A stretch of DNA of 47,024 nt from Parvularcula sp. (GTDB lineage: Bacteria > Pseudomonadota > Alphaproteobacteria > Caulobacterales > Parvularculaceae), in assembly GCA_002704915.1 (NCBI GenBank), contig PAIP01000046.1:1-47024 (forward strand), read 5' to 3'. Below are positions 1 through 47,024 of this stretch, one piece after another (within the stretch, counting starts at the first letter, position 1; every line of letters starts with the position of its first letter). Below the pieces are notes generated by a model. It searched no databases. It was not told the origin of the DNA and was given only the letters and a program-made list of their open reading frames with translations. The position numbers and the translations under genes are program-made.

Positions 1-2
1 CG

Positions 3-728
3 AACGCCGGCAAATCGACGCTGTTCAATCGGCTGACCAAGGCGAGCGTCATGGCGCAGGATCTTCTTTTCGCCACGCTCGATCCCACCATGCGCGCCAT
101 CGACCTGCCGTCGGGGGTGCGGTTGATCCTCTCGGATACGGTCGGGTTCATCTCCGACCTGCCGACACAGCTTGTGGCCGCATTTCGCGCGACGCTGGAG
201 GAAGTTCTTGAGGCTGACGTCATTATTCATGTGCGCGATATCGCCCATGAAGACACTGACGCGCAGCGCGTGGACGTTATTAAAGTGCTTGGCGAACTCG
301 GCCTCAAAGACGACGACACGCGGCCGGTGATCGAAGCGCTCAACAAGGTCGATCTTCTTGACGAAGACGACTGTCTCGATGCGCAGGCATTGGCGCGGCT
401 CACCCAGACCGGTCGCATCGGCACGCTGGCCGAACCCGTGCGCGTCGCCATATCGGCCCAGACAGGCGAGGGCGTCGATCGTCTCCTCGATCTTGTCGAA
501 GAGGCCCTGACTGCAGAACATGAGCGCGTCACAATCCGCCTGCCGTCGCCTTTCGGCGCCGCGCGCGCCTGGCTTCATGGGCGGGCGGAAATGATCGATG
601 AAACCCAAAGCGGCGACGACCTGATCATGACGGTGCGATTGTCCAAGAAAACGGAAGGCCAGTTTTTCAAACAGTTCCCCGAAGCGAGCGCCGCGACCGC
701 GGAAGAATTGAGCGAAAGGCGCGCATGA
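3..728 (+). CDS. hflX: GTPase HflX, C-terminal part (5' end outside window)
   Basis: The reading frame is open from the window edge, so the start lies upstream. About 241 residues are visible, roughly the second half of a family that usually has 400-450 residues. The fragment begins inside the Walker A loop (NAGKSTLFN), followed by the switch I region (LFATLDPT), the G3 motif DTVGFISDLP near visible residue 45 and the G4 motif NKVDLL near residue 115. These are the characteristic HflX spellings of the G motifs. HflX is a ribosome-associated GTPase that splits stalled or stressed 70S ribosomes; the N-terminal ribosome-binding domain is not in the window. The stop codon overlaps the start of the next gene in an ATGA, so the two are probably translationally coupled. 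Confidence 0.95.
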   Translation, partial: NAGKSTLFNRLTKASVMAQDLLFATLDPTMRAIDLPSGVRLILSDTVGFISDLPTQLVAAFRATLEEVLEADVIIHVRDIAHEDTDAQRVDVIKVLGELGLKDDDTRPVIEALNKVDLLDEDDCLDAQALARLTQTGRIGTLAEPVRVAISAQTGEGVDRLLDLVEEALTAEHERVTIRLPSPFGAARAWLHGRAEMIDETQSGDDLIMTVRLSKKTEGQFFKQFPEASAATAEELSERRA

Positions 729-1537
729 TTGTCGATCCGGAAAAAGTCGCCGGCCTGATCGCCGAAATCGCCGAGGAAGAAATCATGACGCGTTTCGGCG
801 CCCTGGCCGAAGGCGATATCGACACGAAATCCGGGCCCAATGATTTCGTCACCGCCGCCGATCACGCCGCTGAGGCGCGCCTTGAAAAAGCGCTTTGCGG
901 TCTTTATCCGGCGGCGAGTTTTATCGGTGAGGAAAGCGCGGCCGCCGATCCTGCGCTGACGGATCGTCTTGCGACGGAAGACGGCGCCTTCTGGATCGTC
1001 GATCCGCTCGACGGCACGCGAAACTTCGTTCATGGGCGCGAGGAGTTTGGCGCAATCGTCGCCCTGATCGAAAAGGGAGAAATCCGGCAAGGGTGGATTT
1101 ACGCCATTCCGGACAAGGCTTGCGCGATTGCCTCTGATGGTGACGGCGCCACATGGCGCGGCGAGCGCCTTTGTTCAGTTCCGGCGAAAGAAGAAAATCT
1201 CCTCGGTTATCGCGCCATCGGATCGCTACAGGGCGCATGGAAAGACCAATGGCTGCCGTGTTTTCGCGAGCAATTTGAAACCGAGCCGGCGCGATGCTCC
1301 GCCTACGCCTATATCAACCTTGTGCGGGGGCGGCGCGATTTCGCCGTCTATTCGCGCGTCTACCCCTGGGATCACGCCGCCGGCGTATTGATGGTGCGCG
1401 AAATCGGCGGCAAGGCCGCCTATCTCGGCAGCGGCGCGCCCTACCGTCCGCGCGTCGCCGTGGGAACGCCGATGCTGGCGACCGGCTCACACGAAGTGTG
1501 GCGACATATCAGCGAAGTTGCGCCTTTGGTTGAGTAA
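725..1537 (+). CDS. Inositol monophosphatase family protein
   Basis: A 270-residue Mg2+-dependent sugar-phosphatase fold enzyme. The family signatures are complete: GEES at 68-71, WIVDPLDGT at 90-98 and WDHAAG at 215-220, supplying the acidic metal ligands (Glu69/70, Asp93, Asp96, Asp216). Family members hydrolyse inositol-1-phosphate, histidinol phosphate or 3'-phosphoadenosine 5'-phosphate (CysQ type), and the sequence alone does not say which. A CysQ-like role would fit the sulfate-activation genes 2 kb away, but they are on the other strand and this is only a suggestion. The ATG overlaps the hflX stop by 4 bases. A perfect hairpin follows the stop at 1543-1562. Confidence 0.9.
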   Translation: MIVDPEKVAGLIAEIAEEEIMTRFGALAEGDIDTKSGPNDFVTAADHAAEARLEKALCGLYPAASFIGEESAAADPALTDRLATEDGAFWIVDPLDGTRNFVHGREEFGAIVALIEKGEIRQGWIYAIPDKACAIASDGDGATWRGERLCSVPAKEENLLGYRAIGSLQGAWKDQWLPCFREQFETEPARCSAYAYINLVRGRRDFAVYSRVYPWDHAAGVLMVREIGGKAAYLGSGAPYRPRVAVGTPMLATGSHEVWRHISEVAPLVE

Positions 1538-1542
1538 AAGCG

Positions 1543-1562
1543 GCATCGGAACTTTCCGATGC
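1543..1562. other. Perfect hairpin after the hflX-IMPase operon
   Basis: GCATCGGAA (1543-1551) is the exact reverse complement of TTCCGATGC (1554-1562), with only 2 bases between. It starts 5 bases after the IMPase stop codon and ends 43 bases before the DUF305 start. No T-run follows, so it is not a classical intrinsic terminator. It may act as an mRNA 3'-end stabiliser or as an operator for the next gene. Confidence 0.45.
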
Positions 1563-1605
1563 GAAATAATGTTCCTAGAAAGCACGCAAATTCAGGGAAC
1601 CGCTA

Positions 1606-2130
1606 ATGAACGACAACAAGAAAAAATATTTGCGTTTCGGCGCGATGATCCTGACGTCCATGACCGCCATGTTCGTCTTCATGTATCTGAACACCTATGC
1701 GTTGGGCCATGTGCATTTCAGCGAGACGCGATTTTACATGACGCTGATCATGGGCGCCGCCATGGCGGTGATCATGCTGCTTTATATGCTCGGCATGTAT
1801 CAGAATAAAGCCGTCAATATTTCCATATTGGCGGGCAGCGCAGCGCTATTCCTGCTGGCTGTTTTTCTTGTGCGTTCGCAAGTGTTAGTGGGCGACCGGT
1901 CTTATATGATGGGCATGATCCCGCATCACTCCATCGCCATTCTGACGAGCGAACGCGCCAATATCGAAGATGTGCGCGTGCGTGAGCTTGCGGATGAAAT
2001 CATCAGGGCCCAGCGCCGTGAAATCAAGGAAATGGAATGGCTGATTGAGGATATCGCCGCCAATGGCGCCGCTGAAACGCAAGGCGAGGCGCAATTGCGG
2101 CCTGTCCCTGATTTCGAGGGGGAGGTTTAA
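1606..2130 (+). CDS. DUF305-domain membrane protein
   Basis: 174 residues. Three hydrophobic segments (about 10-30, 43-64 and 70-90) are followed by a helical DUF305 domain containing MMGMIPHHSIAI, with the conserved His pair at 107-108, and then a helix rich in Arg and Glu. DUF305 proteins are ferritin-like helical-bundle proteins often found near copper and other metal-handling genes; their function is poorly defined. The ATG is preceded by AGGGAA at a good distance. The gene lies 9 bases upstream of a glutaredoxin-MauE fusion gene, so the two form a probable envelope redox/metal pair. Confidence 0.85.
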   Translation: MNDNKKKYLRFGAMILTSMTAMFVFMYLNTYALGHVHFSETRFYMTLIMGAAMAVIMLLYMLGMYQNKAVNISILAGSAALFLLAVFLVRSQVLVGDRSYMMGMIPHHSIAILTSERANIEDVRVRELADEIIRAQRREIKEMEWLIEDIAANGAAETQGEAQLRPVPDFEGEV

Positions 2131-2139
2131 GAGACCGCC

Positions 2140-2901
2140 ATGCTGGAAAAAACGGCACATAGCGGTGAAATTGAAAAACACGCCAAACTTTATCGCATGG
2201 TGACATCCGATCATGTCTGTCCTTACGGACTGAAATCGAAAGCGCTGCTTGAACGCAAAGGCTACAAGGTCGAGGATTTTCACCTGCGCTCGCGCGAGAG
2301 CACGGACAAGTTCAAGGCCGAGCATGATGTCAAGACGACGCCCCAGACCTTTATAAAGGGCGACCGCATTGGGGGTTACGATGCGCTGAAAAAATATTTC
2401 GGTCTCGACGTCGAGAATCCCGATGAGAAAACCTATACGCCGGTGATCGCGATTTTCGCCATGGCGTTTCTCATGGCGGCGGCGGCGCGCTTTGCGCTGA
2501 CGGGCAGCGTTTTCGGTCTCAGAACCATCGAATGGTTTATCGCCTTTTCCATGTGCCTGTTGGCGGTGCAGAAACTGCGCGATTTGAGCAGCTTCTCAAA
2601 TCAGTTTCTGGGTTATGACCTACTGGCGCAGCGCGTCGTTCCTTACGCCTATGTTTATCCCTTCGCCGAAGCGTTCGCCGGCGTGTTGATGATCGCCGGC
2701 GCCTTGATCTGGCTGGCCTCGCCGGTCGCGATCTTCATCGGAACGGTGGGCGCCGTTTCCGTTTTCAAGGCGGTTTATATCGACAAGCGCGATCTGAAAT
2801 GCGCCTGTGTTGGCGGGAATTCCAATGTGCCGCTCGGTTTTGTGTCTCTCACCGAAAATCTGATGATGATCGCCATGGGCGTTTGGATGTTGGCGACGTA
2901 A
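2140..2901 (+). CDS. Glutaredoxin domain fused to MauE/DoxX-like membrane domain
   Basis: 253 residues. The N-terminal 95 residues are a glutaredoxin fold: active-site CPYG at 27-30, a cis-Pro region TTPQTF near 67 and a GGYDAL glutathione-binding stretch. The usual second active-site Cys is Gly, so the domain is monothiol. From about residue 98 there are four hydrophobic helices of the MauE/DoxX redox-associated type. A CAC motif sits near residue 226, close to the membrane face, and could exchange electrons with the glutaredoxin domain. MauE-like proteins help disulfide formation in periplasmic proteins or carry reducing power across the membrane; the direction here is unknown. No strong ribosome binding site precedes the ATG, so it may be coupled to the DUF305 gene 9 bases upstream. 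Confidence 0.85.
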   Translation: MLEKTAHSGEIEKHAKLYRMVTSDHVCPYGLKSKALLERKGYKVEDFHLRSRESTDKFKAEHDVKTTPQTFIKGDRIGGYDALKKYFGLDVENPDEKTYTPVIAIFAMAFLMAAAARFALTGSVFGLRTIEWFIAFSMCLLAVQKLRDLSSFSNQFLGYDLLAQRVVPYAYVYPFAEAFAGVLMIAGALIWLASPVAIFIGTVGAVSVFKAVYIDKRDLKCACVGGNSNVPLGFVSLTENLMMIAMGVWMLAT

Positions 2902-2923
2902 CTGCGCCTTTCGCCGTCAGTGT

Positions 2924-3279
2924 TTATTTGCTCGAAGCGGATGAACGTTCTTTAAGCATTTCCAGCGCCGGGAGCAGATAGGCTCTGAGATTGGCGTCCT
3001 CATCATTGGTGACGAAAAGCATCGCCTGACGCGTGTCGGGCAATAGGATCAGCGCCGAGCGGAAGCCGTCATCTCCTCCGAAATGGCGGATCATGCGGGC
3101 GCCGTCGCGGGTTTCCACGACCCAGCCCATGGTTCCCTTGTGGCCGCGTTCCTCGTCGATCACCACGCGCTGCTTCCACATATCCTTCAGCGTCTGCGTT
3201 TTGAGAATGCGTTTTCCGTCCAGCCCGCAAGAACGGCGATGAGGACGCCGGACAGAAGCACCTTGATTGATCGCAGCAT
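2924..3279 (-). pseudogene. Remnant of a serine beta-lactamase-family protein (internal deletion)
   Basis: On the minus strand an ATG at 3279 opens a signal-peptide-like segment (MLRSIKVLLSGVLIAVLAG) but reaches a stop after 30 codons. In an overlapping different frame a C-terminal piece follows (about 90 residues, from DGKRILKTQTLKDMW to the stop at 2924). It contains MGWVVETRDGARMIRHFGGD and ALILLPDTRQAMLFVTN, which match the last third of PF00144 beta-lactamase/esterase family proteins, where the HxGGxxGF motif lines the active site. The middle of a normal 350-450 residue protein, including the SxxK nucleophile, is absent. I read this as one gene that lost its centre by deletion with a frameshift at the junction. 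Confidence 0.7.
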
Positions 3280-3379
3280 GCCGCCTTCTGACTTCATTCA
3301 ATCTTCATATGGCGCATGAAGCGCGGCGCAATCATTTTCCGATAAAGCGTTGTCACGGCAGGATAGGTGGAGGACTTTT

Positions 3380-5284
3380 TCAGCCCTCCAGATAACCCTT
3401 GCTCTCAAGATACTCGACGATGCGGTTCGCCGCGACTTCTGCGGAGACTTCCGCCGTGTTGAGATCGATCTCGGCGTTCTCCGGCGCCTCGTAATCGCTG
3501 TCGATGCCGGTGAAGTTCTTGATCTCGCCCCGCCGCGCCCTTGCATAAAGGCCTTTAACGTCGCGTTGTTCGCAGACTTCCAGCGGCGTCGAAATATAGA
3601 CTTCGATGAATTCGCCGTCTTCCAGAAGCTCCCGGGCCATGCGCCGTTCCGACTGGAAGGGCGAGATGAAGGAGACGAGCACGATGAGGCCGGCGTCGGC
3701 CATGAGCCGCGCCGCTTCGCCAACGCGCCGGATGTTTTCGACCCGGTCGGCGTCGGTGAAGCCGAGATCCTTGTTGAGACCGTGACGCACATTATCGCCG
3801 TCAAGCGTGTAGGTATGGCGGCCCATATCGTGCAGCCGTTTTTCCACGAGATTTGCGACGGTCGATTTGCCCGATCCGGAAAGCCCTGTGAACCACAACA
3901 CGCAAGGCTTCTGGTGCTTGGCGCTGGAGCGTGCGTTCTTGTTAACGTCGAGATCCTGCCAGTGAACATTTTTCGCGCGGCGCAGGGAAAAGTCGATCAT
4001 GCCGGCGCCGATAGTGGCGTTGGTGCGCCGGTCGATCAGGATGAACGCACCTGTGCGGCGGTTGTCCTTGTAACAATCAAAGGCGATGGGCTGCGCCAGG
4101 TTGAAGTTACAGAAGCCCACTTCATTGAGCTCCAGGGTCTTGCCGGACATATGCTCCAGCGTGTTGACGTTGATCTTGTGCTTGAGCTCCGTCACCGTCG
4201 CTGGGATCATGCGGTTGGCGGTTTTCAGGAGATATTGGCGGCCCGGATAAAGCGCCTCTTCGTTCATCCAGAGGAGATGGGCGGCGAACTGGTCCGTCTG
4301 TTCTGCGGGCGCCTTGCCCGCGCAGATGACGTCGCCGCGCGAAATGTCGATCTCGTCTTCCAGCGTCAGCGTCACCGCCATGTCTGGATGCGCCTCTGTC
4401 AGCTCGCCGTCATGGGTGACAATTGATTTCACGATGGAGCGTTTGGCCGAGGGCAGGACGACGATTTCGTCGCCCGGGCGGATCGTCCCGCTCGCCACCG
4501 TGCCGGAAAAGCCCCGGAAATCGAGATTGGGCCGGTTCACCCACTGGACTGGCAGGCGGAAGGGTTTTTCCGCCAGCGCGCCGCGAACCTTGATGGTCTC
4601 GAGATAGGGCAACAGGGCCGAACCCTGATACCAGGGGGTTTCGCTGCTCTGCTTGGTGATGTTGACGCCTTCAAGCGCCGACATGGGGATGCAGGTGATC
4701 GTCTCAAAACCAAGATCTTTCGCAAAGACGCGATAGTCCGCTTCGATCTTGTCAAACGTGCTTTCGGAATAATCGACCAAGTCCATCTTGTTGATGGCGA
4801 CGACGATATGGCGAATGCCGAGCAGGGAGACGATATAGGAGTGACGCCGCGTTTGTGTCAGAACGCCCCGGCGCGCATCGACGAGAATGACGGCGACATC
4901 GGCGGTGGAGGCGCCGGTCGCCATATTGCGGGTGTATTGTTCGTGACCCGGCGTATCGGCGACGATGAATTTGCGTTTTTCCGTGGAGAAGAACCGATAG
5001 GCGACATCGATGGTGATGCCCTGTTCGCGCTCGGCGGCGAGACCGTCGACGAGGAGGGCGAAGTCGATTTTCTCGCCCTGCGTCCCGTGTTTTTTGGTGT
5101 CGCTTTCAAGCGCTGAAATCTGGTCATCATAGAGCAGTTTCGAATCGTAGAGCAAACGGCCGATCAGCGTTGACTTGCCGTCATCCACGCTGCCGCAGGT
5201 GATGAAGCGCAGCATGGATTTCTTTTCATGGGCGGCGAGATATTCAATGACGTCGTCGGAGGGTTTGAGGGTCGCGACTGACAT
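3380..5284 (-). CDS. cysNC: Bifunctional sulfate adenylyltransferase subunit 1 / adenylylsulfate kinase (CysNC)
   Basis: 634 residues. The first ~440 are CysN, an EF-Tu-like GTPase: GSVDDGKST Walker A at 31-39, [12 protein letters not shown] (G3), NKMDLVDY (G4), then two beta-barrel domains. From about residue 455 comes APS kinase (CysC), with P-loop GLSGSGKST near 467, [15 protein letters not shown] and the FISPFQSER loop. With CysD it uses GTP hydrolysis to drive ATP + sulfate to APS, and the CysC domain phosphorylates APS to PAPS. This fusion (also called NodQ type) is common in proteobacteria. Its ATG overlaps the cysD stop by one base (TAATG), so the subunits are translationally coupled. 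Confidence 0.97.
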
Positions 5285-6444
5285 TAGAAATACCCTTCCT
5301 GTTTCTTCTTCTCCATGGACGCCGCCTGGTCGTGGTCGATGACCCGTCCCTGGCGCTCCGATGTGGTCGCCAGAAGCATTTCCTGAATGATTTCGGGCAG
5401 TGTCGTCGCATTGGAGCGTACGGCGCCGGTCAGCGGATAACAGCCAAGCGTGCGGAAGCGCACCATTTCCTGTTTGGGCGTTGCGCCGTCGAGCGGCATG
5501 CGGTCATCGTCGACCATGATGAGCGCGCCGTCGCGCTCCACCACCGGTCGCTCAGCGGCGAAATAGAGCGGCACAATGGGAATGTTTTCGCGATAGATAT
5601 ATTGCCAGATATCGAGCTCGGTCCAGTTGGAGAGCGGGAAGACGCGGATCGATTCGCCTGTTGCGATGCGCGTATTATAAATGTTCCAAAGCTCCGGACG
5701 CTGATTTTTCGGGTCCCAGCGATGTTCGCGCGAGCGGAAGGAAAAGACGCGTTCCTTGGCGCGGGACTTTTCCTCATCCCGCCGGGCGCCGCCAAAGGCC
5801 GCGTCGAACTTGTATTTATCGAGCGCCTGTTTCAACGCCTGCGTCTTCATGATGTCAGTGTGAAGCTGCGAGCCATGGGTGAACGGGCCGACGCCCTGTT
5901 CGACGCCTTCGCGATTTATATGAACAATGAGATCGAGGCCGAGCTTCGCCGCGGTTTCATCGCGGAACTTGATCATCTCCCGGAACTTCCAGGTGGTGTC
6001 GATATGCATGACCGGGAAGGGCGGCGTTGAAGGATAAAACGCCTTCATGGCGAGATGCAGCATCACCGCGGAGTCTTTGCCCACGGAATAGAGCATCACC
6101 GGATTTTCAGCTTCCGCCGCAACCTCCCGCATGATGTGGATCGATTCCGCTTCGAGGCGGTCGAGATGAGTCATGGCGGATGGGGTGAGCGAGGGCGCCT
6201 CGTCATTGGCGGCCGGTATGGGGGAGGCGGGCGCCGTCCCGGCGGCTGAGAACTCTCCGGCTTCCAGTTCGGCCAGACGCGCCCGCGCCGTTTCCAGCGT
6301 CTTCAGCGTACATTGACCGCCGGCCTCGAGCCGGGCGATGGCTTTGCCGTCATTGAAGAGCTTGCGGCTCACCGTTGAAATGGAAAGGCCGCTTTTGTCT
6401 GAAGCGGCCTTGGCGCGGGTGATGAGGCTATCGATCTCTGACAT
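5284..6444 (-). CDS. cysD: Sulfate adenylyltransferase subunit 2 (CysD) with N-terminal HTH-like extension
   Basis: 386 residues from the ATG at 6444; normal CysD has about 300. Residues 91-386 are canonical Cys[21 protein letters not shown]-loop SVGKDS at 120-125, [15 protein letters not shown], and [13 protein letters not shown]. Residues 1-63 form an extra helical unit ([19 protein letters not shown], then [12 protein letters not shown] and [16 protein letters not shown]) resembling small XRE-like DNA-binding proteins of alphaproteobacteria, followed by a Pro/Ala linker (64-90). No ribosome binding site precedes Met91 and the frame is open throughout, so this is a true fusion in the sequence. 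A GTG at 6477 could extend it by 11 residues, but that would put an operator-like palindrome inside the coding region; I prefer the ATG. Operon with cysNC. Confidence 0.9.
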
Positions 6445-6445
6445 T

Positions 6446-6459
6446 TGGGATATATCCCA
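6446..6459. promoter_or_regulatory. Operator-like palindrome TGGGA-N4-TCCCA, cysD-proximal
   Basis: TGGGATATATCCCA is a perfect 14-base palindrome ending one base from the preferred cysD ATG. The same architecture, TGGGA-N4-TCCCA, recurs at 6561-6574, centre to centre 115 bases away, in the same divergent intergenic region. A bound protein here would cover the cysD translation start. Candidate binders are the HTH-like domain of CysD itself or the divergent GbsR/MarR-type regulator. Confidence 0.55.
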
Positions 6460-6465
6460 CGATTT

Positions 6466-6478
6466 TGTGTTGAACACA
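6466..6478. promoter_or_regulatory. Second palindrome upstream of cysD (TGTGTT-N-AACACA)
   Basis: TGTGTTGAACACA has perfect 6-base arms around one base, 6 bases beyond the TGGGA-type palindrome. It overlaps the alternative GTG start at 6477. It has no obvious second copy in the intergenic region, so its meaning as a binding site is uncertain. Confidence 0.35.
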
Positions 6479-6560
6479 CGCTAATAAAATCAGAGTTGCG
6501 TGGGATGCGCAAGGCATAGAGCATTTTTACCGTATAACACATCTAGGGGAGGTCTATTTG

Positions 6561-6574
6561 TGGGATAATTCCCA
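6561..6574. promoter_or_regulatory. Operator-like palindrome TGGGA-N4-TCCCA, gbsR-proximal
   Basis: TGGGATAATTCCCA has the same arms and spacing as the site at 6446-6459. It lies 47 bases before the GbsR/MarR-type gene. An isolated TGGGAT half-site sits between the two, at 6501, inside a TTGCG-N7-CGCAA inverted repeat (6496-6512). Two matching sites flanking a divergent promoter region suggest that one regulator controls both directions. Confidence 0.55.
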
Positions 6575-6621
6575 TTTTAATTTTACTTGATCTTGCTTCT
6601 TTCCAATCATAAATTTCTGTT

Positions 6622-7209
6622 ATGACAGAAATAACTGAAAATAGTATCAAGCTGAGCCCGGCCATTCGCCGCTTCATTCTCCACTGGGGGGATATGGGCG
6701 GACAGTGGGGCGTCAACCGTTCGGTCGCGCAGATTCATGCGTTGCTGCTGGTCAGCGACCGGCCGTTGAATGCCGAGGAGATCGCCGAGACGCTGAGCAT
6801 TGCGCGCTCCAATGTGTCGAACTCGGTGAAAGAACTTCTGACCTGGAGCCTGATCAAGCGCGCGCCCGTCGCCGGCGACCGCCGCGATCACTTCGAAGCG
6901 GAAAGCGACATGTGGGAGATGGTTTCGCGCATTGTCGCCATGCGCAAGGCACGCGAGCTCGACCCTGCGGCGCAAGTCCTCGACGCATGCCTCACCGAGG
7001 CGAAAGAAGATCCGAATGCAACAGGCGCGGCTGTGCAGCGGCTCAGCGATCTGCAGGAGCTAATCGCGCTCCTGAACGGATGGTACGAGCAGATGAACAA
7101 GGTTCCGAAGTCGCGCATCGCGCCGCTGTTGAAGCTCGGCGCGCGCGCCGTCGATTTGCTGACGCCGTTTACGAAGAAGGAAAAGCCCGGAAACAAGACG
7201 ACGCATTAA
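6622..7209 (+). CDS. GbsR/MarR family transcriptional regulator
   Basis: 195 residues. A winged-helix DNA-binding domain spans about 15-95, with the recognition-helix region LNAEEIAETLSIARSNVSNS followed by the wing (APVAGDRRDHFEAE). The pattern HWGDMGGQWGVNRSVAQIH near the start is typical of GbsR-like regulators. The C-terminal half is helical and probably dimerises or senses a ligand. The gene is divergent from cysD and shares the palindromic intergenic region, so it may control sulfate activation, itself, or both; the ligand is unknown. ATG is preceded by an AT-rich stretch without a clear Shine-Dalgarno sequence, so a very short leader is possible. Confidence 0.88.
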   Translation: MTEITENSIKLSPAIRRFILHWGDMGGQWGVNRSVAQIHALLLVSDRPLNAEEIAETLSIARSNVSNSVKELLTWSLIKRAPVAGDRRDHFEAESDMWEMVSRIVAMRKARELDPAAQVLDACLTEAKEDPNATGAAVQRLSDLQELIALLNGWYEQMNKVPKSRIAPLLKLGARAVDLLTPFTKKEKPGNKTTH

Positions 7210-7246
7210 AGCGCCGCCGGACCCGGCAAAGCCAGAGGAGGCGATT

Positions 7247-7762
7247 ATGGGCTACACGGATGTTCTCGAACTTCGCCGTTTTGGACGCAGGAACGATGTC
7301 AAGCGCGCCAAGTTTTCCGCCGGCCCCAATACGGGTGCCGCGCAACTGCTCGCTTATCTTGCATCGGCGCCTTTGATCGCCGCCGCGCTGGTTATTGTCG
7401 CCGATGGTGCGCGCGCGGAACTGGCGGCCTATTTCATGAGCCTTTACGGTGCAGCCCTTATCGTCTTTTTCGGCGGCGTCCGCTGGGGCGTCGCGGTGAT
7501 GAAGGAGGGTGGGCCGACCTTGCGCGCGCTTTTCGGGGCCGCGTTTCCGCTTCTCGCCGCGCTGCCGCTATTTGCGCCCGTCGGCAGGCTTACCTGGAAA
7601 TTCGCGGCGATCATGGGCGTGATGGCGCTGCTCCTGATCGACGATCTCAACGCCACGCGCCGCGGCTCCGGCGCGCCCCACTGGTACCTCGGCGTGCGCC
7701 TGCCGCTCACAGTGCTGATCGAGCTTGTGTTTCTCATCGCGATTGTGGAGAGGGCGGAATGA
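7247..7762 (+). CDS. DUF3429 membrane protein
   Basis: 171 residues with four to five hydrophobic segments from about residue 35 on. The stretch LYGAALIVFFGGVRWGVAV is the DUF3429 hallmark (a Tyr-Gly-Ala then Gly-Gly-x-x-Trp-Gly pattern). These are inner-membrane proteins of unknown function found widely in proteobacteria. GAGGAG lies 6 bases before the ATG. The 3' end overlaps the next gene in ATGA, beginning a tightly coupled run of three genes to 8714. Confidence 0.85.
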   Translation: MGYTDVLELRRFGRRNDVKRAKFSAGPNTGAAQLLAYLASAPLIAAALVIVADGARAELAAYFMSLYGAALIVFFGGVRWGVAVMKEGGPTLRALFGAAFPLLAALPLFAPVGRLTWKFAAIMGVMALLLIDDLNATRRGSGAPHWYLGVRLPLTVLIELVFLIAIVERAE

Positions 7763-8256
7763 TGGTCGAGACGGACGCTTTTGAACGTGATTGCATCTCT
7801 GAGTATCAAGAGCATCGGATCATAATGATCTACGCGATTGTGGGGCCACCAATTGGTGGAGTGATAACTCATGGAATATATTGGTTCAGCTCATTTTTGG
7901 ACTCCGGGATTCTTCAAGGCAGTTTGCTCGAGATTGCTTTCACATTGATAGGAACACTCCCTGCATTCATGCTGCTTTCCTATCCGTTTGGCGGTGTGCA
8001 AGCGCTGTTGACGGGCTTGCTAATTAAAACGATTGCTGGAAAAGAAGGGCGTTTTGGGTATTTGACTGCTTTTTTAGCTGCGGCGTTAGTAGGTATAGGC
8101 GTCGCGGTGTTGCTTGCCCTTGGATATGTGCCGTCAGTTGGATTCGCCCCAATCGGAGCCTTGACCATATTAGGAATGATCGGCGTGGGCGCCAGTCTAA
8201 TTATTCGATACTTTTTCAGGAACAGATTTCGAGTGCTTCTGCAAGTGATGTCATGA
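7759..8256 (+). CDS. Unrecognised four-helix membrane protein, AT-richer than its neighbours
   Basis: 165 residues. After about 22 polar residues there are roughly four hydrophobic helices, and the tail ends with Arg residues (YFFRNRFRVLL), suggesting a cytoplasmic C-terminus. I recognise no family. Base composition is visibly AT-richer than the genes on both sides, and codons such as tta, ata and aat, rare nearby, are frequent. The gene nevertheless overlaps its upstream neighbour (ATGA at 7759) and its downstream neighbour (start at 8253) by 4 bases each, so it is fully built into the operon. Its composition suggests a recent arrival. Confidence 0.75.
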   Translation: MMVETDAFERDCISEYQEHRIIMIYAIVGPPIGGVITHGIYWFSSFLDSGILQGSLLEIAFTLIGTLPAFMLLSYPFGGVQALLTGLLIKTIAGKEGRFGYLTAFLAAALVGIGVAVLLALGYVPSVGFAPIGALTILGMIGVGASLIIRYFFRNRFRVLLQVMS

Positions 8257-8714
8257 GCTACGAACCCTACACCTACCGCAACGATCCGGCGGTCCCTTCG
8301 TTCGACGATTCAAAACCGCTGGTGATCTTCGATGGTCACTGCGTCTTATGCTCATCGGGCGTGCAATGGATGATGGCGCGCGATCCGGACGGAGAGGCGG
8401 TGTTCGCTGCGGTCCAGGAGCCGGTTCCGCGCGCGCTTTATGTTCATTACGGGCTCGACCCGGATGCCTTCGATACCTTCATGGTGCTGGCGGACGGGAA
8501 GCCGTTTCTGCGCTGGCGCAGCGTCTGCAAGGCCGCTGGCCTGATGCCGGCGCCGTGGAATTGGCTTGGCGCATTGGGGCGCATGGTTCCGGATGTCATT
8601 GGCGATGCAGTCTATGATTTCGTACAGCGCAACCGCATCGGCTGGTTCGGCGCGCGAGAAACCTGCTTTGCGCCTGACGCCGCGATAAAAAGCCGTTTTC
8701 TCGCCTTACGCTAA
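8253..8714 (+). CDS. DCC-family thiol-disulfide oxidoreductase (DUF393)
   Basis: 153 residues. The DCC signature is present near the N-terminus: VIFDGHCVLCSSGVQWM, with the redox pair Cys-x-x-Cys in a thioredoxin-like fold, then FLRWRSVCKAAGLMP and the C-terminal RNRIGWFGARETC that is typical of the family. DCC proteins are predicted thiol-disulfide oxidoreductases, some linked to stress or lipid metabolism; the substrate is unknown. The start overlaps the preceding stop by 4 bases. Confidence 0.9.
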   Translation: MSYEPYTYRNDPAVPSFDDSKPLVIFDGHCVLCSSGVQWMMARDPDGEAVFAAVQEPVPRALYVHYGLDPDAFDTFMVLADGKPFLRWRSVCKAAGLMPAPWNWLGALGRMVPDVIGDAVYDFVQRNRIGWFGARETCFAPDAAIKSRFLALR

Positions 8715-8782
8715 CGCGCCGCCGCCCGGAACGCTCAGCACAGCGCCGTGTTTCCATAAAGAAGCATTTTATGGAGGCGATA

Positions 8783-9085
8783 ATGGCCGTCCACCCAAAT
8801 GTTAAAGAAACCGGCAAAAACCGCCGCCGCGCCTATACGATCTGGATCGGCGCCATGGTTGCGGTTTTCGCTTTTGTTCTGATCGCGCCCGCGCTGCTGC
8901 CATTTCTCGGCGTCTCCGCGCCGGCGGTGGGCGCGCCTGTGCCGGTCTTCATGATAGCGCTGGTTCTTTTTGCGGCGGGCTGGCTTGCTTTTTATGTTTT
9001 CGGGAAGCGGCGCAAGGCCGATCCCGACTACAAACGCCGCCCCGCGACTTCCGAAGAGCCGCCCAAATCCGGACACGCGCAATAA
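8783..9085 (+). CDS. Small two-helix membrane protein, unknown function
   Basis: 100 residues from the ATG at 8783, chosen because GGAGG (8773-8777) lies 5 bases before it; an in-frame ATG at 8771 overlaps that site. There is a basic N-terminus (KNRRR), two hydrophobic segments (about 20-42 and 51-72) and a polar tail with Lys, Arg, Pro and Glu. I recognise no family. The 150 bases that follow (9086-9235) hold only an AT-rich stretch with a TTTTCGAAAA palindrome, possibly the promoter of the next gene. Confidence 0.7.
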   Translation: MAVHPNVKETGKNRRRAYTIWIGAMVAVFAFVLIAPALLPFLGVSAPAVGAPVPVFMIALVLFAAGWLAFYVFGKRRKADPDYKRRPATSEEPPKSGHAQ

Positions 9086-9235
9086 GCTTTCTGCGCTCGA
9101 TCCGCTGGCGCTCAAGCGTGGCGCGATCGGCATTTGCTAAAAGCTATTCTTTTCGAAAAGCGTAAAAATATAGCATTTGTCATTCCCCTGCATGCGCTTT
9201 AAGGACGGCGGGCGGCTGGTGTTTGGGGAATCGGG

Positions 9236-10291
9236 ATGCAGAGCCTTCGCGTGGTGACGGTTGTTGTGTTGGTGGTGTTGGCGGGAGCCTGCGCCTCATA
9301 TCCCAAACAACATACAAAAGAAGAAAACCAACAAGACGCTTCATTTACCTTTCCTGTCATCGGCGATATTCCGTATAGCGACAGTGACCGTAAAGTCCTG
9401 CACGAAGAGATCGTGGCGTCAATCAAGGCGGGCGGCTATCCCTTCATCATTCATATCGGCGATTACAAAGGCGGCGGCGCGCCCTGTACGCCCGAAGAAG
9501 ACGAGGCGCAGCTTGCGTTGATTGAGACGCTGGCGCCCATCCCCGTATTCTACACGCCCGGCGACAATGAATGGACCGACTGCGACCGGCACAAGGATGC
9601 CGCGACCGGCCGGCCGGCCTCTGAACTGGCGCGTCTTGTCCGTCTCGAAACGCTGTTTTTCACCGAGCCTGTGGTTGCGCCTGAAGAAATTTACGTGAGG
9701 TCGCTGCCCAACGCGCCCGGAAATGCAACTTGGGATTACAAAGGCGTGCGGTTTGCGACGGTGCATGTGGTGGGCACCGGAAATGGCCGCCGCGAGGTCA
9801 TGGGCGACGATCCGGCGGAGGCGGCGCGCCTCGCGGACAAGCGGGAACGCGACGCTCTCAACTGGCTCACGGTCGCGGCTGCGGCGGCGAGAACCGAGAA
9901 CGCGACGGCGCTTGTGATCGCCATGCATGCGGACATGACCGATGTGAAAGCGGAAAACCTCGGAGTCGCTTGCGACAGCGCTGCGGCGAGCCGCCAGGAG
10001 ACATGCGACGCGTTTGTCGCGCTGCGCGCCGCTGTCCGCCGCGCGGCGAACAGTTTCGGCGGCCCGACGCTGCTGATCCATGGCGACACCGCGCCTTTCA
10101 CGCTGAGGCAATCCTTTGCGGGCGATGAGGCTGACAATCTCTGGATATTGAACGCCGCCGGGGACCACGGCGTTAACCCGCTCGGCGTTCCCTATGGCGT
10201 ACAGGACGCGACATTTGTATCCGTCGATCCGCTGGCGGCGGCCCCTTTTTCCGCCAAAGGAATAGCAACAGCGCGCTCCGCAAATGACTAA
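9236..10291 (+). CDS. Metallophosphoesterase-fold lipoprotein
   Basis: 351 residues. A hydrophobic signal ends in LAGAC (Cys19), so it is a probable lipoprotein of the envelope. The calcineurin-like metal-binding motifs appear in order: IGDIPYSD, HIGDYKGGG, PGDNEWTD, then MHADMTD and IHGDTAP, supplying the Asp, Asn and His ligands of a two-metal site. Family members hydrolyse phosphomonoesters, phosphodiesters or nucleotides; the substrate cannot be read from the sequence. ATG has only weak ribosome-binding signal (GGGAATCGGG). No obvious functional partner lies beside it. Confidence 0.85.
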   Translation: MQSLRVVTVVVLVVLAGACASYPKQHTKEENQQDASFTFPVIGDIPYSDSDRKVLHEEIVASIKAGGYPFIIHIGDYKGGGAPCTPEEDEAQLALIETLAPIPVFYTPGDNEWTDCDRHKDAATGRPASELARLVRLETLFFTEPVVAPEEIYVRSLPNAPGNATWDYKGVRFATVHVVGTGNGRREVMGDDPAEAARLADKRERDALNWLTVAAAAARTENATALVIAMHADMTDVKAENLGVACDSAAASRQETCDAFVALRAAVRRAANSFGGPTLLIHGDTAPFTLRQSFAGDEADNLWILNAAGDHGVNPLGVPYGVQDATFVSVDPLAAAPFSAKGIATARSAND

Positions 10292-10329
10292 GCCGGCATT
10301 GTGCATCTTGAACGGGCTGAGCCGGTCAT

Positions 10330-11079
10330 ATGGAAGTTGAAGTCTGGAAAGTCGTCTTGCTGTTCGCCGCCGGCGTCGCCTCGGGCTGGATCAATGTGCT
10401 GGCGGGCGGCGGATCGATCCTCGTCGTACCGGTCATGGTTTTTCTCGGCATGCCTGGCCCGGTCGCCAACGGCACGAACCGTATCGGCATCATCGCGCAA
10501 AACATCTCCGCGGTGACCGGTTTTTTCCGAAAAGGGTTTTCCGATTTCAAATTGAGCGCGTCTCTTGCGGCCTGCGCGTCGGTCGGCGCGTTTTTCGGCG
10601 CGCAGGCCGGCGTCAAGCTCGACGGTGTCTGGTTCGAACGCACTTTGGCGCTTATCATGATTGGGGTGCTGATCGTTATGATGACCGGCTTCGGGCAAAA
10701 GCCGGTGGAGGCGGGGGGCAGGGCGAAGAATCTTCTCATCGGCCATCTTCTCTTTATCGGCGCCGGCTTTTGGGGCGGCTTCATCCAGATCGGCGTCGGC
10801 CTCATTCAACTGCCGATCTTGAACCGCGTCATGGGGCTCGATCTCGTGCGCGCCAATATGCACAAGGTTTTCGTGGCGCTGGTGTTCTCCATCGTCTCGC
10901 TCGCCGTCTTCGCCGCCCAGGTGAAAATCGAATGGGCGCTGGGCCTGGCGCTCGCCGCCGGTTACGCCCTCGGCGGCTGGCTCGGGGCCCATTCGGCGGT
11001 CACCAAAGGCGAGGGGCTCATCAAGAAGGTGTTCTACCTCGCCCTCGTCGCGATGGCGGTTAAGCTATTGTTTTTCTGA
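10330..11079 (+). CDS. TauE/SafE-family permease (TSUP)
   Basis: 249 residues with about seven to eight hydrophobic helices in two repeats. Each repeat begins with a TSUP-type motif: GWINVLAGGGSILVVP near residue 20 and the related GFWGGFIQIGVGLIQLP near 155. Members export sulfite, sulfoacetate or other organosulfur anions, or take up small carboxylates. The nearby sulfate genes are 4 kb away on the other strand, so the substrate stays open. In the 143 bases that follow there is a CGCGGG...CCCGCG hairpin before prpD and no strong T-run. Confidence 0.88.
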   Translation: MEVEVWKVVLLFAAGVASGWINVLAGGGSILVVPVMVFLGMPGPVANGTNRIGIIAQNISAVTGFFRKGFSDFKLSASLAACASVGAFFGAQAGVKLDGVWFERTLALIMIGVLIVMMTGFGQKPVEAGGRAKNLLIGHLLFIGAGFWGGFIQIGVGLIQLPILNRVMGLDLVRANMHKVFVALVFSIVSLAVFAAQVKIEWALGLALAAGYALGGWLGAHSAVTKGEGLIKKVFYLALVAMAVKLLFF

Positions 11080-11222
11080 AATAAGTTTTCCAGAGGCGTT
11101 ATGACGCTTTTTCCCCAGGAGCTAAGCAGTGGACAGCTTGTCGCAGCGGGGAGTAGGAGGGCGCCAACAGTTTCGCGGGGGTTTTCCCGCGCTCCGGCTC
11201 TCAAGATAAAGAGGTTCTCTCC

Positions 11223-12764
11223 ATGGAAATCCATGACGTCCGCGCCCACCGCTCCAAGGACAATCTGAAGCGCGAAGACCAGCTCGCCTGGAAGATCGCC
11301 GAAGTCGCCGCCGATCCTGTCGAGGTCGACGCTGAAGCGACGGACATGATCATCAACCGCATCATCGACAACGCGTCGGTGGCGATCGCCTCTCTCAATC
11401 GGGGGCCCATCAAATCGGCGCGGGCCATGGCGAATGCGCATATGCGCTCGGGCGGCGCGACGCTGTTCGGTCTTCCCGCCGACCATGCGGTCTGCGCCGA
11501 GTGGGCGGCCTGGGCGAACGGCACGGCGGTGCGCGAGCTTGATTTCCACGACACCTTTCTCGCCGCCGATTATTCGCATCCGGGGGACAACATTCCGCCC
11601 GTGCTGGCGGTGGCGCAACAATGCGGGAAAGACGGACGCGATCTCGTGCGCGGCATCGCCACGGGCTATGAAATCCAGGTCAATCTCGTGAAGGCGATCT
11701 GCCTGCACGAACACAAGATCGACCACATTGCTCATATCGGTCCGTCGGCGTCTGCAGCCGTGGGGACGCTCATGGGCTTGCCCACCGAGATTATCTATCA
11801 GGCCGTTCAGCAGGGCCTGCATACGACCGTCACAACGCGCCAGTCGCGCAAGGGCGAGATTTCTTCGTGGAAAGCTTTCGCGCCGGCTTATGCGGGCAAG
11901 CTCGCCATCGAAGCCGTGGACCGTTGCATGCGCGGCGAGGGCGCGCCGTCGCCGATCTATGAAGGCGAAGATTCGGTGATCGCCTATATTCTGAATGGCC
12001 GCACGGCGCGGGATAAAGGCGACAGCCCCTATGAGCCGACCTATCATGTGCCGCTGCCGGGCAAGGGCGAGGCGAAACGCGCGATCCTTGAGACCTATAC
12101 TAAAGAGCATTCGGCGGAGTATCAGAGCCAGGCGCTGATCGATCTTGCCTTCCGTATGGGCAAGGAAATCGAAAAGCGCGGCGGCTTCGACAAGGTGAAG
12201 TCCATCGTTCTGCATACGTCGCATCATACCCATTACGTCATCGGCACCGGCTCGGGCGATCCGCAGAAAATGGACCCGAACGCCTCGCGCGAAACGCTCG
12301 ATCACTCGATCATGTATATCTTTGCGGTCGCTTTGCAGGATGGCGAGTGGCATCATGTCCGCTCTTATGCGCCGGAACGCGCGCAGCGCCCGGATACGGT
12401 CAAGCTGTGGCACAAGATCTCGACGACCGAAGATCCGGAATGGACGCGCCGTTATCACTCTCAGGACCCCAACGAGAAAGCCTTCGGCGCGAAGGTTGTG
12501 GTGACTTTCGAAGACGGATCTGAACTCGTCGACGAGCTTGGCATCGCCAATGCGCATCCCTTCGGCGCGCGGCCTTTCACGCGGCCTGAATATATCAAGA
12601 AGTTCAAGACGCTCACGGAAGACATTCTCGATAAATCCGAGAGCGAACGTTTCCTCGACCTCGTGCAGCAATTGCCTGACCTGTCGGCGGATCGGGTAAG
12701 ACAGCTCAATCCTGTCGCGCCGAAAGGCTATCTGGTAGAGAATATGGCGAAGGGAATTTTCTAA
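11223..12764 (+). CDS. prpD: 2-methylcitrate dehydratase PrpD
   Basis: 513 residues, in the usual MmgE/PrpD range. PrpD dehydrates 2-methylcitrate to 2-methyl-cis-aconitate in the methylcitrate cycle, which oxidises propionyl-CoA to pyruvate. Family landmarks are [20 protein letters not shown] (an acidic and His-rich active-site region), HDxS-like [12 protein letters not shown], and the [13 protein letters not shown] stretch. It needs no iron-sulfur cluster, unlike AcnD. AGAGG precedes the ATG. Unlike compact prp operons, prpB follows only after 2.4 kb of unrelated genes; no PrpR-type regulator is in the window. Confidence 0.95.
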
Positions 12765-12836
12765 CGGCTGAAGGCAAGCGCAGCGCTTGAATGAGTGCTG
12801 ATGCCGGAAAGCCCAACACATCAGGAGCGCCTCCGA

Positions 12837-13361
12837 ATGTCACTAAATGCCGTAATGATACGCCGATCCGCAGCAAGCGCGTTGCTGGGGTTTGTAGTTT
12901 TCCTTTCGGCGGGGTGCGCTGACACGGCCCCGGAAGGCGGCGACGCCTCCGATGTAAGCGGCATCGACCAGGCGCGCGAGCAGTTTCAAGCGGCTGTCGC
13001 GAGCGCCGACCCGGCGGCGCTCGGCGCCCTGATCTATCCGGACACCGTCTTTGTCCAGCCGGCGACCGAGGATTGGGCGGCGATGCGTCGCGCGGCGGCG
13101 GGCGCGCCCTTTCCTCAAGGGACGGTCATGGACATAACGCCATTGGAGACGAAAATCTTCAATGAGGAATGGGCGTATGATTTCGGCGCCACGCGCCTGA
13201 CCTATCCGGACCCCGAGACCGGCGAGGAAATCGAATTGCGAGACACCTATCTCCTGCTCCTGCGCAACACCGGCGAGGGCTGGAAGCCTTACCGCGAAGT
13301 GGCGAGCGCCAGTGCGCCGCCCGCCGGATGGCCGTTTTCTTCGGCGGATGCGGAGGAATAG
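12837..13361 (+). CDS. NTF2/SnoaL-like lipoprotein
   Basis: 174 residues from the ATG at 12837, chosen because AGGAG (12823-12827) precedes it and because it gives a clean signal peptide ending in the lipobox LSAGC. The mature part (IDQAREQFQAAVASADPAAL, then a beta-rich half with LRDTYLLLLRNTGEGWKPYRE) has the shape of DUF4440/SnoaL-type cone folds, which bind small hydrophobic ligands or act as isomerase-like enzymes. The function is unknown. The next gene is also NTF2-like but lacks a signal sequence. Confidence 0.75.
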   Translation: MSLNAVMIRRSAASALLGFVVFLSAGCADTAPEGGDASDVSGIDQAREQFQAAVASADPAALGALIYPDTVFVQPATEDWAAMRRAAAGAPFPQGTVMDITPLETKIFNEEWAYDFGATRLTYPDPETGEEIELRDTYLLLLRNTGEGWKPYREVASASAPPAGWPFSSADAEE

Positions 13362-13363
13362 GC

Positions 13364-13783
13364 TTGGCGAGCGACCATAAAGTCCGGGACGCGCTCAGCC
13401 GCTGGCATGAGATGGCCGCCTCCGGCGATCTTTCCCAAGTTGGTGAAATCGCACGCGAGGATGTGGTGTTCCGCTCTCCCGTGGCGCATACGCCCTATCA
13501 TGGATGCGAGGCGCTGACGCTGGTCCTGTCGACGGTGATCAAGGTGTTCGAAGATTTCACCTATCACCGGCAGTTCACAAGCGAAGACGGCAAGAGCGTC
13601 GCCCTCGAATTCAGCGCGCATATAGGCGGAAAGCAGTTGAAAGGCGCCGACTTCATCCGGTTCGACGATGAGGGGCTGATCGCCGAGTTCGAAGTCATGA
13701 TCCGCCCCGCTTCAGGACTTATGGCGCTGGGTCAGGCCATGGGCGCCAGGCTAGAAGGCAAGCTCGACGGGTTCAGAAAATAA
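13364..13783 (+). CDS. NTF2-like (SnoaL-type) cytosolic protein
   Basis: 139 residues from a TTG at 13364, chosen because GGAGGA (13352-13357) sits 6 bases upstream and because an earlier ATG at 13328 would overlap the previous gene by 34 bases and add a Gly-rich stretch. The sequence follows the SnoaL pattern: an N-terminal helix (VRDALSRWHEMAASGDLSQV), VVFRSPVAHTPYHG and FIRFDDEGLIAEFEVMIRP. Such proteins bind or isomerise small polyketide- or steroid-like molecules; the ligand is unknown. Confidence 0.8.
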   Translation: MASDHKVRDALSRWHEMAASGDLSQVGEIAREDVVFRSPVAHTPYHGCEALTLVLSTVIKVFEDFTYHRQFTSEDGKSVALEFSAHIGGKQLKGADFIRFDDEGLIAEFEVMIRPASGLMALGQAMGARLEGKLDGFRK

Positions 13784-13873
13784 AGGACGGCCATGGCCTC
13801 GGCGCGGGCAACCCAATCCCTTAAACCGCTGTTAGCGGAGAAGAAGGACCTTATAAACTCTAGGAGATTTCCT

Positions 13874-14071
13874 ATGCCCGCCAAGCTCAAAACCGCCTTG
13901 TTGTTCGCTCTCGCCGGCCTGATCGTCGGCGCCGTCATTGCGACATTGATCGCCGGCCTCATGCTTGGCGTGCTCGTGGGCGCGGGACTGGCCATTCTTG
14001 GCGCCGTATTCGGGTTCTTCCGGCCGTCGGTCTCCTCCCAATCCTCACCGGACGAGATCGAAAACAGGTAG
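13874..14071 (+). CDS. Small membrane protein with two helices
   Basis: 65 residues from the ATG at 13874, chosen because TAGGAG (13861-13866) precedes it by 7 bases. An upstream in-frame ATG at 13793 would add a polar 27-residue leader and has a weak site. Two adjacent hydrophobic helices rich in Gly and Ala (about 8-28 and 30-50) and a short polar tail. No recognisable family. It lies 8 bases before a DUF421 gene and may be coexpressed with it. Confidence 0.65.
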   Translation: MPAKLKTALLFALAGLIVGAVIATLIAGLMLGVLVGAGLAILGAVFGFFRPSVSSQSSPDEIENR

Positions 14072-14079
14072 CGCATAGA

Positions 14080-14604
14080 ATGCAGCCGATATTCTTCGAT
14101 AGCTGGCTCTACATAATTCGCATACTGGCGATCGGCGTTGCGGGATATGCGGGCATCGTTCTTTTTCTGCGGATTTCCGGCAAGCGAACGCTCTCGAAAA
14201 TGAACATGTTCGATTTCATCGTCACCATCGCCCTTGGGTCGGTTCTGGCGACCATGCTCATTTCAAAGCAAACGACGCTGGCCCAGGGACTGACCGCCGT
14301 CGCCGTTCTGGTCTTTCTGCAATATGCAGTGACAGCGCTTTCAGTGCGGTCGGACGCCTTCAGCAAGCTGATCAAGGCGGAGCCGCGCCTTCTTTATGCG
14401 AATAACGATTTCCTCCGCCGTGCGATGATGGCGGAGCGAGTGACCAGGTCCGAGCTTGAAGCGGCGGCCCGCGACGCTTCGGTCGGTTCGCTGAATGAAG
14501 TTGCAGCCATGGTGCTGGAAACGGACGGCACGATCAGTGTAATTCCCAAAACGAACTCGGGCGATCGCGACGTCGTGCCGCCTGCAAAGGAACGCGACAG
14601 ATGA
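14080..14604 (+). CDS. DUF421 (YetF-like) membrane protein
   Basis: 174 residues. Three N-terminal hydrophobic helices are followed by a cytosolic alpha/beta domain. The DUF421 hallmarks are LRISGKRTLSKMNMFDFIVT and IALGSVLATM, and the soluble part starts after VRSDAFSKLIKAEPRLLYAN. Known relatives include B. subtilis YetF and spore-associated proteins; the molecular role is unclear. The stop overlaps the start of the following DUF3291 gene by 4 bases (ATGA at 14601), indicating coupling. Confidence 0.88.
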   Translation: MQPIFFDSWLYIIRILAIGVAGYAGIVLFLRISGKRTLSKMNMFDFIVTIALGSVLATMLISKQTTLAQGLTAVAVLVFLQYAVTALSVRSDAFSKLIKAEPRLLYANNDFLRRAMMAERVTRSELEAAARDASVGSLNEVAAMVLETDGTISVIPKTNSGDRDVVPPAKERDR

Positions 14605-15089
14605 AAATGCATCTCGCCGAGCTGAATATCGGACGCCTGCTCGCGCCGACCGACGATCCCCGCGTCAAGGAATTCATGGACAATCTCGACCGCATCAACG
14701 GCCTCGGAAAGCGCATGCCGGGCTTTGTCTGGATGATGGAGGGGTCGGGCGAGCCGGGCACTGGAAACACCGAAGCCAAGATCGGCGGCGATCCGCAATT
14801 CGTTTCCAATCTCACCGTATGGGAAGATGTGGAGAGCCTGGAGCGTTTTGTCTGGGGCACTGTGCATCGTAAATTTTACGAACGCCGTGAGGAATGGTTC
14901 GAAGTGCTCGGCAAGATGCACTTTGTCATGTGGCGGGTTCCCGCCGGCCATAAACCGACACTGGAAGAAGCGCTCGCGAAACTGGAACACCGCGAACGCA
15001 ATGGCGACAGCGATGAAGCTTTCGGCTGGAGCTGGCTGAAGGAAGCGAAGATGCACAAAACGCATTCATGCCGTCCGAGCGCCGCCTGA
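14601..15089 (+). CDS. DUF3291 protein (ABM-like fold)
   Basis: 162 residues, cytosolic. It matches DUF3291: MHLAELNIGRLLAP at the start, PGFVWMMEGSGE, a segment with NLTVWEDVESLERFVW, then HRKFYERREEWFE and FVMWRVPAGHKPTLEEA. The fold resembles antibiotic-biosynthesis monooxygenase-like dimeric barrels; no activity is established. The last ~15 residues (HKTHSCRPSAA) are outside the usual domain. Confidence 0.85.
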   Translation: MKMHLAELNIGRLLAPTDDPRVKEFMDNLDRINGLGKRMPGFVWMMEGSGEPGTGNTEAKIGGDPQFVSNLTVWEDVESLERFVWGTVHRKFYERREEWFEVLGKMHFVMWRVPAGHKPTLEEALAKLEHRERNGDSDEAFGWSWLKEAKMHKTHSCRPSAA

Positions 15090-15122
15090 CCGTTCAGATA
15101 AAGTAGTAAAAAGAGGCAATAT

Positions 15123-16034
15123 ATGCTGTTCACAAAAAAATCCGCCGCCGAAAAACGCGCAGACTTCCGCGAGGGGTTGGCGTCGGGAAAACTCTTGCAG
15201 TTTCCGGGCGCCTTCAATCCGCTCTGCGCGCAGATGATCGAGCGCAAGGGATTTGACGGCGTCTATATTTCCGGCGCGGTCATGTCCGCCGATCTCTGTC
15301 TGCCTGATATCGGCATTGCGACCATGACCGAGTTTGTTGAGCGCGGGCGCCAGATTGCGCGGGTGACCGATCTTCCATCCTTTATCGATATCGATACCGG
15401 CTTTGGCGAGCCCATGGCGGCGGCGCGCACGGTGATGATGATGGAGGAGGCGGGGCTTTCCGGCTGCCATATTGAAGATCAGGTCATGCCGAAACGCTGC
15501 GGCCATCTCGACGGCAAAGAGATTGTGCCAACAGATATCATGATCCAGCGCGTCAAGGCTGCGGCGGAAGCAAAACGCGATCCCAACTTCGTTCTGATCG
15601 CTCGCTCGGATGCGCGCGCGGTCGAAGGTCTCGACGACGCGATCGATCGCATGAAAGCCTATGTGGACGCCGGCGCCGACATGATCTTTCCCGAGGCCAT
15701 GAAGGACGAGAAAGAATTTGAAGCTGTCCGGAAGGCGATCTCCGTTCCCATTCTCGCCAATATGACGGAATTCGGCAAAAGCCGCCTCTTGAATAAAAAA
15801 GAGCTGGAGTCGCTTGGCTTTAACGTCGTTATTTATCCGGTGACGACGCTGCGTCTCGCTATGGGCGCCTGCGACCGCGGTCTTGATGCGATCCTCAAGG
15901 ATGGCGATCAGAACGGCATTCTCGATCAGATGCAGCACCGGCGCGATCTCTACGATCTCCTGCGCTATCACGATTACAATAAATTCGATGAGTCGATTTA
16001 CAATTTTCAGGTGAGCGACACGCCGACGGAATAA
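15123..16034 (+). CDS. prpB: 2-methylisocitrate lyase PrpB
   Basis: 303 residues, normal length. It cleaves 2-methylisocitrate to pyruvate and succinate, the last step of the methylcitrate cycle. It belongs to the isocitrate lyase/PEP mutase TIM-barrel family: the catalytic loop motif PKRCGHLDGKEIV near residues 120-132 holds the active-site Cys, with ISGAVMSA, DIDTGFGEP and IARSDARAVEGLDDAIDR around the metal site. AGAGG precedes the ATG. The 175 bases after it, up to the tandem lipoprotein genes, contain no gene I can support. Confidence 0.95.
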   Translation: MLFTKKSAAEKRADFREGLASGKLLQFPGAFNPLCAQMIERKGFDGVYISGAVMSADLCLPDIGIATMTEFVERGRQIARVTDLPSFIDIDTGFGEPMAAARTVMMMEEAGLSGCHIEDQVMPKRCGHLDGKEIVPTDIMIQRVKAAAEAKRDPNFVLIARSDARAVEGLDDAIDRMKAYVDAGADMIFPEAMKDEKEFEAVRKAISVPILANMTEFGKSRLLNKKELESLGFNVVIYPVTTLRLAMGACDRGLDAILKDGDQNGILDQMQHRRDLYDLLRYHDYNKFDESIYNFQVSDTPTE

Positions 16035-16209
16035 GCCTGATGAGCTGAATATATGGCAAATCGGGGCTTTTTTCGCCTTTTATTGGCTTATGTGCGCGCC
16101 TTATAGTCTTGTGTAAAAATATCGCAGTGTTAGATTCCTTCGGTGTTGAGAATACTGCTGTGTATATTTGTGGCCGCAATTCGTGGCGGCGAGTCTAGAG
16201 GAGGGCGTC

Positions 16210-16536
16210 ATGAACAAGATTGTTGGGGGAGTAACTGCGTCACTCATTATTGCGGCTTTCGCCAGCGGATGTGCAACGACCGAGTCGCTCACGGCGTCGG
16301 AGCGCCGCGCGGCTGTCGATGAAGCCGTTCTTGAAGTGGACCAGGATCAAGTGGCCGTTTCTGACGAAGATTATGATCCGAACGAAATGATCTGCAAAAC
16401 CAGAAGAGCTTCGGGTTCTCGTCTCGGCAAGTATCGCGATTGCCGGACCGCGCGGGAGTGGCGGCGGAGCATGTCCAATGCGGCGATGAGCGCTACCGGT
16501 ATTGGCAATAGCGGCGTGGCGAGGAGCTCGCAGTAA
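16210..16536 (+). CDS. Small lipoprotein, tandem copy 1
   Basis: 108 residues from the ATG at 16210, preceded by GAGGAGG. A short signal peptide ends at the lipobox FASGC (Cys20). The mature chain begins ATTESLTASERRAAVDEAV, then an acidic middle (VSDEDYDPNE) and a basic C-terminal module starting MICKTRRASGSRLGKYRDC with two Cys and ending in REWRRSMSNAAMS. This C-terminal pattern (Cys, TGSRLG-like, Cys, EW) occurs in small secreted proteins of alphaproteobacteria with no known function. The gene directly downstream encodes a near copy. Confidence 0.8.
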   Translation: MNKIVGGVTASLIIAAFASGCATTESLTASERRAAVDEAVLEVDQDQVAVSDEDYDPNEMICKTRRASGSRLGKYRDCRTAREWRRSMSNAAMSATGIGNSGVARSSQ

Positions 16537-16567
16537 ATATCAAGACAATCAATTGTTGGAGGGTGGT

Positions 16568-16897
16568 ATGAGAAGAATTTTCAGTTCAGGTGTTGTGAGT
16601 ATTGCTGTTTTTTTTGTGGCCGCAGGATGCGCAACAACGGATTCTTTGACCGCTTCCGAACGGCGTGCAGCTGTAGATGAGGCTGTGCAGGAAGTAGACG
16701 GGCAGCCTGTGGCTGTATCGGACGAGGACTATGACCCCAATGAGATGATCTGCAAGACGAGAAGGGCGTCAGGGTCCCGGCTTGGCAAATATCGGGATTG
16801 TCGGACAGCGCAGGAATGGCGCCGAAGCATGTCGAATGCGGCGATGAGCGCCAGCGGGATTGGCAATAGCGGTAATGCAAGGGGCGACAGAAACTGA
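16568..16897 (+). CDS. Small lipoprotein, tandem copy 2
   Basis: 109 residues from the ATG at 16568, preceded by GGAGGG. The lipobox is VAAGC. From the lipid-modified Cys on, the protein is almost identical to the copy at 16210-16536: the block CKTRRASGSRLGKYRDCRTA is unchanged. The DNA differs at many third codon positions, so the duplication is not recent and the protein has been kept by selection. A strong intrinsic terminator follows at 16943-16972. Confidence 0.8.
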   Translation: MRRIFSSGVVSIAVFFVAAGCATTDSLTASERRAAVDEAVQEVDGQPVAVSDEDYDPNEMICKTRRASGSRLGKYRDCRTAQEWRRSMSNAAMSASGIGNSGNARGDRN

Positions 16898-16942
16898 CCG
16901 CAGCGCTACTTTCGCCGAATGCCATTACTGAATTGTCTGCAC

Positions 16943-16972
16943 AAAAAAGCCCGGCTTTGCCGGGCTTTTTTT
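16943..16972 (+). terminator. Intrinsic terminator after the tandem lipoprotein genes
   Basis: GCCCGGC (16949-16955), loop TTT, GCCGGGC (16959-16965), followed by seven T and preceded by six A. It is a classical rho-independent terminator that could work in both directions. It separates the two lipoprotein genes from prpC, so prpC must have its own promoter in 16973-17086. Confidence 0.92.
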
Positions 16973-17086
16973 ATCCCGGAATTTGTAGCATAAGGGCGCG
17001 AAAATCGAGGCTGTTATAGCAATGATTTTGGCGATATGCCCGCTTGCTGGCGAATGTAATATCTGAAGGCAGGAGACATAAAAATA

Positions 17087-18226
17087 ATGACCAATGAAGA
17101 AGTGAAATACGGTCTCGCAGGCGTGCTGGCGGACGACACCGCGATCTCGAAGGTGATGCCGGAAATCAACTCGCTGACCTATCGCGGCTACAAGGTGCAG
17201 GATCTGGCGACGCAGTGCCGGTTCGAAGAGGTCGCTTATCTTATCTGGAACGGCAAGCTGCCGACAGAAGCGCAACTGGGCGCATTCAATGAAGTTGAAA
17301 AGAAAGAACGCGGCGTATCCGACGATCTCCTCGACGTGATGGCGAAGTTCAACAAAAAAGCGCATCCCATGGATACGCTGCGGACCGCCGTTTCGTTTCT
17401 TGGCCAGGAAGACGATACGACCGAGGATTCCTCGCCGGAAGGGTTGATGGAAAAATCGATCCGCATGTATGCGCGCATTCCCGAAATCGTCGCTGCGGAT
17501 TTCCGTCTCAGGAATGGAAAGGAGCCCATCCCGCCCAAAAAAGATCTCGCCTTCTCGGAAAACTTTTTTCACATGTGTTTCGGCAAGGTCCCGGCGCCGG
17601 AGATCATTAAATGCTTCGATATCTCGATGACGCTTTACGCCGAACACTCGTTCAACGCCTCAACCTTCACGGCGCGGACAATTGCGTCCTCGACCTCTGA
17701 CATCTATTCGGCGGTCACCGGCGCCATCGGGTCCCTCAAGGGCCCGCTCCATGGCGGCGCCAATGAAGCGGTGATGCATATGCTCAAAGAAGTGGGCTCG
17801 CCGGAAAACGCGAAGGAATGGATGCTCGACGCGCTCGCGACCAAGAAGAAAATCATGGGCTTCGGCCATCGGGTCTATCGCTCCGGCGACAGCCGCGTGC
17901 CGACCATGACCGACGCCTATAAGAAAATGGTCGATGTCATTGGAACTGACGAGGCCAAAAACTATTGGGAGATGAGCCGCATTCTCGACGAGACCATGGT
18001 GGCGGAAAAGGGGATCTATCCCAATCTCGATTTCCCGGCCGGGCCGGCCTATTATCTCATGGGATTTGAAATCCCCATGTTTACGCCGATCTTTGTCGTG
18101 AGCCGGATTACGGGCTGGACCGCGCATGTTATGGAACAGCTCGCCAATAACAAGCTGATCCGTCCTCTCTCAAATTATACTGGACCGGCCCAAAGAGACG
18201 TGACGCCAATTGGCGCTCGCGAATAG
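17087..18226 (+). CDS. prpC: 2-methylcitrate synthase PrpC
   Basis: 379 residues of the citrate synthase family. Landmarks are the N-terminal INSLTYRGYKVQDLA, GPLHGGANEAVMHML with a catalytic His, MGFGHRVYRSGDSR with the second catalytic His, and the Asp region in YPNLDFPAGPAYYLMG. Length and the NSLTYRGY start fit the short type I 2-methylcitrate/citrate synthases; with prpD and prpB nearby, the 2-methylcitrate reading (propionyl-CoA + oxaloacetate) is favoured, though many such enzymes also make citrate. AGGAGA precedes the ATG. It lies behind a terminator and so is transcribed separately from prpB. Confidence 0.92.
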   Translation: MTNEEVKYGLAGVLADDTAISKVMPEINSLTYRGYKVQDLATQCRFEEVAYLIWNGKLPTEAQLGAFNEVEKKERGVSDDLLDVMAKFNKKAHPMDTLRTAVSFLGQEDDTTEDSSPEGLMEKSIRMYARIPEIVAADFRLRNGKEPIPPKKDLAFSENFFHMCFGKVPAPEIIKCFDISMTLYAEHSFNASTFTARTIASSTSDIYSAVTGAIGSLKGPLHGGANEAVMHMLKEVGSPENAKEWMLDALATKKKIMGFGHRVYRSGDSRVPTMTDAYKKMVDVIGTDEAKNYWEMSRILDETMVAEKGIYPNLDFPAGPAYYLMGFEIPMFTPIFVVSRITGWTAHVMEQLANNKLIRPLSNYTGPAQRDVTPIGARE

Positions 18227-18249
18227 GTGAAATCGAGGCTCCGGCCCCT

Positions 18250-18273
18250 GCGCCCGGGCGGCGTTGCGGGCGC
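18250..18273 (+). terminator. Possible GC-rich hairpin terminator after prpC
   Basis: GCGCCCG (18250-18256) pairs exactly with CGGGCGC (18267-18273) across a 10-base loop, 24 bases after the prpC stop. There is no T-run, so it may be a weak or Rho-assisted terminator or an mRNA 3'-end stem. Confidence 0.35.
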
Positions 18274-18365
18274 CTCCGGGTCGACTTACCATGCGATTGC
18301 CCGGCCTCATGCGAGGAACTGACTGGAATTGGGCAATTAGATAGAATTGGAATGCGGAGACTTTG

Positions 18366-18833
18366 ATGGTGAAGCTGGTGGTCAATGGCCGCGAACAGGA
18401 GCTGGGGGACGTCGATCCTCAGACGCCTTTGCTTTGGGCGCTGCGCGATGAACTCGGTCTTGTGGGGACAAAATTCGGCTGCGGCATCGCCCAATGCGGC
18501 GCCTGCACGGTCCATGTGGACGGAAGGCCGACGCGCTCCTGCGTGACGCCGGTCGGCGCAATCGACGGCGCCAAGGTCACGACGATTGAGGGACTCGCGG
18601 GCGAAGACGGAGCGCTCACCCCATTGCAGCAGGCATGGATAGACGAGGACGTCGCCCAATGCGGTTACTGTCAGGCGGGGCAGTTGATGGCCGCGTCCGC
18701 GTTGCTCGCCGACAATCCGTCCCCAAGCGATGAAGACATCGACAATGCGATGTCGGGCAATCTCTGCCGCTGCGCCACCTATAAACGCATCCGCAAAGCG
18801 ATCCATATCGCCGCGAAAGGGAACGGCCAATGA
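18366..18833 (+). CDS. iorA: (2Fe-2S)-binding subunit, IorA type
   Basis: 155 residues; the ATG at 18366 is preferred over the TTG just before it, with GGAGA upstream. The N-terminal ferredoxin-like domain holds the first cluster ([15 protein letters not shown] and a later Cys), and the helical C-terminal domain holds the second (CGYCQAGQ and CRCATY). This is the small subunit of two-subunit molybdenum hydroxylases such as isoquinoline 1-oxidoreductase. It passes electrons from the molybdopterin subunit to an acceptor, often a membrane cytochrome. The stop overlaps the large-subunit gene by 4 bases. Confidence 0.9.
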
Positions 18834-21109
18834 CAACCCGCACCTCCTGGGCTCACAATCCCGCCGCAAAAAAGCTGATGGAAGAAATCGAAGCAAGACG
18901 CGCGCTTCCCGCTGTGGTCCGCGGAGCCTCGCGCCGGCAATTTTTCAAGATGACGGGATTGGCCGGCGCCGGTCTGGTGATCGGCATGGCCGGGGCCTGC
19001 TCAAAACAAAACGGCGCCGTAGCTGCGTCGGATGGGCCGGCCGCGGATTTCAATCCCTACGTGCAGATCACGCCGGCGGGCGTCATCCGCATCTTCGCCA
19101 AAAATCCGGAAATCGGACAAGGCGTAAAAACCTCCCTGCCCATGATCGTCGCCGAAGAACTGGATGCGAAATGGGAAGACGTTGAAGTCGTCCAGTCTGA
19201 AATCGATGAGTCGCGCTACGGTCCGCAATTCGCCGGCGGGTCGTTGTCGACGCCGATGAACTGGGACAGGCTTCGTCAGGCCGGCGCGATCGCCAAGGCG
19301 ATGCTGATCGCCGCCGCGGCGGCGGAATGGGACGTTGCAGCGTCCGAGTGTTCAGCGCGCGATAGCGCCGTTCATCATGAGGCAAGCGACAAATCATTGA
19401 GCTATGGCGCGCTTGCAGAGGCGGCGGCGAAGGGGCCGGTCCCAGCGGCGGACGCCGTCAAGCTGAAAGACCGCTCGGATTATCGGTTGCTCGGCAAACG
19501 CATAACGGGCGTCGATAATGAAGCGATCGTTACCGGCAAGCCCTTATTCGGAATCGATCAGACCGTCCCCGGCATGGTGTACGCCACCTATGTGAAATGT
19601 CCTGCGGTGGGCGGGCGCCCGGCCACAGTCAATATTGAAGAAGTAAAGGCCCGGCCGGGGGTCATCGATGTCTTCACGATCGATGGCGACGGCGATCCCC
19701 TGTCCGTCATGCCCGGCGTCGCCATCGTCGCGAAATCCACCTGGGCGGCGTTCGCGGCCCGGCGGGCGTTGAATGTCGAATGGGACGAATCCGACGCATC
19801 GAAGGATTCGACCTCGGCTTCTGACGAAGCGGCGATGACCCGTGCGACACAGGCGCCGGATTCAACCGTTGAATCGTTTGGCGATGTGGAGGCGGCCCTT
19901 TCCGGCGCAGCGAAGACGATAGAGGCGTCTTACGCCTATGCCTTTGTCTCTCATGCACAGCTTGAGCCTGAAAACACGCTGGCGCATTACAAAGAAGACG
20001 GCGCGCTGGAAATCTGGTCGCCCACGCAAACACCGCAGGGCGCGGTCGATCTGGCGGCTAAGGTGGCCGGCGTCGAACCGGAAAAGGTCACTTTGCATCA
20101 GACGCGTATTGGCGGAGGGTTCGGCCGCCGCTTGATGAACGATTATGTCGCCGAAGCTGTCGCCATTACGAAACGCGTGGGCAAACCGGTGAAGCTGCAA
20201 TGGACCCGCGAAGACGACATGCAGCACGATTTTTACCGTCCAGGCGGGTATCATTTTTTCAAAGGCGGCCTCGATGGCGATGGCAGGCTTGCGGCCTGGC
20301 GCAATCACTTCGTCACCTTTAGCGGAGATGGGGAAAGCCCGATAACCGCCGGCGACATCGGCAAAGGGGTTTTTCCCGGCGAGCTGGCTGGCAATTACAA
20401 GGTCGAGCGATCTCTGCTCGACTGGAACACACCCTCAGGCTGGTGGCGGGCGCCGAGTTCCTGCACGATCGCCTTTGCGACGCAGTGCTTTGCCCATGAA
20501 CTCGCCATTGCGGCGGGGCGGGACCATAAAGAGTTCCTGCTTGAAATCATGGGCGAGCCGCGCTGGCTCAAAGAGGGCGATCCCGGGGTGATGAACACCG
20601 GCCGCGCGGCTGCGGTCATCAATCTTGCTTGTGAAAAAGCAGCGTGGGGCAGGATGATGCCGAAGGGCGCCGGACTGGGGCTTGCTTTTTATTTTAGCCA
20701 TCAAGGTCATTTCGCGGAGGTCGCCGAGGTCAGCGTCAGCGATGACAAGGCGGTGACGGTGCATAAGGTTTGGGTCGCTGCGGATATCGGCCCGGTTATC
20801 AATATGAGCGGCGCTGAGAACCAATGCGAGGGCTCGGTGATGGACGGGCTTTCGACCATGATGGGGCTCGAGGTGAACTTCGAAAACGGGCGCGCGCTTG
20901 AAACCAATTTCGATCGCTATCCTATCATGCGCATGCGCCATGCGCCGGAAGTCGATGTGCATTTCATCCAGTCCGACTTTCCGCCAACGGGCGCAGGCGA
21001 GCCTGCGCTGCCGCCGCTTGCGCCTGCTGTCGCCAATGCAATCTTCGCCGCGACTGGTGACCGGGTGCGCCAGTTGCCGCTTTCACGGTCCGGCTATCGT
21101 TTCGCATAA
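18830..21109 (+). CDS. iorB: Molybdopterin-binding hydroxylase/dehydrogenase subunit, IorB type
   Basis: 759 residues of the xanthine dehydrogenase family, in the split, FAD-free IorB form. A Tat signal is present (SRRQFFK at 34-40 followed by a hydrophobic stretch), so the complex is exported folded with its cofactor; Cys57 in MAGAC could be lipid-modified. Later motifs include [18 protein letters not shown] (start of the a/b hammerhead) and [13 protein letters not shown] (cofactor binding). Substrates of this group include N-heterocycles and aldehydes and cannot be told here. No cofactor-insertion chaperone (XdhC type) or cytochrome is adjacent. Confidence 0.9.
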
Positions 21110-21138
21110 AGCGAACGAACCTAAGGGAACTGACAATA

Positions 21139-21732
21139 ATGAATCGAGAACCGCGTCAACGGACGCAAGATGCAAGAGACCGGGCGCTGGAGGCTGTGCG
21201 CGAGCTCATCCGCTGGATCGGCGACGATCCGGCTCGCGAGGGCCTGAAAGATACGCCCCGGCGTGTCGTCGACGCCTTCCTGGAATATTTCCAGGGTTAT
21301 GACGAATGTCCGGAAACCTATCTTCAGCGCACCTTTGAGCAGGTCGGCGGATATGACGAGATTGTTCTTTTAAAGGACATCCCTTTTCATTCTCATTGCG
21401 AGCATCACATGGCGCCGATCATCGGCCGGGCGCATGTGGCCTATCTGCCTACGGACAAGGTGGTCGGCATTTCCAAGCTCGCGCGCGTGGTGCAGGCTTA
21501 CGCCCGCCGGTTGCAGGTGCAGGAGCGCCTGACCGCCGAGATCGCCGATTGCATCCAGAAAGTGCTGGAACCCCAAGGCGTCGCCGTCGTTATAGAGGCG
21601 AGCCATGCTTGCATGACCGCCCGCGGCGTCGCGACGCCCGGCGTGTCCATGACCACAAGCCGGATGATGGGCGTCTTTCGCGACGATCAGAAAGCGCGTG
21701 AAGAAGTCATCAAACTGATCGGCATCAAGTGA
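21139..21732 (+). CDS. folE: GTP cyclohydrolase I FolE
   Basis: 197 residues, typical length. It converts GTP to 7,8-dihydroneopterin triphosphate, the first step of folate (and other pterin) synthesis. The zinc and active-site motifs are [11 protein letters not shown] near residue 85, [20 protein letters not shown] and [12 protein letters not shown]. The conserved Cys and His zinc ligands are all visible, so this is the type IA enzyme. It follows iorB by 29 bases; no functional link is obvious beyond both belonging to pterin-using pathways. Confidence 0.96.
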
Positions 21733-21755
21733 GTAACGAAAGTCAGGAACATCCC

Positions 21756-22532
21756 ATGCCTTATGAATGCATATTGACGGAAACCGACGGCAATGTGGGC
21801 GTCATCACACTGAACCGTCCCGATGCGCTAAACGCGTTTAACCGGCAATTGATGGACGAACTGACCGACGCTGTAAAAGCCTTCGAGGCCGATGACGCTA
21901 TTGGCTGTATGGTCATCACCGGCTCGGAAAAAGCCTTCGCCGCCGGCGCAGACATCAAGGAAATGGCCTCGAAAGATTATATTGACGTCTTCAAGGAAGA
22001 TTTCATTTCCGGCAATTGGGAAGAGGTCACCCGTACGAGAAAGCCTGTTATTGCGGCGGTCGGCGGCTACGCCCTCGGCGGCGGCTGCGAGCTTGCGCTG
22101 ATGTGCGATTTCATTATCGCCGGGGACAACGCGAAATTCGGCCAGCCCGAAATCTCAATCGGCGCCATGCCGGGCGCCGGCGGCACGCAACGCCTGGCGC
22201 GCTTCATCGGCAAGTCGAAAGCCATGGAAATGTGCCTGACCGGCCGCATGATGGATGCGGAAGAGGCCGAACGCTGCGGGCTTGTGAGCCGGATCGTGCC
22301 CAAGGGCGAGTTGAAGGAAGAGGCGATCCGCGTCGCCAAGCAGATCGCCGGTTTCTCGCGTCCGATCGCCATGCTGACCAAGGAGGCGGTCAACCGCGCC
22401 TATGAAACGACCCTGTCTGAAGGCGTGCGTTTCGAACGCCGGGTCTTCCATTCGGTCTTTGCGTTTGAGGATCAGAAAGAAGGCATGGCCGCCTTTGCGG
22501 AAAAGCGCAAACCGGTGTTCAAGAACCGTTGA
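21756..22532 (+). CDS. Enoyl-CoA hydratase
   Basis: 258 residues from the ATG at 21756, with CAGGAA upstream; an in-frame GTG at 21729 would overlap the folE stop. It is a short-chain crotonase: [10 protein letters not shown] (oxyanion loop), [13 protein letters not shown] with the first catalytic Glu, [20 protein letters not shown] with the second, and a C-terminal [10 protein letters not shown]. All hydratase residues are in place. It would hydrate trans-2-enoyl-CoA in beta-oxidation or amino acid breakdown, which would also yield propionyl-CoA for the prp genes. Confidence 0.92.
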
Positions 22533-22560
22533 TAAAACGAAGCCTTCGCTTGAGGCCGAT

Positions 22561-22617
22561 CCTTCGTGACGCCCGGTTTCGTCTTCAGGAGGCGAAACCG
22601 GGCTCCTCAGGATGAGG
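22561..22617. repeat. Dispersed hairpin repeat, family 1, copy 1
   Basis: The unit begins CCTTCGTGACG and ends CTCCTCAGGATGAGG. Inside is a perfect 11-base stem, GCCCGGTTTCG (22571-22581) with CGAAACCGGGC (22593-22603). The same outer ends flank different stems at 31464-31557, so this is a dispersed intergenic element of alphaproteobacterial type. It also places a GGGGAG ribosome-binding stretch at its right edge, just before the antiporter start, and may end transcription of the upstream gene. Confidence 0.75.
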
Positions 22618-22627
22618 GGAGTAAATA

Positions 22628-24538
22628 TTGGACAATTTAATCCTCGCCTTTACGATCATTGGCGTGCTCGGCATCGGGGCCCAATGGCTCGCATGGCGGC
22701 TGAATCTGCCGGCGATTGTGCTCATGGCCGTCGCGGGGATCATCGCGGGGCCGGTGCTCGGCATTTTTTCTTCTCCGGACGCGCCGCCGGGAACGCCGCC
22801 TATGGAGGCGTTATTCGGCGATTTTTACCGGCCCATCATCGCGGTTGCGGTCGCTGTCATCCTGTTCGAGGGCGGGCTTCAGCTCAATTTCTCCGATTTG
22901 CGCGGCCTGACCCGCGGCGTCCGCCGGCTGGTGTTTCCCGGCGTGCTGATCGCATGGTTTCTGGGCGCCATGGCGAGCTATCTCATCGCCGGCCTGACCT
23001 GGCAGGCGGCGCTGTTGTTCGGCGGCGTCATGGTCGTCACTGGCCCCACGGTGATCATTCCGCTCTTGCGCCAGTCCAAGCTCAATCCGCGGCCCGCGAC
23101 GCTGCTCAAATGGGAAGGCATCATCAACGATCCCATCGGCGCGCTGCTTGCGGTGCTGGTTTACGAGTTCCTCGTTATCGGCGATCACGGCGGCACCTCT
23201 GTAGAGATCATCAGCTCGCTCATACTGGCGTCGACGCTGGCGCTTGGTTTCGGCTACGCCTTTGGCAGGTTCACGGCGGCTGCGTTCAGGCGGGGCTGGG
23301 TTCCGGAATATCTGAAGCCGCCGGTTCTTCTGGCGCTTGTGCTCGTCTGTTTCGAAATCGCCAACCTCATGCAGGAAGAGGGCGGGCTTTTGTCTGTGAC
23401 CGCCATGGGCGTGACGCTCGCCAATTCACGCATCGCCAGCATCAACGATCTGCGCCTCTTCAAGGAAAACATCGCCGTTCTTCTCGTTTCCGGCGTGTTC
23501 ATTATTCTGACGGCGAATCTCACCGTCGAAACCTTGCGCGTGCTCGACTGGTCGGCCTTCTGGTTCCTCATCGTCATGTTGTTCGTGGTGCGCCCGCTGA
23601 CCGTGTTCATATCGACCATGGGATCGGGATTGCCGTGGAAGGAGAGACTTCTCGTCGGCTGGATCGCGCCGCGCGGCATCGTCGCCGTCGCCGTGTCGAG
23701 CTTCTTCGGCGCCTCGCTGACAGCCGCCGGCTATCTCGACGGCGACAAGCTCATCGCGCTCGCTTTCGCCATGGTGTTTGCGACTGTTGTTCTGCATGGC
23801 TTTTCGATTTCTCCGCTGGCGAAAGCGCTGGACCTCGCCTCGCGCGAGCGGCCGGGCGTTCTTATTGTCGGGGCTTCGCCGTTTTCGGCGGCGCTTGCGG
23901 CGAAGCTGAAAGAAATGGAAGTGCCGGTCACGGTGGCGGATGCAAGCTGGCGACGCCTCCGGCCCGTGCGGCTCGCCAATGTCCCCACCTATTACGGCGA
24001 GATCCTCTCCGAAGTGACTGAACATCACGTGGATCTGAACCGGTTCGGCTATCTCCTGGCGCTTGGCGGGAATGAAGCGCACAACGCCCTTGTGGCGACG
24101 GACCTTGCGCCGGAGCTCGGGCGCGCGTCGATCTATCAGGTGAATGCGCGCGGCAAGGATGAAGAAGACCGCAAGGCGCTTTCTTATACGCTGCAGGGTC
24201 GCACTTTCCTGCATAACGGCGCGCCGCTCGACGAGCTTGTGCGCCGCCATTATTCCGGCTGGATATTCCAGCGCACGAAGATCTCGGAAGAATATCCGCC
24301 CGAGCAATATAAAAAGGATCTGGGCCAAGAGGGGGAAATCATTCTCATCATGCGCAAGGGCGAGATCATGTTCGCCTCCCGTGAGGTGCCCGTGAAGCCG
24401 GAGACCGGCGATGTCGTGCTCGCCTATATCCCGAAGCCGCCTGAGCAGAAGGGCGAAAAGGCGAAGGATAAAGGCGGGAAGGATAAAGCGAAGCCCGAGA
24501 CGGCGGCGAAGGGCGAAAAACCGGCCGCGGACGCTTAA
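22628..24538 (+). CDS. CPA1-type Na+/H+ (cation/proton) antiporter with cytosolic regulatory domain
   Basis: 636 residues from a TTG start preceded by GAGGGGAG. About 12 hydrophobic helices fill residues 1-395, with NhaP-type landmarks including ILFEGGLQLNFSDL, TGPTVIIPLLR and KWEGIINDPIGALLA (the ND pair of the ion site) and WIAPRGIVAVAVSS. Then comes a Rossmann-like region (VLIVGASPFSAALAAKLKEM) of the TrkA-N type that may sense nucleotides, a TrkA-C-like part, and a Lys-rich low-complexity tail (about 605-636). It exports Na+ or K+ for proton uptake. Confidence 0.9.
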   Translation: MDNLILAFTIIGVLGIGAQWLAWRLNLPAIVLMAVAGIIAGPVLGIFSSPDAPPGTPPMEALFGDFYRPIIAVAVAVILFEGGLQLNFSDLRGLTRGVRRLVFPGVLIAWFLGAMASYLIAGLTWQAALLFGGVMVVTGPTVIIPLLRQSKLNPRPATLLKWEGIINDPIGALLAVLVYEFLVIGDHGGTSVEIISSLILASTLALGFGYAFGRFTAAAFRRGWVPEYLKPPVLLALVLVCFEIANLMQEEGGLLSVTAMGVTLANSRIASINDLRLFKENIAVLLVSGVFIILTANLTVETLRVLDWSAFWFLIVMLFVVRPLTVFISTMGSGLPWKERLLVGWIAPRGIVAVAVSSFFGASLTAAGYLDGDKLIALAFAMVFATVVLHGFSISPLAKALDLASRERPGVLIVGASPFSAALAAKLKEMEVPVTVADASWRRLRPVRLANVPTYYGEILSEVTEHHVDLNRFGYLLALGGNEAHNALVATDLAPELGRASIYQVNARGKDEEDRKALSYTLQGRTFLHNGAPLDELVRRHYSGWIFQRTKISEEYPPEQYKKDLGQEGEIILIMRKGEIMFASREVPVKPETGDVVLAYIPKPPEQKGEKAKDKGGKDKAKPETAAKGEKPAADA

Positions 24539-24557
24539 AACCTCTCTTTACAGCCTG

Positions 24558-24565
24558 TTAACCAT
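24558..24565 (+). promoter_or_regulatory. Possible CtrA half-site TTAACCAT
   Basis: TTAACCAT matches the single-half CtrA motif described for Caulobacter. A second TTAAC is at 24583-24587. They lie 45-76 bases upstream of the kinase gene. The classic TTAA-N7-TTAAC spacing is not met, so the call rests on a short match. Confidence 0.25.
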
Positions 24566-24633
24566 GTTTGCCGGGCGAATGCTTAACACAGCATTAGCGC
24601 TTGCCCGCTAGGTTCTGCGCGAGGACCTGGGAA

Positions 24634-25536
24634 ATGCCCGCGCTGACCAACAAGACCCACACATCGGGTTCGCGCCTCGCTGAATATGGCGAGCGCATGA
24701 GCGAACTTCTGATCCGCCGCCGCGCGGAGCTTGAAGCGCGCGCGGCGCGTATTGAGGCCGAACTCGCCATCAAGGCGCGTTCGGAATTTCTCGCCAATAT
24801 GAACCATGAATTGCGCACCCCGCTGAACGCAATCATCGGTTTCGCCTCCATGTTGCGCGACGGGGAGGATTACGGCCTCAACCCGGAGCAGCAGCGCACC
24901 TATGCGGAATATATCCTTCAGTCTGCGGACCTTCTGCTCGGGCATATCAATACGCTTTTGGAAGTTGCGGCGCTTGAGAGCGGACGGGTGGAAATCAATG
25001 AGGCCGCCATCGATTTCACCGCTTTGCTCAATGAAGCGGTTGAGCGTGCTGAGGTGCGCGCGGAAGCCGCCGGCGTTGAAATTACGCCTCAGGAAGATGC
25101 GGTTGAGGTGTTCGGCTGGGGCGATCCGGAACGCTTTTCCCAGGCGCTCGATCATCTGATCCAGACCGCCGTCAAACTCAGTCATGAGGGCGGGCGCATT
25201 CATGTTCGCGCGTCTCAAACGGCGCAAGGCTGGGCGGAAATCGCCGTGCGCGACGAGGGCGACGGCTTTACCAATGATGGCCTCGTGGAAGCCCTCGAAG
25301 CCTTCAAGGAGCTTCATCGCGGGCTCGACCGGTCCTTCTCCGGACCCGGCGTCGGTTATGCGGTCGCGAAGACCTTTGTAGAGATGCAGGGCGGGCGTTT
25401 CTCCATCGAAAGCCGTGAAGGCCAGGGCACGCTGGCGCGGATTTCCCTGCCGCCGGCGGAAGCGGTTTACGGCGATCCGCAAGAGGATGAAGACGGCGCG
25501 GAGGCTGTGGCGGAGCGGGATCATGACGCCGCATAA
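24634..25536 (+). CDS. Soluble histidine kinase without sensor domain, N-box Asn replaced
   Basis: 300 residues from the ATG at 24634 (GAGGA upstream); a TTG at 24601 is an alternative. An N-terminal coiled coil (about 15-50) leads into the HisKA motif FLANMNHELRTPLNAIIGF with phospho-acceptor His58. The ATPase domain has the G1 box RDEGDGF and G2 box GPGVGYAVAKTFVEMQGG, but the N-box reads HLIQTAVKLS, with Thr178 where Asn normally binds Mg-ATP. No transmembrane or PAS region is present, so the input is probably a partner protein. The kinase may be weak or a pseudokinase. Its 3' end overlaps the HerA-type gene by 14 bases. No response regulator is adjacent. Confidence 0.85.
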   Translation: MPALTNKTHTSGSRLAEYGERMSELLIRRRAELEARAARIEAELAIKARSEFLANMNHELRTPLNAIIGFASMLRDGEDYGLNPEQQRTYAEYILQSADLLLGHINTLLEVAALESGRVEINEAAIDFTALLNEAVERAEVRAEAAGVEITPQEDAVEVFGWGDPERFSQALDHLIQTAVKLSHEGGRIHVRASQTAQGWAEIAVRDEGDGFTNDGLVEALEAFKELHRGLDRSFSGPGVGYAVAKTFVEMQGGRFSIESREGQGTLARISLPPAEAVYGDPQEDEDGAEAVAERDHDAA

Positions 25537-27235
25537 GTCCGGAAAAAAATCGCCCTTCAGCCGCAAGGGCGCCGCGGCGCCGACGGCCGAAGCCTTCGAC
25601 ATGGCGTTTCAGGACAAGCCGCGCGTCGGCACCGTGGTGTCGGTGACGGGCTCGCACGCGCTTGTCATGCTCGATGAAGACACGCCGGAATCCGACCGTT
25701 CCACGAGACCGCAGCTCGGCGCGATCATGAGCGTCGACGCCGGCTCGTCAATCGTTCTCGGTCTTGTGTCGGCGATGACCAATCCGGCGCCGAGCCTCGA
25801 TCATTCCCTGCCGGACATGCGCATCATCGAAATTGAGCTCATCGGCGAATTTACAAAGCCGACGATCAATGCGCCGGCGCGGTTCCGCCGGGGCGTCTCA
25901 GCCTATCCGACGCTTGGCGACAATGTGCATGTGGCGACGCGCGATGAATTGACGGCGCTTTTCGCGGTGAATGGCGCGGCGAGCGTTCGCGTGGGCGTCG
26001 TCAAGCAGGACGCTTCCATCCCGGCGACGGTCAATGTTGACGAGATCTTCTCGCGCCATTGCGCGGTGCTGGGCACCACGGGCGCGGGTAAGTCCTGCGC
26101 CATGGCGCTCTTGCTGCGCGCGGTTCTACAGCGCTTTCCCCATGCGCATATCGTGATCCTCGATCCTCACAATGAATATTCGAAAAGCTTCGGCGATGGC
26201 GCCGTGGTGTTCGATCCGACGAACTTTAGTCTGCCTTACTGGATGCTGACTTTCGACGAGCTTGTCGAGGTGCTCTATCCAGGCCGTTCGCGGGACTCAG
26301 ATGAAATCGAAATTCTGGCCGATCTCCTGCCGGCGGCGAAGCGCATGCAAATGGGCGGTTCGGGCCGCGCAAGCCGGCTGCGCCCCGATGGAAACTCCGT
26401 CACCGTGGACACGCCGACGCCTTATCGCATTTCGGAACTGTTGGGCCTTATCGACAAGGCGGTCGGCGGTCTCGATGGCGGGCGCACCAGCGCGCCTTAC
26501 AAACGACTTCGCGCCCGCATCTATGCGGTCAGTCAGGATGCGCGCTACTCCTTCATGTTCGGCGGGCTGACCGTTCAGGATACGCTGAAAGACATGCTGA
26601 GCGAGCTCTTCCGCATTCCGGTGGACGGCCAGCCCGTCAGCGTGATCGAACTTGGCGGCCTGCCGGCGGAAGTGGTGCAGGTCGTGGTGTCGGTTGTTTC
26701 GCGCCTCGCTTTTGAATTTGGATTATGGAGCAACGGCGCGGCGCCAATAGCGCTCGTCGTCGAGGATGCGCATCGCTATGCGCCCGCCAACCCGGATGAG
26801 GGTTTCGGGCCGACGCGCAAATCCCTGACGCGCATCGCCAAGGAAGGGCGCAAGACCGGCGTCGCTCTCTGGATCGCCTCGCAGCGGCCGACGGAACTCG
26901 ATCCGACCATCCTTTCCCAGTGCAACACGATCTTCGCCATGCGGCTCGCCAACCAGGCGGACCAGGACGCCCTGCGCGCCGCCGTGCCGGACGCATCGAC
27001 GAGCCTCCTCAGTTGTCTGCCGTCGCTTGGGTTAGGCGAGGCGATCGCTGTGGGTGAAGGCGTCCCCATGCCGACGCGCATTCGTTTCGACGCGCTGCCT
27101 CCCGAGGCGGTGCCCCGCAGCTTTACGGCGAGCTTCACCGATGGCTGGTCTGTGGAGATCGAAGACAACAGCTTCATCGACCGCATCGTCGAACAATGGC
27201 GCGCCCAGCGCATGCTGACCCCGGATATAGACTGA
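25523..27235 (+). CDS. HerA-type ATP-binding protein (DUF87)
   Basis: 570 residues from the ATG at 25523, with GGAGC upstream. An N-terminal beta-barrel (VGTVVSVTGSHALVML) of the HAS type is followed by a FtsK/HerA-superfamily motor: Walker A GTTGAGKS near residue 184, ILDPHNEY, Walker B LVVEDAHRYAP near 411, and IASQRPTELDPTILSQCNT (sensor region). Such hexameric ATPases translocate DNA, usually together with NurA nuclease in end resection, and some act with other effectors in phage defence. No NurA, Sir2 or nuclease gene is adjacent; the coupled histidine kinase gene is the only close neighbour. Confidence 0.88.
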   Translation: MTPHKSGKKSPFSRKGAAAPTAEAFDMAFQDKPRVGTVVSVTGSHALVMLDEDTPESDRSTRPQLGAIMSVDAGSSIVLGLVSAMTNPAPSLDHSLPDMRIIEIELIGEFTKPTINAPARFRRGVSAYPTLGDNVHVATRDELTALFAVNGAASVRVGVVKQDASIPATVNVDEIFSRHCAVLGTTGAGKSCAMALLLRAVLQRFPHAHIVILDPHNEYSKSFGDGAVVFDPTNFSLPYWMLTFDELVEVLYPGRSRDSDEIEILADLLPAAKRMQMGGSGRASRLRPDGNSVTVDTPTPYRISELLGLIDKAVGGLDGGRTSAPYKRLRARIYAVSQDARYSFMFGGLTVQDTLKDMLSELFRIPVDGQPVSVIELGGLPAEVVQVVVSVVSRLAFEFGLWSNGAAPIALVVEDAHRYAPANPDEGFGPTRKSLTRIAKEGRKTGVALWIASQRPTELDPTILSQCNTIFAMRLANQADQDALRAAVPDASTSLLSCLPSLGLGEAIAVGEGVPMPTRIRFDALPPEAVPRSFTASFTDGWSVEIEDNSFIDRIVEQWRAQRMLTPDID

Positions 27236-27313
27236 TCGCCCAGGGGATCGTCCCTGACTGCCCTTGATCGCACGGCCTCGCCCTTACACAATGGCGCAAA
27301 CGGGAGGCGATTC

Positions 27314-28324
27314 ATGCGGGTTTTTCTGACGTTTATAGCTCTTTTCTTCACTACGCCTGTAATGGCGGAGCATCATGAGGCCGCGCCGGTGACCATTGTC
27401 ATCCATGGCGGCGCCGGCGCGCTGGCGCCCGGGCGCTATAGCCCCGAGCAGGAGGCGGTGTTCCGCGACAAGCTCTCCGAAGCGCTGAATGCGGGCTATG
27501 AGATCCTCGACAATGGCGGCGCCGCGCTTGACGCCGTCGAGGCCGCCATCGTCCTCATGGAAGACGCGCCCATGTTCAACGCAGGCAAGGGCGCGGTCTT
27601 CACCCGCGAGGGCAAGAACGAACTCGATTCATCCATCATGGACGGCGCGACGTTGAATGCGGGCGCCGTCGCTGGCGTCACCCGCGTGAAAAACCCGATC
27701 AAGTTGGCGCGCGCGGTCATGGAAAAATCCGAACATGTGATGTTTGCCCGCGACGGCGCGGAAAAATTCGCGAAGGAGAACGGCCTTGAAATGGTGAAGC
27801 CCGGCTATTTCAAAACGCCGGAGCGCTGGGCGCGCTACAAGAAAGCGCTGAAAGCGGAAAAGGAGAAAGAAAAAGACGCGTCGCTATCGCATGATTTCAA
27901 ATATGGAACTGTGGGCGCCGTCGCCCTCGATGCGAACGGCAATCTGGCGGCGGGCACCTCCACCGGCGGCATGATGATGAAAAAATACGGCCGGGTCGGC
28001 GACACCCCGATAATCGGCGCCGGCACTTTCGCCGACAACAAGTCGTGCGCGGTCTCTTCCACGGGCTGGGGCGAATATTTCATTCGTCTCACCATCGCCC
28101 GGGATATCTGCGCGCAGGTGGAATATCAGGGCAAGAGCGTCGAGGAAGCGGCGAATGATGTCATCCATCACCGGCTGCAGGATATGGGCGCCGATGGCGG
28201 CGTCATTGTGCTCGGGCCCGACGGGTCCTACGCCATGACGTTCAATTCAAAGGGCATGTTCCGCGGCGTTAAAAACGCCGATACCGAACAGGTCGCGATC
28301 TATGGCGAGGGCGAGGAGGAGTAG
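27314..28324 (+). CDS. Isoaspartyl peptidase / L-asparaginase, exported
   Basis: 336 residues with an N-terminal signal peptide (cleavage near MAEHHEAAP, residue 18). It is an Ntn-hydrolase of the plant-type asparaginase family: VIHGGAGAL near the start, GNL..GTSTGGMM and the autocleavage site GTVGAVALD, where Thr becomes the nucleophile after self-cleavage into alpha and beta chains. It hydrolyses isoaspartyl dipeptides and L-asparagine in the periplasm. A Lys/Glu-rich insert (KAEKEKEKDAS) precedes the cleavage site. The gene ends 2 bases from the convergent LytTR gene. Confidence 0.93.
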   Translation: MRVFLTFIALFFTTPVMAEHHEAAPVTIVIHGGAGALAPGRYSPEQEAVFRDKLSEALNAGYEILDNGGAALDAVEAAIVLMEDAPMFNAGKGAVFTREGKNELDSSIMDGATLNAGAVAGVTRVKNPIKLARAVMEKSEHVMFARDGAEKFAKENGLEMVKPGYFKTPERWARYKKALKAEKEKEKDASLSHDFKYGTVGAVALDANGNLAAGTSTGGMMMKKYGRVGDTPIIGAGTFADNKSCAVSSTGWGEYFIRLTIARDICAQVEYQGKSVEEAANDVIHHRLQDMGADGGVIVLGPDGSYAMTFNSKGMFRGVKNADTEQVAIYGEGEEE

Positions 28325-28326
28325 CG

Positions 28327-29820
28327 CTACTGCAAGGCGCTGCGCACTTTCGGCAGGATGCGGCGGCTCACGGGAATAACGGCGCCGCTGGACAGTTTCA
28401 GCGCGCCCACGCCGGAACTCTCGCGTTTTAGCGACTGAACAAGGTTCGTATTCACGAGATATGAGCGGTGAACGCGCAAGAACGCCGCTGGCAGTTCGGT
28501 CTCCAGCTCGGCCAGACTGCCGTTATGCAGGAATTCGCGGCCGTCCTTCAGGGTGATCTCCACATAATCGCCGGCGCCCTTACAATGAGCGATGTCATCG
28601 GCCGGGACGAGATCGATCTTGCCGGCGCTGGATATTTTGATTTGCGTCGGCGTTTCCGCCTGTCGCGCCTGGTCGAGCGCCGTCTGGAGCTGACGCGCCC
28701 GCGATGTCTCAGTTGCCCGCAATTCCCGTTCCTTCTGGAAGGCGATAGCTTGCGTCACAAACAGAAAAAGGACGAGGGCCGCGGTTTCGTAAAAGAAAAT
28801 TACATCGAGAAAGCGGGTCGGAAAGGCGACAATGCCGCCGCCGAACAACAGTAGCGCGGCGCCGTAGACAAGGGCCTGCGGTTCGCGTCGCCGGGCCGCA
28901 ACGAAGGCGACAAGGGCGCTCAATCCGGTGGGCGTCAGCACCGCAAGCGCCGCCTTGCCGTCATAGCCGCTGGCGAAGAAAGTCGACGTCACGGTCGCCG
29001 CGGCCGCCGCAACGAACCAGAGGAGGCGACGGCTCAGAAACTTCGCCATCACATGGGCGGCGAGGGAAAGGCCGAAGATCAGCGAGAAGAAAACAATCAG
29101 CAACATGCGCCATTCATGGGCCGGATAGAGATAGGGCGTCAGGCCGCGATAGACTTCCGTCACCAATTGCGCCGCTGCGGCGAGAGAGACCAGCGACAGC
29201 AGAATGAGGTTGATCTTGCGGCCGGCGCCGAGGCTTGACGCCGCAAAATAGAGCGCGCCGGCGATGAGCACGCCGAATGGAACGAGCGACGGCCAGTAGC
29301 CTTGCAATATCCGCGTGGTCGGATCGTGATACGCGCCCAGCGCAATCCAGTGAACGGGATAGCGGAATTTCATAAACCCGTGATGCGACGACATCCTGAT
29401 GAGAATTTCGTTCTCTTCTTCGCCCAAAGTTTCTGGCGGCGCATAAAAGACGGCGTCCATGCGACCGGGGGTTTCCGCCGCGCGGGATGCGGCCGGACGC
29501 CCGTTAGCGCCGAGATAGCGGCCGTTCAGATAGACTTCGCTGGCGGCTTTGGCGGAAACGAAGAGGCCGGCCGGTTGGCCCGACTCCATGAGCGCCGGGG
29601 GCGTTTTCACGCTCGCCTTCACCCAGATCTCGCGTCCCTGCGGATCGACCCGCCAATAGGGCTTTGTGGTGCAGCCGGGCGAGCTGAAATCCGGGATCTC
29701 CGATCCGGCGGCGTGGCACACAGTGACCGTCTCCGCATAGGCGCTCCCGGTTTGGGCGAGCGCCGATGCCGGCATGATGAGACTGAAAAGCGCGCAAAGC
29801 AGCCAAGGCATTGATTTCAT
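28327..29820 (-). CDS. Membrane-bound LytTR-family transcriptional regulator
   Basis: 497 residues from the ATG at 29820; a GTG at 29835 is possible. A signal peptide (LLCALFSLIMPASALA) is followed by a periplasmic beta-rich domain (about 25-165, with VYLNGRYLGANG) like the 7TMR-DISM extracellular type. Next come about seven hydrophobic helices (170-360), a cytosolic coiled coil (KERELRATETSRARQ) and a C-terminal LytTR DNA-binding domain (about 395-497: DDIAHCKGAGDYVEITLKDG, FLRVHRSYLVN). It joins sensing in the envelope directly to DNA binding with no kinase step. The targets are not evident. Confidence 0.9.
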   Translation of the reverse strand: MKSMPWLLCALFSLIMPASALAQTGSAYAETVTVCHAAGSEIPDFSSPGCTTKPYWRVDPQGREIWVKASVKTPPALMESGQPAGLFVSAKAASEVYLNGRYLGANGRPAASRAAETPGRMDAVFYAPPETLGEEENEILIRMSSHHGFMKFRYPVHWIALGAYHDPTTRILQGYWPSLVPFGVLIAGALYFAASSLGAGRKINLILLSLVSLAAAAQLVTEVYRGLTPYLYPAHEWRMLLIVFFSLIFGLSLAAHVMAKFLSRRLLWFVAAAAATVTSTFFASGYDGKAALAVLTPTGLSALVAFVAARRREPQALVYGAALLLFGGGIVAFPTRFLDVIFFYETAALVLFLFVTQAIAFQKERELRATETSRARQLQTALDQARQAETPTQIKISSAGKIDLVPADDIAHCKGAGDYVEITLKDGREFLHNGSLAELETELPAAFLRVHRSYLVNTNLVQSLKRESSGVGALKLSSGAVIPVSRRILPKVRSALQ

Positions 29821-29968
29821 GAGGCGACCGTACACCGATTTCAGGCCGCCGTTCAGCGCCGTTCAAGGATTCTCCGGCCCCGCTCGACGATCAGTCGGTG
29901 TTTCAGCATCAGGCGCGGGCCATGGTGCTGCGAAATCCTCAGCCAATTCCGATTTTGGGAGCCCCATT

Positions 29969-31432
29969 ATGATCTGTTCGCACAAACTATCAGTCCTTGC
30001 GGGGGCGCTGTCGATTCTCTTTCTTGGCGGCGCCGGGGGCCTGGCCTTTGCAGCGCCGATCCCTGAGGAGCCTATCGTATTCGAGGCCGGTTCAGGGGAG
30101 ACGGTCGACGCGTATCGCGGATTTTTCGAGGTTCCAGAAAATCGGAGCGACCCGTCGAGCCGGAAGATCAAAATTGGCTATGTGCGTTTCCCGGCGACGG
30201 GTGAGAAGCCGGGTTCGCCCATCGTGTATCTCGCCGGCGGGCCGGGCGGAACCGGAACCGGCACAGCGAGAGGGCCTCGCTTTCCGCTCTTCATGGCCAT
30301 GCGCATATTCGGCGATGTCATCGCCTTCGATCAGCGCGGCACGGGCCTTTCGGACGATACGCCGCCTTGCCTTTCCTCCGTTGTTATCCCCGACGATCGG
30401 CGCCTGTCGAAAGACGAGTCCATCGCGCTCTTGAAACAGTCGGTTCGCGAGTGCGACACTTTCTGGAGAGATCAGGGGGTCGACCTGCGGGGCTATACGA
30501 CTGTTGAGAGCGCCCGCGATCTCGATGCCCTGCGCCGGCATCTGGGCGCGGAGAAGCTGACGCTGTGGGGCATTTCCTATGGAACCCATCTCGCGCTCGC
30601 CGCCGTCAAGGAAATGGCGCCGCATATCGACAAGATGGTGCTGGCGAGCGCTGAAGGCCTGTCGCAAACGGTGAAGTTGCCTGCGCGGACTGACGCCTAT
30701 TTCGACCGCGTTCAGGCGGCGATAGACGCAGATCCGAAAGCGAAGGCGATCTATCCCGATATTAAGGCGCTCATGCGGCGCGTTCATGCTCAGCTCGATT
30801 CTGAGCCGGTGATGCTGAAATTGCAGACACAGGATGGCGGCGAGGCGGATTTTCTGCTTCACGGCGACATCATGCGTATTGCGGCGTCGGCGATGATCTC
30901 AGATCCGGAGCGCGCAGCGATGTTGCTTGAGCTCTACAGCGCCGCCGATCACGGCGTCTATGAGCCGGTCGCAGGATTGCTCGCCCGTTTCATCACACCC
31001 GGAGAAGCGGAAAGCTGGCGCGCCATGCCGCTCGCCATGGATGTGGCGTCGGGCATCAGCGACGATCGTCTCGCCCTCGTCGAGGCCCAGGCGAAAACAG
31101 CGCTCATCGGCGATTATCTGAACTTTCCGATGCCGCATTTGCGCGGCGTGCCGGAGGGGCTCGATCTCGGTGATGCGTTCCGTGAAAACCCGGCAAGCGA
31201 TATCCCGACGCTGCTCCTCAGCGGCACGCTGGACGGGCGAACCTACCCGGAAAGCCAGCGCGAGGCGCTGTCCGGCATGTCGGACCTGACCGTCGTGACA
31301 GTGGTGAACGCCGGCCATAACCTCTTCATGGTATCGCCGGAGGTGAGCGAAACCATCAAAACCTTCATGCGCGGCGAGAAAGTGACGAAGACGGAAATCG
31401 GCATTGCGCCGCCTGTCTTCATCACAGAGTAG
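29969..31432 (+). CDS. Exported alpha/beta hydrolase (S33-like peptidase family)
   Basis: 487 residues from the ATG at 29969, with GGGAG upstream; it begins with a signal peptide ending AGGLAFA. Motifs of the prolyl/tripeptidyl aminopeptidase branch follow: VYLAGGPGGTGTG (oxyanion region), FDQRGTGLSDD, nucleophile elbow GISYGTHLAL, then GTLDGRTYPE with the acid and NAGHNLF with the catalytic His. The enzyme probably cleaves amino-terminal residues from peptides or hydrolyses esters in the periplasm. A nested dispersed repeat follows the stop codon. Confidence 0.88.
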   Translation: MICSHKLSVLAGALSILFLGGAGGLAFAAPIPEEPIVFEAGSGETVDAYRGFFEVPENRSDPSSRKIKIGYVRFPATGEKPGSPIVYLAGGPGGTGTGTARGPRFPLFMAMRIFGDVIAFDQRGTGLSDDTPPCLSSVVIPDDRRLSKDESIALLKQSVRECDTFWRDQGVDLRGYTTVESARDLDALRRHLGAEKLTLWGISYGTHLALAAVKEMAPHIDKMVLASAEGLSQTVKLPARTDAYFDRVQAAIDADPKAKAIYPDIKALMRRVHAQLDSEPVMLKLQTQDGGEADFLLHGDIMRIAASAMISDPERAAMLLELYSAADHGVYEPVAGLLARFITPGEAESWRAMPLAMDVASGISDDRLALVEAQAKTALIGDYLNFPMPHLRGVPEGLDLGDAFRENPASDIPTLLLSGTLDGRTYPESQREALSGMSDLTVVTVVNAGHNLFMVSPEVSETIKTFMRGEKVTKTEIGIAPPVFITE

Positions 31433-31463
31433 GCGCAATGAGCTATTGGAAAGTTCGTCTTAG

Positions 31464-31557
31464 CCTTCATCCTGAGGAGCACAAACTTCTTCGTCCTTCG
31501 AGACGGCCTATCGGCCTCCTGAGGATGAAGAAATTTGTGCGTCTCGAAGGATCGAAG
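31464..31557. repeat. Dispersed hairpin repeat, family 1, nested double copy
   Basis: An outer unit on the minus strand has a 14-base stem with one mismatch, GCACAAACTTCTTC (31479-31492) and GAAGAAATTTGTGC (31527-31540). Its loop holds an inner unit in the opposite orientation (31493-31528: GTCCTTCGAGACG ... CTCCTGAGGATGAAG) with its own GGCC-TATC-GGCC hairpin. Both carry the same end sequences as the copy at 22561-22617. It lies between two convergent genes (stops at 31432 and 31593) and can fold as one long cruciform. Confidence 0.75.
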
Positions 31558-31592
31558 GCGTGGTCGATCGCAAGGGTGCCTGGCGCTTGCGC

Positions 31593-32708
31593 TTACGCCT
31601 CAAACGCCTCGCGCTTGTTTTCGAGAAAGTCCACGGAGCTGTCGATTTCAAGTTCGAACCAGATTGGGAAGTGATCGGACAACTGGTTCTTGCGCCACGG
31701 ATGCTTGTAATAGGAAGCCTGGTTCGCCGGATCGCGCATGTCCTTCTCGCCCGTATAGTCCTCGATCATTTCCTGCGTGTAATTCGCTGTCTGATCGTCC
31801 TTGTAGACGAACTGGAACGGATCGAAGACGCCGCCATTCATCCTTCCGTCGGGCCGCTTTACGACGCAGAAATATTCGTTTTCGCGGATGAACATGCGGT
31901 CATAGGCTTCGGTTTTCGAGGCGTTGGTGTCGAGCCCGATCAGGCTGTCGACTTCGTAATAGCCGGCGTCTGTGAACAGCGCGACCGCGCCGTCATCCTT
32001 GTCGTCGCCTTTGTAGAAATTGAAATCGCCGGCGATGACAAGGCTCGATGTCCAGTGCTCCTTGATCTTTTCTTTCAGCGCGGTGAGCAGCAGCGACACT
32101 TCTTCCCGGCGATACTGCACATCGTCCTGGTGTTTACCGGGCTGAAGGTGAAGACACAGCATGCCGAATTCTTTCCAGCCGGCCTTGAAGCCGGTGAGAT
32201 AGGGCGTGCGTTTCAATTGTTTGATTGCTGCGCCATCGGTGATGGCGGGCCAAAGAACAAGCTCGCCCACAACGCCGGAAAGTTTGATCCGCGATGAGTT
32301 AAAAAGATAAGCGCTGCGTTCTGAATTACCATCTACGCCGCTTGTAATGTCATTGACCACATATTCCCATTCGCTGCCGAGAAGGCGCATGACAATCTGC
32401 AAATCACGCAAAGTGGATTTCACCTCCTGGATCACCACCAGGTCGAAGCGCGCAATGATTTCTGCAATGTAGAAATAGGCTTCCGGCAGTCTTTGCGTCG
32501 TGTGACCGAATTCCTTGATGTTCCAGCTCGCAATCAGGATGGTCTTGTCCGTGCGCCGCGGCGGAATGAGATTGTCGAGACCGTTTTTAAGCTCGAGAAC
32601 GCCGTCAATGGCGCGGATCTTTTCGGCGTCGCGCATCTCCGGAAAGACAAGCGCATAGCCTTTCTTTTTCAAATCCGTATCGGGTCTCAGGTCATTGTAA
32701 TATGGCAT
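31593..32708 (-). CDS. Endonuclease/exonuclease/phosphatase-fold protein
   Basis: 371 residues, cytosolic, no signal peptide. The EEP superfamily motifs appear in order: ILIASWNIKEFG (Asn), LVVIQEV (catalytic Glu), LVIAGDFNFYKGDD (Asp and Asn) and LSDHFPIWFEL (Asp-His pair). An N-terminal extension of about 55 residues (YYNDLRPDTDLKKKGYAL) precedes the fold. The target may be DNA, RNA or a phosphorylated lipid or sugar; this cannot be told. GGGGAGA precedes the ATG. Confidence 0.88.
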   Translation of the reverse strand: MPYYNDLRPDTDLKKKGYALVFPEMRDAEKIRAIDGVLELKNGLDNLIPPRRTDKTILIASWNIKEFGHTTQRLPEAYFYIAEIIARFDLVVIQEVKSTLRDLQIVMRLLGSEWEYVVNDITSGVDGNSERSAYLFNSSRIKLSGVVGELVLWPAITDGAAIKQLKRTPYLTGFKAGWKEFGMLCLHLQPGKHQDDVQYRREEVSLLLTALKEKIKEHWTSSLVIAGDFNFYKGDDKDDGAVALFTDAGYYEVDSLIGLDTNASKTEAYDRMFIRENEYFCVVKRPDGRMNGGVFDPFQFVYKDDQTANYTQEMIEDYTGEKDMRDPANQASYYKHPWRKNQLSDHFPIWFELEIDSSVDFLENKREAFEA

Positions 32709-32772
32709 CGTGTTCTCCCCAGTTGAGGAGAAAAGCTAGTCATGATTCTATGACGGTTTTGGGGCGTCAGCG

Positions 32773-33693
32773 TTATTTCGACGACATCAGTTTCTGCACA
32801 TCGGCGGGGTCGAAAAGCGCCGTGCCTTCGCTCATACGTGTCGCGCCCGCCGCCGCCATACCAAAGCGCAGCGCCGTGGTCGGATCGTCGCCGCGCGCCA
32901 GCGCGGTCAAAAGCCCGCCAACAAAGCTGTCGCCGGCGCCGACCGCGCTTGAGGCTTTTACCTTGAAGGAGGGCGCCGAGAACACACCGTCTTTGGTCGC
33001 CATCAGGGAGCCGTCGCCCCCATGGCTGACCACCATGGCCTGAACTTGCCCCTTTTCAACGAGACCTTTGGCGTAGCTTTCAATCTCATCCGGCCAGGTC
33101 AGCTTCTTGCCGGAAAGCGCCTCATACTCATGTTCATTCTGGCGCAGCATGTAGACGCCTTCCTCCAGCGCTGCATCGAGCCCGCTGATAGAATCGAGCA
33201 CAAATCGCGCGCCCCGGTCCTTGGCGACACGGGCCGCCTGCGCCCAGAAGTCGCCTGGCGCGCCTGGCGGCAGGCTGCCGCTGGCCACCACGAAATCGCC
33301 TGGATCGGCCTCTTCGCGGATCGCAGTCAGGAAATGATCGATTTCATTTTCACTCATTTCGGCGCCGGGAAGATTGAACCGGTATTCATTTTCTTCCTTC
33401 GCGTTTTTGACGTGAAAGGCGAGGCGGGTTTCGCCGCTGATGGGAATCATCCGCATGGGGACGTTTTCTATGGCGAGGGACTTCACCAGGGCGTCGCCGT
33501 AAACGCCGCCGGCGGTGAAGATGGCGAGCGTATGCGCATGAAAGCGTGAGCAGGAGCGGGCGACATTGATGCCCCCGCCGCCGGGGTGCATTTGCGGATG
33601 ATGGCAGCGCAGCTTGCGGTTGGGCTCCACAAAGTCCGCCGTTACGGCGTAGTCGAGCGCGGGATTCGGCGTCAGGGTGATGATGCGGGTCAT
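32773..33693 (-). CDS. pfkB: 6-phosphofructokinase, PfkB (minor isozyme) type
   Basis: 306 residues from the ATG at 33693, preceded by GAGAGGAG. Ribokinase-family sugar kinase: TLTPNPALD at the start, NRKLRCHHPQMHPGGGGINVAR, GGVYGDALVKSL and the ATP/anion-hole motif SAVGAGDSFVGG with the catalytic Asp. The KLRC...PGGGGINVAR arrangement is closer to E. coli PfkB than to FruK. It phosphorylates fructose-6-phosphate in glycolysis; tagatose-6-phosphate is a possible alternative. It lies 13 bases downstream of the radC stop. Confidence 0.88.
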   Translation of the reverse strand: MTRIITLTPNPALDYAVTADFVEPNRKLRCHHPQMHPGGGGINVARSCSRFHAHTLAIFTAGGVYGDALVKSLAIENVPMRMIPISGETRLAFHVKNAKEENEYRFNLPGAEMSENEIDHFLTAIREEADPGDFVVASGSLPPGAPGDFWAQAARVAKDRGARFVLDSISGLDAALEEGVYMLRQNEHEYEALSGKKLTWPDEIESYAKGLVEKGQVQAMVVSHGGDGSLMATKDGVFSAPSFKVKASSAVGAGDSFVGGLLTALARGDDPTTALRFGMAAAGATRMSEGTALFDPADVQKLMSSK

Positions 33694-33706
33694 GAATTGG
33701 CTCCTC

Positions 33707-34459
33707 TCATAAGAGACCGAGAGATTTAAAACTCGCATGTTTGTCGTGACCGATCACGAGATGGTCATGCACGCGAATGTTGAGCGCCGCGGCGGCTTTT
33801 ACGATCTGGTTGGTCATGTCCACATCGGCGCGGGAAGGGGTCGGGTCGCCGGACGGGTGATTATGCACAAGAATGATCGCCGATGCGCCGAGTTCCAGCG
33901 CGCGCTTGACGACTTCGCGTGGATAAACCGGGGTATGGTCCACCGTGCCGCGCTGCTGCACCTCGTCGGCGATGAGGATGTTTTTCTTGTCGAGAAAGAG
34001 AATGCGGAAAAGCTCCGTTTTTTCATCCGCCATGGCGGCGCGGCAATAGGACAGGAGCGCATCCCAGGACGAGATAACGGGGCGTTTCAAAACCCGCGCC
34101 TGAGACAGTTTCAGCGCCGCCGCCTGAACGATTTTGAGCTCCTGCGCCACATTCTCCGAGACGCCCTTCACCTCCATCAACCGTTCCGTCGGCGCGGCAA
34201 TGACCTGGGGAAACCCGCCGAATAGAGCGATGAGTTCCTTGGCCAGCGGCTTGACGTCCCTGCGAGGAATGGCGCGGAAGAGAATGAGTTCCAGCAGTTC
34301 GTAATCCTGAACGCCGTCCACGCCCGCCTTTTTGAAGCGGGCGCGAAGGCGCTCGCGATGGCCGGCCGCGTGGTGCTTGGTTTCTCGGGCTTTGGCTTCG
34401 GTCTTCAAGCGTATGTCCGTCTTTCGGCGCGCTGCGCTGGTGAGACGGCAAGAATTCAA
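33707..34459 (-). CDS. radC: RadC-family JAB1/MPN protein
   Basis: Up to 250 residues from a TTG at 34459; a TTG at 34408 would give a more natural start ([13 protein letters not shown]), and no strong ribosome binding site decides between them. An N-terminal helix-hairpin-helix region ([32 protein letters not shown]) leads into the JAMM zinc site: [14 protein letters not shown] with its Asp, and an upstream Glu in the ADEVQQRG strand. RadC proteins are annotated for DNA repair, but their real role is unsettled. Closely spaced with pfkB. Confidence 0.92.
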
Positions 34460-34536
34460 CAGTTTCCGCCCTGGCGCAACCGAGGGAATCGCCAGGGCTG
34501 GGCCCGACCGTGATCAGGGCGGTTCAATAAAACGGT

Positions 34537-35802
34537 TCAGGCGGCTTTTTCGGACTGCAGGCGCAGATGATCGGCTTCCTGCTGGATCAACACATTCATC
34601 CGTGTCAGAGCTTTCAACGCCCCGGTCACCGTCTTCTGGAAAGTCTCGAGCTCCTGGAGAAGATTATCGACACGATCTTTCACATCGAGATAGTTGGAGC
34701 ATTCGACCTTGCCCACCACGCGCATGACTTCAAGACCGGTGGCGAGGCGTTCGAGTTCGACGCAGGTTCGGCAAAAACCTGTGCATTGGGCGGAGATATC
34801 GCCAAGACTTCTCCTTGTTTTGTCGATATAGTCAGCCTGCTGGCGCCGGAGAAGATCCATTTCCCGCTCGCGTCCGGTTTCATTCGCGCCCATTTCTTCA
34901 TTTTTGAAAATATCCATCACCTCGCGCTGCATGCGCGCCGCACCTGTCAGGAAATAGCTGGTGTTGATAGTATCGACGACGCTCTGCGCCGATGCGATGA
35001 AACCTTCGACAAGCTTGTGCATATCTTTTGAAAGAATGCTGTAATTGTCTGAAATCACCGCGATGGCGGCCCCGGCCTGTCCAAGTTGAGAGGCGAGAAT
35101 ACGGAAATTTGTGGGGACGATTTCATTCTCTTTATAGGCGACGGTGATGGCCTGCGCCTCATTCAGAAATGATCTCGTGACTTTCAACAATTCATCGAAT
35201 TTGTAGACGACACTGTCCGCAGTATTGCCAAGATGCCGGTCGCGGGACATCAGCTCTTTGCCGAGCGCCGCCGCCATAAAGGAAGGATAGTCTTCAAATC
35301 CGAACTCATGAAGCTTCTCCAGAAACAATGCGGCGCTGTCGGCGGGCGTCATCTCTTCGCGGCGCTCCCGTCCGGCGAGGTCTTCATAGATGCTCTGAAC
35401 GATGTCGAAATATTCGCTTCTCGGGCGCATCTGGACGGAGAGATAGCCATCCTTCACAGGCGTCACCAAGGCGAACACCCAGTATGAACGCCCATCCTTC
35501 GTCTGGTTTTTGAGATAGGCGCCGATGGGTTCGCCGTCCTTGAGTGTTTTCCAAAGCAACCAGAAGACAGCCCGTGGCATCTCGGGATGGCGGACAATCT
35601 TGTGCGGTTTGTTCAGCAGGTCTTCCCAGTCATAGGCGCTTACGCGCCTGAAAACGCTGTTGCCGTATTTGATGACGCCGGCGGGGTCGGTGCGGGAAAA
35701 GAAAAGCTCTTCAAAGCCGAACGTGCTCTCGCCTGAGACCGTATTTTCGCCTGACACAGGCGCGTCGTCCCCATGGCCGACAAATGGTGTTGCGCGCGCC
35801 AT
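34537..35802 (-). CDS. PAS-domain protein with degenerate methyl-accepting-like helical region
   Basis: 421 residues, no membrane segment. Residues about 28-128 are an Aer-type PAS domain (TDPAGVIKYGNSVFRRVSAY, HKIVRHPEMPRAVFWLLW, NQTKDGRSYWVFA), the type that binds flavin or senses redox state and energy. A long helical part follows with the heptad layout of chemoreceptors (NFRILASQLGQAGAAIAVI, then LATGLEVMRVVGKVE), but the conserved signalling tip for CheA/CheW is missing. A CRTC motif (FCRTCVELE) lies near residue 344. It probably regulates by protein contact. A CtrA-like site lies upstream. Confidence 0.8.
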   Translation of the reverse strand: MARATPFVGHGDDAPVSGENTVSGESTFGFEELFFSRTDPAGVIKYGNSVFRRVSAYDWEDLLNKPHKIVRHPEMPRAVFWLLWKTLKDGEPIGAYLKNQTKDGRSYWVFALVTPVKDGYLSVQMRPRSEYFDIVQSIYEDLAGRERREEMTPADSAALFLEKLHEFGFEDYPSFMAAALGKELMSRDRHLGNTADSVVYKFDELLKVTRSFLNEAQAITVAYKENEIVPTNFRILASQLGQAGAAIAVISDNYSILSKDMHKLVEGFIASAQSVVDTINTSYFLTGAARMQREVMDIFKNEEMGANETGREREMDLLRRQQADYIDKTRRSLGDISAQCTGFCRTCVELERLATGLEVMRVVGKVECSNYLDVKDRVDNLLQELETFQKTVTGALKALTRMNVLIQQEADHLRLQSEKAA

Positions 35803-35862
35803 CTCTTTGGGGCCCGGACCTTATTTTGCGGAATCTGTGTGACGATCAATGCGCCGGTCCTG

Positions 35863-35878
35863 TTAATAAACAGTCAAC
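35863..35878 (-). promoter_or_regulatory. Near-consensus CtrA box (TTAA-N7-TCAAC)
   Basis: TTAA (35863-35866), seven bases, then TCAAC (35874-35878) differs from the TTAA-N7-TTAAC consensus at one base. It lies 61-76 bases upstream of the PAS/MCP-like gene, in the 123-base gap after map. CtrA commonly controls motility and chemotaxis genes in alphaproteobacteria. Confidence 0.3.
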
Positions 35879-35925
35879 GGCCGCGCAGACGGTAAAACGG
35901 CGCCCCGGCTGCGGCGACAGATCGG

Positions 35926-36771
35926 TCAGTAAGGCGGCTTGTCGAGGCCCTTGGGGGATTTCGTAAAGATTTCGAAGCCGTCTTCAGTAACGCCTATCGA
36001 ATGCTCGAACTGGGCGGAGAGGGACTTGTCCCGCGACACGGCGGTCCAGTTGTCTTTCAAGAGCTTCACATCCGGCTTGCCCTCATTGATCATGGGTTCG
36101 ATCGTGAAGAACATGCCCGGCCTCAGCTCCGTATCCGGCGCTTCATGGACACCGCCCCAGCGGTCGCGATATTCCGCATAATGAACGACATTAGGCGCGT
36201 CATGAAAAACCTGGCCGAGCCCGTGACCGCAAAAATCGCGCACCACGGAAAAGCCCTGGCCTTCGGCGAGGGTCTGAATGGCGCGGCCGATATCGCGCAG
36301 GGTCGCGCCGGGCTTTACGGCGTTGATGCCGGCCATCATGGCGTCATAAGTCGCATCCACCAGGCGGCGCGCCTTCACCTTCGGTTCGCCAGCATAGAAC
36401 ATGCGGCTCGTATCGCCGTGCCAGCCGTCGATGATGACCGTGACGTCGATATTCATGATGTCGCCGTTCTTCAGCAGCTTGTCGCCGGGGATGCCGTGAC
36501 AGATGACATGGTTCAGCGAAATGCAGCTTGCATGGCGATAGCCCTTATAGCCAATAGTGGCGGAGAGGGCGCCATGGTCAAGCACGAAATCGCGGATCAG
36601 ATCGTCAAGGGCGCCGGTGGTGACGCCCGGCTTCACATGCTCGGTGATCATGTCGAGACAGGAGGCGGCCAGGCGGCCGGCCTTGCGCATGCCCTCATAG
36701 TCTTCAGGCGGGTGCAGCTTGATGGCCCCGGGGCGGGCGATATCGTCTTCATCGAGCATGGCTTCGGTCAT
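35926..36771 (-). CDS. map: Methionine aminopeptidase, type I
   Basis: 281 residues. It removes the initiator Met from nascent proteins. The five metal ligands are visible: NIDVTVIIDGWHGDTSRMF (two Asp), CGHGLGQVFHDAP (His), FFTIEPMINEG (Glu) and the Glu of SAQFEHSIGVTE. CVSLNHVICHGIP-type substrate loop is present as ISLNHVICHGIPG. There is a short extra N-terminus (about 20 residues) beyond the usual fold. The start overlaps the stop of sfsA by 4 bases, so the two are coupled. Confidence 0.96.
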   Translation of the reverse strand: MTEAMLDEDDIARPGAIKLHPPEDYEGMRKAGRLAASCLDMITEHVKPGVTTGALDDLIRDFVLDHGALSATIGYKGYRHASCISLNHVICHGIPGDKLLKNGDIMNIDVTVIIDGWHGDTSRMFYAGEPKVKARRLVDATYDAMMAGINAVKPGATLRDIGRAIQTLAEGQGFSVVRDFCGHGLGQVFHDAPNVVHYAEYRDRWGGVHEAPDTELRPGMFFTIEPMINEGKPDVKLLKDNWTAVSRDKSLSAQFEHSIGVTEDGFEIFTKSPKGLDKPPY

Positions 36772-37481
36772 CGGGGCTCCAATTCGATCTCCAGCGCCTT
36801 GCGCAGGACAATCTCAGATGTGGTGATTTCGCAATCATAGCACAGGAGTTCAACCCCCGCCGAGGCCGCCCGCTTGAGTGCCTCGGCATAGGCCGGGTCG
36901 AGATCGGCGGCCGGGGCGAAGCGGGCGCAGTCGCCGCGTTGAACCACAAAGAGCATCACCGCCCGGTCCCCCTGCGCGGCGACGCCGGACAGCTCTTCAA
37001 GGTGCTTGGCCCCCCGTTTTGTGACGCTGTCGGGGAATTCTGCGAGGCCCGGCCTGCGGCGCAGATGGACATTCTTGATTTCCACATAACAGGGCTTTTT
37101 CCGCCGCCCGCCGGTCAGCAACAGATCGATGCGGCTCGATTGTCCGTATTTCACCTCGCGGGCGATGTCGCCATAGCCGGAAAGCTCAGGGATGACGCCG
37201 CGCTCGACGGCTTCAGGAACGATCTTGTTGGGATTGGTCGTGTTCACCGGGATCAGCGTCCTGTCCACTTCCACGAGCTCCCAGGAAAAGGCGAGTTTGC
37301 GTTTTGGATCGCCATGCTCATGCACCCAGACCGGCGCGCCCTCCACAGCGACGCCCAGCATGGAGCCGGGATTGGCGCAATGGGCTGTGCCCTCGCGTCC
37401 ATCCTCCAGGATGACGTCAGCTAAGAAACGTTTGTATCTTTTTTTTAGCCGCCCCTTAACCAGCGGCGCCGGCAAGCGCAT
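36768..37481 (-). CDS. sfsA: SfsA family protein (sugar fermentation stimulation homologue)
   Basis: 237 residues, typical length. The family landmarks are ADVILEDGREGTAHCANPGS near residue 24, SSRIDLLLTGG, CYVEIKNVHL and FPDSVTKRGAKHLEEL. SfsA carries an OB-like N-terminal part and a nuclease-like C-terminal part (the D...ExK pattern is visible as RIDLLL...VEIKN). It was described as affecting maltose metabolism and DNA binding in E. coli; the biochemical role is uncertain. It is the first gene of a coupled pair with map. Confidence 0.93.
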   Translation of the reverse strand: MRLPAPLVKGRLKKRYKRFLADVILEDGREGTAHCANPGSMLGVAVEGAPVWVHEHGDPKRKLAFSWELVEVDRTLIPVNTTNPNKIVPEAVERGVIPELSGYGDIAREVKYGQSSRIDLLLTGGRRKKPCYVEIKNVHLRRRPGLAEFPDSVTKRGAKHLEELSGVAAQGDRAVMLFVVQRGDCARFAPAADLDPAYAEALKRAASAGVELLCYDCEITTSEIVLRKALEIELEPR

Positions 37482-37655
37482 GTCGAAAACTCAATTGGAT
37501 CTTTGTGTTGGTTGGTGAATTGACCGGTTTTTCGTAAAATTGCAAATGCTGGAACAAACTCTTTGTTAAGCAAGTTAAATAATACATTTTTATCTTCTAG
37601 AGCGGATATTCAATGTCACGGCGGGGGAGAAATCGCCGAGGCCTTGGAGGCCGCA

Positions 37656-38918
37656 ATGTTTGGATTTGGCAAAAACAGCAATGGCAATGTCGCGATTTTA
37701 ACCGCGATGCTGATGCCTGTCGTCCTGATGTTTTCGGGCGGCGCTGTTGATTTTTTTAGCTGGAACAACCAGCGCGTGAAGCTGAAAGAGCTGGCCGACA
37801 CGCTGGCGACGCGCGGCGCGCGGGAGTTCCTGCTGGCCAACGCCACGGAATTCCAGATCAAAGCGGTCATCAACAATGTCATCGATAGCGGCTATGCCGC
37901 GGCTTACGGATTCGCCGATCTTTCCACTGCGATCTCCGTAGACTCCATCGAAGGCGAGGTCTCGGTTCATCTGACGACGCCGCCGACGGACGCGCTGTTT
38001 CTCAACAAGTTCGACCCGTTCAAGAAGCCGCTTAAAATCACCTCCACGGCGATCGCCCATGGCGGCATGAATGTCTGCGTTGTCGCGCTCCATCCGGACG
38101 CGGACGGCGCTGTCTCCACCGATCATTTCGCTGTGCTCGACGCGTCTCCCTGTTCGATTTTTTCCAATTCGGTCAGCACCAAAGGCGTTTCGGCGAAAAT
38201 GCAGTCGCAGATCAATGCAGGCCTCACCTGCAGCGGCGGCGGCGTTGAAGGCTCTGTGTCAAACTTCGCGCCGTTTCCCACCATGGACTGTCCCGCTTAT
38301 CCGGACCCGCTGGCCGAACGCCAGCCGCCAAGCGTTGGCGCCTGCACCGAAATCGATTTCGAAGTGGGTTCGCCCGACGATAATGCGACAGAAATCACCT
38401 ATTATCTCTCGCCGGGCGTTTACTGCGGCGGCCTAATGATCCGCAAACATGCGCGGGTGTTTTTCGATCCGGGCGTCTATGTGATCAAGGACGGTCCCCT
38501 GGAGGTCGGCAAGTTCTCGACGCTCGATGGCGAAAATGTGGGATTTTATCTCCTTGGCGACGCCGCGACCTTTCGTTTTGAAAAAGAAGCGACCATCACC
38601 ATGACGGCGCCCAGGGACGGACCGCTCGCCGGCATTATGTTCTTTGAAGACCGCAATGCGCCGCTGGATCGCGTTCACAAGATCGAAAGCGACGACGCCC
38701 GTAAATTTCTTGGCACGTTTTATCTCTCGCGCGGCGTTCTGGAAGTGAACACGCAAAAGCCGGTGGCTGACGATTCCGCCTATACCGCCATTGTCGCCCG
38801 GCGCCTGTCCCTGATCGGGCGCCCCTCGCTGGTGCTGAACGCTGATTACGCGGGCACGGAAATTCCTGTGCCCGAAGGCGTGGGCCCGGTCGGCAACACA
38901 ATTTCCTTAAGGGAGTAA
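37656..38918 (+). CDS. TadG-like Flp-pilus-type protein with beta-helix domain, tandem copy 1
   Basis: 420 residues from the ATG at 37656, with GGAGG (37646-37650) upstream. The N-terminus NGNVAILTAMLMPVVLMF, followed by GGAVDFFSWNNQRVKLKELAD, is the TadE/TadG pilin-like anchor: one hydrophobic helix, then a helical stalk. From about residue 130 the chain is beta-rich with paired Cys, and 260-390 has parallel beta-helix-type repeats (YLSPGVYCGGLMIRKHARVF, FDPGVYVIKDGPLEVG, GPLAGIMFFEDRN). It is probably an envelope protein tied to pilus or adhesion functions. No other tad genes are in the window. Confidence 0.82.
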   Translation: MFGFGKNSNGNVAILTAMLMPVVLMFSGGAVDFFSWNNQRVKLKELADTLATRGAREFLLANATEFQIKAVINNVIDSGYAAAYGFADLSTAISVDSIEGEVSVHLTTPPTDALFLNKFDPFKKPLKITSTAIAHGGMNVCVVALHPDADGAVSTDHFAVLDASPCSIFSNSVSTKGVSAKMQSQINAGLTCSGGGVEGSVSNFAPFPTMDCPAYPDPLAERQPPSVGACTEIDFEVGSPDDNATEITYYLSPGVYCGGLMIRKHARVFFDPGVYVIKDGPLEVGKFSTLDGENVGFYLLGDAATFRFEKEATITMTAPRDGPLAGIMFFEDRNAPLDRVHKIESDDARKFLGTFYLSRGVLEVNTQKPVADDSAYTAIVARRLSLIGRPSLVLNADYAGTEIPVPEGVGPVGNTISLRE

Positions 38919-39053
38919 CCGTCTGTCAGGGCTCAATGGGATTGAGTAAAGGCCCCCGAGTTTTTAAGCAGATTTCAATTTTAACCAGCTTTTCTCAGAC
39001 AATTTTATCTTCCTCGGCCCTATCCTGTGACCGGAAGAGTTGAAGTGTCAGAT

Positions 39054-40427
39054 GTGAGCTTTTTTGTTTTAAACCGGAGTGGAAACGTAGCCATCGTCAG
39101 CGCGCTGATGCTGCCGATGATGCTCGCCTTTGTGGGCGGCGGCGTCGATTTCTTCCGCTGGAACACCGAGCGGGTGAATTTGAAAGAGCTCGCGGATACG
39201 CTGGCGACGCGCGGCGCCAGGGAGTTTCTGCTCGCCAATGCCAGCGCGGAGCAGGTCCACGCGGTTATCGAAAACGTACTGGAGTCCGGTTTCGCGGAAA
39301 GTTACGGCTTTCAATCCGTTCAAAGTTCGGTGTCTGTCGATCCGGCCGAATCCACGGTCACGGTGCGCCTGGTGACGCCGCCGGGAGAAGGGCTGATCCT
39401 CACCAATTACATGCCGTTCATGGCGGATCATGACATTACGTCGACGGCCGTCGCCATGGGCGGCATGAATGTCTGCGTCGTGGCGCTCGACGCCAATGCA
39501 CAAGGCGCCGTTTCCGCCACGACAAATTCAAAGCTGCTCGCCGAAGACTGTTCGATCATGTCGAACTCCACTTCGATCCAGGGCGTCGTGTCGAGCGGCT
39601 TCTCCAAGATTGAGGCCGGCATGATCTGCTCGTCCGGCGGCGCCTATGGAAACGCGCACAATTACTCGCCGGCGCCGACCCTGGACTGCCCCGTTTACGA
39701 CGATCCCTTATCGGAGCGCACGGCGCCAGCCGTGGGCGTTTGCGACGAAATCGACGCCGCTTATGGCGAGGGTGTCGAGGATGTTACCACCTCCGCTTTG
39801 ACTGTTTCTACGAACCTGATCGCAGGCGCCGCTGAAGGCCTTGGTGGCGGCCGTGTGAACGGGCTCACTCAGGGCGTGTCTGACATCGGGGAGGCGGGGG
39901 CCGAGACATACATGCTCGATCCCGGCGTCTATTGCGGCGGTCTGACCATTGGCGCGCTCGCGGATGTGAAGCTCAATCCCGGTCTCTATGTGATCAAGGA
40001 CGGTCCGTTGAATGTGGGGCTCGGCGGCAAGCTGACGGGCGAAAATGTTTCCTTTTACCTCGTCGGCGACGCCTCGACTTTTTATTTCGGGCCTGAGGCG
40101 GCGATCAGCCTGACGGCGCCGAATACCGGTCCGCTCGCCGGCATTTTGTTTTTCGAGGACCGCAACGCGCCGGCCGACCGCAAGCACTACATTCTTTCCG
40201 ATGACGCCCGCATTTTGCTCGGCACGTTTTATTTGTCGCGCGGCGTCCTGGCGGTGGCGAGTCTTCTGCCCGTTGCGGACCAGTCCGCCTATACGGCGAT
40301 CGTAGCGAAAAAGCTCCAGATGATGGGCAACCCCACCCTGGTGCTCAATGCCGACTACGCGGCGACGGATATCCCTGTGCCCGAAGGCGTGGGTCCGGTC
40401 GGCAGCACGGTGTTTCTGAGGGAGTAG
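39054..40427 (+). CDS. TadG-like Flp-pilus-type protein with beta-helix domain, tandem copy 2
   Basis: 457 residues from the GTG at 39054. I prefer this start because it places the GNVA motif nine residues in, exactly as in copy 1; a GTG at 39027 would add nine more. It has the same layout as copy 1: anchor GNVAIVSALMLPMMLAF, stalk (WNTERVNLKELADTLATRGA), Cys-containing middle and beta-helix end (MLDPGVYCGGLTIGALADVK, GPLAGILFFEDRNAP). The two end in nearly the same way (IPVPEGVGPVG). Copy 2 has an extra Gly-rich insert of about 35 residues near 265-300. A duplication of one ancestral gene. Confidence 0.82.
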   Translation: MSFFVLNRSGNVAIVSALMLPMMLAFVGGGVDFFRWNTERVNLKELADTLATRGAREFLLANASAEQVHAVIENVLESGFAESYGFQSVQSSVSVDPAESTVTVRLVTPPGEGLILTNYMPFMADHDITSTAVAMGGMNVCVVALDANAQGAVSATTNSKLLAEDCSIMSNSTSIQGVVSSGFSKIEAGMICSSGGAYGNAHNYSPAPTLDCPVYDDPLSERTAPAVGVCDEIDAAYGEGVEDVTTSALTVSTNLIAGAAEGLGGGRVNGLTQGVSDIGEAGAETYMLDPGVYCGGLTIGALADVKLNPGLYVIKDGPLNVGLGGKLTGENVSFYLVGDASTFYFGPEAAISLTAPNTGPLAGILFFEDRNAPADRKHYILSDDARILLGTFYLSRGVLAVASLLPVADQSAYTAIVAKKLQMMGNPTLVLNADYAATDIPVPEGVGPVGSTVFLRE

Positions 40428-40428
40428 G

Positions 40429-40491
40429 GAGTAGTGAATAGCGAATAGGGTTGAAGCGAGGGGGAAATCCTCTCAGCCTTACTCACTACTC
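40429..40491. repeat. Imperfect inverted repeat after the TadG-like pair
   Basis: GAGTAGTGA (40429-40437) has its exact reverse complement TCACTACTC at 40483-40491. Between them are GNGAATAG direct repeats and GAGGGG/CCTCTC, which also pair. It starts at the stop codon and may serve as a transcription end for the TadG-like genes. Confidence 0.5.
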
Positions 40492-40623
40492 ACCAACACC
40501 CCAATAAGGCGAGTCGCGGCCTGAAAAATTCATCACTTCTATTGAATTCTTCAATATTTCCCAGTGTTGGTGAATAGTTATCCCCGGGTTTTTGCGCGGG
40601 CGTATGATCTCTCCATCAAGCGC

Positions 40624-40672
40624 CTCCCCACGGATTCCCGGATCATGTCCGGGACAGGCAAGTCGTGGGGAG
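40624..40672. repeat. Nested palindromic element
   Basis: An outer pair CTCCCCACG (40624-40632) and CGTGGGGAG (40664-40672) encloses an inner perfect pair TCCCGGA (40636-40642) and TCCGGGA (40648-40654). The two-storey shape is that of a dispersed intergenic repeat. The gap 40428-40777 (350 bases) holds this, the repeat at 40429-40491 and no gene I can support. Confidence 0.6.
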
Positions 40673-40777
40673 CCGAACATTGGAGAAAATATGCAGGATG
40701 GCCGGGCAGAAAATGTCAAATGGCGCCAGACTCGTCCACAGGCCAATGAATCCGGGGGCGAAAACAGGCGCCGCGGA

Positions 40778-41050
40778 TCAGCGCCGCCGGAAAGAACGGG
40801 CCAGTTTGCCAAGCGCGCGCACGGCCTTTTCTTTATCGGCGGCGCAGGCGGTTTCCGCGCTGACCACGGCGTCGAACATCTCGCGCCGCGATGCGCTTTT
40901 CAGAAGTTCGTTGTAGAATCGGAATTGCGCGCCCGACAACAACACCGCCGCGGTGCGGCCATAGCGCGTGATAATGACGGGCTCGTCCTTTGCGCGCGCG
41001 ATCAGATCGCCGAAACTGCGGGACGCTTCATGAGAGGTGACTTCGTGCAT
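40778..41050 (-). CDS. Phd/YefM-type antitoxin, apparently without its toxin
   Basis: 90 residues from the ATG at 41050, preceded by AAGGAG. The N-terminal half is a Phd/YefM fold: MHEVTSHEASRSFGDLIARA, DEPVIITRYGRTAAVLLS. The C-terminal part is helical and basic (KLARSFRRR) and would normally wrap a RelE- or Doc-type toxin. No toxin gene is found downstream on the same strand (the 290 bases there are repeats) or upstream. It could be a free regulator, or an antidote kept against a toxin elsewhere. Confidence 0.85.
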   Translation of the reverse strand: MHEVTSHEASRSFGDLIARAKDEPVIITRYGRTAAVLLSGAQFRFYNELLKSASRREMFDAVVSAETACAADKEKAVRALGKLARSFRRR

Positions 41051-41214
41051 GATCGGTACTCCTTGATATGTCAAGGCATAAAGGAAGTATACAGAGCAAT
41101 TTCAAGAGCGGGGATATTCGGGGGGAGCCGGCGGCGCGGTTATGGCCGGAACGATTCGTCTTGCGGAAAGCCGCAGCGCGCCATACAAGGTCGTCGGAAA
41201 GCCCGGATAAGATC

Positions 41215-41967
41215 ATGAGTAAAACAGCCGCCATCCTCGCCATTGGAGACGAACTTTTGTCGGGCCGCACGCGCGACGCCAATATGCACTATCTCGCTGG
41301 CTGGTTGACGGAGCGCGGCGTCGCGCTGACCGAGGCGAGGGTCGTCCCCGACGATGAGAGGATGATCGGAGAGGCGTTGAATGCGCTGCGCGCGCGCTAT
41401 GACTATGTCTTCACGTCGGGCGGCATCGGCCCGACCCATGACGATATAACCGTCGACTCCGTGGCGGCGGCGTTGGGCGTGAAAGTGATCGAACATCCGC
41501 AGGCCGCGGCCATGGTGCGCGCCTATTATAAAGAGCGCGGACAGGAAGCGACGCCCGCCCGGATGCGCATGGCGAGAACGCCCGAAGGGGCGGAGCTCAT
41601 CAACAATCCCGTCTCCGGCGCCCCGGGCGTGCGGATCGGGAACATTTTTGTCATGGCCGGCGTGCCGAAGATTTTTCAGGCGATGCTGGCCGCTGTCGAA
41701 GGCGCGATCGAACATGGCGAGGTGGTTCATTCCTTCGCCGCGACGGCGCGCGGTTTGCCCGAGTCGGCCATGGCCGATCAGCTTCGCGAGATCCAGTCGG
41801 CGCTGAAGGATGTGTCGCTTGGCAGCTATCCCATCGACGGGGATGAAAAGGGACTTACTGTGGTGGCGCGATCGCGCAATGCGAACATAGCCGAACAGGC
41901 CATCGGCGCCGTCGCCGCGGCCATGCGCGCGCTCGGGAGCGAACCGGAAATGGAAGACCGGAAATGA
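41215..41967 (+). CDS. Molybdopterin-binding domain protein, CinA N-terminal type
   Basis: 250 residues from the ATG at 41215. It matches the CinA/MoaB-like domain: ILAIGDELLSGRTRDANMHY at the start, VFTSGGIGPTHDDITVDSVA and GNIFVMAGVPKIFQAMLA. The C-terminal nicotinamide-nucleotide amidase domain of full CinA is absent, as in many alphaproteobacteria where it is a separate gene. The family includes COG1058 ADP-ribose and nucleotide pyrophosphatases. The start has only a weak ribosome binding site. Confidence 0.88.
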   Translation: MSKTAAILAIGDELLSGRTRDANMHYLAGWLTERGVALTEARVVPDDERMIGEALNALRARYDYVFTSGGIGPTHDDITVDSVAAALGVKVIEHPQAAAMVRAYYKERGQEATPARMRMARTPEGAELINNPVSGAPGVRIGNIFVMAGVPKIFQAMLAAVEGAIEHGEVVHSFAATARGLPESAMADQLREIQSALKDVSLGSYPIDGDEKGLTVVARSRNANIAEQAIGAVAAAMRALGSEPEMEDRK

Positions 41968-41998
41968 AGCGATGGTTTGGCAGAGGCGCTGCGCCCCG

Positions 41999-42044
41999 CC
42001 TCCCCCTTGAGGGGAGGCCGAAATCTTCGATTTCGGGAGGGGGT
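41999..42044 (+). repeat. Dispersed hairpin repeat, family 2, copy A
   Basis: CCTCCCCCTTGAGGGGAGG is itself a hairpin (CCTCCCC/GGGGAGG). It is followed by CCGAAAT-CTTCG-ATTTCGG and AGGGGGT, which pair back toward the left end. A matching unit in opposite orientation lies 41 bases away at 42086-42135. Confidence 0.75.
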
Positions 42045-42085
42045 ATGAAGTGACAGGCCAATCGAAAAGTTGAGGGAATGCAATA

Positions 42086-42135
42086 ACCCCCACCCGAAAA
42101 CCCTGCGGGTTTTCGACCTCCCCTCAAGGGGGAGG
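42086..42135 (-). repeat. Dispersed hairpin repeat, family 2, copy B
   Basis: This is the reverse-oriented copy of the unit at 41999-42044: ACCCCCACCCGAAAACCC on one side and CCTCCCCTCAAGGGGGAGG on the other. The sequence GAAAACCC-TGC-GGGTTTTC makes its central stem. The two copies form a large inverted pair between the CinA-like gene and sdaA, and could fold into one long structure in RNA. Confidence 0.75.
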
Positions 42136-42163
42136 TTGAAGGCAGCGCTAACCGGATAAATGA

Positions 42164-43540
42164 ATGCTCTCCGTCTTCGACATTTTTAAAATCGGCATCG
42201 GACCGTCATCGTCCCACACGGTGGGGCCCATGCGCATCGCGCGCCGGTTTCTTGAGGAAGCGAAGGCCGCCGGCGTTCTCGATCGCGCGGCGCGGGTGCG
42301 CGTCGATCTTCACGGCTCGCTGGCCCTGACCGGCGTCGGACACGGCACGGACAAGGCCTCGGTCCTGGGGCTTCTCGGTTTTGAACCCGACAGGACTGAT
42401 CCCGATAAAGCCGAAAAAGCGTTTGAGACGGCGCGGGCGCAGAAGCGCCTTGCGCTTCATGGCGGGCCGGAGATTGATTTCGACCCGAAAGCGGACATGG
42501 AACTGCTTGGCAATGTGGTCCCGACCGTGCATCCCAATGAAATGCGGCTGACGCTCTACGCCGGGAACGGCGCCGACATCTTCTCGCAGGTTTATTACTC
42601 CGTAGGCGGCGGTTTTATCGCCAGCGAAAAACAGCTCGCGGCGCCGGCCCAGGACGATCTGATCGCCGTTGCGCGCGAGGGCCGTCATCAATTCGCCAGT
42701 GCGACGGAGTTGCTCGCCATTGCGCGCGAGAAAAATCTGTCGATCCATGAGATCATCCTCGAGAATGAAGACGACCATCGACCGCGCGCCGAAACCGAAG
42801 CCATGCTCGACGGGGTCTGGTTCGCCATGCGCGATTGCATTGAGCGCGGCCTTGCGACGCGCGGCGAGTTGCCGGGCGGACTGAAAGTCAAACGCCGCGC
42901 GCCGTCTTTATATGCCAAATTACAGGAAGCGCCGCTCGCCAATGAACGCGAGCAACTGTTCGACTGGCTCAATGTCTACGCCATGGCCGTGAATGAGGAG
43001 AATGCGGCGGGCGGGCGCGTCGTCACGGCGCCGACCAACGGCGCCGCGGGGATCATTCCGTCCGTGCTTAAACATTATTGCTGCGTGGACGGCGAGAACC
43101 TGGCGCAGATCAGGGTGTTTCTCCTCACCGCTGCGGGGATCGGCATGCTCTATAAACAGCGCGCCTCTATTTCCGGCGCGGAAATGGGCTGTCAGGGGGA
43201 GGTGGGCGTCGCCTGTTCCATGGCGGCCGGCGGGCTTGCCGCGGTCTGGGGCGCAAGGCCGGAACAGGTGGAGCACGCCGCGGAAATCGGGATGGAGCAC
43301 AATCTCGGTCTCACCTGCGACCCCGTGGGCGGGCTGGTGCAGATTCCCTGCATCGAACGAAACGCCATTGGCGCGGTGAAAGCCGTCAATGCCGCGCGGC
43401 TTGCCCTGCGCGCCTCCGACGAACACAAAGTGTCCCTCGATCAAGTGATTGAGACCATGCGCCAGACCGGCATCGACATGTCGCGCAAATACAAGGAGAC
43501 CTCGGAAGGCGGCCTCGCGGTGAATGTTGTGGAGTGCTGA
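42164..43540 (+). CDS. sdaA: L-serine ammonia-lyase, iron-sulfur type
   Basis: 458 residues, the single-chain form. It deaminates L-serine to pyruvate and ammonia with a [4Fe-4S] cluster. The serine-binding motif [17 protein letters not shown] is at the start, and the cluster Cys are found in [37 protein letters not shown] in the beta domain and the asparagine-rich [13 protein letters not shown] complete the signature. No obvious ribosome binding site precedes the ATG. Upstream lies the family 2 inverted repeat pair. Confidence 0.96.
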
Positions 43541-43559
43541 CTTTTTGAGCCAGACCTGG

Positions 43560-44768
43560 TCAAAAGAGTTTGCGTTTGCCCTTTTTCTGTGTGATCGGAC
43601 GGGACTTGAACTGAATTTTATTGTCGGCGTTGACTGTCGGCGCCGTTTGAACTGCGCCTGCGATGGAGGCGTTCGTATAGTTTTCGGCTTTCGTGCTGCT
43701 GAAAGAATTGTCGACGAAAAGGGCCGTTAGCTGTTGGATGATGACTTCGCTATCGCCTATTGGCTGTGCGCCTTCTCTCGTACGTCGCGTGACTGGCCCG
43801 CTGATCGGCGGCAGGTCATTGTCAGCTCGAATTTTTTGTATTTCGGCGCTTGCTTCCGAAAGAGAGGAGATGAAAACTCGTGCAGCGTTCACGAATTCCT
43901 CGTCTTCTTTGGAAAGCTCTTTGCCAAAGGATTTGGCGCGTTTTTCGTAGCAGTCGAGAATTTCAGATGCGGCAAGGCCGTATTGAATGATCCAGGCAAT
44001 GTGAAAGTCCGGGTCTGGGATTGTAAGTCTGTGATCGAACAAAATGCTGCGCAACGGGCGCTTGGCGTTAATGGCGCTGAGTTGTGCTTCGAGCATCAGT
44101 TGAATTTGACGCCATACCGATAGCGTTTCCTGCCACGGCCGCAAAAACTCGGCTATGATCTCCTTGAGCCATACCGAGGCGCCTGACGATACGAAATGCA
44201 TTTTTGAAGAGATGGTGTCGACCATATTGCTGGCGATAAGCAGTTGCGAGCGGGAGAATGTGAGCACAAAAGACATATGCTCGGAGAATTGTTCAAGCTG
44301 CCGTCTGAATTCCGCGCCGGCCTCGCTCTCTTCAAAGGCGGCGGCGATGTCCGTCAGCCGTTCCTCTTCACGGGTTTTTTCTTCCCAAGCAACAAGTTCC
44401 TCAAGCGTGTACCGCCCCTTGTCGCCTTCATCGAAATCCTTGAGATTCGCCAGGTAAAGCGCCCCTGAAAACAAAGTCCAGGTTTCATTCCACTGATAGA
44501 GATAGACCCCCTGAATTTCGGGAAGGCGCGCGCCGGCTCGCTTGAGCCAATAGCCGATAACAGTCAAGAAATCAGCGGCGACTTCATAATCTTCCCGCGA
44601 TTGATCTTGTTTTGCGCGCCTCTTCAGCAGCCAGTTGGTCGCGCTTCCGATCAGAACGACCGTAGCAAAGATGCTCAGCGCTTCCGTGGAAAGATTTACC
44701 AGAAACTCGTTCTGGTTTGCGCCGATCCATTGCCGGACCGCGCCAAGCCAATTGTCTTCAAGTTCCAT
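43560..44768 (-). CDS. Unrecognised single-anchor membrane protein
   Basis: 402 residues from the ATG at 44768, with a GGGCGGGGG stretch upstream; an ATG at 44789 would add seven residues. There is one hydrophobic segment near residues 22-47 (STEALSIFATVVLIGSATN), then KRR as a stop-transfer signal, and a long, mainly helical cytosolic part rich in acidic and basic residues, with QWNETWTLFSGALYLANL and FRRQLEQFSEHMSFVLTF. The tail is polar and Lys-rich (TQKKGKRKLF). I recognise no family. Composition is visibly AT-richer than sdaA beside it. It stands alone in an isolated position. Confidence 0.7.
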   Translation of the reverse strand: MELEDNWLGAVRQWIGANQNEFLVNLSTEALSIFATVVLIGSATNWLLKRRAKQDQSREDYEVAADFLTVIGYWLKRAGARLPEIQGVYLYQWNETWTLFSGALYLANLKDFDEGDKGRYTLEELVAWEEKTREEERLTDIAAAFEESEAGAEFRRQLEQFSEHMSFVLTFSRSQLLIASNMVDTISSKMHFVSSGASVWLKEIIAEFLRPWQETLSVWRQIQLMLEAQLSAINAKRPLRSILFDHRLTIPDPDFHIAWIIQYGLAASEILDCYEKRAKSFGKELSKEDEEFVNAARVFISSLSEASAEIQKIRADNDLPPISGPVTRRTREGAQPIGDSEVIIQQLTALFVDNSFSSTKAENYTNASIAGAVQTAPTVNADNKIQFKSRPITQKKGKRKLF

Positions 44769-44938
44769 GAGGCCCCCGCCCACGCACATGTTTGGTGCGT
44801 TTTTAATCTAGCAACGATGGATAGAGCCGTCCAGCGGCATAGGAGACACGGGACTTGCGGCGCTGTCATCGCCGCGCGGACTTCTGCCAAAATGCGCTAG
44901 TAGGAGGCGGGCTTGCGATCAATGCTGTGGAGAGCCGG

Positions 44939-45457
44939 TCAGCGGCGCTTGCGCGCCATGCCCCGCGCCTCGACAATTGCGGCTTCGAGTTCCCGGCGCA
45001 CGCGCATGGGCGCGCCGATCACCGGAAATTCGACGACCGCATCGCCGGTGCCGCGGACTCTTAAGACGCCATAGCCGAGGATGCGGCCGAGAAAAGTCTG
45101 TGTCACCAGCACTTCCTCGATTTCGTCGAGCATCACTTCGTGACTTTGACGCGCGATCATGCCGGTTTTCAGGATAAGCCGTACGGAAGTGACGGCGATC
45201 ACCGTCGTCCATTTATGCACATAGCGGCGCAGGCAGATGACGACGCCCAACATGAACGCCGCCCCGGCGAAAAACAGGAAGCCATGTCCGATGGGATCAT
45301 GGGCGAACCCCGCGCGCGCCGACGCCTCAAGCCACATGCCGGCGGGGATCGCCGAAAAGGCGAGCCAGAACCAGCTCTGGACATCGTAGGTCCAGTTGAA
45401 ATGCGCGCGGTAAAGATACTCCTCATCGGGCGCGAGCGTCTTTTTCACATAGGCCAT
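44939..45457 (-). CDS. Bacterial PH-domain (bPH2, YdbT-like) membrane protein
   Basis: 172 residues from the ATG at 45457; upstream in-frame sequence is Arg-rich and does not look coding. Two hydrophobic helices (about 28-45 and 55-80) come first. Then a bPH2 domain follows: VTSVRLILKTGMIARQSHEV, LDEIEEVLVTQTFLGRILGYG, LRVRGTGDAVVEFPVIG. Such proteins resemble YdbT/YdbS of bacilli, which help export or resist bacteriocins, but the function here is open. A basic tail (GMARKRR) ends the chain. Confidence 0.85.
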   Translation of the reverse strand: MAYVKKTLAPDEEYLYRAHFNWTYDVQSWFWLAFSAIPAGMWLEASARAGFAHDPIGHGFLFFAGAAFMLGVVICLRRYVHKWTTVIAVTSVRLILKTGMIARQSHEVMLDEIEEVLVTQTFLGRILGYGVLRVRGTGDAVVEFPVIGAPMRVRRELEAAIVEARGMARKRR

Positions 45458-45483
45458 GACGGTCGCCCCCGCGCCGGCGCGCC

Positions 45484-45918
45484 CTAGGCCGCGGCTTCGG
45501 CTTGCGCGCCGCGCTCGTCGAGTTCTTCGAGCACTTCCTCGGTGCGTTGCTCCAGCGGCGTCAGCGTGTGAGTGGCGACATCGGCTGCGATGTGAAACCA
45601 TTTCGACGCGGCGTCGGCGTAATCGCGCAGCGTCTGTTCCATGAAGGACGCCTGTTCGTGAAAGGCCTCGTGGCTCGTCTTCGCGGTCATCACTTTCTGC
45701 GCCCCGGCGATATCCTTGGCGAGGCGCATATTGACGAAGCCGACGATCTCCCAGCCGAGCTGCGCGGCGCCGCCGAAAGAGGCGCGCGCGGCGCGCGCCG
45801 CAAAATCGAGATTGCGCGCATTGGCCGAGGCGGCATCGCCGGGATCGAACAGCGGGAAGGGCGTGATGTCTGGCTTGTCGGCGTCTTTGGTGCGGTCGGC
45901 TGGTTCGGCTTTGCTCAT
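45484..45918 (-). CDS. Phasin family protein
   Basis: 144 residues, cytosolic, almost entirely helical and amphipathic. The core ARNLDFAARAARASFGG, then EIVGFVNMRLAKDIAGAQ and SFMEQTLRDYADAASKW follow the Phasin_2 pattern. Phasins coat polyhydroxyalkanoate granules and control their size and number. No PHA synthase gene is in the window. The stop lies 26 bases before the start of the PH-domain gene in the same direction. Confidence 0.9.
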   Translation of the reverse strand: MSKAEPADRTKDADKPDITPFPLFDPGDAASANARNLDFAARAARASFGGAAQLGWEIVGFVNMRLAKDIAGAQKVMTAKTSHEAFHEQASFMEQTLRDYADAASKWFHIAADVATHTLTPLEQRTEEVLEELDERGAQAEAAA

Positions 45919-46080
45919 GAGAAAACCTCCGGGCGTGAATGACGCGTTATGAGTGTTAACCTTTTTAGCAGACGCGTTTCAAGGGAAAGTTGATCTGCCT
46001 CAACTGTCTGCCGGCCCGTGCGGAACCAATGCGCTCCCCGCGGCATTTGCAAAGACAAGCCATTCTTGAGGAGGCGCCTT

Positions 46081-46524
46081 ATGCGCCGTTTTCTGACCGC
46101 CGCTTTTTTCGCCATCGCCGCCTGCGGCCAGGCCGAGGACACGCCGGAAACCGCTATCCCCGAAGAAAATCCTGCGCAGGACATCGCGGACAGCGAAGCC
46201 ACATCGCCCGTTTTTATGTGCCGCGGAACCGAACCCTTCTGGAACCTTGAGCTGGGGCCGCGGGAGGCGGTGCTGACCCAGGTCGGCGCCGCGCCGGAGC
46301 CGCAGGAAACCGTCTTTGACGGCGAATGGGCGAGCCTCGATTGGCAAGGGCGCACATTTCAATGGCGCAGTCAGGGGCGCGGCGATGAAGGCGGCGGAAC
46401 CGGCGTTCCCTTCGAGGCGACGGTGCGCGGCGAGACTTGTCAGGGCCCGCGCCCGGAAAGCTATCCCTACACCGTCGATTATGGTCCGGAAGGGCGCACA
46501 GGCTGCTGCGAGATGACGCAATAG
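46081..46524 (+). CDS. Small lipoprotein, COG3650-like
   Basis: 147 residues from the ATG at 46081, with GAGGAGG 6 bases upstream. A short signal peptide ends at IAAC (Cys15), a lipobox. An acidic low-complexity linker (about 20-42) leads to a beta-rich domain with the diagnostic FMCRGTEPFWNLELG, then WASLDWQGRTFQWRSQGR and CQGPRPESYPYTVDYG. This domain is found in small bacterial envelope proteins of unknown role. Near the end there is a CC pair. Confidence 0.8.
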   Translation: MRRFLTAAFFAIAACGQAEDTPETAIPEENPAQDIADSEATSPVFMCRGTEPFWNLELGPREAVLTQVGAAPEPQETVFDGEWASLDWQGRTFQWRSQGRGDEGGGTGVPFEATVRGETCQGPRPESYPYTVDYGPEGRTGCCEMTQ

Positions 46525-46547
46525 CCGCTGTCCCGCCGCTTGTTTTG

Positions 46548-46778
46548 TCAATCGCTTTCCTCCTGCCGCTCGAACAGATCGACCAGCAGCCGGCCGACGG
46601 CGCCCACCAGCATGCCGAAGGAGCCGATGATGAACAGCCACACGCCGAGGGTTTTCAGCGGTTCGAAGGCGGGCAGGAAGAAAATGCTGCCCACGAAAAA
46701 GGCGGTGTTGCCCATCAGCCCAAGGGACAGGTGTATCCAGCCGAAATCCTGAACGATGGTTTTGACGAGATTGCTGAT
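46548..46778 (-). CDS. YrhK-like small membrane protein
   Basis: The conserved part begins LISNLVKTIVQDFGWIHL and continues LGLMGNTAFFVGSIFFL, with two hydrophobic helices (WLFIIGSFGMLVGAVGRLL is the second). It matches YrhK-type proteins, whose function is unknown. The frame stays open upstream to a GTG at 46964, but those 60 residues are Arg-rich and look non-coding. AAAGGAGG lies 6 bases before an ATC codon at 46778, so an ATC start is possible; I mark that codon as the likely start without being sure. The gene is convergent with the lipoprotein gene before it. Confidence 0.6.
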   Translation of the reverse strand: MSNLVKTIVQDFGWIHLSLGLMGNTAFFVGSIFFLPAFEPLKTLGVWLFIIGSFGMLVGAVGRLLVDLFERQEESD

Positions 46779-47024
46779 AAGGGGCCTCCTTTCGGCGTGC
46801 TTCGGCTTCGGTTCGCCAACACTTGCCCCTCGCTGACGTTGCGGCGGCGCCGCACGCCGCCATGCGCGCAATAGAACGCCATCGCCGCGGCCCGCGAAAG
46901 GCCCGAGCGTATCGGATGAGAGGTGCGCGGGACGTGAGACATCCTCGTCGCTTGGTCTTAGCACATGGATGTTTCACATCCCGCGCGCAGTTTTTACAGC
47001 GCCGCCAATTGATCGCATCCGGCG

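Follow-up and report, generated by a model that had tools for sequence, protein, structure and literature searches.

Does the enlarged CysD encoded at this alphaproteobacterial locus act on DNA as well as on sulfate, and which DNA would it bind? The window, that is, the whole stretch of 47,024 nucleotides analysed here (Parvularcula sp., contig PAIP01000046.1), encodes a sulfate adenylyltransferase small subunit. A sequence-only reading had described it as a genuine fusion, in which about 90 extra N-terminal residues, mostly resembling an XRE-type DNA-binding unit, are joined by a Pro/Ala linker to a normal PP-loop enzyme, and had suggested that the product may control its own operon. The features relevant to the question are as follows.

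3380..5284, minus strand: cysNC, a fusion of CysN and APS kinase that immediately follows cysD and presumably shares its operon
5284..6444, minus strand: fused cysD, 386 aa, ATG at 6444, stop codon ending at 5284, no internal stop
5284..6174, minus strand: catalytic part of CysD (sulfate adenylyltransferase subunit 2), residues 91–386 plus stop; NF009214 and TIGR02039 above cut-off, 1zun_A match
6175..6261, minus strand: Pro/Ala-rich linker, residues 62–90, of low model confidence and variable length among relatives
6262..6444, minus strand: predicted HTH domain, residues 1–61 of fused CysD (AlphaFold2, profile A3, PHROG 7669)
6446..6459, no strand assigned: candidate proximal operator TGGGATATATCCCA, an exact palindrome ending one base before the cysD ATG
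6500..6505, minus strand: extra half-site TCCCAC, between the two candidate operators
6561..6574, no strand assigned: candidate distal operator, TGGGATAATTCCCA on the plus strand, an exact palindrome 115 bp from the proximal one
6622..7209, plus strand: divergent MarR/GbsR-like gene, rejected as the operator's partner

The larger part of the chain is CysD by both score and context: it reaches 547 bits with NF009214, whose curated cut-off is 413, and cysN is adjacent. Curated NCBIfam CysD models, all far above their cut-offs, start at residue 78, 89 or 94, and the alignment with the solved CysD chain 1zun_A begins at residue 90. Since the models and the structure match only from this region onwards, about 90 residues are indeed extra. 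The PP-loop and other catalytic motif residues are invariant in 18 sequences and, by sequence, a complete enzyme domain is kept. Compared with unfused bacterial CysD (TIGR02039, 1zun_A), which lacks the HTH and the linker, the catalytic part is a full family member by score. The DNA-binding-type domain, predicted to have an HTH-like four-helix fold, lies in the same chain as the enzyme within one open frame. The longest form of this frame starts at GTG 6477; relatives align from ATG 6444.

The same arrangement was found in related genomes, where the earlier reading had proposed to look for it. With the 91 N-terminal residues as the query, matches at E ≤ 0.01 were obtained in 76 of the 299 genomes of the window's order, and in 61 of them, own genome counted, the domain and CysD share one open frame. 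Of the remaining 15 matches, 13 are weak, the one in G222 is a NadE fusion, and the one in G289 is a prophage-like protein standing alone. As CysD itself is present in 279 of the 299 genomes (E ≤ 1e-60), the unfused form prevails in the order. A search of 385 genomes of the class with a profile of 34 domains gave matches in 17 at E ≤ 0.001; six of these carry CysD fusions, namely the own genome and five from families f95 and f127. One further candidate, L037, was rejected as a fusion, though it is listed as matching from residue 27. In the domain, all 13 pairs compared have a dN (0.04–0.17) far lower than their dS (0.37 to saturated). Together with the open frame conserved in 61 genomes, this shows that the fusion is no chance frame, and by the measure of these substitution rates it is under purifying selection. 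Translation from an internal start at Met91 is not supported as the general case, since 13 of 62 fused proteins have no Met where the catalytic part begins; in nine of these 13 the linker is also without any ATG, GTG or TTG. The set of 62 loci consists of the 61 fused order genomes plus the MAG L036, with L033, L034 and L035 left out as duplicates of L124, L129 and L137. A tree of 179 CysD pieces (at most 128 aa) distributes 65 fused tips over eight pure clades with supports of 0.17–0.95 under an arbitrary midpoint root, and does not settle either way whether the fusion had a single origin; fused rows L031 and L124 and unfused rows L037 and L061 have no anchor motif and are omitted from it.

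For the N-terminus, AlphaFold2 places helices at residues 3–18, 22–30, 35–40 and 47–61, whether the N-terminus is modelled alone or within the whole chain; over residues 1–60, pLDDT averages 83–92 by block. Linker residues 65–86 have pLDDT < 50 in the full-length model, and the catalytic part follows. Structure prediction thus gave an HTH-like unit, a predicted lambda-repressor/Cro-like domain of four helices. Fold comparison returned matches of moderate score to HipB, the 434 repressor, P22 c2, SinR and C.Esp1396I, and also to eukaryotic CUT and POU domains, families missing from the listed matches not being excluded thereby. The XRE-type assignment fits this predicted fold, with the qualification that the fold scores are moderate and that no XRE profile reaches its own cut-off. 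Residues 1–91 match no Pfam or NCBIfam family at cut-off, the best being the LacI HTH (E = 0.093–0.17). Among the 34 domain members, LacI matches 11 (best 3.3e-4) and HTH_3 two (best 0.006). A sequence match was obtained to PHROG 7669, a phage family to which no function is assigned; it matches the window's domain with E = 5.8e-6 and 33 of the 34 members (best 2.1e-9). No second copy of the domain is present in the own genome at E ≤ 0.01, and the domain matched no plasmid record.

On this model, the fused HTH would share its fold class with phage-type Cro/C1 repressors; those proteins are free-standing, whereas the HTH of CysD is part of a metabolic enzyme. A stand-alone relative of 85 aa (L145:2447-2704) lies in a prophage-like setting, divergent, as Cro is, from what by eye is an XRE/S24-type repressor. 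Searches with tblastn of 50,697 phage records, using the domain and this protein, gave no match. Proteins of this type are a possible source of such HTH domains.

The new result is a candidate operator that, in the sequences compared, is tied to fused cysD. Its consensus is a 14-bp palindrome, TGGGAN4TCCCA, present in two exact copies upstream of the window's cysD; the logo extends to roughly ATCGTGGGAWWWWTCCCACGAT. In the window as a whole, three such palindromes at ≤2 mismatches were found and 1.5 would be expected. Such sites are thus not rare by chance, and it is position and comparison, rather than mere occurrence, that carry weight. At ≤1 mismatch the palindrome lies upstream of 58 of the 62 fused loci in the proximal or distal zone. 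The proximal site is present in 54 (33 exact) and the distal one in 39 (16 exact), and 41 loci have an exact palindrome in either zone. Mononucleotide shuffles give a mean of 0.22 loci of 62 with a site and a maximum of two. In most loci, no more than about two dozen bases separate the end of the proximal site from the assigned start codon. Extra TCCCAC/GTGGGA half-sites outside the operators occur in 32 of the 62 loci (shuffles: mean 3.4, largest 7) in the zone from -260 to -60 of the SRK codon, some between the operators and some outside them.

None of 40 unfused cysD loci has the palindrome (≤1 mismatch) within 500 bp; these controls were hand-picked, 13 of them from the window's family (one from its own genus) and one from family f5. 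Conversely, all 20 fused loci unused in motif discovery carry it. They include the five loci of f95 and f127, each with a proximal palindrome (four exact, one with one mismatch) and with a distal site of ≤2 mismatches, located at -219 to -225 and 124–128 bp away. The other 15 are later-fetched f5 loci, all with a site at ≤1 mismatch; they are a part of that family's matches, and two of them, L237 and L254, were scanned after the anchoring protein pattern had been loosened, the other 13 without loosening. Across 28 whole genomes, the AT-centred form TGGGAWWWWTCCCA has 16 occurrences, of which 14 closely precede a fused cysD; the 12 unfused genomes of the 28 contain none. Five of the 16 fused genomes are without an exact AT-centred site, and a sixth (G098) has one off-target only. 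The off-target sites lie near pilus-like ORFs in G108 and inside a LacI-like ORF in G098 (names by eye). A third TGGGAN4TCCCA in the own genome (C1:52362-52375, L151) lies inside a NUDIX-like ORF beside a cysE-like ORF, again by eye; this site and the two off-target ones are probably due to chance. The suggestion that CysD may set the expression of its own operon thus finds support in the comparison and gains a candidate target: exact palindromes bound the interval 6446–6574, which the earlier reading had singled out for a binding assay, in a position where they recur with fused cysD.

What would bind these palindromes? One alternative is another transcription factor, such as the divergent GbsR-like protein, the HTH on CysD then being coincidental. 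The GbsR-like gene adjoins the operators of the window, as it does in many own-genus loci, and two facing operators fit a divergent gene pair. Yet the palindrome tracks the fusion and not this gene. No GbsR-like match was found upstream of the f5 loci (about 1–2.6 kb per locus), nor was the gene found at six palindrome-bearing loci of the own family (L010, L011, L024, L025, L028 and L032). GbsR (E ≤ 1e-20) is absent from seven of 11 fused genomes tested, all seven having the operator at cysD, and present in two of ten unfused ones (G069 and G079), where TGGGAWWWWTCCCA occurs nowhere. We therefore reject the neighbour as the operator's partner and consider it very improbable that another factor of this kind accounts for the sites. 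Since the GbsR-like gene does not track the palindrome and the own genome has no second copy of the domain, the simplest binder is CysD's own HTH. It might be argued that this HTH is real but serves as a structural or interaction module, with some co-occurring factor on the palindromes: XRE-like folds can serve protein contacts, the domain reaches no Pfam HTH family at cut-off, and three f5 proteins with an altered GGQ motif retain the palindrome. However, the HTH is under purifying selection, the operator accompanies the fusion and is absent from every unfused locus or genome examined, a second domain copy is lacking in the own genome, and in genus g2 the HTH and the operator layout both differ. 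We regard this reading as improbable.

The palindrome could also work as an mRNA hairpin, since a hairpin next to the ATG, where it lies, might hide the initiation site, and terminator-like hairpins were scored at the proximal copy. A compensation test needs sites with up to two mismatches, as a one-mismatch set cannot show compensation. Of 106 such sites, 44 are changed at one position and 13 at two, and no pair is compensated; both changes fall in one pair in a single one of the 13, and there they are non-complementary. Moreover, in the eight loci where the proximal site (≤1 mismatch) is lacking, no other perfect inverted repeat of 5 bp around a 4-base loop takes its place, and the presence of a second copy at a distance of 56–118 bp, with phasing in one family, fits DNA. 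It is the letters that are kept and not the pairing, which favours DNA over RNA and makes the hairpin the least probable of the explanations weighed here. The direction of control is a separate matter. HTH-CysD might bind the sites but activate, or act as a local scaffold, as direction is unreadable from sequence and distal sites can serve activation. Against this, the proximal site ends shortly before the start codon in most loci, a position more typical of repressors or roadblocks, and we consider activation or scaffolding unlikely.

On balance, it appears highly probable that HTH-CysD represses its own cysD-cysNC operon as a DNA-binding regulator, that is, as a trigger enzyme like BirA or PutA. 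The fusion, its conservation, the operator and the tie between operator and fusion are shown by the sequence comparison; binding, repression, looping and ligand are inferred. The N-terminal Cro/C1-like HTH would, as a dimer, recognise TGGGAN4TCCCA. With the proximal operator overlapping the cysD translation start region, dimers bound there, aided by the distal site where present, would block cysD-cysNC transcription. In the window's family, where the distal site lies 72–118 bp upstream, two dimers would probably be joined by CysD or CysDN contacts, either looping the DNA or forming a cooperative complex. The enzyme part would signal how sulfate activation stands. Our first guess for the state that binds best is the enzyme holding APS, by analogy to BirA with biotinyl-AMP; the second is enzyme left over when CysN is short.

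The spacing of paired sites is compatible with such a complex in part of the loci. Within the window's family (37 loci, up to two mismatches), the spacings cluster near whole turns, with a Rayleigh peak at a period of 10.4–10.5 bp (R = 0.72, n = 37); the 17 distinct spacings give R = 0.62 and P of about 0.002, a value that, like all spacing P values here, ignores kinship. Over all families at ≤1 mismatch (n = 35), phasing is less marked, with R = 0.48 at 10.5 bp and still increasing at 11.5, owing to spacings of 56, 58 and 67 bp in genus g19. Looping cannot be the rule everywhere, as nine f5 loci carry a single site. Operator spacing and linker length are correlated (Spearman 0.58, n = 35), which family membership explains equally well.

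The fused loci without the palindrome are four (L132, L134, L137 and L139), all from genus g2; a further six CysD-bearing genomes sampled from this genus are without the fusion. In the HTH of the four loci, the GGQ of most others is replaced by GG, then G or R, and MT. Upstream, they share little besides TTCCCACG, which all four carry in two direct copies, one at -148/-149 and one at -116 relative to the SRK codon. Set against the operator logo, the half-site seems to have been kept while the operator layout changed. A simple co-change of HTH and operator is weakened by the f5 proteins L140, L143 and L144, which are also without GGQ and yet retain the palindrome.

How does this compare with known enzyme-repressors? 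BirA, the biotin protein ligase and bio operon repressor, has a winged HTH, controls the biotin genes and uses an adenylate as its co-repressor. HTH-CysD would instead place a Cro-like HTH on ATP sulfurylase, and the only recurrent site found for it is at its own operon. PutA, the proline dehydrogenase and put repressor, is likewise an enzyme carrying a DNA-binding domain, but differs in that the domain is a ribbon-helix-helix and the role catabolic. PutA is listed as a single-target regulator (PMC8249747, PMC6978683), and the five trigger enzymes named for E. coli K-12 are BirA, NadR, PepA, PutA and PyrH, ATP sulfurylase not being among them (PMC8249747). The titles and abstract openings listed in our literature search, whose scope left subscription papers mostly outside, report neither an HTH on CysD nor this operator.

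If the proposal holds, an enzyme of sulfate assimilation directly reads its own gene in several alphaproteobacterial families, possibly replacing a separate sulfur regulator at the cysD operon. The system is compact, one protein and one or two 14-bp sites, so that enzyme state, DNA looping and gene control could be tested together. Natural variants are at hand: unfused genomes, one genus in which HTH and operator layout are altered, and linkers both short and long. A further suggestion from this case is that enzyme-repressor fusions escape curated domain libraries, since the small HTH falls below their cut-offs.

Related domains were observed on other enzymes. The same kind of HTH precedes a glutamine-dependent NAD+ synthase (L142:995-3310), the NadE model matching from residue 91, and a palindrome, AGGGATTTGTCCCT, lies about 35 bp before its ATG; among 137 genomes of its family, the NadE fusion was found in G222 only. 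A related HTH is N-terminal to AMP nucleosidase (L206:1299-2960; NF006142 matches residues 73–551), and in five loci (L200, L201, L202, L204 and L208) to a conserved ORF that is methyltransferase-like by eye; L200, the one of the five searched against Pfam and NCBIfam, had no family match. Drawing on CysD in many genomes and on single-genome cases for NadE and for AMP nucleosidase, we tentatively propose, as a reading somewhat more doubtful than likely, that a phage-repressor-like HTH was recruited onto alphaproteobacterial enzymes as single-target repressors of their own genes, with an adenylate (APS or another) as the signal, and that CysD has been a recurrent target of such conversion, an IS630-like CysD fusion being independent.

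The latter fusion is one of a set of related in-frame N-terminal CysD extensions of about 300 aa, borne by seven of 72 database CysD loci (L044, L051, L063, L064, L068, L069 and L082) from some Beta- and Gammaproteobacteria. The extension of L051 (L051:1478-3397), the one searched, matches an IS630 transposase model with E = 1.2e-16 and 61 bits, below the cut-off of 100; it is apparently an independent fusion. Finally, CysD of an alphaproteobacterial MAG (L101:1446-2585) has, by eye, a different short HTH-like N-terminus followed by a Ser/Ala linker.
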